Shown piece by piece: positions 1 through 64,000 of a stretch of 64,000 nucleotides of DNA (within the stretch, counting starts at the first letter, position 1; each line of letters begins with the position of its first letter). The notes beneath the pieces are model-generated. The model worked only from the letters and a program-made list of their open reading frames with translations. It did no database searches and was not told the origin of the DNA. The stretch covers positions 62,001 to 126,000 of the forward strand of contig CANTFL010000873.1 in NCBI GenBank assembly GCA_947650285.1, given 5' to 3'. The position numbers and the translations under genes were made by a program. This DNA comes from Hyaloperonospora brassicae. Lineage: Eukaryota > Oomycota > Peronosporomycetes > Peronosporales > Peronosporaceae.

Positions 1-1455
<1,455 letters not shown>

Positions 1456-2652
1456 ATGCGTGCGGCCTATTGGGTCGCGCTGGTCGTTGCTGCGCTGGCC
1501 ACGTCCGTTGATGTCGTCGAAGCAGATGCGCCAGTCACAGCGTCAACAGGTGCCGACCCGCAGCAGGTGAAGGACCAGCAGACGCACGCCGACGCGGAGA
1601 TCGTACTTAAGCTGGAACACGAGGTCCAGACGCTCACGCAGACGCTCGAGACGCTCGAGACGGGCGCTGTCAAGGAGAAGCAAGCGCTCGAGAAGGTCAA
1701 GATCGAGCTGAAGACGGCCAGGGGCGAGCTCGAGGCCGCACATGAGCGCGTTGTTGCGCAGGAAGAGCATGTCACTAAACTGAGGGAGACGCTCGCGACC
1801 GAACGCGCGCGTTTTACGGCCGAACTCGAGGCTGCGCAGCTGAAAGTTGCAGACGAGACGGACAAAGTGCAGCAGCTGGAAAAGACGAACGCGCTTTTGA
1901 AAACGCAGAACAAGGCAATGGGGCAGGAACTGGGGGTAGCCAAGACTGCAGAGCTCACGATGATGGCGTTGCTGTCGTCGTACTACGACGGCGCGCGGGT
2001 GTTGACGGAGCAGACGCTCGAGTTTGCTCAGGATCGGCTCAGTAAGCACGCAGACACGTTGGAACAGGTGCAGACTAAGTTTGACAGTGTCAAGAAAGTC
2101 ACGCGTGACACGACGAGTAAGTTTTACCAGGAGAACGTGGCGCCCACGTTGAATCCGATTCTGGATCCCATTTTGGCTGACGTGCACAAGGTTGTGCACC
2201 CGCAAGTGGAAAAGTACATGCCGATCCTGCAGCAACACGCAGTGAAAGCAAAGAAGCGAGCGCTCGTGTACTCGCGCGCGGCTCTGCGTCATGCCAAGCA
2301 GGCGCGCATCAAGGCGATACAGATGCTGGCGCAATACAAACATGTGGCGGCCTATGCGCAGAAAGTGGTGGACGCTGTGCTGATCGTTCTTGCGGTCCCG
2401 CTGGCGCTGTTTTGGACCCGCTTGGGGTTCCGTCTCGTGTGGTGGCTGTTGACGACGACGCTGTGGGTGCTGACGTGTGGCTTGTGCTGTAGTTCGCGCA
2501 AGCATAGCTCAACGACGAAGTCTGAGTGTACAAAGAAGACGGCTCGTGTCAATGCAAGCCCAAGTGCATCGGTCAGTAGCTTCCCGAAAAAGACGGTGAC
2601 AAACAAGACGGTGGCGACTACCCAGAAGCGCAACAAGAAGAGCAAAAACTAA
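1456..2652 (+). CDS. Signal-peptide, coiled-coil, C-terminal membrane protein (oomycete hypothetical)
   Basis: A 398-aa single-exon protein with no family I can name. It opens with a likely signal peptide (residues 1-23, hydrophobic VALVVAALATSV core). A long Glu/Lys/Leu-rich heptad region (about 35-155) should form a coiled coil. A basic, helical middle part (about 180-300) follows. A hydrophobic stretch (about 303-345, rich in Leu, Val, Trp) contains one or two membrane segments and a CCSS cluster. The tail is Lys/Ser/Thr-rich and basic. The layout suggests a type I or hairpin protein of the secretory pathway with a lumenal coiled coil and a basic cytosolic tail; tethering is a guess. The start is ATG, the first Met of the frame, directly before the signal peptide. 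A CT microsatellite lies just upstream. Confidence 0.85.
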   Translation: MRAAYWVALVVAALATSVDVVEADAPVTASTGADPQQVKDQQTHADAEIVLKLEHEVQTLTQTLETLETGAVKEKQALEKVKIELKTARGELEAAHERVVAQEEHVTKLRETLATERARFTAELEAAQLKVADETDKVQQLEKTNALLKTQNKAMGQELGVAKTAELTMMALLSSYYDGARVLTEQTLEFAQDRLSKHADTLEQVQTKFDSVKKVTRDTTSKFYQENVAPTLNPILDPILADVHKVVHPQVEKYMPILQQHAVKAKKRALVYSRAALRHAKQARIKAIQMLAQYKHVAAYAQKVVDAVLIVLAVPLALFWTRLGFRLVWWLLTTTLWVLTCGLCCSSRKHSSTTKSECTKKTARVNASPSASVSSFPKKTVTNKTVATTQKRNKKSKN

Positions 2653-4500
2653 GCAAAGAGCGCGTGACAGCAGACGTGATGCGTTTGTCGGGTCAGAGGT
2701 CGTCAAGAAGTAGTGTGTATCGAGAACGAGACCAAGGGCAGTCTTGGAGGAACAGTGCTAGCACGATACGACTACAGTTGAAAGTACCTATGGAACGCGG
2801 TGAAATGTAGCGGTGATGCAGTGATGATGATTGTTCAGTCTACTTTTTGGCCGCTGTCTTGTTCTTGTCAACAGCCACACTTCCGTGCGAAACATTCCTG
2901 ACGGCTAAAGCTATGGCTTACGGGAAAGATGGCGCTTTGGACACAACTACTTGCCGATGCTATGGTCAAGTGAGTACCGTCGTGAACGGAAAAGTATCTC
3001 CTCGGGCACCTGCTTGTAACACAGCTACGGTCCCGTATCTAAGAAAATGGGAAAATGCACATGCACATCGTACCCGAAGTGGGTCCACACTTCACCGAGA
3101 GATAGCCCACTTTCTGCGAAACAACACACCACCACATTCGCACTGCCTACTACGAAGGTGATGGCCAGCATACGTGTAGTCGGTCACTGACACCATACAT
3201 GATAAGGTCGACAAGTAGCGACTTGACAGAGTCTGCCAAAACATGATAGACCCATTCAGGATCATTCTCAAAAAGCCTTCGACGCGCGCTTGGCTTGAAA
3301 TGAAAATGTCGTCAGCTCGAGGACATAAGACCATGATGAGATTCCTCAAAGCCCTCCGTTCGTGACCGCCGCGCCACCTCAAGCTATTGCAAATATCCAC
3401 TACCTTACCCGTCCTCTTCCATTGTTCCCCTTTTTGTTTCAATTCCTTTTATGTACAGAAGCTTTTCAAATATCGCCCTTCGCCAGCCCATTTCTCTGTA
3501 CGGTGCAAAGTGTGTACGTACTTCAGTACTCGGCCTATCCCGTTCAGCACTATGTTGTGTGCATTTACGCTGCATCTACGCTGCATCTACTCGCATGGTC
3601 GGCCTATCTTTTCTGCGCATTAGATGCGCTATGTGTTTGCTTTCTAAGTACTCTTTTCTCATTGTACTGAGGGTGTAGCATTCCAAACGACCGCCTTCAC
3701 GTCCGTTAATTGGGTGACAACTGCTAGAGAGGTTTTTGTTACTTCAATTTCGTTGCCAAAAACGAGTTTGCCTTGTCATTTTTGCGTGTACTGGTGTAGT
3801 AGGCGTCAACTATCGCCACTTAGCATCAGAGAGGGAAAAGAAAGTCGATCGGTAGTCGAACGACGACTACGAGACTATCACGGATCCTTGCGGTAAACGT
3901 CATCCGGGACATCAAATGACTCGACGATGTGGCACTGGTCGTTGTTCATCGTAAAAAGACAGTTACCACGACGAGTGTGCAGCTCCGCTAGCCAAAGACA
4001 GACAGATACCTGATACGACAAGCAACAAATGTTAGCAAACAAAATACGCACATCCACACACAGCTGGCGTGACAACACAACACAACACAATCAGAACTCT
4101 GTTAGAGGGTGTCATGATGCAAACGGCCTATCGTGGACCAAAAGGAACGCACCATTAACCTCCAACACAAGCATCAGAGCTCAGTCTTACGACTCAACGT
4201 CTGCAACTTCGTGTGTTCTATCCTGCTTGACAAACGACGTCAACTGTGGTCCGTCGTCCAGTGTTTGTTCAGTGTGTAGATGATGACTGTATTACTTGTT
4301 GACATCATCGTGGTGCTGACTATGCAGACGACCATCTATGGTTGCAAAATTTGGATCTCGGCGACAACCTAGCCACCGAGGGTACTTCCAGACACATTTG
4401 CTGGAGTCGGTAACAACTACGTAGCGACAGTGTCCATTGTCTTACTTAGACACACTGTGTACGCGTGTATGATCACGTCTTGTATCAAATTGTCTCGACG
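2653..4500. other. Intergenic region, no gene seen
   Basis: This lies between the ends of two convergent genes (plus-strand gene ending at 2652, minus-strand gene ending at 4501). Open frames are short, overlapping and without recognisable motifs. It presumably holds the two 3' UTRs. I see no repeat or RNA gene. Confidence 0.55.
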
Positions 4501-7500
4501 TCAATCAGCTTCTCGTAGCAAACGAGTGAGCTCTTCCTCATAGATGTCTTCTGCTTCTCGAAGTCGTTCGAGCTTTTCAAACTTCAGCCTCGCGATCTGG
4601 CTCTCCAGATCTTGCGAGCTAGCAATGGCATCTTTCGATTCGGTCGTAAGAGATGCACCAAATCCTGAGTCCTGAGAAGACGTACTGCCTCCCGATGTTG
4701 CTCGCTGATTGCAACAACGACGACCTCGTAATGGCGACAAGCTGCTCGTGGTACTTCCAACGCAATCGCAACGATTCTGCGAATCATACAAACTATGCTG
4801 CATCTTGTGCTCCCACTTCGCAGCTTCACCTTCTCGAACGGTATCGATCCGCTGCGTTAATGCTTTTATCTGCAATACCAGGCCCAAATGCAACGTTTCC
4901 AGCTTCACGCTTGCATCACGGTCGAAATGACTGTTTGGATCCCACCTCAAGTAGTAGTGAACCCAGAAATGGAGCGACTTCATCGAGCTGGACGGTATGA
5001 TCACATCTTCGCAAGACGCGGAGTCACCATAGCGACCAGCCTCATCGGCCTCAGCTGCATTTCCAGTGCCAGAAGTAGTCCACATAGCGCTCGCAGACAG
5101 CTCCTCTGCTGGCACTACAAAAGATGTCATAGACGAGCGAGCATTTGGCACCCGCTCTCTTCCAACAGCTGCACTGTCGCCTGCGTTCGAGCAAAAGTTG
5201 AGTGACCGGGAGCGGGGTGCAACTGGTAGTGGGGAGGTATACTTGGACAGAGACGACGCGTCTAGGGATTGTGGGAATGACAAGCCCGAATCGAGGTCAC
5301 GCATTATTACAAGCTTACGGGGACAGGATGACTGGACACTTCTCATGTCTGACTCACGCTCGCAATCCCGGCCATTGCCTCTTTGCTGCAAATCGTCATT
5401 ATCGAAACGGTCACGCTGCACATCCAACCCGAAGTGAATACCTGCGCCTGTATCCGCTAACTCAGCCTCGGAGCGTAAAGGTGACAAGTCCACGGACCCC
5501 GTACTTTTGCAAGCTATTGCAGTGGTAGTACGACAACGTGCATCAAGCCCAACGGACAACCCGAATCCATCTTTGAACCTTTCATTGGGCAAACTTCCGT
5601 ACGCCGGTACCGCCATCTTTCCCACGCACTGCTCAGTGGCTGTGACGCTCTCTGTGCACTTCGTACGGGATGCCGTTCGCGGTCGATAGAAAGGATTCAT
5701 CACGATCGCGCGATCGATCGTGCTGAGGTACGACCACAGCGACTGCGTCGGATGCACCGATTCCTGCTCCAGGCGCTCGCGTTCCGAGTTGTACAGGAAT
5801 GTACCAAATCGACACGAGTACAGATGATCAAGGATAAGGATGAGGTATCGCTCATTGAACTCAAAAGCGCTCGGGAACTGGACCAAAACTTGCCAGACGC
5901 AGTCAATCCACTGCAAGAATATCGGAGAGAACTCATTGGAACTGTTGCTGGCTCCGTGTGACGTTCGATCTCTAAATTTGTGGCCAAACGAACACCACTC
6001 CTTCTCGATCAGTAGCTGGAATCCGTCGATTGTGCGGTAGTGGGGATCGATCAACAGCTCTGTCAGCGACGTCAGCTGTGCCGTACGGTCCCACCCGTCG
6101 CTGCAGTGAATCAGGACGCTCGATTTCTGTTCCTTGACGATCCGTGCAATCTCAACAGCTGAGTCCAAAATGCGAGAGACGTGGTCCATCCAGTGGGTAG
6201 ACGCTAACTGGTCAAGCCACTTGTCGTTGTTCTGCTTTGTAGTACACAAGTCCATAAGCTTGTGGTAGCTTTTACGCATCGTGTGGATGTTTTCGATACC
6301 CATGAATATCAGCTTGCACTCGGTCAAGACCAATGACGGTCTCGTCGGTTCCGAATTGTGTCGGCCTGCATCACCACCACCCGATCCATTGATTCCGCAA
6401 GATCTATCCAAATAATGCATGTCTCCATCGACGGAGATCTCAGGAATAGTACCTGCTGTAGGACCAGCAGATACTGCAGCAGCTGCTGCTGCTGCGCTCT
6501 GTTCTGATGCTACCATATCTGTATACTTCAGCTTTGCTGTGGTATGCCGAGTCTCGTAATGTTCGGTGAGTTCATATCCAGCGCGACCGACAGTCTTCTG
6601 CGCTATCGCGTTTTTCCACGGTCGCGCATCAATGATCACGAGTTTGGTCGACGAAGGATTTGTCGCTGCAATCGCTTGAATGAGGAACACGTCTTTATCG
6701 CACTGCTTCTGTCCGAGTCCAACAAGTGGCTGACTGCTGCGGCAAATCACTGCTCCTGTTTTGCGATCGCGCCACGAGAGAACCGGTATCCGCCCCTTCG
6801 ACCGAAACTTCGAGGCCACTGCTAGTACTCGATCGGACGCGGCGGTGGGCACGGCCAATACGGATGGATACGTCGGACACAGATCGTACGCACCATTTAT
6901 GTAGCTCAGTCGCCAGCGATCCGTAAACGAAGATATGCCCATTCGCTGGAACTCTGTCACTGCATCAAATATCGTCCAGCCATCTACTGCACCATTGACG
7001 CCGTCAAACCTTTCCAGCGAAAACTTTGCAAACTCGTCCACTTTTCCTTCTGGTTCACCAATTGCGTGCAATCGCGCAAGCGCATACGAGCGATCAAATT
7101 TGCTGAACGTTTGTTTCGACACCAACCCTTCAAAGACAAACTGCAGCCAGCGAAAATCCTTGCCGACAATTTCCAGGAGTCCACTATCCGTCTCTACCAT
7201 CTCTTTTCGCTTTACACGCTCGATCGTGACGAGTGGAATCGCTTGGTACGATTTGTATGACGTTGCGTGTAACCCACACGCATCAACGAGCTCCAGTTTG
7301 CCTGCATGAATCATCGTACGTGCTTCTTCCAGCCCACATCGTACCACGCGACTATCGTCCACGGACTCCTTCCACGCTGGGCTGAACACAAGTCGAAAGT
7401 TGGTCACATACAACCTCCCAACATGTTCCACGTGATCGAGAAACCGCAAGCGCACATTGTCGTTCCTCACCAACACGGCTTCACCTGGCAGCGTCTGGAA

Positions 7501-8457
7501 CCTGCTGTCAGCATACCTGTCCCTGCTACAACCACCGCTGCCACCGGCACCGCCACTGTTCATATTATGTGCACCGCCATCATCCGTCTCGTCACTTGTC
7601 GTGCGTTCGCGGTCACTGTAAGTTCCACACGCCACGTCTCTCCGATCCAGCGGCAACGCCGATAGCGACACGCGTCGTACTTCCACCTGCGATCGGCCTC
7701 TACCGTCTTCGTCCACGTCTTCTCCTCTGTCTCGTCGTCGTCGACGTCGTCCATTCGACGTGAGAATGTCGCCGTTTCTCGCGCGAAAACTCGACATGGA
7801 CACTGCGCTTGACCCTCCGTTGATCCTGCCGATAAACAACTCGCTCCCGTCCCGTCGGTCGTCCAGTATCCGTCCCCCGCCATTGCTCTGTCCAGTCCAC
7901 GCCGCGGCAGTGTCCTCGAGCTGTCCATCGCCGTCGCCCGTGCGACCGCTGCCGTCCGACAAGAGCACGAAACTGCTATTGCGGCCACTGGCCACGTGCA
8001 ACAACTCGTCCCGTCCGCCACTAGTGTCGCTGTGCCGCCGCGGCGCAGTCGTCGCCTCGTGCCGCCGACTGCGGCCCGTCTGCCGCTGGTACACCATCTT
8101 CGCGTGCGCTTTCTTGGCCGCGACAGAGCACTTGGCGCACACGCGCACGGGCGCAAAGTAGTTCGAGTGCACCAGCGGCATGCGCGCCGAGGAACACGTG
8201 TCGCAGAAGACGTTGCCGCAGCGCCGGCAGTGGTGGCGCCGCAGCATGAGCGAGAAGGCCGTCTGGCAGCTGTAGCAGCGCTCGGCTAAGCTGTCGGGGA
8301 CCCACGCGACGACGTCGCGATGCGGCGGCGCGTGCAGCTGCTGCTGCTGGTGCTGCTGCTGCTGCTGCTGCTGGGGATAGTGGGCGGGGCGCGCGTGGTG
8401 GCGACGACGGGCGGCGCTGGGGGCCGAGTGCGGCGGCGTCGGACCGGTCGAGCGCAT
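4501..8457 (-). CDS. FYVE-GRAM-myotubularin phosphoinositide 3-phosphatase
   Basis: A 1318-aa protein with no introns. After a poly-Gln, low-complexity N-terminus comes a FYVE zinc finger (about 52-113) with WVPD, the CxxC pairs and the RHHCRRCG ligand-binding basic patch, which binds PtdIns3P on endosomes. A PH-GRAM domain follows (about 320-440, with YVTNFRLVFSP). The myotubularin phosphatase domain spans roughly 480-940. It carries the CX5R active site HCSDGWDRT with catalytic Cys785 and Arg791, so the enzyme should be active and dephosphorylate PtdIns3P and PtdIns(3,5)P2 at position 3. The long, Ser-rich C-terminal region ends in a coiled coil (about 1283-1318). Low-complexity inserts are large. 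In human MTMR3/4 the FYVE domain is C-terminal; here it is N-terminal. Start: ATG at 8457, the first Met of the frame. Confidence 0.93.
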   Translation of the reverse strand: MRSTGPTPPHSAPSAARRRHHARPAHYPQQQQQQQHQQQQLHAPPHRDVVAWVPDSLAERCYSCQTAFSLMLRRHHCRRCGNVFCDTCSSARMPLVHSNYFAPVRVCAKCSVAAKKAHAKMVYQRQTGRSRRHEATTAPRRHSDTSGGRDELLHVASGRNSSFVLLSDGSGRTGDGDGQLEDTAAAWTGQSNGGGRILDDRRDGSELFIGRINGGSSAVSMSSFRARNGDILTSNGRRRRRRDRGEDVDEDGRGRSQVEVRRVSLSALPLDRRDVACGTYSDRERTTSDETDDGGAHNMNSGGAGGSGGCSRDRYADSRFQTLPGEAVLVRNDNVRLRFLDHVEHVGRLYVTNFRLVFSPAWKESVDDSRVVRCGLEEARTMIHAGKLELVDACGLHATSYKSYQAIPLVTIERVKRKEMVETDSGLLEIVGKDFRWLQFVFEGLVSKQTFSKFDRSYALARLHAIGEPEGKVDEFAKFSLERFDGVNGAVDGWTIFDAVTEFQRMGISSFTDRWRLSYINGAYDLCPTYPSVLAVPTAASDRVLAVASKFRSKGRIPVLSWRDRKTGAVICRSSQPLVGLGQKQCDKDVFLIQAIAATNPSSTKLVIIDARPWKNAIAQKTVGRAGYELTEHYETRHTTAKLKYTDMVASEQSAAAAAAAVSAGPTAGTIPEISVDGDMHYLDRSCGINGSGGGDAGRHNSEPTRPSLVLTECKLIFMGIENIHTMRKSYHKLMDLCTTKQNNDKWLDQLASTHWMDHVSRILDSAVEIARIVKEQKSSVLIHCSDGWDRTAQLTSLTELLIDPHYRTIDGFQLLIEKEWCSFGHKFRDRTSHGASNSSNEFSPIFLQWIDCVWQVLVQFPSAFEFNERYLILILDHLYSCRFGTFLYNSERERLEQESVHPTQSLWSYLSTIDRAIVMNPFYRPRTASRTKCTESVTATEQCVGKMAVPAYGSLPNERFKDGFGLSVGLDARCRTTTAIACKSTGSVDLSPLRSEAELADTGAGIHFGLDVQRDRFDNDDLQQRGNGRDCERESDMRSVQSSCPRKLVIMRDLDSGLSFPQSLDASSLSKYTSPLPVAPRSRSLNFCSNAGDSAAVGRERVPNARSSMTSFVVPAEELSASAMWTTSGTGNAAEADEAGRYGDSASCEDVIIPSSSMKSLHFWVHYYLRWDPNSHFDRDASVKLETLHLGLVLQIKALTQRIDTVREGEAAKWEHKMQHSLYDSQNRCDCVGSTTSSLSPLRGRRCCNQRATSGGSTSSQDSGFGASLTTESKDAIASSQDLESQIARLKFEKLERLREAEDIYEEELTRLLREAD
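8336..8373. repeat. CTG/CAG trinucleotide tract encoding poly-Gln
   Basis: A run of CTG units, interrupted by one GTG, lies inside the phosphatase gene. It encodes two glutamine runs near residues 29-40 of the minus-strand protein. Such a tract is likely to vary in length between strains. Confidence 0.9.
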
Positions 8458-8645
8458 GAGATGGAGTCGCGCGGCGTCGGTGGCGGGCGGGTGCGGAGAT
8501 AGTGTGGTGCACGTGAGTTAACGCAGCCACCAAGTGCAAGTTGAGGACGCGGGTGCCAACTGGTGTGGTGGACGCAGTGTGTGAGAGTCGTGTCGGTGCC
8601 GGAGAGGACCACGTGCGTGTCGACCGTCTGTTTGATGGATTAGCA

Positions 8646-8710
8646 AGCGTTTGTTTGATTGATCGCGTGGATGGATAAATGGTCGAGCGTTTGTTTGATT
8701 GATCGCGTGG
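8646..8710. repeat. 25-bp direct repeat, two copies, period 40
   Basis: The same 25-mer, beginning AGCGTTTGTTTGATTGATCG, occurs at 8646-8670 and 8686-8710. It sits in the 265-nt gap between the phosphatase start and the stop of the upstream oxygenase gene on the same strand. It could be part of the phosphatase promoter; no function is known. Confidence 0.9.
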
Positions 8711-8722
8711 TCGGTTAATTGG

Positions 8723-10195
8723 TTACGCCTTTTGGAACATTAGGATGCCTTCTTTGTACAGCGCCAGCGCGAGGTCTCGCTGGTCTTGCGGGTCTTCGTG
8801 TGGGAGGTCGCCGACTCGAAAGTAGTCGGGATAGCTGTTGAGGATGAACTCGATGCTCTCGGCGTCATCGAGTTCGAACTCGAGCGGGGAAAGAGCGACT
8901 TCGTGGTGCAGCCGCGAGTTCTCTCGGCAGTGGTAGAGCACAGCTTTGCCGTCTTCGATCACGAGGCGCGCAATGCCGTGCCGGAGGAGCTTGAGCTGCG
9001 TGTTGACGGTGATCTTTTGCAGCGGACTGTTGTCGCTCGTGCAGTTCTCTTCGTCGTCTTCGAGGGCCGGTGGCAACCGGTCCACGAGGAAGTTCTTGGC
9101 CATCTGGTCGGACGCAGCGTCGAGCATGTCCATGGCTTCGCCCAGCACGACCTTCAGCGCGTTCTTGAGCTGCGTGACAAACGCCAGGCGCTTCTTGTCG
9201 CCTTGACGGTCCGAGTGCATGACGCCCATGTAGCTCAAGTAGTCGCGCGGCAACGAGCGACGCAGGTCGACGTTCGTGTTGATAGCAGTCTCGAGGGCGT
9301 GGGGCAAGAGCACTTCGAGGAAGTTGCCCATGGAATTCTGCTGACCCGTAGACACAGTCAGGTGCAGCGAGTGCGTGTCCTTGTGTGCACGTGCTTGGTG
9401 GATGAACCCTCGTGGGAAATACAGCAAGTCGCCCTGTTCCAAGTCCACTTCCAGCACCGGGTCGCCCAGTTCTTCTGCTCGAAAGTTGCCGCTCGAGTGC
9501 CTTGTCAGCATATCACGAGCGTGCAGCGGTTCGTACACTTTCCAGTGCTTCGAGCCTTCTGTCTGCATCAAGAACGCCTCAATGTCGTCAAAGTGTGGAG
9601 CAAAGCCTTGCGTGTTCTTCGGTGTCAAGTACGAGTTGGCGCCGGCCATGCAGCCCCACTCGTCTTCGAGCGTGGCCAACAGTTTCCACACACTGTCCGA
9701 GAACTTCTGCGGACACAATAGCCGCACAGAAGAGCCGTCGTCAAAGTGCGTCCACACTTGTTTCGCGGTTGCAGAGCCCGAGGGATTGACCGTATGGCGA
9801 GTGTCGTCGACGTACTTTGTCAGGTCGACATCGGTTCCATAGTCCAGCGTGTGCGTCTTGAGAATGCGGTCGACCTCCTGTCTACTGAACCAGCCGTCGT
9901 AGTAGCTCGAGCACTGCCGTTTGACCACCAACGGCCGCTGCTCCCAGTACTTGTCGTAGAACTCTTCGGGCGTCACGGGGTACAAGAGCCACGCAAAGAG
10001 CAGTCGGGCTTTCGTGGCGCTGGGGGTATCGGTGTTCGCCACGAGTTGGAACGCATCGACAACGTCTTCTGCTGCTACGCGTTGCTGCACAACGAGAGGA
10101 ATCGATGGACCGCTCGAGCTCTTGCGCTTCTTGGGCGGCGGCTGCGCTGTTGTGGATGACGGGGCGGACCTCTTCCCGGCCATTCGATTTTGCAT
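8723..10195 (-). CDS. JmjC-domain ribosomal oxygenase, NO66/MINA53 (RIOX) type
   Basis: A 490-aa 2-oxoglutarate/Fe(II)-dependent oxygenase. A basic N-terminus with PKKRK (about 21-25) suggests nuclear or nucleolar localisation. The cupin fold follows: PEEFYDKYWEQRPLVVKR near 75-93, the iron-binding HFD (His201, Asp203) in APHFDDIEAF, and the second iron ligand His266 in PRGFIHQA. All three metal ligands are present. The C-terminal half fits the dimerisation and winged-helix regions of this family. NO66 and MINA53 hydroxylate histidines of ribosomal proteins (uL2, uL15), and NO66 has also been reported as an H3K36 demethylase. Length matches the family. Start: ATG at 10195; a second in-frame Met lies four codons later. 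Gene order with the phosphatase is tandem, about 265 nt apart. Confidence 0.93.
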   Translation of the reverse strand: MQNRMAGKRSAPSSTTAQPPPKKRKSSSGPSIPLVVQQRVAAEDVVDAFQLVANTDTPSATKARLLFAWLLYPVTPEEFYDKYWEQRPLVVKRQCSSYYDGWFSRQEVDRILKTHTLDYGTDVDLTKYVDDTRHTVNPSGSATAKQVWTHFDDGSSVRLLCPQKFSDSVWKLLATLEDEWGCMAGANSYLTPKNTQGFAPHFDDIEAFLMQTEGSKHWKVYEPLHARDMLTRHSSGNFRAEELGDPVLEVDLEQGDLLYFPRGFIHQARAHKDTHSLHLTVSTGQQNSMGNFLEVLLPHALETAINTNVDLRRSLPRDYLSYMGVMHSDRQGDKKRLAFVTQLKNALKVVLGEAMDMLDAASDQMAKNFLVDRLPPALEDDEENCTSDNSPLQKITVNTQLKLLRHGIARLVIEDGKAVLYHCRENSRLHHEVALSPLEFELDDAESIEFILNSYPDYFRVGDLPHEDPQDQRDLALALYKEGILMFQKA

Positions 10196-11036
10196 TGACG
10201 GACGACGACGACGACGACGTGGAGTTGTTACTTTTCGTGGTGGTCAAAGTGTAGGTTAGTGGTACCTACGTGCGGTAAACTATCCACTAGGTGCGGTTGT
10301 CGCGGCCTTGGTAAGATAAAGGCGGTTGACGTAACAAAAGAGGAGGTGGGTGACGCCTGGCGCATCATTGCTGCTGTCGTGCGCATCTGGGCAGAGCGCA
10401 GTCGATCGCAAAGACCCTCTACTTGGTAATATTCTCCGAGCAAAACCGAGTTTTTCGGACTTATGATTACTTGGAGAGAATGCCGACAGCGCAGCGAGAA
10501 GAATTGTTGCAGCTGCTTTGTCCAAGCGAGACAAGTGGACCCGGCGAGCTCACCTACCCGCCCCTCACCATCAACTGCGCTCCGGTCGAACGACACCATA
10601 TGGTCGACAGGATTGAGCGGAGACCGTGTCATACGAGTTGCGGCTTCTGCCGAGCGCATAAACAGCGCTTTCTTGCACCCCTAATAGACGCAGTGAGCTG
10701 CAGAGTGATCGGAAGTGAGGGTTGGCGGTTGCGACTACCCCTATATGCCATGGGCGAAGGCCGGTGATCCGATCTCTCTCGTCGTTATCGACTTGAACAG
10801 GTCATCAAATATACAGACTATTGCAGCGATACGATGCCACTGCGACTACGATATTTGGTTTTACCAATTTAGAGAGGAACGTATTGTCGGATCAGCTGTT
10901 CCGCGTGTTGGACACCCGAGGAGGAGAGACATTCGCGTTTACGGCCGATGCTTTTCTTCAGACAGTTATTCCATTCAGCAATTGGCCTCTCGCGCAGCAG
11001 CAGCCGCCGCCGCAGTTCCTCATCACTGCTGTACCC
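10196..11036. other. Divergent intergenic region
   Basis: This lies between the starts of the oxygenase gene (-) and the small secreted-protein gene (+). A GAC/GTC-rich trinucleotide patch lies at about 10198-10220, next to the oxygenase start. Open frames here show no domains. It should hold both promoters. Confidence 0.5.
10971..10985 (+). promoter_or_regulatory. Possible oomycete initiator-like core promoter
   Basis: CCATTCAGCAATTGG lies about 52-66 nt upstream of the ATG at 11037. It loosely resembles the oomycete Inr (YCATTYY) followed by a flanking promoter region element. The match is imperfect and no transcript is available, so this is a weak suggestion. Confidence 0.25.
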
Positions 11037-11285
11037 ATGTGCCCACTGCGCTACATTCTGCTGCTCCTGTCGTTGCTAGTAGCAATGATTGGGTTTTCTC
11101 AGGCCATGACGGACCAAGAGGTCTGTGCGGTCACAGACGACGACGCAGACGAGAAACGCGGCGGCGGGAAATGCAAAAAGCAGACGCAGCGGTCGACATT
11201 CCGCACGCTCCTGGACATGCTGAACGGAAAGTACCTCTACGACGCCTACAAGCTCAGCCGCGGCACGGCTTTGAAGGCGGACTAA
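11037..11285 (+). CDS. Small secreted protein, unknown function
   Basis: An 82-aa protein. The open frame extends further upstream, but the Met at 11037 begins a textbook signal peptide (MCPLRYILLLLSLLVAMIGF, cleavage probably after SQA at about residue 23), so I chose this start. The mature part is about 59 aa: an acidic stretch with a Cys (TDQEVCAVTDDDADEK), a basic GGGKCKKQTQR segment with a second Cys, and a conserved-looking tail TLLDMLNGKYLYDAYKLSRG. Two cysteines could form one disulfide. There is no RXLR or EER motif, so it is not a typical translocated effector. It could be a small apoplastic or cell-wall protein. I do not recognise the family. Confidence 0.6.
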   Translation: MCPLRYILLLLSLLVAMIGFSQAMTDQEVCAVTDDDADEKRGGGKCKKQTQRSTFRTLLDMLNGKYLYDAYKLSRGTALKAD

Positions 11286-11670
11286 CGAGCGACATTCGCA
11301 CGACACACAAGCAGTCAAGCGCAAAACGCATGATGTAGCTCGCTGGCAGCTATCGATAAAGCTGTATATGCTCGTGGAGGGGTCTGCGGCATGGAAGGAA
11401 GAGGAGGAGATCGCTATTCGGAGGTGAATCGGCGCAACAAGTCGTGTGCACAAAACAGCGGAGGAAAGAAAAGACCTCTGGACAAAGAGTTGTGACATCG
11501 ATCGAAAATAGATTACGAACACTGTCGTGTCGCTTCGCCTGACCGCGATGAACTCCACATTGATTGATACGCGCCATCCGTTCTCGGAACATCCTCCTTC
11601 GGCCAAAACCTTTCGGATCATCGTTAACAAGTTGCACCATGTCGTCCTGCTTTTCTCTCCTTGTTTTTCT

Positions 11671-12061
11671 CTACGACGGACGCTGACAGACGTTGCCAGA
11701 GTTTACAACAAGTGGTTCTGCTGCTGACTTTTCCGTGAGTGGCACGATCTCCTCGTCCTTGCGCATGGCCTTACGCTGCGGATCCGTGAGCGTCACCTCG
11801 AAACGCGGTCGAGTCTCTCCGTCCTCTCCCTGCTTGGCACGGCCTTGAACGATATGATGCAGCAGCATTCCTTCAGCCTCGTCAATGCCTTTCACCAGCG
11901 CCTTGAGCTCCTCGGTGTCTTGCACGTGGCTATTCGTCCAAGAAGTTGCCACGCAGCGCCCCACGCGCCTCTTGTAGCGCATAAGCGTCTCCTCGGAAGG
12001 CCTGACGACTTGCCCGCAATAGACGGCGGTACCCGCCGAGCACCTGAGCGCGAGTGCTCAT
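11671..12061 (-). pseudogene. Mzm1/LYRM7-like complex III assembly factor, with a frameshift
   Basis: Read on the minus strand from the ATG at 12061, the first 43 codons give a LYR-family N-terminus: GYRRLLRASRQAFRGD, then ALQEARGALRGNFLDE. The frame then hits TAG at about 11932. The family sequence continues in another frame as SHVQDTEELKALVKGIDEAE, then HHIVQGRAKQ and a hydrophilic tail ending at 11671. Known family members (yeast Mzm1, human LYRM7) chaperone the Rieske iron-sulfur protein in the mitochondrial matrix; length (about 125 aa when both parts are counted) and motif order match. The break is a one-base frame change beside GAATAG, where an Asn codon is expected, so a lost AA in an A-run is likely. 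It may be a sequencing error and not a dead gene. Its start faces the cytochrome b5 reductase gene, 408 nt away. Confidence 0.75.
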
Positions 12062-12469
12062 TCTCTTTGCTCGCAGCAACAAGTCGAGTAATCCATTTGA
12101 GACAAAATGGGCGATCTAACGAGCCCAATTGGCTAAAATTCGCAATCGTGGTAGTCAGGAGCCATTCTTTGTCGTAGTAGACCCTATCCGTGTGTTTTGT
12201 GACACAGGCACAAAAAGTTAGCACAACGTGGACCAAAGCTTACAATGTCGGTGAGACCGCACCGCGTGGTCGGGTACGCCAGAGCGATCGTCGCTCCCTC
12301 GTTTGAATGACGACGGACTGTTGCGTGCCACCCCACACCGTATCCCAAGCAGTGACGAGATCTTCAATCTCTGCGCTTAGCCTGATCCAATCGATATCAC
12401 TGACCCACTCACACTCACTCACTCACTAGAGCTGCTCAATCCATCCATCCACTCAATCCAAGTGCTCGA

Positions 12470-13417
12470 ATGGATCTGTTTGCGCCTCTCATCAACACCG
12501 ACTTGCGCGTGTTGCTCGGCGTAGCTCTCGTCGCCGGCACGACGCTGTACCTTCTGCTTCGTCGTCTCCAACCTCGTGATGCGACGCCCGTCACGCTGCA
12601 AAGCCCGAGTCACGCGGGCGACTCGCCCTCGACCGTGCACTTGCCCCTCATTGAAAAGGAGATACTGTCGCACGACTCGCGTCGGTTCCGCTTTGCACTA
12701 CCGTCGCCACAGCATGTGCTGGGCTTACCCGTTGGCCAGCACATTTCGCTGCGCTATACGGACGAGGGTGGGAAGCTGGTGATGCGGTCGTATACCCCTG
12801 TAACCTCGGACGACACGAAGGGTTACGTGGACCTGGTCATCAAGGTTTACTTCAAAAACGTGCACCCGAAATTCCCCGATGGAGGCAAAATGAGTCAGTA
12901 CTTGGACAACTTAGCGATCGGCGACACCATTGAAGTATCTGGTCCCAAAGGAAAGCTCACGTACGTCGGCAAAGGCGAGATCCACATCAAACACCGCATG
13001 CGTGATGTCGTGCCCGAAGTCCGCAAGTGTCGCAAGATCGGCATGATCGCAGGAGGGACGGGGATCACCCCAATGCTGCAGGTCGTTCGTCGGGCTTTGC
13101 AGGATCCAGACGACAAGACGGAGTTCTCGCTGCTCTTTGCGAATCAGACAGAAGCCGACATCTTGTGCCGGGACGAGATTGAGGCCATGGTGGCGAAGCA
13201 TAGCAACGTCAAGGTGTGGTACACCGTGGACCGCGCGGACGAGGGGTGGAAGTACTCGACAGGCTTTGTCTCGGCTGCAATGATCAAGAGGCACCTGCCC
13301 GCAGCCGCGCCCGACACGCAGATCTTCATGTGTGGCCCGCCCCCGATGCTGAAATTCGCTGTACTGCCGGCACTGGAGGAACTAGGCTTTACGCCAGACC
13401 AGCACTTTAGCTTCTAA
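12470..13417 (+). CDS. NADH-cytochrome b5 reductase
   Basis: A 315-aa flavoenzyme of the ferredoxin-NADP reductase superfamily. It passes electrons from NADH through FAD to cytochrome b5 for fatty-acid desaturation and sterol synthesis. An N-terminal membrane anchor (about 12-33, VLLGVALVAGTTLYLLLRRL) points to the ER or outer mitochondrial membrane. The FAD-binding RSYTPVTSDD motif starts at Arg106, with VGQHISLR just before it. The NADH-binding GMIAGGTGITPM lies at about 190-201, and the CGPPPM motif at about 288-293. It ends in the usual short aromatic tail (HFSF). All catalytic motifs are intact and the length is normal. Start: ATG directly before the anchor. The upstream region (12390-12420) has a short CACT-repeat tract. 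Confidence 0.96.
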   Translation: MDLFAPLINTDLRVLLGVALVAGTTLYLLLRRLQPRDATPVTLQSPSHAGDSPSTVHLPLIEKEILSHDSRRFRFALPSPQHVLGLPVGQHISLRYTDEGGKLVMRSYTPVTSDDTKGYVDLVIKVYFKNVHPKFPDGGKMSQYLDNLAIGDTIEVSGPKGKLTYVGKGEIHIKHRMRDVVPEVRKCRKIGMIAGGTGITPMLQVVRRALQDPDDKTEFSLLFANQTEADILCRDEIEAMVAKHSNVKVWYTVDRADEGWKYSTGFVSAAMIKRHLPAAAPDTQIFMCGPPPMLKFAVLPALEELGFTPDQHFSF

Positions 13418-13429
13418 GCCGGGTCGTCA

Positions 13430-13582
13430 ATGCCGGAGCTGGAGGAAGAGCATCAGCTCTTGGTGATGCACCACAACCGGGAGAGGATGCACGTCAAGAC
13501 GATGCTGAGCCTGGCAAGCCTCTCTCATACAGGGACGCTGTCTCGCGTTCTTGAGCGACTGCAACTCATTGCCTCCTTGTAA
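13430..13582 (+). CDS. Possible small ORF, 50 aa, unknown
   Basis: An ATG-initiated frame starts 12 nt after the stop of the reductase gene and encodes a Leu/Glu/His-rich peptide (MPELEEEHQLLVMHHNRERM at its start). It could form an amphipathic helix. It may simply be an open stretch in the 3' UTR. No homology is recognised. Confidence 0.2.
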   Translation: MPELEEEHQLLVMHHNRERMHVKTMLSLASLSHTGTLSRVLERLQLIASL

Positions 13583-14212
13583 GCACATCACCAGTGCCTC
13601 GTCAATAAACAACTAGATCCACTGCCAATGAGCATGGCTGTTTTGCAGCCTTTTGCATCGTGTCGTTGTCATCGCTCACGCCAATGGCCTCCAGCATCTG
13701 GCACACGCATCCTTCGACAGTGCGCACGTCACTCCTGCTTCCTTCATCATCGATACACCCTGCGTGTAGTCATCGATAGCGCCGTCACTTTCCGTTGCCT
13801 CTCGCGGCTTCAGTCCCACCCGAACATGCACGCGTCCGAAATTAGTACTGCTGCGCTCACTTGTTAAGTAAGCGGCATCTTCGAGCTGTGTTCACGTGTT
13901 GCTGCTTTTCTCGACTTCTTGGCGAGATTTCATTCTTGTCTTCGTTTCGGACAAAATCTCCCTTCCTTGAGTTCAACGAAACCAATCAGCCATGCACCAT
14001 TGTCATCGAATGGAACAGAACGAGACCGTCGCACTCGTGCTCTTTGCCAGTTCGTGCCGTGCGCTTGACTGCGACCAGCTGAACGTCTCCACGCTCTACA
14101 TACGAAACGACTCGGCACTCGCTGCTAAACTGAAAATGCTTCGGATATATTGCACGCATCTGTGTTCACACCCATTTTCCTTTACAACAACCCGATATTA
14201 CATCGCACTTAT
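13583..14212. other. Intergenic region between convergent genes
   Basis: No gene, repeat or RNA structure recognised. It separates the reductase gene (+) from the 3' end of the leucine-rich-repeat gene (-). Confidence 0.5.
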
Positions 14213-16809
14213 TCAATTGCAGCGTAGGCACTTCAGTGCCGGTAGCACATCTAAGCAATCGACATCACGCATGAAAAACTCAAGTGAGCAACGTAAAGCG
14301 AAGCAAACACAAGACCGAATGTATCGTACCTCTCAACGCGTCAATGTGTCTCTGCGACAGGGAACACCCGTAAACGGATAGAGACTGTAACTCCTTCAGG
14401 GCTATATGACATACCGAAATAAGAAGATCAGAGAGGTTAGCGATTGCACGCACGCCGTTTATGCAAAGACGTACGAGATAATCGGTGCAGTGAGAGCGCT
14501 GAGATGCCGGTATTCGACAAATTTAGACATTGCAAACTAGTCAGAGATCGAAGACAAGAGAGCGACTTGGACGTAATATTTCTACAGTTGCAATCGAGTC
14601 ACAAACAGCGATGTAAGTACAAAACTTATGCGCACACACAGAGCATACGTACGTACGGGTTTTGACTTAGGTTCAAATACGTCAACGACGCTAATTTCGA
14701 AATGACCTCCACGCCATGATCACTGACGTTGCCTCCACATATCGTCAGCTCTCGTAGTTCGTGTAGCTGCACAAGATACAAAAGTCCATCGTCGGTGATA
14801 CTATGCACACAACAGACGATTGCGCTAGTCAACGTTTCGTCCACCTCCGTGAATGGCAAACACGAAAAACGGCCACGTACTTTGCGCCAAACAAATCCAA
14901 GCGCTCGAGCTGCGGAAGAAAACATACGTCAGCCAGGGCTCTGTTCGTAATCTCTTGTGTGTCCAAGTGGAGAGTGCGCAGCTTTTTCAGTCTTGCAAGG
15001 CCGAACGTTCCATTATCGCTGACTGCTGTGTTCGATATGTTGAGTGCCTTCAGGCTGCTGACGCCGTTGCAAATCTCCACTAGTGCAGCATCTGTCAAGG
15101 ACGTCTCGCCCAAATCAAGCTTTGCGAGTTTCTTCAGACGGCTGATGTACTCAAATCCTCTGCACCAAACAACAAACGTCATTCGCACGAGTGAACTTCC
15201 CCTCTTCAGTCCAAAGCACACACGATTGATTGCATCAATCCGTACCGTTTCAGGATATGGCACTTGCGGAGCTCGAGTTCTTGTAGCTCAGTAAAGTGCT
15301 GCAAGACAGCTGTGTCGGACTCAGCAAACGATGTGTGTCCAAGCAGTAGTACTTGAAGCTGCGACCACAATGTCGGGATAGAGTGGATCTTGTGACAGTG
15401 CCGCGCGTCAAAGTACCTGAGCCTTGTCAGGTCAGCGAGAAATGCCATACAGTCATCCGAAACGTCATGGCAGCCGCGAATGATCAGGACTTCCAGACTC
15501 TTGACACGACCAATGTGGTGCATGGCTTGATCGCTGGCAACAGGCACACATACTCATCACCCGTTTGCCACTGTCCAGTTCTTTCCAAAAGCGCGCCCCT
15601 ACCTCAAGCGACAGTAGGCAACGTCCAGCTCCCGCAATGCACTAAGCGACGATGCAACGCCAGTCATAGCAGCATCAGTGAGACGTTCACAACGACCGAG
15701 ACGCAGCTTCTCCAGTGCCGTCATTGTCCACAGATGCGTGACGCCGTTATCCGTCAGCCTGCGACAGCCACTCTGCAAGCACCAGCGCGTCGCACGTCAA
15801 AATAGCCACAAGAAAGCAACACCCGGTCGAACGTCACCGCCTCGTGCAACAACCACCGCACACCAAACCCTACTTCCTCCTCTCTACCCCTCCTCCCCAC
15901 TTATCCACGTACCACTTGCAACGATCTCAAGTGTCGCAAAGCACTCAGTTTCTCCAGACTCTCGTCGTCCACGTTGGCACAGCCCGACAAGTTGAGGCTC
16001 GTCAACTTGGTCGGCGCCGTCAACAAGTCGATCGACGCGCGCGAGAGGCTCGAACACCCCTGGAACGACGCCGTGACGAGCTCGGGCAGCTGGACTGCCG
16101 CTTGCGTCGTGTCCGAGCCCAAGCGGCGCAAGTAGGTGCACCCCGACACGTCAATGCTCTTGACGTGCGCCAACGTCGTCGCTGGAATGCCATCAAACCA
16201 CGAATCGTCCACCTCTTGGAGGCCGGCCAAGTTCCACTGAGCGAGCAAGAGCGGGGCAAGCGCGCGAAAGTGCGGCTTGTCGAGGAGATGGTGCTGTCGC
16301 AGCCACTGCAGGACCTGCGAGGCCACTTCTGGAGGCAGAGGCGAAGCGTCCAGGGCCGTGTGTCGGTGTACCACGAATTCGGCACACAGCCGACGAACGC
16401 TGAGCTCCAGCAACGTGAGGGGCACATACGTGCCTCGGGTCGTCTTGCGCCAATGTTGCCCCACGTATGGCGCCGCCGCGGCCCTTGTTTTGTGTCCTTT
16501 CTGCTTTTGCTGCGGTGGTCTCTTTTTTGTTGTGCGTTCGTGGTCCGTGGTTTGTGTAGTCGTATTCTCGTGTACCGATTGTGTGGCAGCACGAGCTGCC
16601 GGCGTCACGACGAACGGAAAGGGAAAAGATGCGTAATTAGCCAGCGATGCGTGTCGCGCCGAGGGCGAGGAAGACGAGAGCGAAGGAGACGACAAGGACG
16701 TAGCGGTTAGCGGCGTGTAGAAGTGGTGCATTTCGACGCTCATGGCCGAGGCCGCGAGCGACAGCAGCGGGTCGTTGAAGCGCGCGCTATGGCAGCACGC
16801 GGCCCCCAT
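14213..16809 (-). CDS. Leucine-rich-repeat (RNI-like) protein, eight exons
   Basis: Minus-strand exons, in coding order: 16809-15913, 15772-15603, 15533-15246, 15159-14881, 14800-14657, 14581-14475, 14401-14330, 14250-14213. Every junction keeps the frame with GT-AG introns of about 68-140 nt; total 664 aa. The N-terminal third has a basic, low-complexity segment and an LTLLELSVRRLC...LPPEVASQVL helical region before the repeats. That region recalls the front part of ZYG11/ZER1-type substrate receptors (an inference). About 16 repeats follow, with cysteine-containing units such as LTSLNLSGCANVDDESLEKL and LRTLHLDTQEITNRAL. The repeats should form a curved protein-binding solenoid. It may be a ubiquitin-ligase adaptor; the partner is unknown. 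The ATG at 16743 is an alternative start. The last exon is only 38 nt. Confidence 0.85.
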
Positions 16810-17065
16810 GTGTAACAAGAGGGCGCAGTGCAATCTTGCGTTTCAACGTGAGAGTGAATGTACTGCGAAAAACACTGTCGTCTGCGAAAAACGCCAACTT
16901 CAACCACGGAGAAGGCGCAGTCAATGCGACCCAGGGGTTGGGGAATCCACCATGGCAGGTCAATCGGCTGTCAAAAACGACCGACCACGACCAGTTCCGG
17001 CGGACACGGCATCGATTCTTGCAGGTTCTGTCTTTTCTCATGTGCGGGCCAACAGCTGAAGCCAC
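16810..17065. promoter_or_regulatory. Short divergent promoter region
   Basis: 256 nt separate the starts of the leucine-rich-repeat gene (-) and the SPRY gene (+). The two genes must share this region for their 5' ends. I could not identify TATA or initiator elements with confidence. Confidence 0.45.
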
Positions 17066-18094
17066 ATGGCCAGTGCGGAATCACACGGCGCATTGCTTGT
17101 AACTTCAAGGAAACATCACTCGATGCTGGCACCTCGCTGCGCCCACTGCGTCTCCACGCCCTTTGGCTATGGCTCGCTGCATACTGAAACCAACACAAAC
17201 GCCAGCACGGCTCGTGACGACGTTAGCGAGCGACCAAGCGACGCTGTCGTGGATAGACCGCCGCCTACAACGCGCCAACGCGGCGGCTTTGCGCACGTGG
17301 AATTCCCCTGGGGCCACGCCTACGTCCACGCGGACCTGGTCGCCGCTGTGCCGGTCTTTACGTTCTACGCGCTCTCGCGCGCGCAGCACGTGAAGTTCTC
17401 GCTGCCCTTTGCGCTCACGAGCTCGGGCCAAGCCATGGTGGACGCCGTGCGGCGGGAGCTCGAGCTCGGACCGGACATTGCCGTTGCGCTCGTGCAGACC
17501 GACTCGGTGCGCCAGCACGAGATTGCGCCGCATCGGACGCTCGGCGAGTCGACGATCGGCGCGGGCCGAGCGCACCCGGTGCTGGTCTTGCAGACGCCCC
17601 TGTGGCGGTTCGACACGGCCAAGTGTGCCGACACGGTGCTCGTGCAGGACGCTTGTTCGCGGGCGGTGCAGGTGGCAAAAGGCTACGGCGCGGTGCTTGG
17701 CACGGGCGCAGTGACGTGTGGGGTCAAGTACTGGGAAGTGCAGCTCGAGCGGGCGCGGGAGGGCGACGGCGTCTTTGTAGGCGTTGCAGACGAAGACGTT
17801 GCGCTGGACACGCATCTGTTTGCGACACGCGGCGTCGTGTGGGGCTTTGCGTGTGCTACGGGCCACAAGTTCCACACGGCGATCGAGTACTATGGCGAGC
17901 CGTGCAACGACGGGGACGTCGTCGGCGTGTTGCTCGATATGGAGTCGAATCGACTGAGTTTTTACGTGAATGGGCGGACCCTCGGCGTGGCTTTTACGGG
18001 CATTCGGTCGACGCGACTGTATCCTGTCTTTTTCCTGACGTTCATTGGACAGAACGTCAAACTGCTACCGACCGCGGCGCCGCCAATGCCGTAG
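17066..18094 (+). CDS. SPRY-domain protein
   Basis: A 342-aa single-exon protein. The first ~75 residues are low-complexity and probably disordered. Residues about 80-200 form an unassigned domain (FAHVEFPWGHAYVHADLVAA and following). The C-terminal SPRY domain (about 212-337) has the expected strands: CGVKYWEVQL, GDGVFVGVAD, VWGFACATG, DVVGVLLDMESNRLSFYVNG and RLYPVFFLTF. SPRY domains bind proteins, for example in Ran-binding protein 9 and ubiquitin-ligase complexes. With no RING, SOCS or LisH/CTLH region visible, the function is open. Start: ATG at 17066; another Met lies about 20 codons later (at about 17123). Codon use is strongly GC-rich at third positions in the SPRY part. Confidence 0.85.
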   Translation: MASAESHGALLVTSRKHHSMLAPRCAHCVSTPFGYGSLHTETNTNASTARDDVSERPSDAVVDRPPPTTRQRGGFAHVEFPWGHAYVHADLVAAVPVFTFYALSRAQHVKFSLPFALTSSGQAMVDAVRRELELGPDIAVALVQTDSVRQHEIAPHRTLGESTIGAGRAHPVLVLQTPLWRFDTAKCADTVLVQDACSRAVQVAKGYGAVLGTGAVTCGVKYWEVQLERAREGDGVFVGVADEDVALDTHLFATRGVVWGFACATGHKFHTAIEYYGEPCNDGDVVGVLLDMESNRLSFYVNGRTLGVAFTGIRSTRLYPVFFLTFIGQNVKLLPTAAPPMP

Positions 18095-18950
18095 CACGAG
18101 GAAAACTATTGCAGGAACGACCACCTGATTGAGCCACTCGTGACTTGATACGCAGCGTGGCTGTTGCGCGCACGCGTGAAGTCGTTCCAAGTGTACTACA
18201 CTGACTTGTCTGCTCATGAGCAGACTCAGGAGCGTGGGCGTAAGCAATTTTGTTTGGGATCTATCGTCGCAATTGACAGTTCGTGGCGTCAACTTACGCG
18301 TGTGTGAATTATGACCAACGTATACCTGCAATGTCTGTGGCAGCGGCTGAAGCATAAACATGTGCAAACACGTTTGAGCCCGGCAACATAACGCCGTACC
18401 ACTAACGATCTACCAGAGAATGGAACTACAAAACAGAAACTACAACCTGACTTTGAAGCATACGAGCTAACATTGCGATTTGTGATGGCTACATGTGGTA
18501 TGGACGCGCTAATTACGCGACCAACATTATTGCGTTCTAAAAGTGGGATACATTGAGATGTCACTCGTGACAGTCTTCCAGGATGCCGAGTAAAGAAAGC
18601 ACTTTCTATTTAGAAGAGCGGCTTAAGCTAAAGATGCCACCACGTGGTATCCCAAACTTGAGTGAGCTCAATCTTCCGATACGCCGACAAGATTGAAGCC
18701 ACCACGTGACCGACTACTCGCATGACAATCGCTACCTCGCTTTAGGAGCGACCGTGGAACACAACCAGCACACACACTCATCCATTTCGGTACATGAAGA
18801 CCACTTCACGTTCCCTTCGTTGAGCAAATCTCGTTTATCAACACCGCGTGTAGCTCGGCGTCGGAGCGACCTATATAATCGATGCACTGAAAAGTAGCAT
18901 TTGCCACTTTATCTTGTCGCTGCTTCAGCAAATGTTATAGAATGACACGG
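18095..18950. other. Transition from gene block to repeats, no gene seen
   Basis: No recognisable coding region. CCACCACGTG occurs twice, at about 18637 and 18700. This segment separates the last housekeeping gene from the first LTR. Confidence 0.5.
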
Positions 18951-19440
18951 GGTTACACGTCGGTTGGTAACCGGAATGACATGTGTGGTTTACATCAGGG
19001 GTGAATCCCATTGAAAGTGGTAGTAGTAGAACTTCTTATCAGTTGTTGGGGGCTGGCGTGTGTCAGCTTCCAGATACAAGATCTTTATAATTGTACTGAT
19101 TTAGGGCATTAGTGTCTAGATTTGGTACATTTAGGCTAAGGTGTCCTTTCACATAAACAGAATAAAGTCCAGTTCCCCTTTTGGTCTGTTAGAAATACGT
19201 GCCTTGGATACGTACACCTTATAAGGCGTCTCAGGTCGTATCGAGAATAGACCAAGCCTTGTTAGTGCGTAGACTTTAAGCACTCTGTGCTGTTGTTTGA
19301 TTAAATCGTTTGGTCCCTTAAGCGAGGACCCTCATCGTTGGGCTTGTTGATTGTTCGTGTTCTTGTAAAAAAAAACTAAATTACTCGTTGAGCTGATAGC
19401 CTGCCTTCCTCTGGCTAGGAGCTGTACCAGATCCGCTACA
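18951..19440 (+). mobile_element. LTR, family A, copy 1 (plus orientation)
   Basis: A ~490-bp sequence running from (TG)TTACACGTCGGTTGGTAAC to ATCCGCTACA. It recurs in inverted orientation at 25678-26165, with only scattered differences, and in decayed form at 33235-33704. The consensus ends TG...CA fit an LTR. I found no 5-bp target duplication, so it may be an old solo LTR or one end of a rearranged element. Confidence 0.8.
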
Positions 19441-22400
19441 CCAAATTCCTTTTGTGACACCAGACCCTGATAAGGAATGCTCACTCACACATATTCGACC
19501 TCCACGCTTCTGCTTTCGTCAATTCGTAATGGCTGGATGACTCATGTGATCAACGCTGCTGTAGTGTGGATTTTGTTTACGTCGGTATGAGCGTCAAGAG
19601 CTTTGCAAATGTGGGAAGTAGGTAGAAGAAGCAATCTAGCGGGCTTCGCGCGCAAGTGGCAGTATCCTGAGGACAAGTATACAGGCACATTCCACAGCAT
19701 CGCTAGATACGTTTCTTGCGCGCCGGGGACTTCTTGTCTAAAAAAGACAGTCAAGTCGATTGGCGGTAGTGGCGTCAGGAGATCGAATTGTGATTATACA
19801 TCTCGCAGACATGCGGATATGGGGAAGGCTTCGGCCCTTAGCTATAGTGTCAAGCTTTCAAGAAAAATATGCGTGTGGTAATATAGGCCGTGCGTAAAAG
19901 CGCGTTCGCTCTTTTATGGACTTGCGCGGTTCCAATACGTACATCTATACGATACCGGAAGCGACAACGTCACGCAAGTGATCGAGTTTACTTGACACCT
20001 CCGGGGTTGCTCGAGTACTAGAAGTTGTCTGTAATTGGCGTCTCCGATCTAATGTACTTGATCGAAGGTAGTCAACGTCATTATCATCATCATCGCTCTG
20101 ACTATCGCCAGCAGGTACTGACAGTGTGATTACTCATGTGAGGTTATGTTGATGCCAGAGGAAAATCAAGCCAGAGCTATGCTGGATTCAAATAATTACA
20201 GCAACATCGCCGGTTGACTTGTTCGTGATAAGATGCATTGAGATGGTGTTACCAGCGCATCTGATCCCCATCGGTTTGCGTTCTTCGTCTCCTATGGTCC
20301 GAATCGTCGAACCGGCGCTAGCTGTTTCACTGTATTCGAAAGAGTGGGCTCGAATTCTTTCGCTCTACATTTAAAATTGCTGTCTAGCTTCTCGATACTA
20401 GTTCTTCTGTCGTGCAAGGTGTTCGAGTAATGGTCCTACGCTGCACCAAAAAACAACCAGAACTCTGTGCCAGAGTGAGAGGGACCAGACTTGATTCGCT
20501 TGGTCGACACAATCGTGATGAAACGAAATGTGCGAGGAGATGTTAGCAAGACAGCAGCTGAAATCGTTCAACTCTGAGAATCAAACAAGTTGCGACCACA
20601 CTTTTTGTCAAACTCTTTACCGACTATCTTCACCATCTTGCTTTGAGCTACTGAGTTTACTATTGCTACGAATCGAATCCTCAATCGACTCGTAAACTCG
20701 ATGTCGTGTGGAAGCATCGAATCTTACCCTAAGACCAATCTTCGCAAACACTTGCGTCGAATGCTTGTACCCGTATGGCGATATTTCATGCCTCGAAGTG
20801 ACACCATTTCCTCGGTTTTAGATCTGACGTGTGACACGATAAGTTGGTATTCTATTCACTCGGTTTCTAGCAGCATGTTTGAACAGTCATAGTCGCCTAC
20901 GATGACAGCACTTCAATGTTATTCACTCCATTGTCATAACGAGAGAGTAAAAGCTCTGACGATGTGATCATGAAGCCCAACGACATGTTAATGATCTCAC
21001 TCTTCCCAAGTCGTTCCACAACTTTTCGTAACAATCGAAAACGCTTATAGCTCAAACGTGACATGCAAGCTCAAGTGTCCTAGCACAAGGATAGTGATTA
21101 CGTGAAACTTGGCAATTCGTTTTTGCTAAGTACGTGACAGTCAGTTAGCTACAGTGTTTCTACGACTCGAAATATCCGTCCAGCGCAGGCTTACATATAC
21201 AATGCTGCTTGGGGGCTAATTATACTACGACAAATGCACTCCGCGAGCGGGTCCCGATTGAGTGATTATGGTCTCTATTCTCGGTGTTCCAAAACTCTGT
21301 ATTTGCGTTTTCTTGCCAATGATATAAGTCTTCAGCCATATGAGACATTACTGCCTTCCATTCTGGATGTTGTAGGGGTACAGTCGCTTGGTAAACTTGT
21401 ACATTGTTCTCGTGGTCATCGTTAGATTCACTAATCCATCAGCTATTCGATTGAAGTGATGCAAATGGTGAGACCACGCGGCCACGTGTATGCGATCATC
21501 CCTTGCTAAGCATTGGCGTAATATGTGTTTGAAATGATTTTCTTTGGGCGGCCCCCAATTGCGCATCTATCTTGTGATCATGTTTTTGTCTCCGAAGACG
21601 TGAGTGATACGAAGGATGTATTTAGTGGCCTTCCGGAGGCCGAAAAGTTGCCCCCATATTTCAGCCACATAATTATTGATGTAAGTGCTCGCAAGTGACA
21701 CACTTGCTATTAATAAAGGACAGGCTACGCCGTCATTTCGTCCCGCGTGAGCACCACCGACCCTGACGGGCCACGGTTACGACGTTCGCCTCTATTAAAG
21801 AAAAATGCACGTGTACCTTGATCTTGTACTTATTTGTGCAGGTAAATACCCCTTCGTTGGGTCTGTCAATGACACGTGGGTGACATCAACCGCGGACTGA
21901 GCATCTACATCGCCATTGTAATCTAGCATTAGGGATCGCATCGTAAGCCTGACCTGACGTATACGCCCCGTCATCAGAGATACTCTTGATGGGTGCTGTT
22001 AGATATAGTGGCATTCCGGAAACGACACGTTCTCTCCTATATCGCTTGGAGAGCATGTGTGATCCCTAGTCGCCAGGGAGCCTGTTGCACCCCATATATC
22101 CAGATGTAAGTGCTAATGAGTCTACCCTCTGACAGTGAGTCATGCACCTGCTGAATATGTCCCAACATTTAGCTGGCACCTCTGGGAGGTGCAATGCGAA
22201 TGTCGACGTTGGGTCAATCCAGACATGAAGCATCCCGATAGCATTTCACGGCGCCAGGAACGGTTTCCCACATTATGTGCGCTGCCGGACATTTTTGTAA
22301 GAATCATGTTTGGCAGGTTGTCGAGCTCTGGGGTTTTAAGTGCACTACCATGGAACGGTGTCACCTGATTGGCGAAGTGTGTAACGACTTGATGTGTAGG

Positions 22401-22901
22401 ATGACGACGTGACAACAGGACATCAGGGGTAGTTCATTCTACCCGGGAAAGTTTTACTTTCGTTCCTTTATCGCCCAGATACCTGCGATCAGTAGCTTAC
22501 AGAATTTTCGACTCCATGGTGTACCTATTTGCACACTTGCTTCACTTTGTCTACCGGCCGCGACCCTTATGACCCAGTCGGTGGCGCGGCTTCGACTCGA
22601 ACCTATGCGGATGGAGCTGTCCACCTGCGGAATCGAACCCTTGACCTCCCAGTCGAAATGGCCGTGGCTAATTTACTGCATCACCCCGATCGGTCAATAT
22701 GATAGCTGGGACGACGACGTGACAATATGACAGCTGGGACGACGACGTGTCAACTTGACATCTGGGACGCATTGGACCATTACACAGGATGAGCAGGTAA
22801 GACGGATGCAATCCAAGGGGTACATGGTCAAGTTGTGTTGCCGTTGTAGTGCATGCTGTAGTATTGTCGATGTAAAGTATCTTAAGCTATATATAGGGAA
22901 T
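19441..22901. other. Decayed repeat DNA between LTR and TIR element
   Basis: No intact gene. On the minus strand at about 19928-20110 a frame of some 60 codons stays open (GDSQSDDDDNDVDYLRSS, then LDRRRQLQTT and KLDHLRDVV); its composition resembles an acidic linker of a retroelement polyprotein, but I cannot name it. A tRNA-related SINE-like locus at 22560-22695 is listed separately. The rest shows nothing recognisable. Confidence 0.4.
22560..22695 (-). repeat. tRNA-derived SINE-like sequence
   Basis: On the minus strand a B-box-like GGTTCGATTCC is preceded about 45-50 nt earlier by an A-box-like GGTGATGCAGTAAATTAGC. That spacing resembles a pol III promoter inside a tRNA. A proper clover-leaf cannot be drawn: the T-arm pairs poorly. 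A second GGTTCGAGTCG follows. Next to it (22697-22770) the unit 'agctgggacgacgacgtg' is repeated imperfectly two to three times. Confidence 0.45.
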
Positions 22902-22950
22902 TGCTAAATTCACACCCCTTTTCCTCAGATTCACACCCTTCCTTCAAAAT
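22902..22950 (+). repeat. Left terminal inverted repeat
   Basis: 49 bp. It contains two short related units (TTCACACCCCTTTTCC and TTCACACCCTTCCTTC). It pairs with 24171-24219 with two mismatches. Confidence 0.9.
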
Positions 22951-22963
22951 ATTATATGTACAA

Positions 22964-23661
22964 GGTACGCAATCGCCGTTGGACAAAGACGAGTACTTTC
23001 TCTGCCACTTGGCTACGGGCGACATCTTGCGCGCTGCTGTAGCTGCTGGCACCGACATAGGCAAAAAGGTCAAAGCCGAGATGGAGTCGGGCGCACTTGT
23101 GACCGACGAGATTGTCGCCGGTATCATTAAAGACGCCATCGAGATTTCGGAATGCCGTCGTGGCTTTATTCTTGACGACTTTCCATGAACGGTCGTGCAG
23201 GCCAAAAAGGTGAGAACAAGAGGAGATACAGACGAGTGTCCAGGTTGCAACGCAGCGGCTGACCATAGTTCCCTCTTTTTGTATGTGATGCTGTGCAGCT
23301 CGACGAGATGTTGACGAAGGAAAACACCTCGGTGGATGCTGCGGTGATTATTGACGTGCCGGACAAAGTGCTGGTTGAACGCATTGCAGGTCAACGTATG
23401 CACTTGGCTAGTGGCCGCAGTAACAATGTCAAGTTTTCTACGCCGAATGTGGACGGTAAGGACGACATTACGGGCGAGCCGTTGATTCAGCGCAAGGACG
23501 ACAATGAAGCCACGCTTGTCTCGCGTCTGGAGGATGCTTACAAGCAGACGCAGCCCGTGATTGACTTTTACCGTGAGCAGGGCAAACTGGTGGAAGTAAA
23601 TGCTCACACAGAAATGCATGAGGTGACGGAGCAGATCCGTAAGAGCCTCGGCTCGGATTAG
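22964..23661 (+). pseudogene. Captured adenylate kinase gene fragment
   Basis: Translation gives GTQSPLDKDEYFLCHLATGD, then ILRAAVAAGTDIGKKVKAEM, and GFILDDFP, clearly adenylate kinase (ATP + AMP to 2 ADP). It starts just inside the left TIR at the last residues of the P-loop, so the GxxGxGK ATP-binding loop is missing. The Arg of FPRTVVQA is a TGA stop (23186-23188; CGA to TGA). A normal GT-AG intron (23210-23298) separates the parts. Exon 2 (LDEMLTKEN to QIRKSLGSD) keeps the lid-domain order ERIAG, GKDDITGEPLIQRKDDN and TQPVIDFYRE but has unusual residues in the lid (QRMHLASGRSNN). Retention of the intron means capture was at the DNA level. It cannot be an active kinase. Confidence 0.88.
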
Positions 23662-24170
23662 AGTACAGAACGCTTTGTTTCGTCCCCCTGACTGCTTGCA
23701 GACATTAGAGCATGCTTCACGGACAGCCTGTCAGTTTGATACCCTAACCTATTGAGCATATGTTAAGTACGAGATGCATGAATATCGACGTCTTCTCGAC
23801 TTGCGTTTAACGTCTTTTAATGGCTCATCTTTTCACCTCACGTCACCTACGTTTACGGCACCTCGATCACATTTAACGTTGACACTATTCCCTGCAATCG
23901 AACTTTTAATCGTAACAGCATAGCCTTGGCCACGTTCGAACGTCTGCACAGTATCCATAAGCTGCTACCGACTGAAATACTGAACCTCGGGAGGAGGAAG
24001 CATGTTATTGCGTCGTGCCCTATCATTAAACGCTGGAGGAGCTATACCACAGCCGTGAGTAGTATTATATGTATTGATTACGTATTACTTGCCAATTGAT
24101 GGCCTAGATTACTGAGTAATACCTTTGTCAGACAACAAATCTTAACATGAATAGGGATTTTATATATCAG

Positions 24171-24219
24171 ATTTTGAAGGAAGGGTGTGAATCTAAGGAA
24201 AAGTGGTGTGAATTTAGCA
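24171..24219 (-). repeat. Right terminal inverted repeat
   Basis: Inverted copy of 22902-22950. It is followed by a TA-rich microsatellite (about 24222-24252). Confidence 0.9.
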
Positions 24220-24549
24220 CATTATATATATATTATATATATATATATAATACATACACATATATACACAAACGCATCGCAAACCTACAGGTTATAAGTA
24301 CAATCAAGTGTGATACCGGGGAGGCTGCTCAAGCTGGACCTGTAGTGGTAATCGACGGCCATTCAAGACCGAGGAAAACCATAATAGAGAGAAGTTATCA
24401 GCGCCCGTAGGGCGATGGACAAGGTGCTTGCTATGATTGAATACCTATTCGAACGAATGAATGTGATGGAGGTCTACCAGAAGGATCCTGTCGGCACTGA
24501 CATTTGGAAGTGCCGAATTTAATCTTCGATCTGGCCCTGAGAGTGAAAC

Positions 24550-24571
24550 GGGGGGGGGGGGTGGGGGGTGG
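24550..24571 (+). repeat. G-run, possible G-quadruplex
   Basis: Twelve G in a row, then T and six G, then TGG. It stands out in otherwise mixed sequence and could fold as a G-quadruplex. It could also be an assembly-sensitive homopolymer. Confidence 0.7.
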
Positions 24572-24815
24572 CACTACAGGACCTGGAGCAGACACCTTCA
24601 CAAAATCCTCGAAGGGTTCTCTAAGGACGTGCATCGGGACAAGGCTTCACGACCAAGTAAATGTAAGTGTAAGGCAAGCGGATCATGTTGCAGGGAACGC
24701 CAACATGGGCGCGGGACCTGTTTCAGTACACCCCAGGCGAGAGATGCGTGCGGGCTACTAACTTGGTGGGGTATGCCAAAAAATGCATGATCATCCTGGA
24801 CCGCAGGTTGCGAGC

Positions 24816-25400
24816 ATGCCGGACGTACAGCATCGAAAGCTCGCGCTACAACCCTTTGACGACAAAGCTCGCAACCATAGTCTTTTTAGTGGTTTTATCA
24901 ACGGGGAAATGATTTTGTTCGCCAACTTGGGTTCGTGGAGCGTGCGTGTGAGTTTTTGTGGCCGATGGACATCAAGACTGACGTCCAGGGGAAACATCTG
25001 GCGGTCAAGGCACAGCCGTATTGCTGTGGGCAGGCGGAGACTTGGTGGTCAAATATCTAAGCCTTGGAGATTGAAATGAAAAGTTGCTTTAGACCTTCAG
25101 CACCAAGATCTCACCAGCCCAGACCATAAAGTTGTTAACGGAGCCGAAGACAAGTCATTGAATCTGGATGACAACTTCTTATTCCTGATGGCTTTTTAAG
25201 TGACGATTGAGGCGGTGCGGATAGACTTGTTATCAAAAGCATTGTCTACCAAGCCGACCTGCATATACGTACAGCCATATTATCTAGGTTGAACGTTCAT
25301 TGCATCGACCTCTTTTGATAGGCTAAAGATTTGGCGCACTTCACGCAGTCGACAGAGGTTGACAAGCAAGCACGCGAAGAAGCTGGTGCGCGGCGTGATT
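24816..25400 (+). pseudogene. Retrotransposon gag remnant
   Basis: Frame-shifted pieces read MPDVQHRKLALQPFDDKA, then WPMDIKTDVQGKHLAVKAQP, ETWW, and later GGADRLVIKSIVYQADLHIR followed by AKDLAHFTQSTEVD. The order and spacing resemble a capsid-type gag known to me from oomycete LTR elements. Several stops and frame changes show it is dead. It lies on the plus strand just left of the family A LTR at 25678, so it belongs to a different insertion from the minus-strand pol remnants. Confidence 0.6.
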
Positions 25401-25677
25401 GACGCTTTTAAGCAAAAAAAGAACAGACGAAATAATTCAATAATATGGTGAAAGCTACCCTCTCGGACAGTGAGTAACGTGCTTGCTAAAAGTGAGATGA
25501 AGTCCGTCACACCAGGTCAAAATCCATTCACTCGAAAAGATAGGCCCAAGGACAAACTTTGATTTAGCGATTGGTTGTGGCAGTGGTCTTAAAGACACCC
25601 ATTGAATTCTTGACAGTGGGTATAGTCGAAATTAGGTCAATCACTTGAGTCTACTGGTCCACCCGAAGGCCTGTCAC

Positions 25678-26165
25678 TGTAGCGGAGCTAGTACAGCTCC
25701 TAGCCAGAGGAAGGCAGGCTATCAGCTCAACGAGTAACTTTTTTTACAAGAACACGAATTACGAATCAACAAGCTCAACGATGAGGGTCCTCGCTTAAGG
25801 GACCAAACGATTTGATCAAACAACAGCACAGAGTGCTTATAGTCTACGCACTAATAAGGCTTGGTCTATTCTCGATACGACCTGAGACGCCTTATAAGGT
25901 GTACGTGTCCAAGACACGTATTTCTAACAGACCAAAAGGGGAACTGGACTTTATTCTGTTTATGTGAAAGGACACCTTAGCCTAAATGTACCAAATCTAG
26001 ACACTAAGGCCCTAAATCAGTACAATTATAAAGATTTTGTATCTGGAAGATGACACACGCCAGCCCCCAACAACTGAAAAGAAGTTCTACTACTATCACT
26101 TTCAATGGGATTCACCCCTGATGTAAACCACACATGTCATTCCGGTTACCAACCGACGTGTAATA
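25678..26165 (-). mobile_element. LTR, family A, copy 2 (minus orientation)
   Basis: Starts TGTAGCGGAG and ends ACGTGTAATA (consensus ...GTGTAACA). It is a close inverted match to 18951-19440. On the minus strand it would be the 3' LTR of the decayed Gypsy element. The purine-rich GAAGGATGGG just outside its minus-strand 5' end fits a polypurine tract. Confidence 0.8.
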
Positions 26166-27599
26166 TCTGTTGCACCCATCCTTCTAGACTGTTGATACCG
26201 CGAATTAACAACCGTCTCAATTAATCCTATGTTTTTGGTAGTACTAGTTTGGTTAACCTTACGGATGCGTTCTAATTCCTATGCTAACTTGACGCCATCA
26301 AATGATGACCTTCAGTCTTTAGTCACATCCTTGCCCAAGATATTGTAGACTATTATATTGACACTCATATGTCGAGTGAAGAAACATCCTTATGCATTTC
26401 TGTGCAGGGTTTTGTAACCACTACAGCACCGCTTACGTTCCCAGAAAGAGGCCTTGCTAGTTCTCTGACAGCGTTGAGAAATACGAAAGGCTAGAGGATA
26501 AAATATTGGCCAATATGCTTGATGAAAAACAGCTGAGCGATCTATGGGCCGACCAAAGTTCTAGCATTAGGTCTAGTATCATGTCTTTTATTCGGACGAG
26601 AAAATATATAAACGCTTAGTCTTAGCGAAAGGATTAGCGAGGTAGCACGTCGATTGTTTGTAAAGTGGATTCTCAAATCGGAGGCTACAATGCCTAGCAA
26701 GATCTCTGCGCGCCAAGCGCTACGAAAATGCTACTTGACACCACGAATCATGACAATGGATCAACACCTATCCAGGTTAAATAATCATGCACGTGATGCA
26801 ACTGTAGCCATTATAAAGACATTTTTTTATCAATCTCTACCTTGGCGAGTCGGATTTAGGCAACTAGATGCATTTCACTTGCTGGGTAATATCGTGCGTT
26901 GACTGAACAGTTTGGATGCTTTTTAAATCTAGCGGCGACGTCGTCGATGTTCGTTTAAAGCAAAAATTTCGCCATGACTTCGCATATTTGAAGGTCTAAG
27001 GTCAATAACGTTCGCTATATCTGTATTCCTCGCACATGTATGCAGCACAAGCGCGATCTCACCCGGGGCTTTGGCTAAAACAGCTTGAAAATATGGTCTT
27101 GATATTAAAATTGAGCCGTTAACGCGTGCATACACGAGTGCTAAGCTTGTGGTTTTGGGAGTGAGCCCTGCGCACGGCGCTCAAATCGTCACTGGATTGA
27201 GAACAATCTTGTACCAGCGATTTCACACTATTTACTTGAGTTCTCCACGAATTATCTGAGCTAGGATATCTGCGCTGATTTACCAGGCATCGGTTCTGGC
27301 CGTTGCGTCAACGTCGCTCCATGATTTCTCCGCATGAACCTGACGGCCCTAATATTAATCTATTAGAACAGGAAGGGATCAACACGTCACTGATATCCCA
27401 TGTTGGTTCACATCACTGGATCGTCGACTTAAAGAACGAGCCACATAGTCTTTGAGAGATTTTTAAGCGCCCAGAGTCCATATGAACCCGGGTAATAGCC
27501 CTGGGGTAGGAACAACTCGTTTAAAGGATCAGCTTAGTATCTTGATGCGGATAAAGCGACTCGCAGCACAGCCACATTCGGCAGCGCAAGCGCCTCTAA
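26166..27599. other. Decayed 3' internal part of the family A element
   Basis: No recognisable coding region. By position it is the stretch between the polyprotein end and the 3' LTR of the minus-strand Gypsy element. Confidence 0.35.
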
Positions 27600-27790
27600 A
27601 TGCACAAGGGCTGGTTCCAGATACAGCTTATGTAAGCCAACGTTAAACGCAGGATGTGCTCGAAATTAGCACAGAAGGTTATAGGTAAGTCCCTTCTTAG
27701 TGATGACCGTGACTGGTCCAATGAATTGCGGACTCAAATTTTCCTTGAAGACATCGGACACAACATTTGTTTAGATGTTTTTGCATCTAT
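27600..27790 (-). pseudogene. Gypsy polyprotein C-terminal remnant
   Basis: Minus-strand translation contains VFKENLSPQFIGPVTVITKK and HPAFNVGLHKLYLEP. These match the post-integrase FIGPF...THP.FxV..L..Y block of Gypsy polyproteins. At least one stop interrupts it. Confidence 0.7.
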
Positions 27791-28054
27791 TAATTCTTGG
27801 TCTCCGGTAGCATAACTTTCAATTTAACGCTGCCTTTGGCATCTTCTCGTTTCTTTTGTTTGTTCTGGCTATAAGCCATTGTGTCACGCACATGTCATTT
27901 GAAAAGGATTCAATCGCGTTACAAAAATTCTCTTCCTTCTTGAAGCAGTGATAAGGCTGATATCAGCAAGTCAACTGACCATCTCTCTCTTATAAAAAAC
28001 AAAACCACTTAGTGGTAGCGTTATCAAAACGCAAGGGTTTGTGAGGACGTTCAC

Positions 28055-28651
28055 TTAGGACGGTGTATAGCCGGTAGAGGCATACACTGCGTTATTCAAC
28101 GTATACAAAAGGATAGGAAGCATGAAGATCCACCGATTAGGAATATCGTCGTATATACTGCGTAAAATATCACAGATATAGCAGTGTACTCTATCGATCT
28201 GATCATCGGTCTGCGGATGATCCGCTGTGAACATGGCCATACGGGTGTCCAGCACTTTGAGGACGGACTCTAAACTTTTTAGTGAAGCGAGGACCTCTAC
28301 CAAAGATAATCGTCACAGGCAAAAATTGTTGACGAAACAGTTAATCGATAAACAGATTTGCTGTACTTTCGTCATAAATGGTATCTGTCCCAGCCTCCAA
28401 GTGAAACATTCTACTCAAACGTATGACGAAGACCACAATGCGAGTGTCGCCTATCGAATACTTTGTTAAGCCATTCACAAGGTCTATACCCATATATTCC
28501 CAACATACAGAAGGTGCGGGTAAAGTGGCGAGCGGTGCAGTCAAATGTGGTGGGGGTAGACGTTTGACCGGTGGCACGTACGCAGATACAGGCTACATAC
28601 TTGTAAAGATTGGACCACAAATATTGTTGGGTCACAGAGATATAGATCATA
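28055..28651 (-). pseudogene. Gypsy integrase core remnant
   Basis: The minus strand reads LWSNLYKYVACICVRATGQT (zinc-binding region, degraded), then WEYMGIDLVNGL and IVVFVIRLSRMFHLEAGTDT, and finally FTADHPQTDDQIDRVHCYIC with LLYTLNNAVYASTGYTP. These are the DDE integrase landmarks D...D...E region in order, with frameshifts. The family B solo LTR sits immediately upstream, at 28652-29092. Confidence 0.85.
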
Positions 28652-29092
28652 TGTAACGGGGCACTGACGACTACGTACTGGTCAACCAGTACAGAGTTTA
28701 CTATCACTGACTGGGTGATAGTCAGTGCCCGGCTAGGTGTTGCAACTCACACAGAGGAAGATGGAACAAGTAAGGTAAAGACTTAAGTCGAGGTAAAAGT
28801 AAAACTGTTATTATTAGAATTGATTCCTATAACTCCTTGTGTCTTTGTTTATCCTGACTTAATTGTACTAATGGAACTGAATGTAAGATGACGACTAGTC
28901 ACCACCCATTGCGCACGTCTAGCAGCGATTGGTGTGTTGATATCATCACGATATCAACCAATGAGTATACCCTTCGGTCATCTTCAACAATATCATCATG
29001 CTCTGTGATATTGTTGAAAGAATATTCAACGTAATATTGTTATTGTCATATTCTCCCTAATGACAATTTCATGTAACGGCTACCCCGGTACA
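28652..29092 (-). mobile_element. Solo LTR, family B, copy 1
   Basis: It runs (plus strand) from TGTAACGGGG to CCCCGGTACA and is related to the LTR at 61007-61397 in the opposite orientation. It interrupts the integrase of the older Gypsy element. The flanking 5-mers are TCATA and TCTTA (4 of 5 match), consistent with a decayed target duplication. Several of the inverted repeats of the young LTR are still recognisable. Confidence 0.85.
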
Positions 29093-29151
29093 TCTTATAT
29101 TGTCTGAGATGACCCAGTAACGAAGTGCTATGCGGCTAAAGAGGGTACGAT

Positions 29152-29436
29152 TTACCGATTCTTTATCGTGCTAAGCGCTAATGCATGAAAGGTATTAAAA
29201 ACTTGTGCAGTAGCACAATAGACCTCTACCGATTGAATATCGATGCAGTCTTGCACGCGAGCGTTCTGACAATTCTTTGTCTGAGTCGGTAAAATATTGT
29301 TTCCGAGCGCACGTAGCAGAGCTACACCGTGATAATCACGGTTGCAGGCCGTAAGAATCACGTCCGATGCAGGTGACGACATAGTCGTAACGTGAGCAAG
29401 GTCATAGTCAGGCCTACCCGATAAGGAATCAGCCAA
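29152..29436 (-). pseudogene. Gypsy RNase H / integrase junction remnant
   Basis: Minus-strand ADSLSGRPDYDLAHVTTMSS is the well-conserved ALSRRPDY motif at the end of RNase H, followed by the linker to integrase (DYHGVALLRALGNN). The frame continues into the integrase N-terminal region, where the solo LTR is inserted. Confidence 0.85.
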
Positions 29437-29439
29437 AGC

Positions 29440-30860
29440 GTTACGCCATCCCGCCTTATACTTATCATAAGAGTTCTATGTGGCAAATAAAGAAATCCAA
29501 AGAGACATTATCTGAAGGAGATGAGGCGACTGGTCAGCAGTGCGCAATGGCTCATGATCGGTATATATCACAAAAAGCTTGGAGACAAGCAGGTAAACTA
29601 CAAATTCGACGAGATCGTACTCCATTGCATGTATCCATTTGATATGGTCAGAATAGTTTTTCTCTGCAGCTTTTAGATGGTGAGGTCCATATGCGAAAAA
29701 CGCTCATAACCGTCCTAATTATCTTGAAGTAATGAACAGCCAACAGCAAAGTCAAAAGCGTCACAGACAACACCAAAGTAATGCGCAGGGTCTGGCACAG
29801 TCAAGACCAAGGCCTGAAGGAGCATCTCCTTTACAGCTTCAAATAAATCGTTTGGTAGGATAGGCCCGAAACATTCCATATAAGTTTTGAGAGCTTAGAT
29901 AAAGGTCGAGCCATGTCTGCGGAATTGCACTGTACTTGTGTAAGTTGTTGGAAAGACTGATAGACTTGCTTGCGTTCTTTTGGTTCTTAGGAACCGGCCA
30001 ATAAGCAACGGATTTGACATTAGTGGAATCTTCTTCTAAGACTTGCTAACCAATGAAACATCCGAATAACGGGGGCAAATTCAGCACGATAGAGGCTTTA
30101 GTGAGTTCGCATCACGAGTATTCGTGTGCAAACACTCAAGTACTGTTCGTAAATAATCAATATAATGGTGCACGTTGGACCGACCATTTGATGCACAAAT
30201 ATAGACAAAATTTCACGAAAGTGCTTAAGTCTATAGGCTCGATAATACCGGAACAAATACGTATCGGGAAGATTGAATGTAGAAGGGGCATTCAAAAGAT
30301 CTTAAAACGTTCAAAAGCATAACGCTTGTGGGGCTGACCGCAGTTAGCGGTATATCTCTGGATCGAATGAGCAATTAGCAGTAATTATCGACAAGGTCGA
30401 GTGCGCTGAACCTGGCACATCCACCCAAGGCGTTTTAAAGCACATTTGTGGGAGAAATAGGGGTCTGGTACGGTATGGTGGCTGCATTTAGCTTGTTGTA
30501 AAAGTGAACAATGCGCCACTTACCATTCGGTCTCTTGACACAAAGGGTGGGCGTAAAATGAGGATAATTACTCTTCAATGCCCTTCCTTTAGCGTGCTTA
30601 TCACGTCAAAAAGTCGTCAATGACGTCGCACTGTTCCATTGGTAAGGGCCAATGTCTTGTTACGCAGTTCTTGATTCCAGAAACCAGGTCAACTTCATAA
30701 CGAATACATCTATTGGGAGATAAAACGTACAGTGGGTCGCTACGCGCCACATCCTAGAGTTCCTTCATCAAAGGATAAAAGGGTTCCATGAGATCTTTAT
30801 GGATCTCAAATTCACTATGGGCGCCGAGTGATATCATCGTGTCATCATGGATAGACTCAT
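29440..30860 (-). pseudogene. Gypsy reverse transcriptase and RNase H remnants
   Basis: Broken minus-strand pieces: RYEVDLVSGIKNCVTRHWPL and SRDRM (RT entry), NAPSTFN (RT NAPATFN motif, near 30290), and LLVSKLFVIYTDHEPLRTAD (RNase H TDH motif, near 29560). Many stops occur. The order is that of a Gypsy pol gene. Confidence 0.75.
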
Positions 30861-31765
30861 TAATCAGAGATAAATTGTTTAGGCTCATCCCCGAGGCGAA
30901 TGACCACAAGGTCGGATAAGTCGCCGTCTTTTAAGGCTTGTCCGTACTTACCATCAGAAATCTTGTCTAGATCGACCAGAGCACTTAAAAATATAAAAAC
31001 CCCACGGCTTACGCTACCATCAACAGGACTACTTACCCCATTGCCAACTTTATAACGTGTTTTATTACAAATCATCACGATGCAACGACATGGAAGAGTT
31101 GCGTTTCGTAGTTGCTGTCTGGCGTCGCTTTCGTGTCTCTGATTACACCTTACACCTCAAACAGGTCGAAAATAGTGTGTCTCCTAATATGTCGCTACCC
31201 ATAAAGCTCTCTGTACGAGAGCCGATGTCCTGACCGACATACAGCCAAGGTTTTTTTAACTTTAACACTTTATATATTGAGTTTATTTGTGCCACTCCAC
31301 GCACAACACGCGAGCTCTGCTGAAGGTGTCTCGTCCCTAGACGATACACGCTTGCAGAATTTGTTGATTCACAATCAACACAAGAGTTGCTTGGCGAGAT
31401 AGGTGAAGCATCACCAGTCGTCGATGTCTATCTCGGGACTAAAGTCATTGAAGTGTTTGGTGTCAAGTAACGCTAATAAGTTAATGTACGACACACTTAC
31501 TACTCAAGATAGTGGCTCGCGCTAGTGGCGCTTTTTTTCATAGCAGAGGTTTGTTCATGACTCTACAAATCTATGCTAGTATTTAAGCACATTGCGCCAA
31601 AGGTATTAACCAATCAATCACGGTTCATGGCGCCCTAGCCAAGCCATTCTAAAAATGAAATCATATATCGCCTCTAGGTCAAGTCCTAGGCAGCGTTTTT
31701 ACGCTATAGGAGTCTATTAACTTTACGCCTTAATTGTTAACAATCTTTGGCGATGTGACACACAT

Positions 31766-31984
31766 TTATGTAGTTATAATAACGTCGATAGTCTCACTAT
31801 CGTGCGATCTGATCTCTTCAGAATACGGCTGACTCCCTTCCAGAGAATGACGGCAATCATTATTGCTTAATGAATCGGAATCGATGAGAGTCGTCCAAGG
31901 GTTCTCAAACTCGTTGACAGTTGCTGTAACTACAAGCAATTCCGACTTACATACAAGATCTGTGTTATAAAGTACATAGCTCAA
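31766..31984 (-). pseudogene. Gypsy aspartic protease remnant
   Basis: The minus strand reads LLVVTATVNEFENPWTTLID followed by SDSLSNN, where the active-site DSG of the retropepsin is degraded to DSD. It lies 5' of the RT remnants, as expected for gag-PR-RT order. Confidence 0.7.
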
Positions 31985-32923
31985 TGGGGCTAACCTGGGT
32001 ACCTATCTGAGGTATGACAGTATATATATATTTACATTTCATTCACAGTAGGGAACCTGCACATACCGAAATTTGGGTTTTACAGTGCCGTATCAGAGTT
32101 ATGACTGTTGGAAGGGGTACGACTCATGTGATCTAGCGCTATTTATGCAATGGACATCCAGGACCCAAGTGCTTGGTGATTCCACACGTATAGGATTGAT
32201 GAATGTCGTTTTTGTCTAAAAGTCTTAAAGCTCAGCTTCATCCTCACCGTCATCTTCAGCTTTGCCAAGGTCTATAAATTCAGGTCTTAAGAACCCCGAG
32301 GTTCTCATAGAGATACAGATTGCTCAGGTACGTCTCAAGTATTATCCGTTTCGATCAAGCTTAGAAATCAAAAGTTTTAGTCCGCATTGTGCGCGACTTT
32401 GAGAGCCCCGTCGAAGGGAGTGGGGGTGAACACGGAACAATTTAGCTCTGGCGGGGGGAGGACGGAAAATTTCATAGACGCTATCAAATGAGATAACTAT
32501 AAGAGAGGATCCGTCCACATAGCATCCACGAGTGTCCTTAACTCTTGGCCACAGTCCAACGATTAATTCTCCCCCTAAAAGGTAGATAATAATCGTGGTC
32601 GCACGCGATATGTCAGAATAGGCGGTACAAAAGTGAGGATTAACTGTAGCTTAAAGCTTTCCCATGTACAGGGGTTCATCAACGGCCACGCCGCACGTAA
32701 GTACGAACTTCTTCACCGAAATAGCGAGATTATTGATCGCCAACGAGAACTGCTGATACTCGGGCCGTATCATGAACGGAATATGGGCTATATTTACCTC
32801 ACAGATCCGAGAGGATGAGGATCAATCCTTCTTTACCTGGATAGATTTAATGTCCAATTTGACTGCCTAAGGTTTTGTCCCGTTTTTGTGTACAGATACA
32901 AAGCATGTAGGCATAGCTGACGC

Positions 32924-33098
32924 CATTTGGTCTTAAACCTGCCCCATAAGGGTCCTTTTTATATTGAAAAAAGCTCCCGAGACGTCCGGGCCCCCAAGGC
33001 CCGGACGTCGGCAGTTTCTTTAGTTGCAAAGCCCGGGCGTCTCGGGAGCTTTTTTAAATATGAAAAGGATCCTTATGGGGCAGGTGTAAGAACAAATG
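32924..33098. mobile_element. Palindromic foldback/MITE-like element, 175 bp
   Basis: Two arms of about 65-70 bp (32924-32990 and 33030-33098) are near-perfect inverted copies: CATTTG, CTGCCCCATAAGG, then AAAAAAGCTCCCGAGACG. The centre holds a second hairpin (GACGTCCGGGCC / GGCCCGGACGTC, near 32981-33008). The GC-rich core in AT-rich surroundings and the long arms suggest a foldback element or MITE. No target duplication is evident. Confidence 0.85.
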
Positions 33099-33234
33099 AA
33101 CTCCACATGCTCTGCTGTGGTCAGCTTATCAATCGCATTCTTCTGGGGTTTAGAGAGGAACGAACATTGTATTATTCGTTAATAATATCAGTCTTTACAT
33201 AATCACTCGTAGATGGAATGCAAGATTTAGCTAT

Positions 33235-33704
33235 TATAGCGGAGATAGCATATCACCTGGCCGCAGGTTTGCTTTCTGGATGATGGGTAAGACTGTTCTT
33301 TATAAGAACACAGCTTTATAATTTGAAGAGCTTCAAGCTTAAGCCCCTTGTTCAAGGAACCTTCACAATTCAGCAAATTAACTACACATATTCTGAGGAG
33401 TCTACGTCTTATATTATCCTTGAATCTATAACTACCTATGACGCCTTAACAAGACACGTTTATCTGATAGACTAAATGAGGAAATGAACCTTATTGTTAT
33501 TCTATATAAAAGACCACCTTGGACTTAACCTAACAAAATATTACAATAAAGCTTTAAATAAAAACCTTTACAAAGACCCCTTTTCTGGTGGCTGACACAC
33601 GTCATCCCTAACAACCGTTAAGAACTTCTGATATAAATTTTAACCGAATTGCATCACTGGTGTAAACCATACCTGTTACGTCGGCTTATAAACTACGTGT
33701 AACT
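33235..33704 (-). mobile_element. LTR, family A, copy 3 (strongly decayed)
   Basis: From TATAGCGGAG to ACGTGTAACT. It keeps the order of family A landmarks (CTGACACACG, GTGTAAACCATACCTG, ACGTGTAAC) but with very many substitutions, mostly toward A/T. It is the putative 5' LTR of the minus-strand Gypsy element. Confidence 0.65.
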
Positions 33705-35748
33705 CTGTACAGTTCCAGTACAAAGGCTCACCAGATACCTCGTAAAACGTCAGCCCCATTACAATATATGTGAGCTAAAACGTTATATCATCACTCTCTG
33801 TGGCAGCGAGTATACGAATATTATCCAACACCGTGCGATATATGAACCAGGCGGTCTAACTTTATCAGCATGCCTACATTGCTCGATGAAAAAGGCCGGA
33901 TTATATGAAGCCACGCTCCACAAGTTTTCCGATGGAAGAATTCGTTAAATAATGATAACTTATGCAATGCGATGAAAGAGCATTTGCCACATTTTAAGGT
34001 TTATCATACACTTGACGATTAACAAACAATGATGTGCCCATTGATACATACAACTACTTTAATCTCGGCATCTGATGTCTCAGCTTACCGCGAAGCACTT
34101 GACATATTTTTAAACGTAAATCTATCCTAGTCATGGATTCACCATCGATAAACCTCCTTCGTTTGTTGTGATGTGGTCCACACCTTGTATTTGATCGATG
34201 CAAGGCTTTTTGTTACGTTGGTACACTTTGGTGGTACAAGCAAGTAAAGAATACTTGTACCCTGTAGTGTGCGACCCATTTATAATACATAGCTCTTTAT
34301 ATATTTGTGGAGGTTCATTAATACATTTAGTACATATCGGGCTTTACTCAAGTTATAATTTATATTCTTACAAATAATTCCCCTAATGGGTGGAGACCAA
34401 GCGTAAAAAGAAATGAGTATCAGCTCACATTTGAGTCAGTAGAGAAGACGCATATTTTTATGGAATCTTAGACCTCAAGCCTTTAGGGTCTTATCTGGTC
34501 CTTTATTCATGACGCATTGTGCCGCCTATATCTATGACTAGGTCTTTTTTAATCAGGACTAGAAGTATTGAGGGATGGACAACTCGCTAAGTAAAAGTTT
34601 TTGCGATTTTTAAATCGTCAAATTGTCGTTTAATAAATATTGGGTTCTTTATACCTTTAATTTTATCTAGCAAATTGCGGTATTAGACTTGCTCCATCTT
34701 TCTTCATAGTATTGCACGTTAGGTTCAGATTTGTTCTAATACATTTGCAAGTATCTACAACTCTATTAACAGCATATAATGCCATTTCTGCGATACAATA
34801 TTGAGTTGAATGTAATAATTTGTGTCGGTAGTTGCCATTAAGTTGAATTCGATGCAGTTTGTATGCGCATGAGTGTTGGTGGCTGTATCTTTTGTACTGT
34901 GAGTTCATCCACAATTATATATAATGCGACGATTGTGCGGTCCCGCTGATGTGCATGCTGTAATCTCAGACGTTTTTTGCTTGACACGTGTATTCTTTTA
35001 AAAAGAACAAATTAGGATTCACCTCAGATCGATTTTATTTCCAGACACATAATTATTCATGTATCATAAAGGCTAATTGTTTGAAGCTACCTGACACGCA
35101 AGCATATTTCTCCACTAAATGTCAAGCCACCTGCAAGCTACGCCTTTCCTTCTCAAAGGCATGTGTGTGTGCGCTTCAGAAACACAGCTGACAGCAACTT
35201 GCCACGTCATACGGCAAGAGTGCAGGTATAAACCCTTAATAAGTGTTAAAAATGTGCGGAGAAAGAATGATGAAAAGTTTGGATTGGGCAACCGCCTCAA
35301 GTGAGAAATCAGTTTAATTGGTGGAGAACGCTTGGAGATAGGCCCGTTGGCACAGGGGATGGGAGCAACAGAATAAGTGAAGAAAAAGATTGTTGACGGT
35401 ATGCGAATTGATCCACTTAAAGGTCAAGAAGGAGTAAAGTCACACATCGAAGATTGACCGAACGCGATCCGCGATCAAAGACTTGAATCACCAAACTACA
35501 TGGAGAGGCTTACTCAAGGGTATACCACATCTAAAATGTGTAATATAAAATGAGCAAAGGATGATGGGTGAATATGGAAGCATGCTGGAGGAGTGGATCA
35601 TCAAGATCATCAAGCATGCGAAGTTTCAGAAGTGACATCAATCCGACCGTGGATGCCCAGTCAAAGACGCATAAAACTGACCACGATCTACCCTGGGTGT
35701 GTACCGTTTGAATATATGAGCACATAATCAGTGCAGACCACATACCGT

Positions 35749-35821
35749 GATCCGCTACGCAAGTGATCCGCTACAAGAATGATCCGCTACCCGACCGATC
35801 CACTACGGCGCAATCTGCTAC
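35749..35821. repeat. Tandem 16-bp repeat with GATCCGCTAC core, five units
   Basis: Cores start at 35749, 35765, 35781, 35797 and 35812 (GATCCGCTAC three times, then GATCCACTAC and AATCTGCTAC). The same GATCCGCTAC(A) forms the end of the family A LTR copy at 19431-19440, which suggests a link to that retroelement. Confidence 0.85.
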
Positions 35822-35959
35822 CCGAGTGTCGGCTGTGGACCACATGCTGCAAGAAGTTATATGCATAGACAGGCGGTACGCACAGCGACCTATCGAAAAG
35901 ATGGGCATTGTCATAGGGATCGAATATGGTTGGTTGTTATTTAACAAAATTTAATTTGC

Positions 35960-36660
35960 AACGAAAGACACGCGTCGACTTCTCCCGGACTGGATCTTTG
36001 GCGTCCCGTTGAACAGAGAGTGACCCGCGTCAATACAAACTTCGCCTTTGGATTGGGTGGCCAGGCGAAACGTCAATTTTTACCCCCCCTAAATTGAGAT
36101 TGAACGCGGTGAGCCTTACGGTTCACATTTAAGTCCGCGAGACGGCTCAATTGGTCAGAAGGCTCGCGCATCAATAATCACCTTTCGACAAAGGAAGTCT
36201 GAAAGAGCGCCTACGCATACACGCTATCGAGAAAAGAATTTCCTCGATCCGGCCCTGCGTTTGACCGGGTGAAGAATTTCCACCCGATGAACACCTATCC
36301 CCAAAACGGTCAATTTCAGCTTCAGCTCCAGTCCACCAAGAAGAGCGCTACCCGCCACACCGACGGGTACACAAGGTGAGCACGAAAGCACAGGGCATCG
36401 AATTGGGGTACCCCCTCTTTTGGTCGGCCGTCCGGGCGCCAGTAGAGAGTCGGGATCGTCTCAGGAATGAGAGATCATCACTCCACCACATAAGCCAATC
36501 TAGAAGCAACAAGATGACAAAGCGTTGATCTGCCAGTCGGTATCCTTGGTCTTGGGTAAGCACTGTATATATATTAAAGTCCAAGTCACGAAAGCAACTA
36601 AAGCAACACCAACACGATAATCTTGTCGATTGTGTACTCGGCTGAACACTCACAAATAAC
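35960..36660. repeat. GC-richer dispersed repeat, copy 1
   Basis: An island of mixed composition inside the AT-rich desert. Part of it (about 36310-36450: CGACGGGTACACAAGGTGAG, then GGCCGTCCGGGCGCCAGTAG) recurs in inverted, diverged form at about 51715-51870. It is probably part of a retroelement; I could not assign a protein. Confidence 0.5.
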
Positions 36661-37788
36661 TATTTCTCTACTTAACTTGTTGGATCATAGCATGAGGTCA
36701 ATATGCATGATAAATGCACAATTTGTTGAGTACACAACTGTTCGATATATACAATGGGTGTCGGCATGGCAAACAGCTTTTGAAATGGCCATTTATGAGA
36801 AACAACGACGCCTTTGCATTTTTAATATGTTTGTTCAAATTTGCGATCTTTATACGCAGCTACATCAAGGCAAATCGCGACCTATACTTATTTAAGGGCA
36901 AGGGCCTCATACAGCGATAATACATTTATGGTAGTTGTTGTCGCTGTGAGCATATTGGAAGGTTCTAAGCATGACTATTTAAAAAAAGATACGCTTGCAG
37001 CTCTTTAAATATTTGCAGGAGTAGCGTCAAATTTATATTCAGCATTTTTTGTCATGCTGGTAATGACTAATCTTGATTATCTCCCTTTTAAACTATCGTA
37101 TGTTGCATACTAAGTGATTATAAGGAAAAAAGATGACATTGTGCAGCCGCCAATTTGTAGTGCTAATTTAAGGAAACGTGTTGTCACTTTAGTGCGCAAT
37201 AATTTCCCTTAAAATTATGTTGAACAAACGAAGGTAGCCGCTTACTATATACCAAAAATTTCGGACCCAAGGATTTTCTAGTCCGTCTTAGAAAGCTATG
37301 AATGAGTAGCTTAACCACGCGACTTCATAGTTATAAATGGCATCAAGACGACTGACTAACGAAGAGGTTGATTCTAGATTATGTGTTTCAGTGTCTTAAT
37401 ATTACCGGTATATTTGTCAGAAGGTGTGGTCGCACTAGTTTTAGTGTCTGGGGCGATTTTGCTCAATTATTTATTCTTAAAGATACACAATTTGATTCAC
37501 CCACAAAATGCCTTGCGATTGCCTTCCTTTACGTCTAAAGTTGATGGACTAGATCATTTATCCACCTGATATATCTTGCGAGAATGTGTACAGCCCGAAA
37601 TGTGTAACTCGAACCATTCGAATTTGAATGGCATTACATATTGTATTTATTTAGGCAAAGGACGCAACGTCTATCTATATGCCATCGAGCACTCCACACA
37701 ACTTTAGTATGCTGATGTATTGTCTAGAAAAAGAAAGATGCGGGGTTTATAAGGAAGTCACAGTCTTTACAATGGAACAATGCGCACT

Positions 37789-37826
37789 TATATATCTATA
37801 TATATATCTATATATATATATATATG
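37789..37826. repeat. TA-rich microsatellite
   Basis: Interrupted TATATC/TATATA units. One of several such tracts in the desert (others near 47398-47430 and 50143). Confidence 0.85.
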
Positions 37827-38002
37827 TAAGCTCGTCATATATAGCTGTTCGTTGTATGCACTTGTGCAAGAGATGTAGGAAGTAAAAGTGAAATATATTG
37901 AGTGTAAAGAACTACCTCCTTCAACACTACGATATGCATGAACAGAAACGGAAACTGCAACTTGACCATACCAAGTCACAAATGGTGTCCGTCTCTCCTT
38001 AT

Positions 38003-38066
38003 CCCATGTGTCAACCTGTCATATGACGTCCTTCTCTCGCAGTACCATGTGTCAACCTGTCACATG
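38003..38066. repeat. 42-bp direct repeat, two copies
   Basis: CCATGTGTCAACCTGTCA(T/C)ATG occurs at 38003-38024 and 38045-38066, and a weaker third unit follows. Function unknown. Confidence 0.75.
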
Positions 38067-41000
38067 GCTACCGTATCTCCTCGTCCCGTCGTGGTCCCAC
38101 ATGTCACGTTGTGTGGTGATAAGCCAATCAGGTGACACCGTCCCATGGTATAGCACTTGAACCTAGAAACCTGTCAAACACGATAGTTTCTGACAATGGC
38201 AGCAACGGATCCCTAGCAGCGCACTTAAAGTTCCTTTACATCAATAAAAGTTCTCATTGAGCGTCATTTTACCGAATCGTAATTGGAAATATGGAAGAAA
38301 GACGTGGTTGAATATACCTGAGTTGCGCATCGCAATCGGGTTGCTTGGGTCGCAGATAGAGATGCGTTACTACGTACGATTGCGTTCATAAATTGATCAT
38401 GATGCGATTTTTTATCAATCAAATTTTTATTAATATTAAAGTGGTATTAATTGCATGCGATATTTCAAAAATAACATGATACTTCAATAAATTATACGCA
38501 AAATAGGCAAGCCAAAACATCTACATTACCGATAAAATCAATTGCAATTTGGGTAGTCGGTCTTTGTCAATTAAAATATCGTCTCTAAATTTTCTGTTGT
38601 ATGGCTTTCAGCCAACATACGCGATCTTCGATCCCGGCAAGTATTCTTGTATTGATCGAATCCAATCAAACTATAATTGTAATCCGCACAAGCCTTCCAA
38701 TTGAAGTGATATGGTAAACAGATAATGCATTTTGACTTCATTATGCTTAGTTTGGTTATATGCGTTAGCAGATTCATATAGGCAAAAATTATAGATTGAT
38801 GAAATGATTTTTACTACTACACGATTGTAGAAAGTTAGACATTGGAGAGATAGTACCTTCAAGAAGGTTATGTAGAATAGTTCGCGTCCGTCGTAGATTA
38901 CAGAAAGATTCGGTGGATGACAAAGATATACCGCGGGGTCCCAGTATGGGAGGAAAGTGTTCGAGTAAACAGACAATGAAGTCTTGGAGAGAGTTGCTGC
39001 ATTGATTACGCTTGGAAAACGCAACCACATATATGTTGTACAAAGTTAGGCGTTATATAGACAGGTAATAGGCATCAATTTTGCAAAATACATCGAATAC
39101 GTAAGCGGGTTCTCAACACATTATACAACGCGGAATCAATGTTCATTTGGGACTCGGTCGTATTAAACAATCTAATAAATAAATACACTCCTACCCGGGC
39201 GTCTAAAATGTATTTATCATTACTACCAATCAGGGCCGCAATAAAATCGAACCGCATGAAATGCTGCGCCTGAAGTTGATGCCGAAGTATTAGCAGACGT
39301 AATTTTAAGTGAGAAAACCTTTAAGTATACCTTTTTGCTGCTGATTGCACGTCAGCGATCAATTATACTATGTTTGATAAACAGGTACAGTTTATTATTA
39401 TTATTAACCGCCTTGAGGACTTTGCATATATATTTCTGTTATATGTATATGGCGGAGCTTGCGTGTGGTGTTCGAATACGAAGACGTCTAAAAAACTACT
39501 TAATCCACTACTAGTGGTCTAGTCATGTTATGCATTTAATTCTTTTCGATGTTTGGCCAGAAATAAGGAGGTTGATCTTATCGTAGAGCTGGTTCTCTTA
39601 AACGTAGACGGTAATTGATTCAACTCGACCTATCAAGCGCATGGCATCCAAGGAATTCATAAATCGTCTTACCCAAATCCTTATCATTAGTTAAATACTG
39701 CACATAGCACGTGTTGAGGTGCTTAGATGCATTTATGCACATGAATTGATATATGTAATTGACCTTTGTACTGTGATAAAACAGAGACCTTGTTAATTAC
39801 AAATATGTCAAAATTTGAGTACTAGCTCAATTGCGTTATGTTTGTATATATATTACCTCGGTTACTTATGTGATTGAGTCAACACTTATATTGCATTGGC
39901 TAATTATTGTTCGATGCTCAAAGCAACTTATAACGGGTCGACACCCCATTAGTTGATTCCAGGTTGGTGACGTCGTATGTCATAAACACATATGACGTAT
40001 TGGATTCTCTCTAAGAAAGCAGACGATCTTTACCTTTATGTCACATTGTTATCTCTATATTATATTGTGTAACGTGTCAAAAAGTAAGCTCTGACACAAT
40101 ACAATCTATCTATACTTAATAAATTGTGGGTAGACACCTCAAAACTTCACGTATACTTACGTGCAAATGATGTCAAATCTACCAAATTACCACGCTTAGT
40201 AGAATGCAAAAGTCGATGTATATATATAGTTCACTTCCCAGCAAAGATTTTTGTTATCTTACCTAAATATATACTCTACTTCATTACAAATGCAGCTACT
40301 CGTATATATACCGTATTGCGCACATAGCAGTAGTTTTCATGTTTTTCGAAAGAGATCGGATGATATGTACCAATCGGTAGGTGGATCAGTGCCGAATATT
40401 ACACGCAAAGGCTTGTTCAGGCGTTTCTTCCATTTATTGCGTCGCAAATGTTACATCACATGACATCATAAACTGATAAGTGTTATCATTAAGATTATAT
40501 TATTCATATCGATGTTATCACCGGGATCATTCATCTGGTCAAACGCCCATCCTGCCGCCCACAAGGATGAAATCACTAAAATAGTCGGAATCGATCGACA
40601 TTATTATAAGGTAATAGTGGTTTTTTGGTCCATTTTCCCCATGATGTATTGAGATGCAAATAATTTTTAATGCTATGATCAACTTAGAAATGTGGGGAAG
40701 GGAATGAGTAAATTGAATTAAGTCTTTATGGAATATAAAACCATACTTCCTGAGTGTACATCCATAGTCTAAAAGATGCAAAATAGCGCTGAGATCGGGT
40801 AATACGTTATATGCAGCAAACGTGTGATACAACATACATTAATAATGGTTTGGGTACAAATCGGATCATTTATTATCGTGTTGGTTAAGTAAAGCTTGTG
40901 ATTTTAATTGGGCTTTTCACAGCAAATGTTTAAATTGGCTGCAGCCCAAAACAAATTCTGCGTTGATTCTGCAAGTTAAACGTACAAGGCATGTACCAGC

Positions 41001-44000
41001 GTTTATGATCTAGATGTTGAAAACTTCAACTGTACGTATATTGGCCTGAATAAAAACATAGAATTGGCATAAATTCCCAATCGATTTTACTAAACACAAA
41101 TATAACACGAAATCAGTATGTTTTCGTCATAGGACGTCGAGATAACACCATTTTGATCCTGCAGATAAAAGAGTGACACATTTTATCGATACTAGGTTTA
41201 AGTAAAAATATGAGATGTCGAAATTGTTAATGGTGGTCACTTTTATGGTTATTAGTAGGAGCAATCTAGTTCTGTTGATCCGAATAAAATACTGGGAGTA
41301 AATGCTCAGCAAATTTTATCCTCCATTGGTGTCACGACTTAAAAATGTCCACATATGCTGAATAAATACAGGGGCATTACACGTTTTACAACTGTGACGC
41401 TCGATTCAAAATGATGCCTGAAATATTGCAACATAACCGCCTTGTACTTAAACCTGAACTGGACGTCGGGCAAAGATAAATTTTACTTTTAGCGAAAAAA
41501 TACTTTGTTAGCGTCATTGTTTAAATACGAGCGTAAAATAGCATATTTTTCCATGTAATTATCATGGCTGGAAGAATCATTGACAAAATCAATTCGTTAT
41601 TTCTGCCAATGCATGTGCTACATGTCGATCTCGCTACTATAGAAATAACTTAAGTTCATTGATTTTTCAGTATACTACCCATTATCAGAATATGCATGAT
41701 AGGGCGTTTCCTTAATTCATCACAAAAGCAATCATGTAAATTACACCTCGGTCTTATTACCACACTAAAAACATTTGACGTATAGCTCTTTAGGCGTGTC
41801 ATTCAGACATTCAATAATTCTCTTATCGCATCTTTAAAATTCAACAAAGGAGAAAAAAGAATTAAAGAAGTCCATGGTTACTGTCAGGTTCAAGCGGGGT
41901 CCTTTACTTTCAAATTAATAACAGTATATAATTATTTGTTTCGTCAAATGACAATTTATAACGCTACGAGTGCGGAGCATCACGAAAATAATTGATCGAC
42001 TATCCGAGAAGAAAAGAACTGAGACTCGAATCCGGCGTCGCGTGGATATCGTAATAGCGTAACTGATCAAAATAAATTGTTCTTAAGCGATATACACGGA
42101 GCAAACTACATTTTAGCGAGATAAAGAAAGATTGAAGATACACCAACAAAATAAGTCCTTACAAACGTTCTATGGGGATGTCTATCTTTCGTTCGAGCAA
42201 TCTCTCGTCATATTTTTGTAAAGCAAAAATACAACATGTCAGTCCATACAATGAGGCGATGCCGTGTCCACTACATAGTAGCATTAGCAAATCTTGCACG
42301 ACCATTATTTTATTTTGTCGAAAAAAATAACGAGGTGGAGGTAAGCTTAAGCACATACCCCTTTGGGAGTCTACACAATTATAGTTCCGCTAACGCTAGA
42401 TCAGATATAATGCGATGCCTGTTATCAATGTGACCGTTTTGACGAACAAAAGGGTAACTTAATGATTTTATTGACATAAAATCATAGACAATTGATTGCA
42501 AACATGTCACACGTGCATCAAACATTTTTTTGCTTCTGAAATTTGATCATGCCAGCCTGTATATCACAATATGATTAATTCAAAATCGTACGCATCTCTT
42601 GATCGTAAAATGTGTATTCATTAGTGGATTTACTTTCTTACGCAAGTTTTTATAATATATTAGGCTAGATAATAAAAATCACTGTAGGGATATTGCTCGT
42701 ACGCATGCTCAATTATATAATGTGTATCGAGCAAAAAATATTGTATGGTGATTGCATCTATGCACAGCGCATACCGCAAGGTGGTTGTATATCATAATAG
42801 CTGCGTAAAGCAAAGCATAAATTTCTCCTAAGCTAATCATCCTATTCCCGAAAACGTAGTAGTGTTTCGAGAACCAATTTAAATTTCGAGAAGTAATTTA
42901 TAAGGCTTTTGTAAAGAACATATCTATCATTACTTAACATCAAATAATAGTTAGAGATTTTCGTTTTAGTAATAATAGGGGACAACAAGATTTTACAAAG
43001 TAAACGATACGTCATATGTAAAACAATGCCTAATTTGTAAATGCTCTGTTTTTCAAATTACGCAATAAATATCATTATTAAAGGTTAAGAATATCTTATA
43101 GCTTATAAAAGTTAACGATTACAGTATCGAAGTTTGGGTCGGTGCTTGTTTTGCAATTGATAAAAAAAGGCAATTAGCCGGTTGTATATAAACGGTGGTA
43201 CCCTCGATGTATAATTAATGAAGCAGTACGCGTCATAATATTCAAATATATAAAAGTCTATATGAGTATATAATGCTACTCGAGGATGCGATACTGCAAA
43301 CAATAATATAAACATGACACAGAACAATATGTATGAGGCACAGAACTAAATTGGCTGCAGCGCAAAGCGAAAGAATTAACACTCAATAATCCTATAACAA
43401 GTGTAAACAGAATTATACGCTAGGCGCTCCCTTGCAGTAAGTATGACGAGGGATTCGGAGCAAATTAAATACATTAACGAGCAATGTTTTGCGTATTACC
43501 CCAAGCGGATCGTGTATCAAGCGTTCATTGTCCAATTTAACATTGGCGGGGGCGTGTAGTTCTACTTAAAAGGGTTTATAGATACATTTGCCAATTAAAA
43601 TACTTCTGTACATAATAATGATAAAAATAGAATTTGTATACATACATGTGGTAGTTTTGCTTTGCATTAATGTGGAATCACATGGCTATACTCTCATCGT
43701 GGTGAGTCATAAAGACATTGTTTCTCAAAGTTCAGGAAACATGTGCCAAAACGAATTCAATCCGCTAGCACCGATTATAAAATCAAAAGCGATACGCCTT
43801 TATTTGGGCCCTCTTCATCCGGGTTAATATATACATGGCGGCACGCGAATAAACATTTGGCTCGATGCAAAACCCTTCTGCTGTGTACGTTTGCGTAAAC
43901 ATACCGTATACCTCGAAACGCATCATATCGTTGATACAAAACGCTATAAAAATAAAAGAAAAATAGGCTATTACCTACCTGATCGGGTAAACATGAGTTA

Positions 44001-47000
44001 AATATGGGAGAAACCAATGAAAGTTCGGTGTTATACAATATACGAGGTCATTGGTACAACGGTAAACGTGCACAGTACTCGCCAAACGCCACAAAAACCA
44101 CGCTGTTTACTTTTTAATATAGAAATACCCCTTCCATAATCACTGATGTCAGCGCTCATTCATAATAATGAAAATATATATGTTATACATAAGTTGAGGA
44201 TTGTTGACATTTTTTTTCTGATTTTCTGTAGGCTGTCATACCAGACGAATGTCAATTGTCCTTTGCTTTCTTGCTAATTCTTCGTATGGCAAAGTTTGAG
44301 TCATATGTTTTCGATTACGCTAGCTATATCTCTTAGTTCTTGTAGAAGTGCGATGTGGCATGAAATTTGCCTAAGGCGTTAAATTGTGAACTCCGCTACT
44401 GATTGATTTGTTTTCGCGAAAGACAACCGTGCTTGATAAGACACAGCCGGAAAAGACTCACATTTTTCGCTAAAATCATAATGCGACTTATGCTCTGCGC
44501 AATGTATTTAATTCGAATTTTTTTCCAAAAAAACTTATAATTTGTCGATAAAGCACCATCGCAACGTCTAAAAGTTTTCAGGATACCTATCCATGAGGTA
44601 AACTACTCATTGTTGTAACAATTACGTAATATTCATCATTTTATATATTGAATATGTCGTGGTTGAAGCTTAAATATCTTATAAATCACTATTACGATTG
44701 GTTCATTCGCTTGGCATATCATCAGGGTAATCTGAGATAGCTTGCCGCGTAACTGGATCCCTCACAAAAATAATAACATGACATGCCACTGTCGTTGTTT
44801 TAACTATCCCTGTGCCAGCAATTTGATTCGTGTTCTTAATCCCACCCGTAAAAATATACGTACCCTGGAGCGGTACGATTGTCAAGAGGAACCTGTCGGT
44901 AGGCGTCGTGGCCTTTTAAATCTATATTTTATGTGAATCGAATTATTATGCAATGACAGCATTAAGTCTTGTATGAGAAACAAGACCGAAATAAACTTTA
45001 TAACCTTTAACGTATTGCTTTCCTGCTTATTGTGGTATCCTTATACAACAGTTAACATCCATCCCCAATTGATAACGCAACCACAGGTAACCATTTGCCA
45101 AGTGACCCTGCTATGTACTTTCTTATGGGTTGCATGACGTTACTAGAATATACCATTACCGCTACCAGATATCCAGTGCTGCCGTCAATTGAAGTATCGC
45201 TAACTCATAATACCGGATATAGAAGATAGTCATACTAAAGCCTAAAGAGGATTAGATGAAGGGTTTGTAGCAAAGACCTGATAACTCTTAACAGGATACG
45301 ATTTCTCATAATTTTCTTTTCTTTTGCCGACTTTTCTCTCCAGACGAAACTTGCTGCAATCGCCCTAATTTGCGGATTCATATTATACCTACATTTTTTT
45401 AAAAGAAGGCCATTCTATAAAGTATAGGGTACTTCTTAGCTCCTTCGCAACCAGAAACACTTATTTTGACATGATATCAAGAAACGAATCACTCTTAATA
45501 TCCTTGCACTCTTCAAATGAAGCAAGAATTTATTCACATGATTTTTAAATAATACGGAAGCGTTTATAGCTATGAATTAAGAATCTGAAAAAGTGTGAAA
45601 ATGCATTTCTAGGTTATATGAGCTTGCTTGGGGAATACGGAGACGCATTTGCCCCACAAGTAGGAACGATCCAATCATAAGGACCAAAAAGATTATTAGC
45701 TACTCTAAAAGCCTCTACAATCATTTACTTACTACGCGGAAACGAAGAGCGAGATATGCTACTTTTTTCACCTCCTGAATGACAATATTTATATGCTTTT
45801 GATGTCACAGTGACCATTGATGTGGATTTTAATTAATTGATTAAATAAAGCTGAACAGGCTTAGGATCTATTATTGAGAGCTTCTATTTCATAGCAAATT
45901 ACTATCTCAAAACGAGCTCATCCAGAAAGATATAAAGTCAATGCCTATAGTTCTTCAGAAATAACACTTGACAGGTATCTCACTAAATTACCGCCGTAGT
46001 AATAAGTTTAAATATGTACAATATCATATAGATCAAGAAGTGTTTGTGAATGATTAGTACTATGACAATATTACAAGTAAGATGCTATGCATCAAAAGGT
46101 CAGGTCTACCTTGTTCGCCGGCAACATCAATGCGGACAAGCAAATATTACTCGATATAGTCAGACCAAGGCGACCGACAACTGCAATGTGAAAATAATGA
46201 CATCCATTTAAATATTCTTTATCCTTTCAACACCATAAAATTTGATTTCGTGTAAGCGACGGAGAATATAAAACATTATGCTGCATATATATTGTTAGGC
46301 CTAGTACAAGCTCAAACTTTGATCGTGTACACGAAAATGGGTGACTTGCAATTCAGCAAAATTATTAAAGGCAGAAAATAGCAGCATGTATAGTATTGCC
46401 ACGTACACCTAACATAGCTAAGCTATTGTAGGTGATGCCTGTGTCCCGCATCGTCATGCACGTACAAGTGTCATGTGGCATCACGATGATCAATTGAGCC
46501 ACCAGATGTCTTGCGCTAGAAAAACAAAATGTTAGTCACACCAATTTGAACTTTCCAGCGCAGGCGTATACGGCCTTGACATATTTGTTAAAGGGGATGA
46601 TCTGGTCCATCAATCTGTGCGTCGTTATGGCTGAACGGGACTTTAAGAGATCTAAAAGCTAATTTTGGAAAACGTATGCATCAAGCTAATAAATATTCCT
46701 GTGTGTTAATGTTTGTTTAACATTTCAGAAAGATTACATATCGTTAGCGTAATAAGGCGTCGACCACATCATGGATACCATTGCATCCATATCTCGTAGC
46801 GGCATGAAATAAAAACTTGGATAAGCTTTGTTTAGTTGTGCTTAACACGATCTAACGTCAAGCTGATGTCTGTGCTCTCGACACATCGTGTTCCTGAAAC
46901 ATAGGTGGTATTTTCTACTTCTGGATATCGAAGAGAAATAGACAAAGGCGCAATATGTGACCTCGCGATAAATACTGGGAAGGGGCGCTTTCGAGATCGG

Positions 47001-47396
47001 TGCATATTAGATGATTGGCGACAACGTAGTATTCCACAAACAAGCATCTATTTAATGGAATAACATACAGACCTGAGCTATTTCATGTCGCAATTCTTAT
47101 ATTTGTAAAGAATTTGACACTTTTCATGTTATGTATTGGGTTCGTTAGAGAAAGCCAAAATGCATCTATCTTATGATTGGCAACAAAATTGAAGTCAAAC
47201 GAAGACGATAAGGTTCATGACATCCCCATACATGTAAACTATATACTATCAGGAGTAGCAAACAAGATTCGGCGTGAACCACTGTTGACAAAAAATTAAA
47301 TATCATGTTTAGTTGGATGAAAATCTGATACTAGATAAATCAAGAAACTTTATATATTAACTTTATATAATATACTGACATTGGGACAAAAACAAT

Positions 47397-47397
<1 letters not shown>

Positions 47398-47430
<33 letters not shown>
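47398..47430. repeat. (TA)n microsatellite
   Basis: A nearly pure TA tract of about 32 nt, placed 5' of the tRNA-like remnant at 47497. Confidence 0.9.
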
Positions 47431-47433
<3 letters not shown>

Positions 47434-47496
47434 TAGTGTGAAATTTGGTCTTTAAGTATTTCTGTCGAAACGTTTAATAACTATGAAGATCGGGAC

Positions 47497-47570
47497 AGGT
47501 ATCAGCGACATTCGAACCCGTGATCTCGCATAGTAAACTATTTCGCAAACTGCGTCTCCTCGAAAAACCA
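47497..47570 (-). repeat. tRNA-like remnant
   Basis: The minus strand reads GACGCAGTTTGCGAAATAG, then TTTACTATGCGAGATCACGG and GTTCGAAT, with an A-box-like start and a B-box at normal tRNA distance. Acceptor-stem pairing is not convincing, so a pseudo-tRNA or SINE head is more likely than a working tRNA gene. Confidence 0.35.
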
Positions 47571-50500
47571 CAATCAAGTTATTACGTACGATGGAAACGC
47601 TATAAATAATTACATATTACATGTGCACCTTTTTCCATCCGGAAAGTTAAAGCCTATATCCATTAAAATTATACAAGAAAATTGCAATTTTCCTCATTTT
47701 GCTTATGATAACCAAAATCGGTACATATATATATAAATATATATATTGAACGTTCAAGCCAAGGTCATAGATCGCAGGAAGTTGATCACATTCCTTTGCA
47801 TATCGCTATGGATTAGGTGTGGCAACAGTTCTAATTGGAGTGTGTAAGGGTAAACAAGAATAATTTGATTTCTTTATCACTGTGTCGCGACTGCTCGAGC
47901 AACGCCAGATGAATATGATGTTTCTTCTCGTGCTCTCAGTTTTTTGTATTACATATTGAAGTAGCATAGTGATCAACTTCAATTTACAGGTCAGGAGAAA
48001 CATGCTGTATCGGGTGAACGCCACCGCATCATCTGCCGCTAGACTTGCTATTTATTATAAAATACGAGTCAATATATTAAGACACCTACATAAAGTACAA
48101 CGAAGCAGACTATACGGTTCGCCAGCGCAGTGAATATCTCTTAAGGAATAGATTAGAGCTTACCATAAATTCAGTAGTAGATTCTCTGGGGATTGTATCT
48201 CATGATGATGACACGAAATAACAAACCTATTGATGAACAAGTGCCTATCGTGCTCGTAAATGAAATGTTGACAGTGACTTAGTCGCGCGTGTGAGAATAG
48301 ATGCAAGTCTATTTACATATCAAGTACAACAGATACCATCGTAAACTCGACCCTTAAAAAGAAATAGGGTCAATTTTTTGGATGCAACGCGTTCATTACC
48401 GAATATACGAGGGTCTAAAACCCTGTCCCCGCGCTACATGAACAATCTTTAGTAAATTAATGTTTGTTACTTCTTAAGAATATCGTGCCGCACCCTATTC
48501 TTATTATTGTGTGTTTCGTTTAGATTCCCTCACAAAACGGCATACAAAGTCTTGTTTAGGCTCTACATGTTTTCGAAGATTTCATAAATCATTTTCCGCA
48601 GTAAAGATCAGGCGTCAAAAACTTCAAAACGTAAACCGCATTAATGATAAATCGATATTTCTTGACTCACCTAATAATAGATAGTGATGCCGGTCGTAAT
48701 TGTCTCGACACAAGATGACTAATTCGCAGTTGCAAATTATCCTTGTGAAGAAGAGACCGACCCTTGACGCTTCGGAATCATTACTTTTGCTCTAAGCATC
48801 ACCAATAGTGATAGCGCGATCTCGCTACCGGTACAAAACAGCTTTATACAAGCTAAAACACGGATCGTCACTGCAGCCTCAGTATGAGCTGGTAACTAGC
48901 AAAAGGTATAGTCTTAAATTCTCTCGTGTTTAGGAAATACCCAAAACGACATTCTAGATGTATGGCTTGTCATAATGAGCCTCAACAGGAATGGCTCCTC
49001 TCGTAAAAATCTACGTTATTAGTAGAGGAAATCTTCTGGTGAGAGCTTTGTACGGACACCCAAACCATATCTTCCGAATCATGAAATTCAGCGTTGAAGC
49101 TAATATGTAAATGGTGCACAAAATATATATTGAAAACAATAAAATACTAAGAAAAGGTGCGCCGACAGTAAACGAATGTATATATCAGGCGTTTTCTTAC
49201 GTTTCGCTACCGCATAGAATATCATCCATATAATTAGGTCCATTTACAGAACAAATAAAGCTTCAAAATATTGAATACACCTTCGTGACAACAAACTCAG
49301 GTTTAATTGCAGTCGCACAAATCAACACAAAGTAAAAGTAAAACAGAATTAGTGCTGAAATCTCATGATTGGCTACATACAATGACAATACTCAAGAAGT
49401 ATTACTTGACCAGGTCAAGTTGCGGTCGGGGTGCGTGCGTCCGCACTGTCCCAAATGCTGATCGCACATGTCGAACGTTTCTCGAGATATTATCCCCCTG
49501 ACATCTTGAAGTACCCCCAAGCATATGTATTTATTCTTACCGTTTGTCAAGTTTCTTTAGCTTCAAATTTAGAAGAAGTAGAACCTTACCTATGACAGGT
49601 CATATAGTTGTCACTTTAATATTAGACAAAATTAGAGTTTTTTTATCAGGATCCTACGCGTTCGGGTCGCTCCTTTGTATATAACAAATTTGATAATAGA
49701 GAAGAAGGATGTCTCGAGGCGAGCCTTTCGTATGAGACTGACTTTAATACAGAGATCTATGTAATACGGTCAAAGTAGAATTTAATTTGTTATTTATTTT
49801 GCGCATAAATTTTTTCTTTATATGTAACCACCTCAATTCTAAAGTTTGTAATAATTTGCTTGTTTTGTCGATGGTACGAAGCAAAGGTCAACCATTCATC
49901 CGAAGCGCTTTACAACTAATGAGCCAGATATCAGGATGTATATTATAAGCGTAGTTTACTCGATAATATGCTTAAGAAAGTCAACTAAAAACAAGGAATC
50001 AAATCGGGCTATTGTATAAAGAAAAAAAGCTTCATTCTCTTAAATACTTACAATGTGGTGATACGAGGGAGAATACTATCGAAAAACGCGTCTACCAAAG
50101 CGAGTAGAAAGTTGACAATATAAACTTTATTTTATCATGTAATATATATATATTAAATTTGATTCGAAAGCATCCTAATAAAGAGATGTGTCAGGTCTAA
50201 CGGGATCCAATCAAGCGTAATTATACGCCTTCATTCGAAAATAAATTGAAAAATTACTTATAAGCGATATCAAAGCGAGAGAGTGAGTGTAAAAATTACA
50301 AACATCGGGTACGCGTAAGTCTCGCTTTATCCTTACGCTTGGTAGCATTGTTGCCATGGCGACATTTACCTATATCCTACGTTACACTAACTTTCAGTTA
50401 TATGAGCGCTGGCGCATACAGTTTTGGCGTGTAAGCATTTATAATCTTGGTGTCAGGGCGAGGTTTTGTAGTACGAGCTGTTCGCGTGAGAGGTTTCCAG

Positions 50501-51714
50501 CCAGTATTTGACATTATTTTCAAGAAAGGTCGTAGCCTCCTTGATGGTTCCAGGGTCCGGAGAAGCGTGCTCTTAAAGATGACCCTGTACCATCGCGTTT
50601 TTCGCCGATAACCCGCCATTTTGTTATAGGTGAGGTATTGATGTTACCGGCTAAAGACATTGATAATTGTAGCTAAGGCTCGTGCCTTTCGAAATGGCCT
50701 CGCTAAGTGTGTCTAGCATACAGGATGTCGCGACGAAGTTGGTTAATTACGGAAAAATAATCTCCAGTGACTATGCGGGTTTAAAACGCCGCTTTCAGTT
50801 GCTTGTCAAAATTTTGCATAGACTCCCAAACGCCGCAAATTTGTAAGTGCAACATGCGGCGACAAATGCCATACTAAATATCCGTATAATGCCTGCGGTG
50901 TGCGTCTGAATGTGGGGAAGAAAAATGATGTATTCGGCGACTTCCATATTAGATTTTTTGGGACTTACATCGAACGTATACATGTGATGTGTCCCACAGT
51001 ACATGTATGCGCCGTTATATTACTCGCACTTGCAAATAAGGCGGTTCATTATTGCAGCGAAAAGTATAAACCAAACCAGGCCTCACATACGCAAAGGTAT
51101 GGCCATCCTCTTCGGTCGGGATGGTATGTCGATTTGCAAATCGTCGAATCAACCATCAAAAGCGGGTCTTGGCTCTACCTATGCAAACCTCCTGTATCAT
51201 AGACGATGATTCCATAAGGCGGAAGCTCTCGGTCCAGTATCATGCAATTTTGTTGACACGAAAACTGTTGTAGCTATCGAGCTGTTCGTAAGACCGTACC
51301 TGAGATTTCGAATACAATTCGCGCTTTTAAAAATATTAATTTATCCCATCTTAATCATTTTGCGGAATCCCGAAAAAACCATGATAAGTTCTTGGACTTT
51401 TCAGCCAGCATCCTTCGAAGGGCTTGGCCGTCGACGCCTATCCACCAAACTCATATAGAAGTGATGCTTAGAAGAGAATGTCTACAATATTTGTATTTAT
51501 ATTGCTGGATCAACAACCTCACAATTAAATTCATGACATGAAAATATTAGGTTAAACCAAATTAAAAAGATGTTAATCTCCGACGGCACAGATTTGAAAT
51601 TTGATCCGAATAGACCCTCCTATTCGCCGCATAATGTTTAAGTGGTCAAAGATATAATTTTCAAAAGCATGTGAAAGTTATCTTTGCTATACGTGTGAGA
51701 CGAAGTGGCGATCA

Positions 51715-51950
51715 CAAGCGTGTTTTTAAGTGACTGTCCACTGGAGCCCAGACGACCGACTATCGGAAAAAGGACTCCTTTTCGGGGAGAACGCTTCTTT
51801 TCTCACCTTGTGTACCCGTCGGCGAGGCGGACTGCACTCTTTCAGGTGGACTTGTGTCGAGGGACGCTAAACCGGGTATATGATAAGATTTTGGGTTCGT
51901 GTAGGAATCTTTACACAACCACGGGTATACTTGTTGGGTGATCGGTATGA
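51715..51950 (-). repeat. GC-richer dispersed repeat, copy 2
   Basis: An inverted and diverged match to the island near 36.3 kb (shared CGACGGGTACACAAGGTGAG and GTCGTCTGGGCTCCAGTGGA-like stretch). It stands out by composition from the surrounding AT-rich DNA. Confidence 0.55.
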
Positions 51951-54555
51951 CTCACCCTGATCTCAGCGAGTTTGTCTTTTTCGATTAAAAGATACTTAAT
52001 CCACTTGACCTTCTGCCCACTACAGCCGTCCCGCGATCTTGTATCTTGTCCACTACGTGTTGCTGCTTCCGATCGAAGAAAGGGGTTTTCTGTATAGTCA
52101 TCGATCCCTGACTTAATATTCTAGTTATATCAGTTGATTTAAGTATGAGAGTTATCCTGACGTCGTGTGGTCAGTAATTTAACCCAAAGCATGATTAGGC
52201 ACATGTACTTGTATGCAAGTTTATCTCTGTGTGATTTTTAACCATTTAAAGCAAATCTACCACTATGTCACCCAGGGGCTTCAATTCTTCAGTTGCCCGC
52301 TTGCAAGAAGTGACCCACTTCATGTATTCTTATACTCGCAGTTGCGTCGCGAGATGTGGCACAACCTCACCTGATTGCGATCGCGTTTCTGATTTTAATT
52401 TGGCACCAGATCGCGATATCTCTTAAGATCGTGATTGGGAGATACACAGCTACGCAATTTCAATCGCGTCGTGTAGTAGACCTATACCAGATTGCGATCG
52501 CACCATAGGAGTGATCGCCTCCGTTATTATGCTCGCGTAATATTTTGCGAACGCTTCCGTGCTCATGATTGCGTACCTACTCGTAATTGTCTCCGTGAAT
52601 GCGTATGGCATAGAATGCTGCACAACCTTGTTTTTCATCGTTCGAAGACTGGGATACGATAGTCTTTTTCCGTCAGCTATTTTTGCGCGTTGCAACACCG
52701 GAACGCGATGATTGCGGCCGTTTTTACTGATCATTTTCTGATCCGCACTTAGCCTAACCACGATCGGTCCTACCGTCCTAAATTTCTTGGTCACTTACCT
52801 CTACATTTACCAAAAGTCTAATTTCTGCAGCAAGGCGCCGCCTGGATAATGACGTTTTAGGTAGTTTGCGGTTTAGCCGTCATTGTTGAAGTACAGCTAA
52901 TATGTTACAGCGCGGGTCGGCTCCTAATGGGCGCTTACGAGGACACGTGTACCACTAGCCATAGTTGCTGCTATATCGCATGACGTTTGAAATGACTAGT
53001 GTCATTCGCACTCCTTTCCCTTATCAAAATAAGTCAGAAACGTACGCTCACGAAGGAGGAGCCAGTCATGGAACTGTTGCACGCTCGTCTTGTACGCAAT
53101 CCATGAACTGGCTACGTCCCTCATGTATTAGAACAAGAAAGTTGCAAATATAGTCGAATTAGAGGGCAGCCAAAATACCGCCGCTTCGCCATACTACCGT
53201 GTCACGCATGGGCGAAACATAACAATGTTACTCTAAAAATCACCCAAGACATACGATCACCAAGGAATTTTGTCCCCTTTCAAGTTTATCTCCGTTCAAC
53301 GTAAATGCTCAGCTTCGTCAAATTTTTAGATATGAAATTTTCGAAAGCTTGGCAACGTCCGTATATATTCTGTCAACTAACGTCTATGCTACTTTAGATC
53401 TCACCCCGACACGTAGTATGTTAATTATCACACGGTGTGCATCAGTTGTTCTACTTCCGTCGTCATAATGGTCGACCTTGGCTCCCAATGTAAAGGAGAT
53501 GTTTGTCATCAGACCTCCTTGACCTTGCATTGGCGGACATGTCCAACCGCTGAATCATTATCTATTTCGAAATTATAAAGCGTATAGCCATGTGATATCG
53601 AGGGTGTTTATCATACGTCCAACGAGGCGTGGCGTAAGCCGGACCCGACTCTTGAGAGCCTAATAAGATGTCATTTATGTGAAAATCTTGCCAAGATACA
53701 AATCTACTCATTGTCACTGCTGTCGCCGACAAAGCAATCAGCTCAATTGACATATACGGCACTGCTACACCAGACTGCTATGTGGGTATTGCAGCCTTTT
53801 GTGAGAGATCAGGGTAGAGATAACCAGCCGTCACGTGTCGAGATCGGAAAAGCCGTGCTTCTGCTATAGCAGGTGCAGCGCATTCCTAATCATGCTTGTA
53901 TGTCACCTAGGGCTTCTTGATTAGGATATCTGCTGAGTCCCACTCAACCGATCTTAGAAATGTAACACCCCGTGACATTTCTACTATCACCACAGACACC
54001 TCAGCATTTAAATAAAAAAGCAAATTTTACGTTGACATTGCGTTGTACACACCACACAGAATTCGTCACATGTAGGCTCGCCTCTATTGGAGCGATGGTT
54101 GACACATTATAATCAGATGTTCACCTGCGGCTCAACGAACCTTTAAGTTTGATGATCTAGACTACGGAGTATAGTGGAAAGCGGTTGATACGAACAAGAT
54201 GAACGACTGACAAGTTTAATCTGGCAAAGGCAAACTTTCGATTATATGCTCAGTAGTCTTCCAATTCCCAAAGCAACTGACTTCAATTACATCTATGTTT
54301 AAAAATCTCGAAGGTTACGCCCAAACAAGTTTTGCATTCTTCTATTCAAAACATGAACTGATACCTTTACGTCTAAATAGTGATAAACTTGTCTTGTACT
54401 AAAATGCAAGTTTTACACTTTACCAGCGAACATGTTTGTGATTATCTCTCTGGGCGGCTGAAACATGTCAGCTTCGACTGAACACTTTTCGTACTGCACC
54501 AATTATGTGCCTGGTACACCACAGTGCAAAAGTACAAGCTCTCTTATGTAGCCCG

Positions 54556-54705
54556 GTTACTGTAATTTACTACTCAAGTGTGCAACCACAACATGTATTT
54601 CTTGTCATCAACGTGAAAAGCGTCACTTAAGTTACTGTAATTTACTACCCAAGTGTGCAACTACAACATGTATTTCTTGTCATCAACGTAAAAATCCTCA
54701 CTTCG
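54556..54705. repeat. 75-bp tandem duplication
   Basis: Units at 54556-54630 and 54631-54705 begin GTTACTGTAATTTACTAC and differ at a few positions. It lies just left of the solo LTR. Confidence 0.9.
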
Positions 54706-54829
54706 GTCAATCCAATAGTAAAAGCCCCAGTAACCATTGCACCTGACGTGTTGAAATACGTGTAAGAAAAGAGAGACGACGGATGTTTCGCCTGTGCGAC
54801 AAAAAGAACACATTGTGGTCGATGGCATG

Positions 54830-55353
54830 TGTAACGGGGCACCGACGACTTCGTACTGGTCTGCCAGTACAGAACTAAGTATCACTGACAACAGTGAAGG
54901 TCAATGCCCAGAAAGGTGTAGATAATACACAGAGGAAGGAAAATGACTATGGTAAAGATTAGTCGTGGTAAAAGTGAAACTTTTATTATAGCAATTAAGC
55001 CCTATAATACTTGTTTCTCTGTTAGTACTGACTTAATCTTATTGATATAACTAAAGGTATGATGAAGTCCACTCACCACCCATTTTTGCGCGAGTCTAGC
55101 AGCGATTGAAGATTGATATAAACCTACTAGAATGATAATAAACCCCAAAAATAGACTGAATAATAAATTAGTATTTTGATAAAATTAATATAAGATAATA
55201 ATATTATCACAATATCAACCAATGAGTAGACTCTTTGGTCATCCCGACAATATTCTTAAACTTAGGGATATTGGTATAAGAATATATAACGTAATCTTCT
55301 TTATTGCCATTTCTTTTTAAAGATAATTTCATGTAACGGCCTACCTTGTTACA
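54830..55353 (-). mobile_element. Solo LTR, family B, copy 2
   Basis: From TGTAACGGGG to CTTGTTACA. It is related to 28652-29092 and, inverted, to 61007-61397. An AT-rich stretch of about 80 nt (near 55120-55205) is extra compared with the other copies. The flanking 5-mers GCATG and GCATA (4 of 5) fit a target duplication, so this is a solo LTR left by recombination. Confidence 0.85.
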
Positions 55354-56322
55354 GCATACTCTATCAGAAGGCAACTGCTTGTGATTTCTAAATCTGCCGC
55401 TGGACGAGGAGGTGCTGTAATGTTTGTGACGCGGAAGGCTATGCTACATCAACCGTCTAGAATTTTCAAGCGTCGAGACTTTGCAAGCGTCGAGAAGTTG
55501 TTCGTCTGCGCTATCGTGTGAGTCAATCATGTGCGCACGCACGAGTGAACAGCACATGACTCTTAGCGAACGACCGAAATTTGTGCCTAATCAAGAGTGG
55601 CACGAACATGTATATAGATGCACATAAAGAAGCACCTACTCGATCGAACCTTGCATGATGTGTGGTATAATCCGCGCGCGAGCACACAGACGTGGACACA
55701 AGTCAATGCACGCACAGACAGTAAGCAGATGTGGAGAAGTATAGCAATCACAGCACGCAAACACTCGAACGGTTTCATGACTTTGCCGTTATGATCGTAA
55801 TACAAACGCATGATGTTGTTTTATTGATCTTCAACATCAAGGGCATGTTGCGTCTTTCGACTGTTTGCCAATGATGTAACGAGCGCGAACTAGAATGAAA
55901 GATAAGGAGACGACGACAACTACAAGTCTAGCAGATGACACGTCGCCTGACTGGCCACTGCTAGGTGTATATATGTCGTGTTGTGCATGTACAAGACGAT
56001 GGCAATCAAATATATTACATAGGTGGTTATTGCCAAAGCTACCAGGCGAGTTTATCTTCGGTCGCGCTGAGCGGCAAGACATCAGTCATCGTGTAGCTGC
56101 CAAAAACTTGGTGTACTCGCCTTGATGATTGCCGCGTCACGCTCTCAACTTATCACCGTAGTCATCGTATAGTTTGGTCCAGCCATTTTCATGCTAGCGA
56201 CTAAGAGGCGTCCTTATGCAGCTCCCATTCCCGAAAGACTTGCCACAGAACGTACTCGGGTGTCGCTTCTCTCCTTGTGCATCTAGCCCGTTTCAGCATG
56301 CTCCACAACTGTCTTCTTCGGC
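55354..56322. other. Intergenic region, nothing recognised
   Basis: This lies between the solo LTR and the 3' end of the effector gene. Short open frames have no motif. It presumably holds the effector 3' UTR. Confidence 0.5.
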
Positions 56323-57345
56323 TCACCAGTGCGTCGCAAGAGACTCAGCTCTTTGGCAAGAGTCGTCGTGGCCTTGAAGTTCAAACTTGTTGTACAGGAT
56401 GACGTACTCCTTTAACAGCGGTAGGAGCGCCTCGTCAAACAACTCTCTATTATATTGATGTAGCTTCAGCTTCTTGAAAGCTTTGTGGGGAGCCATACCG
56501 GACTCAAAACGTTGTCCTAGCATCAGGGTCAATAGCTCGACAGCTCGCGCGCGGTCGGTTTCAGATTCAAATGCAGCACGTACCTTAGATAGAAAGGCAG
56601 GTCGCCATCCAGCCCGCCATATCAATCGCTCAAGGTACATATCTTCACCCCTTATGTTATACTCGAAACGACAAAACGACCTTACCACGTCGTGCAAGAG
56701 GCGATAATAGTCAGTGAAACCAAGGATATCATGATGCGGGTCGAGTCCCTCGAAGAGTTGATACAGCTGCATTTGTTGGTCAGACCATCTAGCCATCAAA
56801 GAGCCCATAAGAATCTTCCCCGTGGACCTTACTCTGTGATCAGTGGACCTCAACATCAAGGCGATCAATGCATGCCAACGATGATCCGAGGGCGCACGAA
56901 GCAAGTCTTCGAGCAGTGGCTGGTTATCCTTCGCCAGAAAAGTTGCCACTTTGTTATACTCTGGTCTGCCTTCCGCTATCGGGGATCCATACCGCACACC
57001 GTGCTTCTTCAAAAGCTTTTTGAGAGGAACAACGAGTTGGTCCATGTCTTGCGCCGCTGCGAGACGTCCAGCGAGACTTTCCATGTGATAACCCACGCGC
57101 ATTATGTCCAACAGCTCCGCGACAAGTCTAGGCAGCCGGCTTAATTCTACTCTCTCCTCGTCGGTGCTGGTGTCGTTGATGATAAGCAACTTGTCGGAAG
57201 GGATGCCGTCTTGGCCAGTGGATGATACGTGGACGACTCCAGAGCCATAGAGACCCTTGGTATCATGACTCGCAGCCTTTACGGTGCCGTCGGCACGTAT
57301 CTGGAGCGCAGATGAGGCCATGAGTGTGAGCGAAAAGACACGCAT
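56323..57345 (-). CDS. Predicted secreted dEER effector, RXLR replaced
   Basis: A 340-aa protein starting at the first ATG of the frame (57345); the open frame extends upstream without Met. Residues 1 to about 20 (MRVFSLTLMASSALQIRADG) form a signal peptide. A DEER motif lies at 62-65, at the normal distance, but the RXLR position is occupied by SDKLL (about 50-54). RXLR-dEER proteins are secreted by oomycetes into plant cells, where they act on host targets; several downy mildew effectors keep only EER. The C-terminal ~270 residues are helical and rich in Leu, Trp and Tyr (RWHALIALML, LIWRAGWRPAF, LLKEYVILYNKF), compatible with WY-type folds. This is an inference from spacing of Trp and Tyr. 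The gene is intact and lies alone among transposons. The host target is unknown. Confidence 0.75.
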   Translation of the reverse strand: MRVFSLTLMASSALQIRADGTVKAASHDTKGLYGSGVVHVSSTGQDGIPSDKLLIINDTSTDEERVELSRLPRLVAELLDIMRVGYHMESLAGRLAAAQDMDQLVVPLKKLLKKHGVRYGSPIAEGRPEYNKVATFLAKDNQPLLEDLLRAPSDHRWHALIALMLRSTDHRVRSTGKILMGSLMARWSDQQMQLYQLFEGLDPHHDILGFTDYYRLLHDVVRSFCRFEYNIRGEDMYLERLIWRAGWRPAFLSKVRAAFESETDRARAVELLTLMLGQRFESGMAPHKAFKKLKLHQYNRELFDEALLPLLKEYVILYNKFELQGHDDSCQRAESLATHW

Positions 57346-57831
57346 CGCAAGAGGGGACTTGAGCTGGAGAGATACAAAATCGAAATGACAGACGATCGAT
57401 GCCACGAGATCGACTGGTTCGTTCGGGCATCCGCCGTAGGAGAGCCGTAGCAAGGGAGAATCAAGCTTGACACGGTATATAAAACTTTAATTCGACTTCT
57501 CGCTGGTTAAGAGACGGAACTTTGCTCAAGATACTTTGACCTGACACACTACAATGAGCGCATTTAGCCCGTGCCACCCATCCATCCATAGCAGATTCAT
57601 TTGCACTTGCTGATGCGTCCAGCGTCTGTCAAATCGCCTTGTACATAATAGACCGACAGGTCTCATGTACCGGCTATGGATGTTGATACGCCGTTGGATG
57701 AATGAAGGAGGTGGTCGGCTTGCTAAGGCCTGGGCGAACACAGACGAGACGTGCAGTCCCACGCAGCGACGGGGCCATGAGAGAAAGGCTGGGCGTCGAC
57801 TAAGTGCTCACAACGATACGAAATCGGTGTG
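57346..57831. promoter_or_regulatory. Upstream region of the effector gene
   Basis: It contains a TATATAAAA stretch at about 57475. The effector promoter must lie here. No gene recognised. Confidence 0.4.
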
Positions 57832-57840
57832 CTTTTTCTT
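57832..57840. repeat. Left 9-bp target-site duplication
   Basis: CTTTTTCTT, identical to 59409-59417. Nine base pairs is the signature length of Mutator-like transposition. Confidence 0.85.
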
Positions 57841-57979
57841 GAGTAAATCTCAAAACCAGTACCACAAATGCACAAAAGTCCCAAAACCTGCACTATACTC
57901 AATTCAAGTATAAAAAACACGCTAAATAGTCTCAGCCACATTATACTAAACTGCAACATGGGACAAGAAACTGCTTGAT
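57841..57979 (+). repeat. Left TIR of the Pack-MULE
   Basis: Its inner end reads CTGCAACATGGGACAAGAAA. It matches 59272-59408 in inverted orientation over nearly its whole length with scattered differences and small indels. Confidence 0.9.
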
Positions 57980-58089
57980 GGCTTGGGAGAGCGAGACGGT
58001 AGTAAGTGAAACAGTCAATGACAGCAAGCGCGGCAGCAAGTAAGTCGAAATACATTCGATTGGCCCTTTCGTGCCTAATGCTAACAGTT

Positions 58090-59092
58090 CATATTTCTAC
58101 CAGCTCGTACCGTGCTTCTTTTGAACCGCCATGTAAGCAGCTTAAGAAGCCTTGTATTCCGTGTCCGACCAATCTTCCCCTTGTGGACCGGCAAGGATCG
58201 TTCGGGGTGAACGATTGGGGTAACATCAGTGGTCAGGGCGGCACGCCTATGATCGGCGGTCTAATGGCCCAGACCCTATTACGGGCTTCGATGCTGGAAA
58301 GCGCGGAGTTGATAAGAACGTATGGGGCCCTATGGGTACACCCACACCCGACAACCTCGCACCTGATCCAACTGGAGTTGACATACCTGTGGGCACTGAC
58401 CTGCCTAATCCGTGTAACAAAGGTGATTAAGGCGTCTACGGGTACAAGGTAAGTATGATACACATCCACCTATTGCTGCTGTTGGTGGCCAGGGACCGTA
58501 CCCTGGCCAGTATTCCCAACATCCAACCGCAGCAAGAGTACGCTAGCCCGAGCAACTACGAGAACTACGGTCCCACAAAAGATGATGATGCATATGGCAC
58601 CATCGACGAGCGGCACATGTTTGTTTCGGCTATCTTTGGCGTCATTCCCGGTGCACCGGCCCCAATGCCTAAGGCTCGACGTGTCGGGGCGAACGCACGC
58701 TCCACGATTACTGCTACCCATCATACAAATTGTACCTCCACGCGCGAACATCGAGCTGGAGCGACCACCGCCATCAGCAGCAGATTCCTCCAGCCCAAGC
58801 CTCCATGGATCAATCGCCGCCTTCGCAACAACATCTCTCGAAGGTCAAAAGGTATCCACGTAATGTCTCATTTGGCGCACCCGTAGCTCCACAAGGACCA
58901 ATTGCGTTCCAGCAGCCACTGCCGCCACTAGAGCACCACCAGCCGCAGATAATGGCACCGCAAGAGGAGCAACACTTGATGATATACGCAGGACCGTTTG
59001 GAATGGGCCCACCGCTTATACTCGCGCGTGTTCCCAAAGGCATCTTGTCAGCTGCTTCAAACAATCCTTCAACAGTATTATGCCAACCTTAA
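58090..59092 (+). pseudogene. Captured Pro/Gln-rich gene fragment, broken
   Basis: Pieces in different frames look coding: SFGVNDWGNISGQGGTP, then (after a frame change near 58262) GPDPITGFDAGKRGVDKNVW and PTPDNLAPDPTGVDIPVGTD, then a TAA and a GTAAGT splice donor at about 58449. Downstream are GGQGPYPGQYSQHPTAAR and, in another frame, FGAPVAPQGPIAFQQPLPPL and HHQPQIMAPQEEQHL, ending at 59092. Composition suggests an extracellular or low-complexity protein. I do not recognise the parent gene. Frame changes and stops show it is not translated as one protein. Confidence 0.5.
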
Positions 59093-59271
59093 TCAAGGCT
59101 GCAAAACTAGGCAATTTAACCGAGACACGGTTGTTGCTGGTAGCTATTTGGTAAGTAAACACCGGGCGCAAAAGGGCCAACAATGTATATTTACTTGGCT
59201 TGTTGACTCACTTACTGCCTGACTTCCTGCCATTGTAGGAGTTACTTGCTGCCGCCTAGCCTATCCCTAGC

Positions 59272-59408
59272 AATCAAGCAGTTTCTTATTCCATGTTGCA
59301 GTTAAGTGTAGTGTGGCTGACACTGTTTAGCGTGTTTTTATACTTGAATTGAGTAGTACTAGTTTTGGGACTTTTGTGCATTTGTGGTGTTGGTTTTGAA
59401 ATTTAGTC
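59272..59408 (-). repeat. Right TIR of the Pack-MULE
   Basis: Inverted partner of 57841-57979, ending AAATTTAGTC directly before the target duplication. Confidence 0.9.
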
Positions 59409-59417
59409 CTTTTTCTT
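59409..59417. repeat. Right 9-bp target-site duplication
   Basis: CTTTTTCTT, exact copy of 57832-57840. Confidence 0.85.
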
Positions 59418-59762
59418 TCGACCACTTCATTCTCCTCCTCGATCACTTCTTCTTCTTCTTGTGGCACTCTTCAATTTTATCGGTTTTGAAGAGGAACGAA
59501 TTGAATATACACCTGTATTGGTAATGTTGTTGTATGGGGTACTAGTGACCACATAGCAAGGACGAAACGGCATGATTGTGTGTAACGATGGGATCGGCTG
59601 ATCGTTTTGCAACTGACACGCAGAGTCGTTATCGATAGGCTTAGAGTAGTAAAACAAGACGAACTAAGGACCTAGCTAGATGATAATTCCCTTTCCATTT
59701 GACCTTCTTCTTAGCGTTTCTACTCTACATCGTCCTTGGCTGCTGCCAAAGGTCAAAAGGTA
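59418..59762. other. Region upstream of the Copia gag
   Basis: No gene. It may include the 5' end or LTR of the Copia element, but I could not find LTR borders. Confidence 0.35.
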
Positions 59763-61006
59763 ATGAGCCCAAACACGCCGGACGCGGGCGACATTCTTCG
59801 TGAAGACAACTACTTCGAATGGAAGTTCAACGCAAGGATGAGGCTGGCAAAGAAGGGATTGTTAGAACATCTAGACGCTATGAAAGCCCCGGAAGCAGGA
59901 GACGCAGCCGCGTCAACTTGGAAAGTCAACGGCATGAAGGCCTTTGCGATCGTGTCTACAATGATCAGCATAAATCTTCAGTCATTGGTGCGCACGGCGA
60001 AGTCCACGGCAGAAGCGTGGAACATTTTGAAGACGTTCTTCCTGCGACAAAGTATGCACAATAGGGTGCAACTTCGACGGCATCGTCATGAGTTCAAGTT
60101 GGCCAAGGAAGAAAGCATCATGGATCACTTCATGAGATCTGACGAGCTGTGTATGACTGTGCAACCTGTTGGACAAGAGATGTCACAGGAGGATCATTAG
60201 GTCATTCTTTTGGGTAGTCTAACGAGAGACTACGACCACATCGTCAAGATAATTGAGAACATGCCCGGCATGACTATGTTTCAGGCAAAGGAAATGCTGA
60301 GACGGGAGTACGATGGAATGAGAAGGACAGAGCACCAAGAAGTCGCACTGAAAAGTACGCATACTTTTAAGTACCAGAAAGGACCACGCCGACATGAAGG
60401 GAGGTCAAGTTCAAGAGATGAAAAGTTCTCAGGAAGATGTTACCGATGTAACAAATATGGGCACAAGCGTCAGGATTGCGGAGTTGCACAAGAGGAGACA
60501 AGGCGATCTGGGGAAGAGAGAGCATTTACTGCGTCTTGTCCGACGTCTGCTGGATGGTTACTGGATAGTGGGGCGAGCAGCCACATGTGTCCTGACAGAA
60601 ATGAGTTTTCGAAACTAGACTCACTGAAGGACCCAATCATGAAAACCATAGAAGACGGAAGCGAAGTAAAAGCACAAGGCGTTGGGACAGTGTGTTTGCA
60701 ACTCAAGACTGGTGAAGTGATCAGGATCGAAGAGACACTATGGGTGCCAGGCCTGGACCGAAGGCTATTGTCAATATCGGCATTTTCAAGAAAAGGACTT
60801 AAAGTGATCTTCTCAGATCTGAGCTGTCAGATCAGAAGTAACGCGGAAGTGATTGCTCAAGTCCCAAGGCGGAACAAGATGTACGTCTTAGATTGCAGTC
60901 CAGTTGAGTCAGCCAATATATGCGAAGCGACTAATCAAGAGAAAAGATCAAGAGACGAATCAGGAGCGGCTGATCTACATGTGTGGCATGCAAGGTTAGG
61001 TCACCG
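59763..61006 (+). pseudogene. Copia gag-protease, truncated by a Gypsy insertion
   Basis: From the ATG at 59763 (the frame is open a little further upstream) the polyprotein has a UBN2-type gag (EDNYFEWKFNARMRLAKKGL, AWNILKTFF), a zinc knuckle CYRCNKYGHKRQDC, the protease active site WLLDSGASSHMCPD and the gag-pre-integrase motif VWHARLGH. This is the Ty1/Copia order. One in-frame TAG (60198-60200) interrupts gag; otherwise the frame continues to 61006. There the family B LTR begins, cutting the element right after the pre-integrase motif. Integrase and RT are not seen; they could lie beyond the Gypsy element outside the window. Few mutations suggest a fairly young copy. Confidence 0.85.
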
Positions 61007-61397
61007 TGTCCTGGGGCAGCCCGTTAAATGAAATTGTCACTTTAAGGAAAGTGACAATAAAGAATATAAAGATGGATATTCTTTAAACAATATCACCAAA
61101 GTGGTGATATTGAAGGGTCGACCAAAGGTTCTGTTCATTGGTTGATATCGTGATGATATCAACCCACCAATCGCCGCAAGACGCGCGCAATGAGTGGTGA
61201 CGAGACGTCACCATACATGCAGTTATATTAGTATAATTGAATTAAGTCAAACGAAGAGACAGTAGTTTAAAGACTTACTTATATTAATATAACAGTTCTA
61301 CTTTTACCCTACCTACGCTTCCTCGCTTGCCACGTGTACGTCCGTCGGGGCACCCAAATCCCTTGCGTTAAGTTACGCAAGGGTGTGCCCCGTTACA
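61007..61397 (+). mobile_element. 5' LTR, family B
   Basis: 391 bp, TGTCCTGGGG to CCCCGTTACA, with related inverted ends. It is related to the solo LTRs at 28652 and 54830. It contains six perfect hairpins of 8-11 bp, for example 61033-61058 (11-bp stem, loop 4) and 61088-61112 (11-bp stem, loop 3). Near its 3' end is a two-level hairpin (GGGGCAC...GTGCCCC around CCCTTGCGT...ACGCAAGGG, 61347-61391). Confidence 0.9.
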
Positions 61398-61412
61398 CCT
61401 GGTAGCACTTTG
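61398..61412 (+). other. Primer-binding site
   Basis: CCTGGTAGCACTTTG directly follows the LTR. TGGTAGCA fits the complement of a tRNA 3' end (…CCA), probably initiator methionine tRNA. Confidence 0.6.
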
Positions 61413-61441
61413 TAGTCCTTCCAAGGACCACATCATCCAAC

Positions 61442-62596
61442 ATGAACATGTTGGATGAAGAATACACCTTTCACGCCACGCGTGAAGGGTTTACCCATTT
61501 GAGTGACATCGAATGGGGTGCGGTAGAACGAATGAGTTCTACTGTAGGCGAACTCGTCGTTAGCGCTATGTTGGCGTCTCTAGACAGAGACGAACAACAT
61601 GCCGCTATCGCCAAGTTCATTCAACATGAACTTGCTCTCGAGAGGGAGAAAGTAGCCTTGCTTCACCAGCAAGGCTCTCAACAGGCCGAGCAGTTGAGAG
61701 AACTCGGTGCTCAACAGACGGAGCTGTTGAGACAGCAGCAATTCCATGCTGCTGTGGGCGGGACGGCGCATGCGCGTCGTCCCGAAGTCATGAAAGTTGA
61801 CATCTCCACGTACTGTGGAGTCTCGGGAGACTCCCTGTTACTATGATTTGTCGAACTCGACAGATCCCTAAGGTCTCTTCGCGTCGAACATGAGCATATG
61901 AATCTCACATTTGCTCAGACACACTTGGCAGGGCGTGCCAAAACTTGGTCCCTGGGACTCGAGAGTAGCGACCCACATGTGTTTAGGTCGCTAGATGACT
62001 TCAAGTCCCGGCTCAGACAAACGTTTGAGCCGCCACGGGCTGAGTTCAGGGCTCGTTCAGAGCTCCTGAAACTCAAGCAGGGTAAGCGTGATGTGCACGC
62101 TTACGCACAACATATACGACTCCTTGCGAGTAGTATAACTGCTAACCCAGTACATGAACACACGTTGATTACGGTGTTCATGCAAGGGCTCGCAGAAGGG
62201 CCCGTCAGGAGTCACCTGTTCCTCCTTGAGCTGAATACGCTGGAAGATGCGATATCAGCCGCAGAACAGGAAGACTTTAGCATGAGACAGGCTCATGCTA
62301 GCTCAAACTCTTATCGTCCACCGAGACGACAAGAGATCGGAGGTCCAGAACCAATGGACCTCTGCTATGTTGAGAGCGAGAGACCCCGCTCTTCAAACAA
62401 CAAGCGATTGCAGAGGTGCAATCGCTGTCAGAAGTTAGGGCACTACGCATACGAGTGTAGTGCTCCACGCCCAGTACCAAACAGTACTGGGCGAAATGGA
62501 CGACCTTTTGCCAGAAAGGGCAATGGGCGTGGGTCCAGCGCTGTTGCGAAGCCGCAACAGCGAGACGGACCATCAAAAAATGGTCGGGGTCAGTAG
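61442..62596 (+). pseudogene. Gypsy gag (family B), one nonsense codon
   Basis: A 384-codon frame starting at ATG 61442, interrupted only by TGA at 61844-61846 where the context (SLL-stop-FVEL) suggests a former Trp codon. An N-terminal Gln/Leu/Glu-rich coiled-coil stretch (about residues 60-105) precedes the retrotransposon gag domain (THLAGRAKTWSLGLESSDPH, SRLRQTFEPPRAEFRARSEL, HAYAQHIRLLASSI). The zinc knuckle CNRCQKLGHYAYEC and a basic Arg/Gly tail follow. Gag forms the virus-like particle and binds the element RNA. The frame ends at TAG 62594-62596; protease follows in the -1 frame, and that frame is already open across the gag stop, as in elements that use frameshifting. Confidence 0.88.
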
Positions 62597-63561
62597 GGGC
62601 GGAGCGCCCTACTGATCCAGCAACCTCAAGAGAATTTGCAAATCTCTTGACGAAAGTTGCTCCAGATACACAATCTTTGTGTGTCTCTGCACCTGGTGAT
62701 GACGTTTCGCTCATCACCTTGAAGTTGGAAGCGACAAATGATTTGTCGCTTCGTGCCCTAGTAGACTGTGGGGCGTCGAACAACTTTGTTCGTCGCCAGT
62801 CACTAGAGGGTCGTAGGCTCAAGTTCGTTGAGCGCGACATTCCCCTCACAAGGATGACGGTGCGCCTTGCAACAGGCGCATCGATAACCCTTGAGAAACG
62901 TGTAGTAGGAATCCACTACACGTTAGAGGGCGAACAGTACGATGATGACTTCATCGTACTGGATCTGGATGACAATTTTGATGTCATCCTGGGATAACCT
63001 TGGCTCAGAAGGCACGATCCAAGGGTGAGCTGGCAGCATCGATCCGTGAAGACGCCTGCCGCTTGTTCATCAGATGGCCATCTGATGAACATCTTGGAGC
63101 GTCCACAAGCGTGTGGATGTTCTGCGAGTGAGTGCGATGGCCTCACTTGCGGTACGGTCGTTAGCACGACTGCACAAGATCACAGTGTAGTTGATCACTA
63201 CACTGTGGAGCAAGCTCCCGGCGGCTGTACAGAAGTACAGGCGGCGCCGACGGTCCACTAATCGAAGAAGTCGAGTGAACCGGGACATGGATGCATGCCT
63301 AGCGGGCAGCATCTTAGACAAAAGAAACCTGTTGCCCCCAAGGGGCAACATGGAAATCCTAGGTCGACTGGAGAGTCGACCGTAGAGGATCGGTGCCTGA
63401 CTGTGGTTGCACAGCCACAGTCGGAAGAAGTCGAGGGAATAAGTCCCCACGTACTTGAGGAAGGAATTCCTCAAGAGTCACTTGCTGAAGGATTAGGCCT
63501 TCAGCAACCTGTGGAAGAAAGTTCTGCAGGAAGTAACCGAGACGTTGAACGTCTTGGTTAA
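62597..63561 (+). pseudogene. Gypsy aspartic protease and linker (family B), with stops
   Basis: In the -1 frame relative to gag: LRALVDCGASNNFVRRQSLE carries the protease active site as DCG, a frequent variant of DSG/DTG, and FIVLDLDDNFDVILG is the flap/second motif. TAA at 62995-62997 follows ILG where a residue before PWLRRHDP is expected, and TAA at 63259-63261 interrupts the linker. The linker up to 63561 is hydrophilic (KPVAPKGQHG, GISPHVLEEGIPQESLAEGL). Confidence 0.8.
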
Positions 63562-63578
63562 TGACGGATCAAGTGTAG

Positions 63579-64000
63579 GCGCTTATACAGCTTGATCTGA
63601 TTGTGCCTCCGAAGTTAACTTCGGAGATAACTCAATTGCCAACGCTAGAACCGAAACGGTTCTTGCGTGATCTGCGTAGTGGCAAAGTCAAGCAGATCTG
63701 CATACTCGTCACAGAGGACGAGTATGTGACCGACATTCGGTCGGCAACAGTATTTGCTGAGAACGAACGGGTTCTCAGCAGCTCATCGATGGACGAAAGT
63801 GTCCTCGATGAGAAGACTCGGATTGAGCGATACGCGTCCCAATCCTGGGAGTCACTTCAGGCAAATCCTTTGTATAAGGATTTGATCGAATTCAGGGATG
63901 TGTTCCCTGAATCCGTACCTTGCGAGTTGCCTAAGGACAAAGACACTCGACACGAGATCGAGCTCAAACCGGGCTCGAAATACTGTGTCATGAAGCAGTG
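63579..64000 (+). pseudogene. Gypsy reverse transcriptase N-terminal region, runs off window
   Basis: An open frame from 63579 to the window edge: ITQLPTLEPKRFLRDLRSGK, then LIEFRDVFPESVPCELPKDK and HEIELKPGSKYC. This is the segment before the RT fingers in Gypsy pol. The decayed family A element has the matching RYEVDLVSGIKNCVTR. A frame change between 63561 and 63579 disconnects it from the protease frame. No catalytic motif is inside the window yet. Confidence 0.85.

Follow-up and report, generated by a model that had tools for sequence, protein, structure and literature searches.

The hairpin-bearing element

The window analysed here, a stretch of 64,000 nucleotides from the oomycete Hyaloperonospora brassicae, ends within the 5' part of a repeated element, family B, which is an otherwise ordinary chromodomain Ty3/Gypsy LTR retrotransposon of roughly 8 kb. 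Its features, together with two older LTRs of the same lineage, are as follows, in window coordinates.

61002–61006, no strand: 5-bp target site duplication (TSD), CACCG, 5' side, read from sequence
61007–64000, plus: family B element, 5' part, defective copy, running on outside the window to L009:8191
61007–61398, plus: 5' LTR, 392 bp as aligned in the L015 self-alignment, starting with TG
61442–62596, plus: gag region, from profile matches in L015; internal stop in the window copy
62595–64000, plus: start of the pol region (protease to RT); frame broken before 63579 in the window copy
28792–29094, minus: diverged (79%) same-lineage LTR with three perfect stems
54967–55356, minus: older (72–75%) same-lineage LTR, interrupted, with one perfect stem remaining

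The window copy is defective, with a stop in the gag region and a broken pol frame, and a second CACCG follows its 3' LTR outside the window (L009:8192–8196). In another copy of the family, L015, self-alignment gives LTRs that are direct repeats of 392 bp and 100% identical, the last base of this length possibly being flank sequence, and CAGAG stands at both flanks as TSD. The L015 gag matches Retrotrans_gag, Ty3_capsid and, under its cut-off, a zinc knuckle, while a Pfam scan of its pol places RVP_2 (86–188), RVT_1 (540–705), RT_RNaseH (794–899), Integrase_H2C2 (1017–1074) and rve (1093–1186) in the order PR-RT-RNaseH-INT, with a chromodomain 3' of the integrase (PF00385, E 1.2e-13). Among the pol matches listed, the best 120 are 54–85% identical; oomycete relatives include Peronospora and Phytophthora proteins. 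In its LTRs, 5-bp TSD, gag, protease-RT-RNaseH-integrase order and SH3/chromodomain, family B thus agrees with the oomycete chromodomain elements of the Ty3/Gypsy group. A foldback or MITE-like element was considered and rejected: there is no long terminal inverted repeat, and self-alignment of L015 brings out no inverted matches other than two palindromes, one of 28 nt and one of 24 nt.

What sets family B apart from the L033, L034, L037, L046, L047 and L048 sequences of the same genome is a chain of perfect hairpins along its whole length. An earlier note on this DNA had put about 40 perfect stems in these 3 kb; counting non-overlapping perfect stems of at least 8 bp with loops of 0–12 nt, we find 38 in 61007–64000. 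All 14 hairpins that it named were recovered, one of them (61434–61457) being corrected to a 12-bp stem at 61433–61458. They are listed with stem (bp) and loop (nt), no strand being assigned.

61033–61058: LTR, stem 11, loop 4
61088–61112: LTR, stem 11, loop 3
61140–61164: LTR, stem 10, loop 5
61195–61213: LTR, stem 8, loop 3
61360–61383: LTR, stem 9, loop 6
61433–61458: stem 12, loop 2
61612–61634: stem 9, loop 5
61654–61676: stem 9, loop 5
61710–61731: stem 8, loop 6
61732–61755: stem 9, loop 6
61817–61834: stem 8, loop 2
61966–61993: stem 8, loop 12
62082–62104: stem 9, loop 5
62153–62182: stem 9, loop 12
62278–62300: stem 9, loop 5
62340–62362: stem 8, loop 7
62403–62426: zinc-knuckle region, stem 10, loop 4
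62468–62493: stem 10, loop 6
62539–62562: stem 10, loop 4
62590–62615: stem 9, loop 8
62626–62650: stem 8, loop 9
62695–62718: stem 8, loop 8
62728–62752: stem 12, loop 1
62897–62924: stem 10, loop 8
62935–62961: stem 11, loop 5
62967–62989: stem 8, loop 7
63064–63091: perfect palindrome, 28 bp, 14-bp arms
63181–63207: stem 11, loop 5
63330–63350: stem 9, loop 3
63362–63381: stem 8, loop 4
63399–63422: stem 8, loop 8
63454–63475: stem 9, loop 4
63482–63507: stem 10, loop 6
63607–63626: perfect palindrome, 20 bp
63701–63726: stem 10, loop 6
63755–63780: stem 10, loop 6
63862–63884: stem 9, loop 5
63890–63912: stem 9, loop 5

The three stems of the LTR at 28792–29094 lie at places that match family B LTR hairpins, and one of them is extended outward to 13 bp.

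Excess over chance

Dinucleotide shuffles of 61007–64000 yield a mean of 0.2 stems (maximum 1, 30 shuffles) and, in a second set of 20, a mean of 0.40 (maximum 2), against the 38 observed. The remaining 61 kb of the window hold 31 stems against 11.5 in 4 shuffles; AT microsatellites account for five of the 31, and an old same-lineage LTR for at least three. The chain continues beyond the window, as the earlier note had proposed to check: with one LTR counted, L015 contains 106 perfect stems (shuffle mean 1.75, maximum 5, 20 shuffles) covering 34% of its bases, and with single mismatches allowed the whole element holds 141 stems over 43% of bases, against 0–5 in 10 shuffles. Hairpins occur once per ~55–70 nt over the entire length, coding regions included. 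Stems are mostly 8–12 bp and loops mostly 3–8 nt, for a total of about 24 nt; perfect stem lengths peak at 8–10 bp with none above 14, loop lengths peak at 4–6 nt, and enrichment rises with stem length, being 7x at 7 bp and 144x at 9 bp. All 37 of the 200-nt tiles of L015 fold at z < -2 (mean -7.05), as do 61% of 36 tiles in a second family, L049 (mean -2.79), whereas the mean fold z is 0.03 in a control stretch taken from the window. A scan of L015 against Rfam returned no match to known RNA families.

The earlier note had denied that protein repetition could be the cause, and codon shuffles that keep the protein bear this out, giving 0.48 stems in gag (maximum 3) and 1.08 in pol (maximum 5) over 100 shuffles each, against 14 and 54. 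Nor is the chain an artefact of one locus, because a 1-kb query finds at least 41 matching places, the window's own included, at no less than 99% of its length and 96–100% identity, and all 20 of the stretches fetched there carry it. We give virtually no weight to chance, biased codon use, repeats in the protein or an artefact of assembly; the dinucleotide and codon shuffles, the many copies on many contigs and the hairpin-poor relatives in the same assembly together refute them.

Stems tying codon position 1 to 2 are avoided in family B (9/68 in gag and pol, where a third is expected), with no such shift in L049 pol (11/35). Where relatives have an invariant residue, family B differs from it at 0/95 stem codons and at 5/218 other codons (P = 0.33), and residues shared by relatives are slightly less frequent at stem codons (0.69) than elsewhere (0.72). 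A link with an antisense open reading frame was looked for and not found; it is unsupported because a hairpin-free family has such a frame too, of 472 aa.

Variation among copies and families

Variation among family B copies falls unevenly on the chain. Of the variants present in at least 4 of 19 copies, the 2708 stem sites hold 9, the 4532 sites between stems 76 and the 745 loop sites 17. When 12 of the 20 copies serve in turn as reference, the ratio of stem to between-stem variants is 0.75–0.85 for singletons, 0.36–0.54 for variants in two or more copies and 0.14–0.34 for those in four or more. The depletion appears among shared synonymous variants of gag and pol, counted per possible change (15/1267 in stems, 65/1955 between; P = 1e-4), and in the 3' part beyond the chromodomain (shared variants 11/1347 and 40/1566; P = 3e-4); in the LTR and leader alone it rests on 1 versus 9 variants. 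These frequencies point to selection, in that the copies which spread tended to retain their hairpins intact. Lower stem variation could also arise if paired bases were protected from mutation in a single-stranded phase, so that hairpins simply persist, and the stronger depletion of shared variants relative to singletons speaks for such shielding. By argument, however, a several-fold lower stem rate should not yield an enrichment that grows with length to more than 100x at 9 bp, and we regard this as a very improbable explanation.

Comparisons between families, all made within one genome assembly, extend the pattern. The chain had been expected to exceed what ordinary Gypsy elements carry; this is so for a 59%-identical relative and for unrelated families of the same genome (0–0.5 perfect stems per kb), but the sister family (6.9–9.7 per kb) and a 62%-identical relative (7.1) are chained as well. 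The sister family, L050, is 77–85% identical to family B by segment, with a divergence of 0.15 in stems and 0.23 between them, and 57 of its 71 stems are centred on the same point as a B stem. Of the 119 B stems fully aligned in L050, 25 are still perfect and 32 have at least three broken pairs. Where both sides of a pair have changed, 43/62 remain complementary (P = 1e-8 against one third), 12 of these 43 being of the transversion type. Farther out, B-stem pairs are kept at 39% in L049 and 38% in the hairpin-free L034; B stem positions are not homologous in L049, and single hairpins are therefore not ancient. L034, L037 and L048 (RT 59% identical) have no chain, which appears unnecessary for amplification, since at least eight RT matches score equal to L034's own locus, mostly with long open frames. 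Searches of viral contigs and genome contigs found no relative.

The compensatory changes that the earlier note had thought to look for are scarce among the copies, with 12 compensated pairs across 19 copies, confined to 5 of them. This scarcity bears on template switching, or quasi-palindrome correction, which would copy arm onto arm during reverse transcription or DNA replication without any benefit to the element. The mechanism is documented (PMC8794818), would give perfect pairing without G.U preference as well as strand symmetry, and is compatible with compensated pairs occurring at all (15 unique among 29 mapped copies; the 43 against L050). Three stems even hold 3–4 compensated pairs against L050 where 0.7 is expected, at least one of them in badly aligned sequence. 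Unbiased arm correction, however, should leave about half of hits compensated. Over the 19 copies about 790 stem changes are predicted from between-stem rates and 374 observed, and the five copies with few stem changes show 34 against 154 predicted, none compensated. Only one compensated pair recurs in at least two of the 19 copies; at 49 places some copy has a perfect stem and L015 an imperfect one, the difference being a single pair at 45 of them, two pairs at 3 and three pairs at 1; and in stems other than the three, compensated pairs per stem against L050 are near Poisson. Arm conversion as the main maintainer is accordingly rejected, and template switching as the explanation of the chain is in our judgment distinctly unlikely, although some arms may have arisen by it, the three stems being candidates.

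Strand symmetry

The stems favour neither strand. Single mismatches are G.T and A.C in similar numbers (23 vs 22 in stems of 8 pairs, 21 vs 17 at 9 and 15 vs 19 at 10), and sense and antisense fold equally well (paired test P = 0.77). Shared stem breaks among copies lean toward A.C (18, with 10 G.U), as do family-level stem breaks in the sister family (20 and 7), whereas shared changes outside stems comprise 82 G.U-making and 70 A.C-making (P = 0.004 against stem breaks). We read no strand from this lean, the static counts being about equal. Two features of the loops hint at sense RNA: in family B the loops are rich in sense-strand A (0.325, with 0.248 between stems), and the 15 four-base loops of L049 include GNRA five times on the sense strand and twice on the antisense.

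The earlier note had suggested selection for a structured genomic RNA. Selection is upheld by the depletion and the co-variation; the restriction to genomic RNA is not, given equal A.C and G.T and equal sense and antisense folding. Selection on the sense RNA only, for packaging, stability or a genome-scale ordered structure, would accommodate all of the constraint data, the mean fold z of -7.05 and the loop composition of both families. It sits poorly with G.T being about as common as A.C, with shared breaks that lean to A.C unlike changes outside stems, and with antisense folding as good as sense; strand-symmetric stems therefore argue against sense-RNA folding alone, which we consider unlikely. 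Selection on DNA, through hairpins in single-stranded cDNA or duplex cruciforms, would account for the symmetry and for G.T bringing no gain, and the slight excess of sense A.C (minus-strand G.T) among shared variants fits it. That excess is missing from the static counts, however, and we know of no step in the Ty3/Gypsy cycle that requires hairpins throughout; this too seems rather improbable.

Probable selection for local folding

Selection is likely the cause of the hairpin chain, being the best supported. The excess, its independence of protein, the lower divergence of stems, the frequency-dependent depletion of stem variation, the co-variation with the sister family, the chain of a second family at other positions and the strand symmetry are all established. 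From these we lean, with some caution, toward the whole family B sequence having been shaped by selection for local folding into short Watson-Crick hairpins, with pressure on both strands. Such selection would cover the LTR, gag, protease, RT, integrase, chromodomain and 3' part, and the two strands concerned might be the genomic RNA and the minus-strand cDNA, or sense and antisense transcripts. Hairpins of family B and L049 have equal energy (-13.2 and -13.5 kcal/mol, RNA parameters) despite differing stem length and GC.

What the hairpins are for we can only guess. Folded into local hairpins below Dicer length, a single strand may be unavailable to complementary strands or small-RNA guides, and the purpose of the hairpins might then be resistance to RNA silencing, a tentative idea. 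Equally tentative is its fuller form, a two-strand fold-on-itself code in which synonymous and noncoding sites would be so chosen that sense RNA, antisense RNA and cDNA share one hairpin chain, blocking complementary strands and 21–26-nt guides and so escaping silencing. Clustering of hairpin spans near small-RNA sizes is weak when chance inner pairing is allowed for (B P = 0.08, L049 P = 0.006) and absent in L050. If escape from silencing proves true, it would add a new strategy to those by which transposable elements evade their hosts. With a third of an 8-kb element in perfect hairpins, family B is a very dense example of protein-coding sequence that carries a second code, and its copies of varied age, its sister family and its hairpin-free cousins in one genome amount to a natural experiment on what maintains short perfect inverted repeats, selection or template-switch mutation.

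Comparison with known systems

The genomes of some RNA viruses have a genome-scale ordered RNA structure, with pervasive folding along the whole replicating genome. Family B resembles them in folding along a whole replicating genome under coding constraint, with every tile of L015 and most tiles of L049 at z < -2. It differs in that its hairpins are short, locally perfect and strand-symmetric, with no gain from G.U and neither the sense preference nor the G.U tolerance of such structures. A study of maize transposable elements (PMC10760457) reportedly relates miRNA-like secondary structures and self-complementarity to small RNAs; there the structures are a signal for host response, while family B stems are only 8–14 bp.

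Among the literature matches listed, drawn from open-licence PMC text, no description of such a hairpin-chain retrotransposon was found, and the earlier note's statement that it knew of none holds to that extent for elements of this kind. Related palindromes are reported from Nematomorpha, whose mitochondrial coding genes carry perfect inverted repeats, and arm copying by template switching is one view discussed for them (PMC6649704). Template-switch-made hairpins (PMC8794818) are predicted to have the perfect arms and strand symmetry seen in family B, but the clusters of changes and the frequent compensation that they should also show are for the most part not seen: multi-base changes copied from the opposite arm are hardly found among close copies, and against L050 the three stems with 3–4 compensated pairs are candidates for them. 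With Nematomorpha, family B shares perfect inverted repeats in conserved coding sequence at dynamic positions, and avoidance of the codon position 1-2 phase, a bias absent in L049 pol. Nematomorpha arms are at least 15 bp, with a mean of 43 and up to 142, against 8–14 bp in family B, where the longest perfect L015 stem with a loop of 12 nt or less is 14 bp. Unlike the Nematomorpha palindromes, family B hairpins recur every ~55–70 nt, stand also outside sense ORFs, and come with copy data that oppose arm conversion.

Hairpin Abundance and Shape

Hairpins in family B, a chromodomain Ty3/Gypsy element, exceed chance. The earlier note had counted about 40 perfect hairpins in 3 kb of this element and held that protein repetition could not explain them, and both statements stand. 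With a perfect stem taken as at least 8 bp with a loop of at most 12 nt, positions 61007-64000 of the window hold 38 stems against 0.2 in 30 dinucleotide shuffles. The chain continues beyond the window: L015, the reference full-length copy fetched from the same assembly, has 106 perfect stems with one LTR counted, against 1.75 (20 shuffles, maximum 5), covering 34% of its bases. When single mismatches are allowed, the whole element has 141 stems, which take up 43% of its bases; 10 shuffles gave 0-5. Synonymous-codon shuffling that keeps the protein (100 shuffles each for gag and pol) reduces the 14 stems of gag to 0.48 and the 54 of pol to 1.08. Folding z averages -7.05 over 37 tiles of 200 nt in family B, all below -2; the mean is -2.79 in L049, a relative with its own hairpin chain (61% of 36 tiles below -2), and 0.03 in a control stretch of the window.

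Perfect stems in family B peak at 8-10 bp, the longest being at most 14 bp, and longer stems are increasingly enriched, 7.4-fold at 7 bp, 37-fold at 8 and 144-fold at 9. Loops peak at 4-6 nt, and beyond 12 nt the excess is much weaker (4 vs. 0.7 at 13-20 nt, 12 vs. 3.2 at 21-40, 8 vs. 4.4 at 41-80). GC is lower in longer stems (rho -0.28, P = 0.004; in L049, rho -0.20, P = 0.15), and mean hairpin energy is equal in B and L049 despite their different stem length and GC. Stem and loop length correlate negatively in B and L049, and no such correlation was found in L050, a sister-family copy 77-85% identical to B by segment; the correlation is partly expected from chance pairing within loops, which leaves a weak remainder (B, P = 0.08; L049, P = 0.006).

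Element Structure and Copies

Window 61007-64000: 5' part of a family B Ty3/Gypsy element, running on beyond the window end to L009:8191 (L009, a stretch from the same assembly)
L015:201-8185: family B copy, 7,985 bp as aligned, the last aligned base possibly flank
Window 60201-61031 plus L009:8111-9034: element receiving the family B insertion, with CACCG duplication

The element itself belongs to a known family. L015 has two identical LTRs of 392 bp each, and CAGAG flanks both its ends in the printed flanks. Retrotrans_gag and Ty3_capsid are matched in its gag frame, together with a CCHC knuckle below cut-off; pol carries protease, RT, RNase H and integrase, followed by SH3 and a chromodomain in a different frame. 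The closest named pol proteins among the matches listed are from Peronospora; a P. matthiolae match is 78% identical over 95% of the query, and a P. effusa match 85% over 61%. These matches suggest that the host is a downy mildew or a near relative among the oomycetes. The first kilobase has at least 41 genomic matches at 96-100% identity over at least 99% of its length, a lower bound on copy number, as scoring covered 40 candidates.

The window copy, with CACCG on both sides (a 5-bp duplication), is defective, with a stop within the gag region and a disrupted pol frame. It is nested within another LTR element, probably Copia-like, with an integrase core (Pfam rve, SH3_retrovirus) on the downstream side and, upstream, an open frame that by eye contains zinc-knuckle and protease-like sequence. 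Some family B copies adjoin inverted pieces of LTR from their own lineage (L013:1-161 and 8185-8490; L028:8627-10000), the L028 tail being a 1.4-kb piece in inverse orientation, 89-90% identical. The window also holds two diverged LTRs of this lineage on the minus strand. One (28792-29094) is a member of the sister family (L050-L053), whose LTR matches occur on several contigs as pairs spaced by about 7.3 kb, and is surrounded by a distant Gypsy RT (28392-30900, minus strand; 28-42% identical to B); the other (54967-55356) is old and interrupted.

Distribution among Relatives

The hairpin trait is limited to part of one clade, because stem density differs among related elements of this genome. 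The density, in perfect stems per kb, is 14.0 in B, 9.7 and 6.9 in the sister-family copies L053 and L050 (with 22 and 16 stems in 3.2 kb of the pieces L051 and L052), 7.1 in L049 (RT 62% identical), 2.0-2.5 in L030, L031 and L036 (58-62%), 0.5 in L034, L037 and L048 (59%), and 0-0.5 in the distant L046 and L047 (29-30%) and L033 (no match). In the comparison with other Gypsy families that the earlier note proposed, the last six show no chain; L049, L050 and L053 have chains also.

Hairpin sites are mostly common to B and L050, a B stem lying at the centre of 57 of 71 L050 stems. B and L049 do not share theirs: only 1 of 18 alignable L049 stems is recognisable in B, and B-stem pairs are kept in L049 (39%) about as in the hairpin-free L034 (38%; shifted controls 25%). 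Therefore, the chains turned over or arose in parallel, density persisting.

An Antisense ORF

L015:6059-7678, minus strand: antisense ORF of B, 540 aa
L050:5601-7271, minus strand: antisense ORF of the sister family, 557 aa
L049:6271-7665, minus strand: antisense ORF of L049, 465 aa
L054, minus strand: antisense ORF, 472 aa

In all four families examined this ORF sits on the minus strand, past the chromodomain and ahead of the 3' LTR. Ten B copies were checked, and in eight of them it is 539-540 aa long. The products of B and L050 are 42% identical, and the other pairs compared among the four families have no clear similarity. The ORFs of B, L050 and L049 have no Pfam match above cut-off, with weak coiled-coil matches in B, and that of L050 has one homologue only at E <= 1e-5. 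Because of this ORF, the part past the chromodomain lies beyond the sense genes but cannot simply be called non-coding.

Probable Selection on Stems

Variation was sampled in 19 copies mapped on L015, most near full length, with 10 RT pieces and one tail fragment. Variants in at least 4 of 19 copies number 9 in stems (2708 sites), 76 between stems (4532 sites) and 17 in loops (745 sites); the stem vs. between difference has P = 5e-8. With 12 of 20 copies each used as reference and then excluded, the stem/between ratio was 0.75-0.85 for singletons, 0.36-0.54 for variants in at least two copies and 0.14-0.34 for those in at least four. Shared variants are likewise fewer in stems at synonymous changes of gag and pol (15/1267 possible changes vs. 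65/1955, P = 1e-4), past the chromodomain (11/1347 vs. 40/1566, P = 3e-4) and in the LTR and leader (1/435 vs. 9/789).

Stem sites of B and L050 have diverged by 0.15, and sites between stems by 0.23. Compensatory arm changes occur, 43 of 62 pairs changed on both sides remaining complementary (P = 1e-8 vs. one third), beside 215 one-sided breaks; of 119 fully aligned B stems, L050 has 25 in perfect form and 32 with at least three broken pairs. Stem formation left the invariant residues of pol intact: 0/95 stem codons depart from them against 5/218 others, a non-significant difference (P = 0.33; 7 to 10 of 10 relatives aligned at the site), and mean conservation of stem codons is slightly lower (0.69 vs. 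0.72). Stems whose phase pairs first codon positions with second ones, and third with third, make up 9/68 across gag and pol of B (P = 2.5e-4), and 1/10 in gag and 11/35 in pol of L049.

The earlier note had also considered a template-switch process, which would continually correct hairpin arms and so turn about half of hits into compensated pairs. The copies show few: across the 19, some 790 stem changes are predicted from between-stem rates and 374 are seen, with 12 compensated pairs (in 5 copies), and five copies with few stem changes, selected post hoc, have 34 of 154 predicted and none compensated. Only 1 compensated pair is common to at least two copies, 10 being single-copy, and 49 places with a stem perfect in some copy and not in L015 differ mostly by one pair (45; two pairs 3, three pairs 1). 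Stems with 0-4 compensated pairs against L050 (88, 24, 4, 2, 1) are near Poisson (83.6, 29.5, 5.2, 0.6, 0.1). Nevertheless, the three stems with 3-4 such pairs exceed expectation, bad alignment explaining some only, and 12 of the 43 compensated pairs involve transversions, which arise more easily by copying. Ongoing correction is thus disfavoured, and some arms may have an old origin of this kind.

Which Strand Folds

Selection for a structured genomic RNA, as the earlier note proposed, is supported as selection, though not specifically as selection on sense RNA. The pressure seems to be symmetric between the strands or, weakly, to act on the minus strand, with no favour for sense RNA alone, because mismatches, folding energies and break counts show no sense bias. 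Internal single mismatches (G.T, A.C, other) number 23, 22 and 24 in stems of 8 pairs, 21, 17 and 17 at 9 pairs, and 15, 19 and 13 at 10; pairs adjoining stems show no preference of G.T over A.C (17 vs. 18 outside, 12 vs. 12 inside), and sense and antisense folding energies are equal (P = 0.77). Stem breaks make A.C and G.U 18 and 10 times among shared variants in B, 20 and 7 at family level in the sister family, and 66 and 46 in one-sided breaks of L050 alone; outside stems, 82 changes make G.U and 70 A.C. Signs in the opposite direction, toward the sense strand, are its A-rich loops (0.325 vs. 0.248 in B, 0.273 vs. 0.232 in L049) and the GNRA loops of L049 (5 sense, 2 antisense among 15 four-base loops; 2 and 2 among 19 in B).

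Proposed Function and Comparison with Known Systems

We think that local folding of both strands under selection is the best reading. Hairpins on both strands could confer resistance to pairing with complementary strands, which would be a fitting purpose; packaging, RNA stability or cDNA protection may be the purpose instead. At 8-14 bp, the stems fall short of small-RNA length and are presumably too short for dicing. Small RNAs of Phytophthora infestans, with lengths of 21, 25/26 and 32 nt, are described as mapping mostly to LTR retrotransposons and, for two Gypsy families, in either orientation (PMC3522703). As the earlier note supposed, no description of such hairpin chains in retrotransposons was found in full-text searches of open-licence papers; the nearest published relative found is the set of palindromes described in mitochondrial coding sequence of Nematomorpha (PMC6649704).
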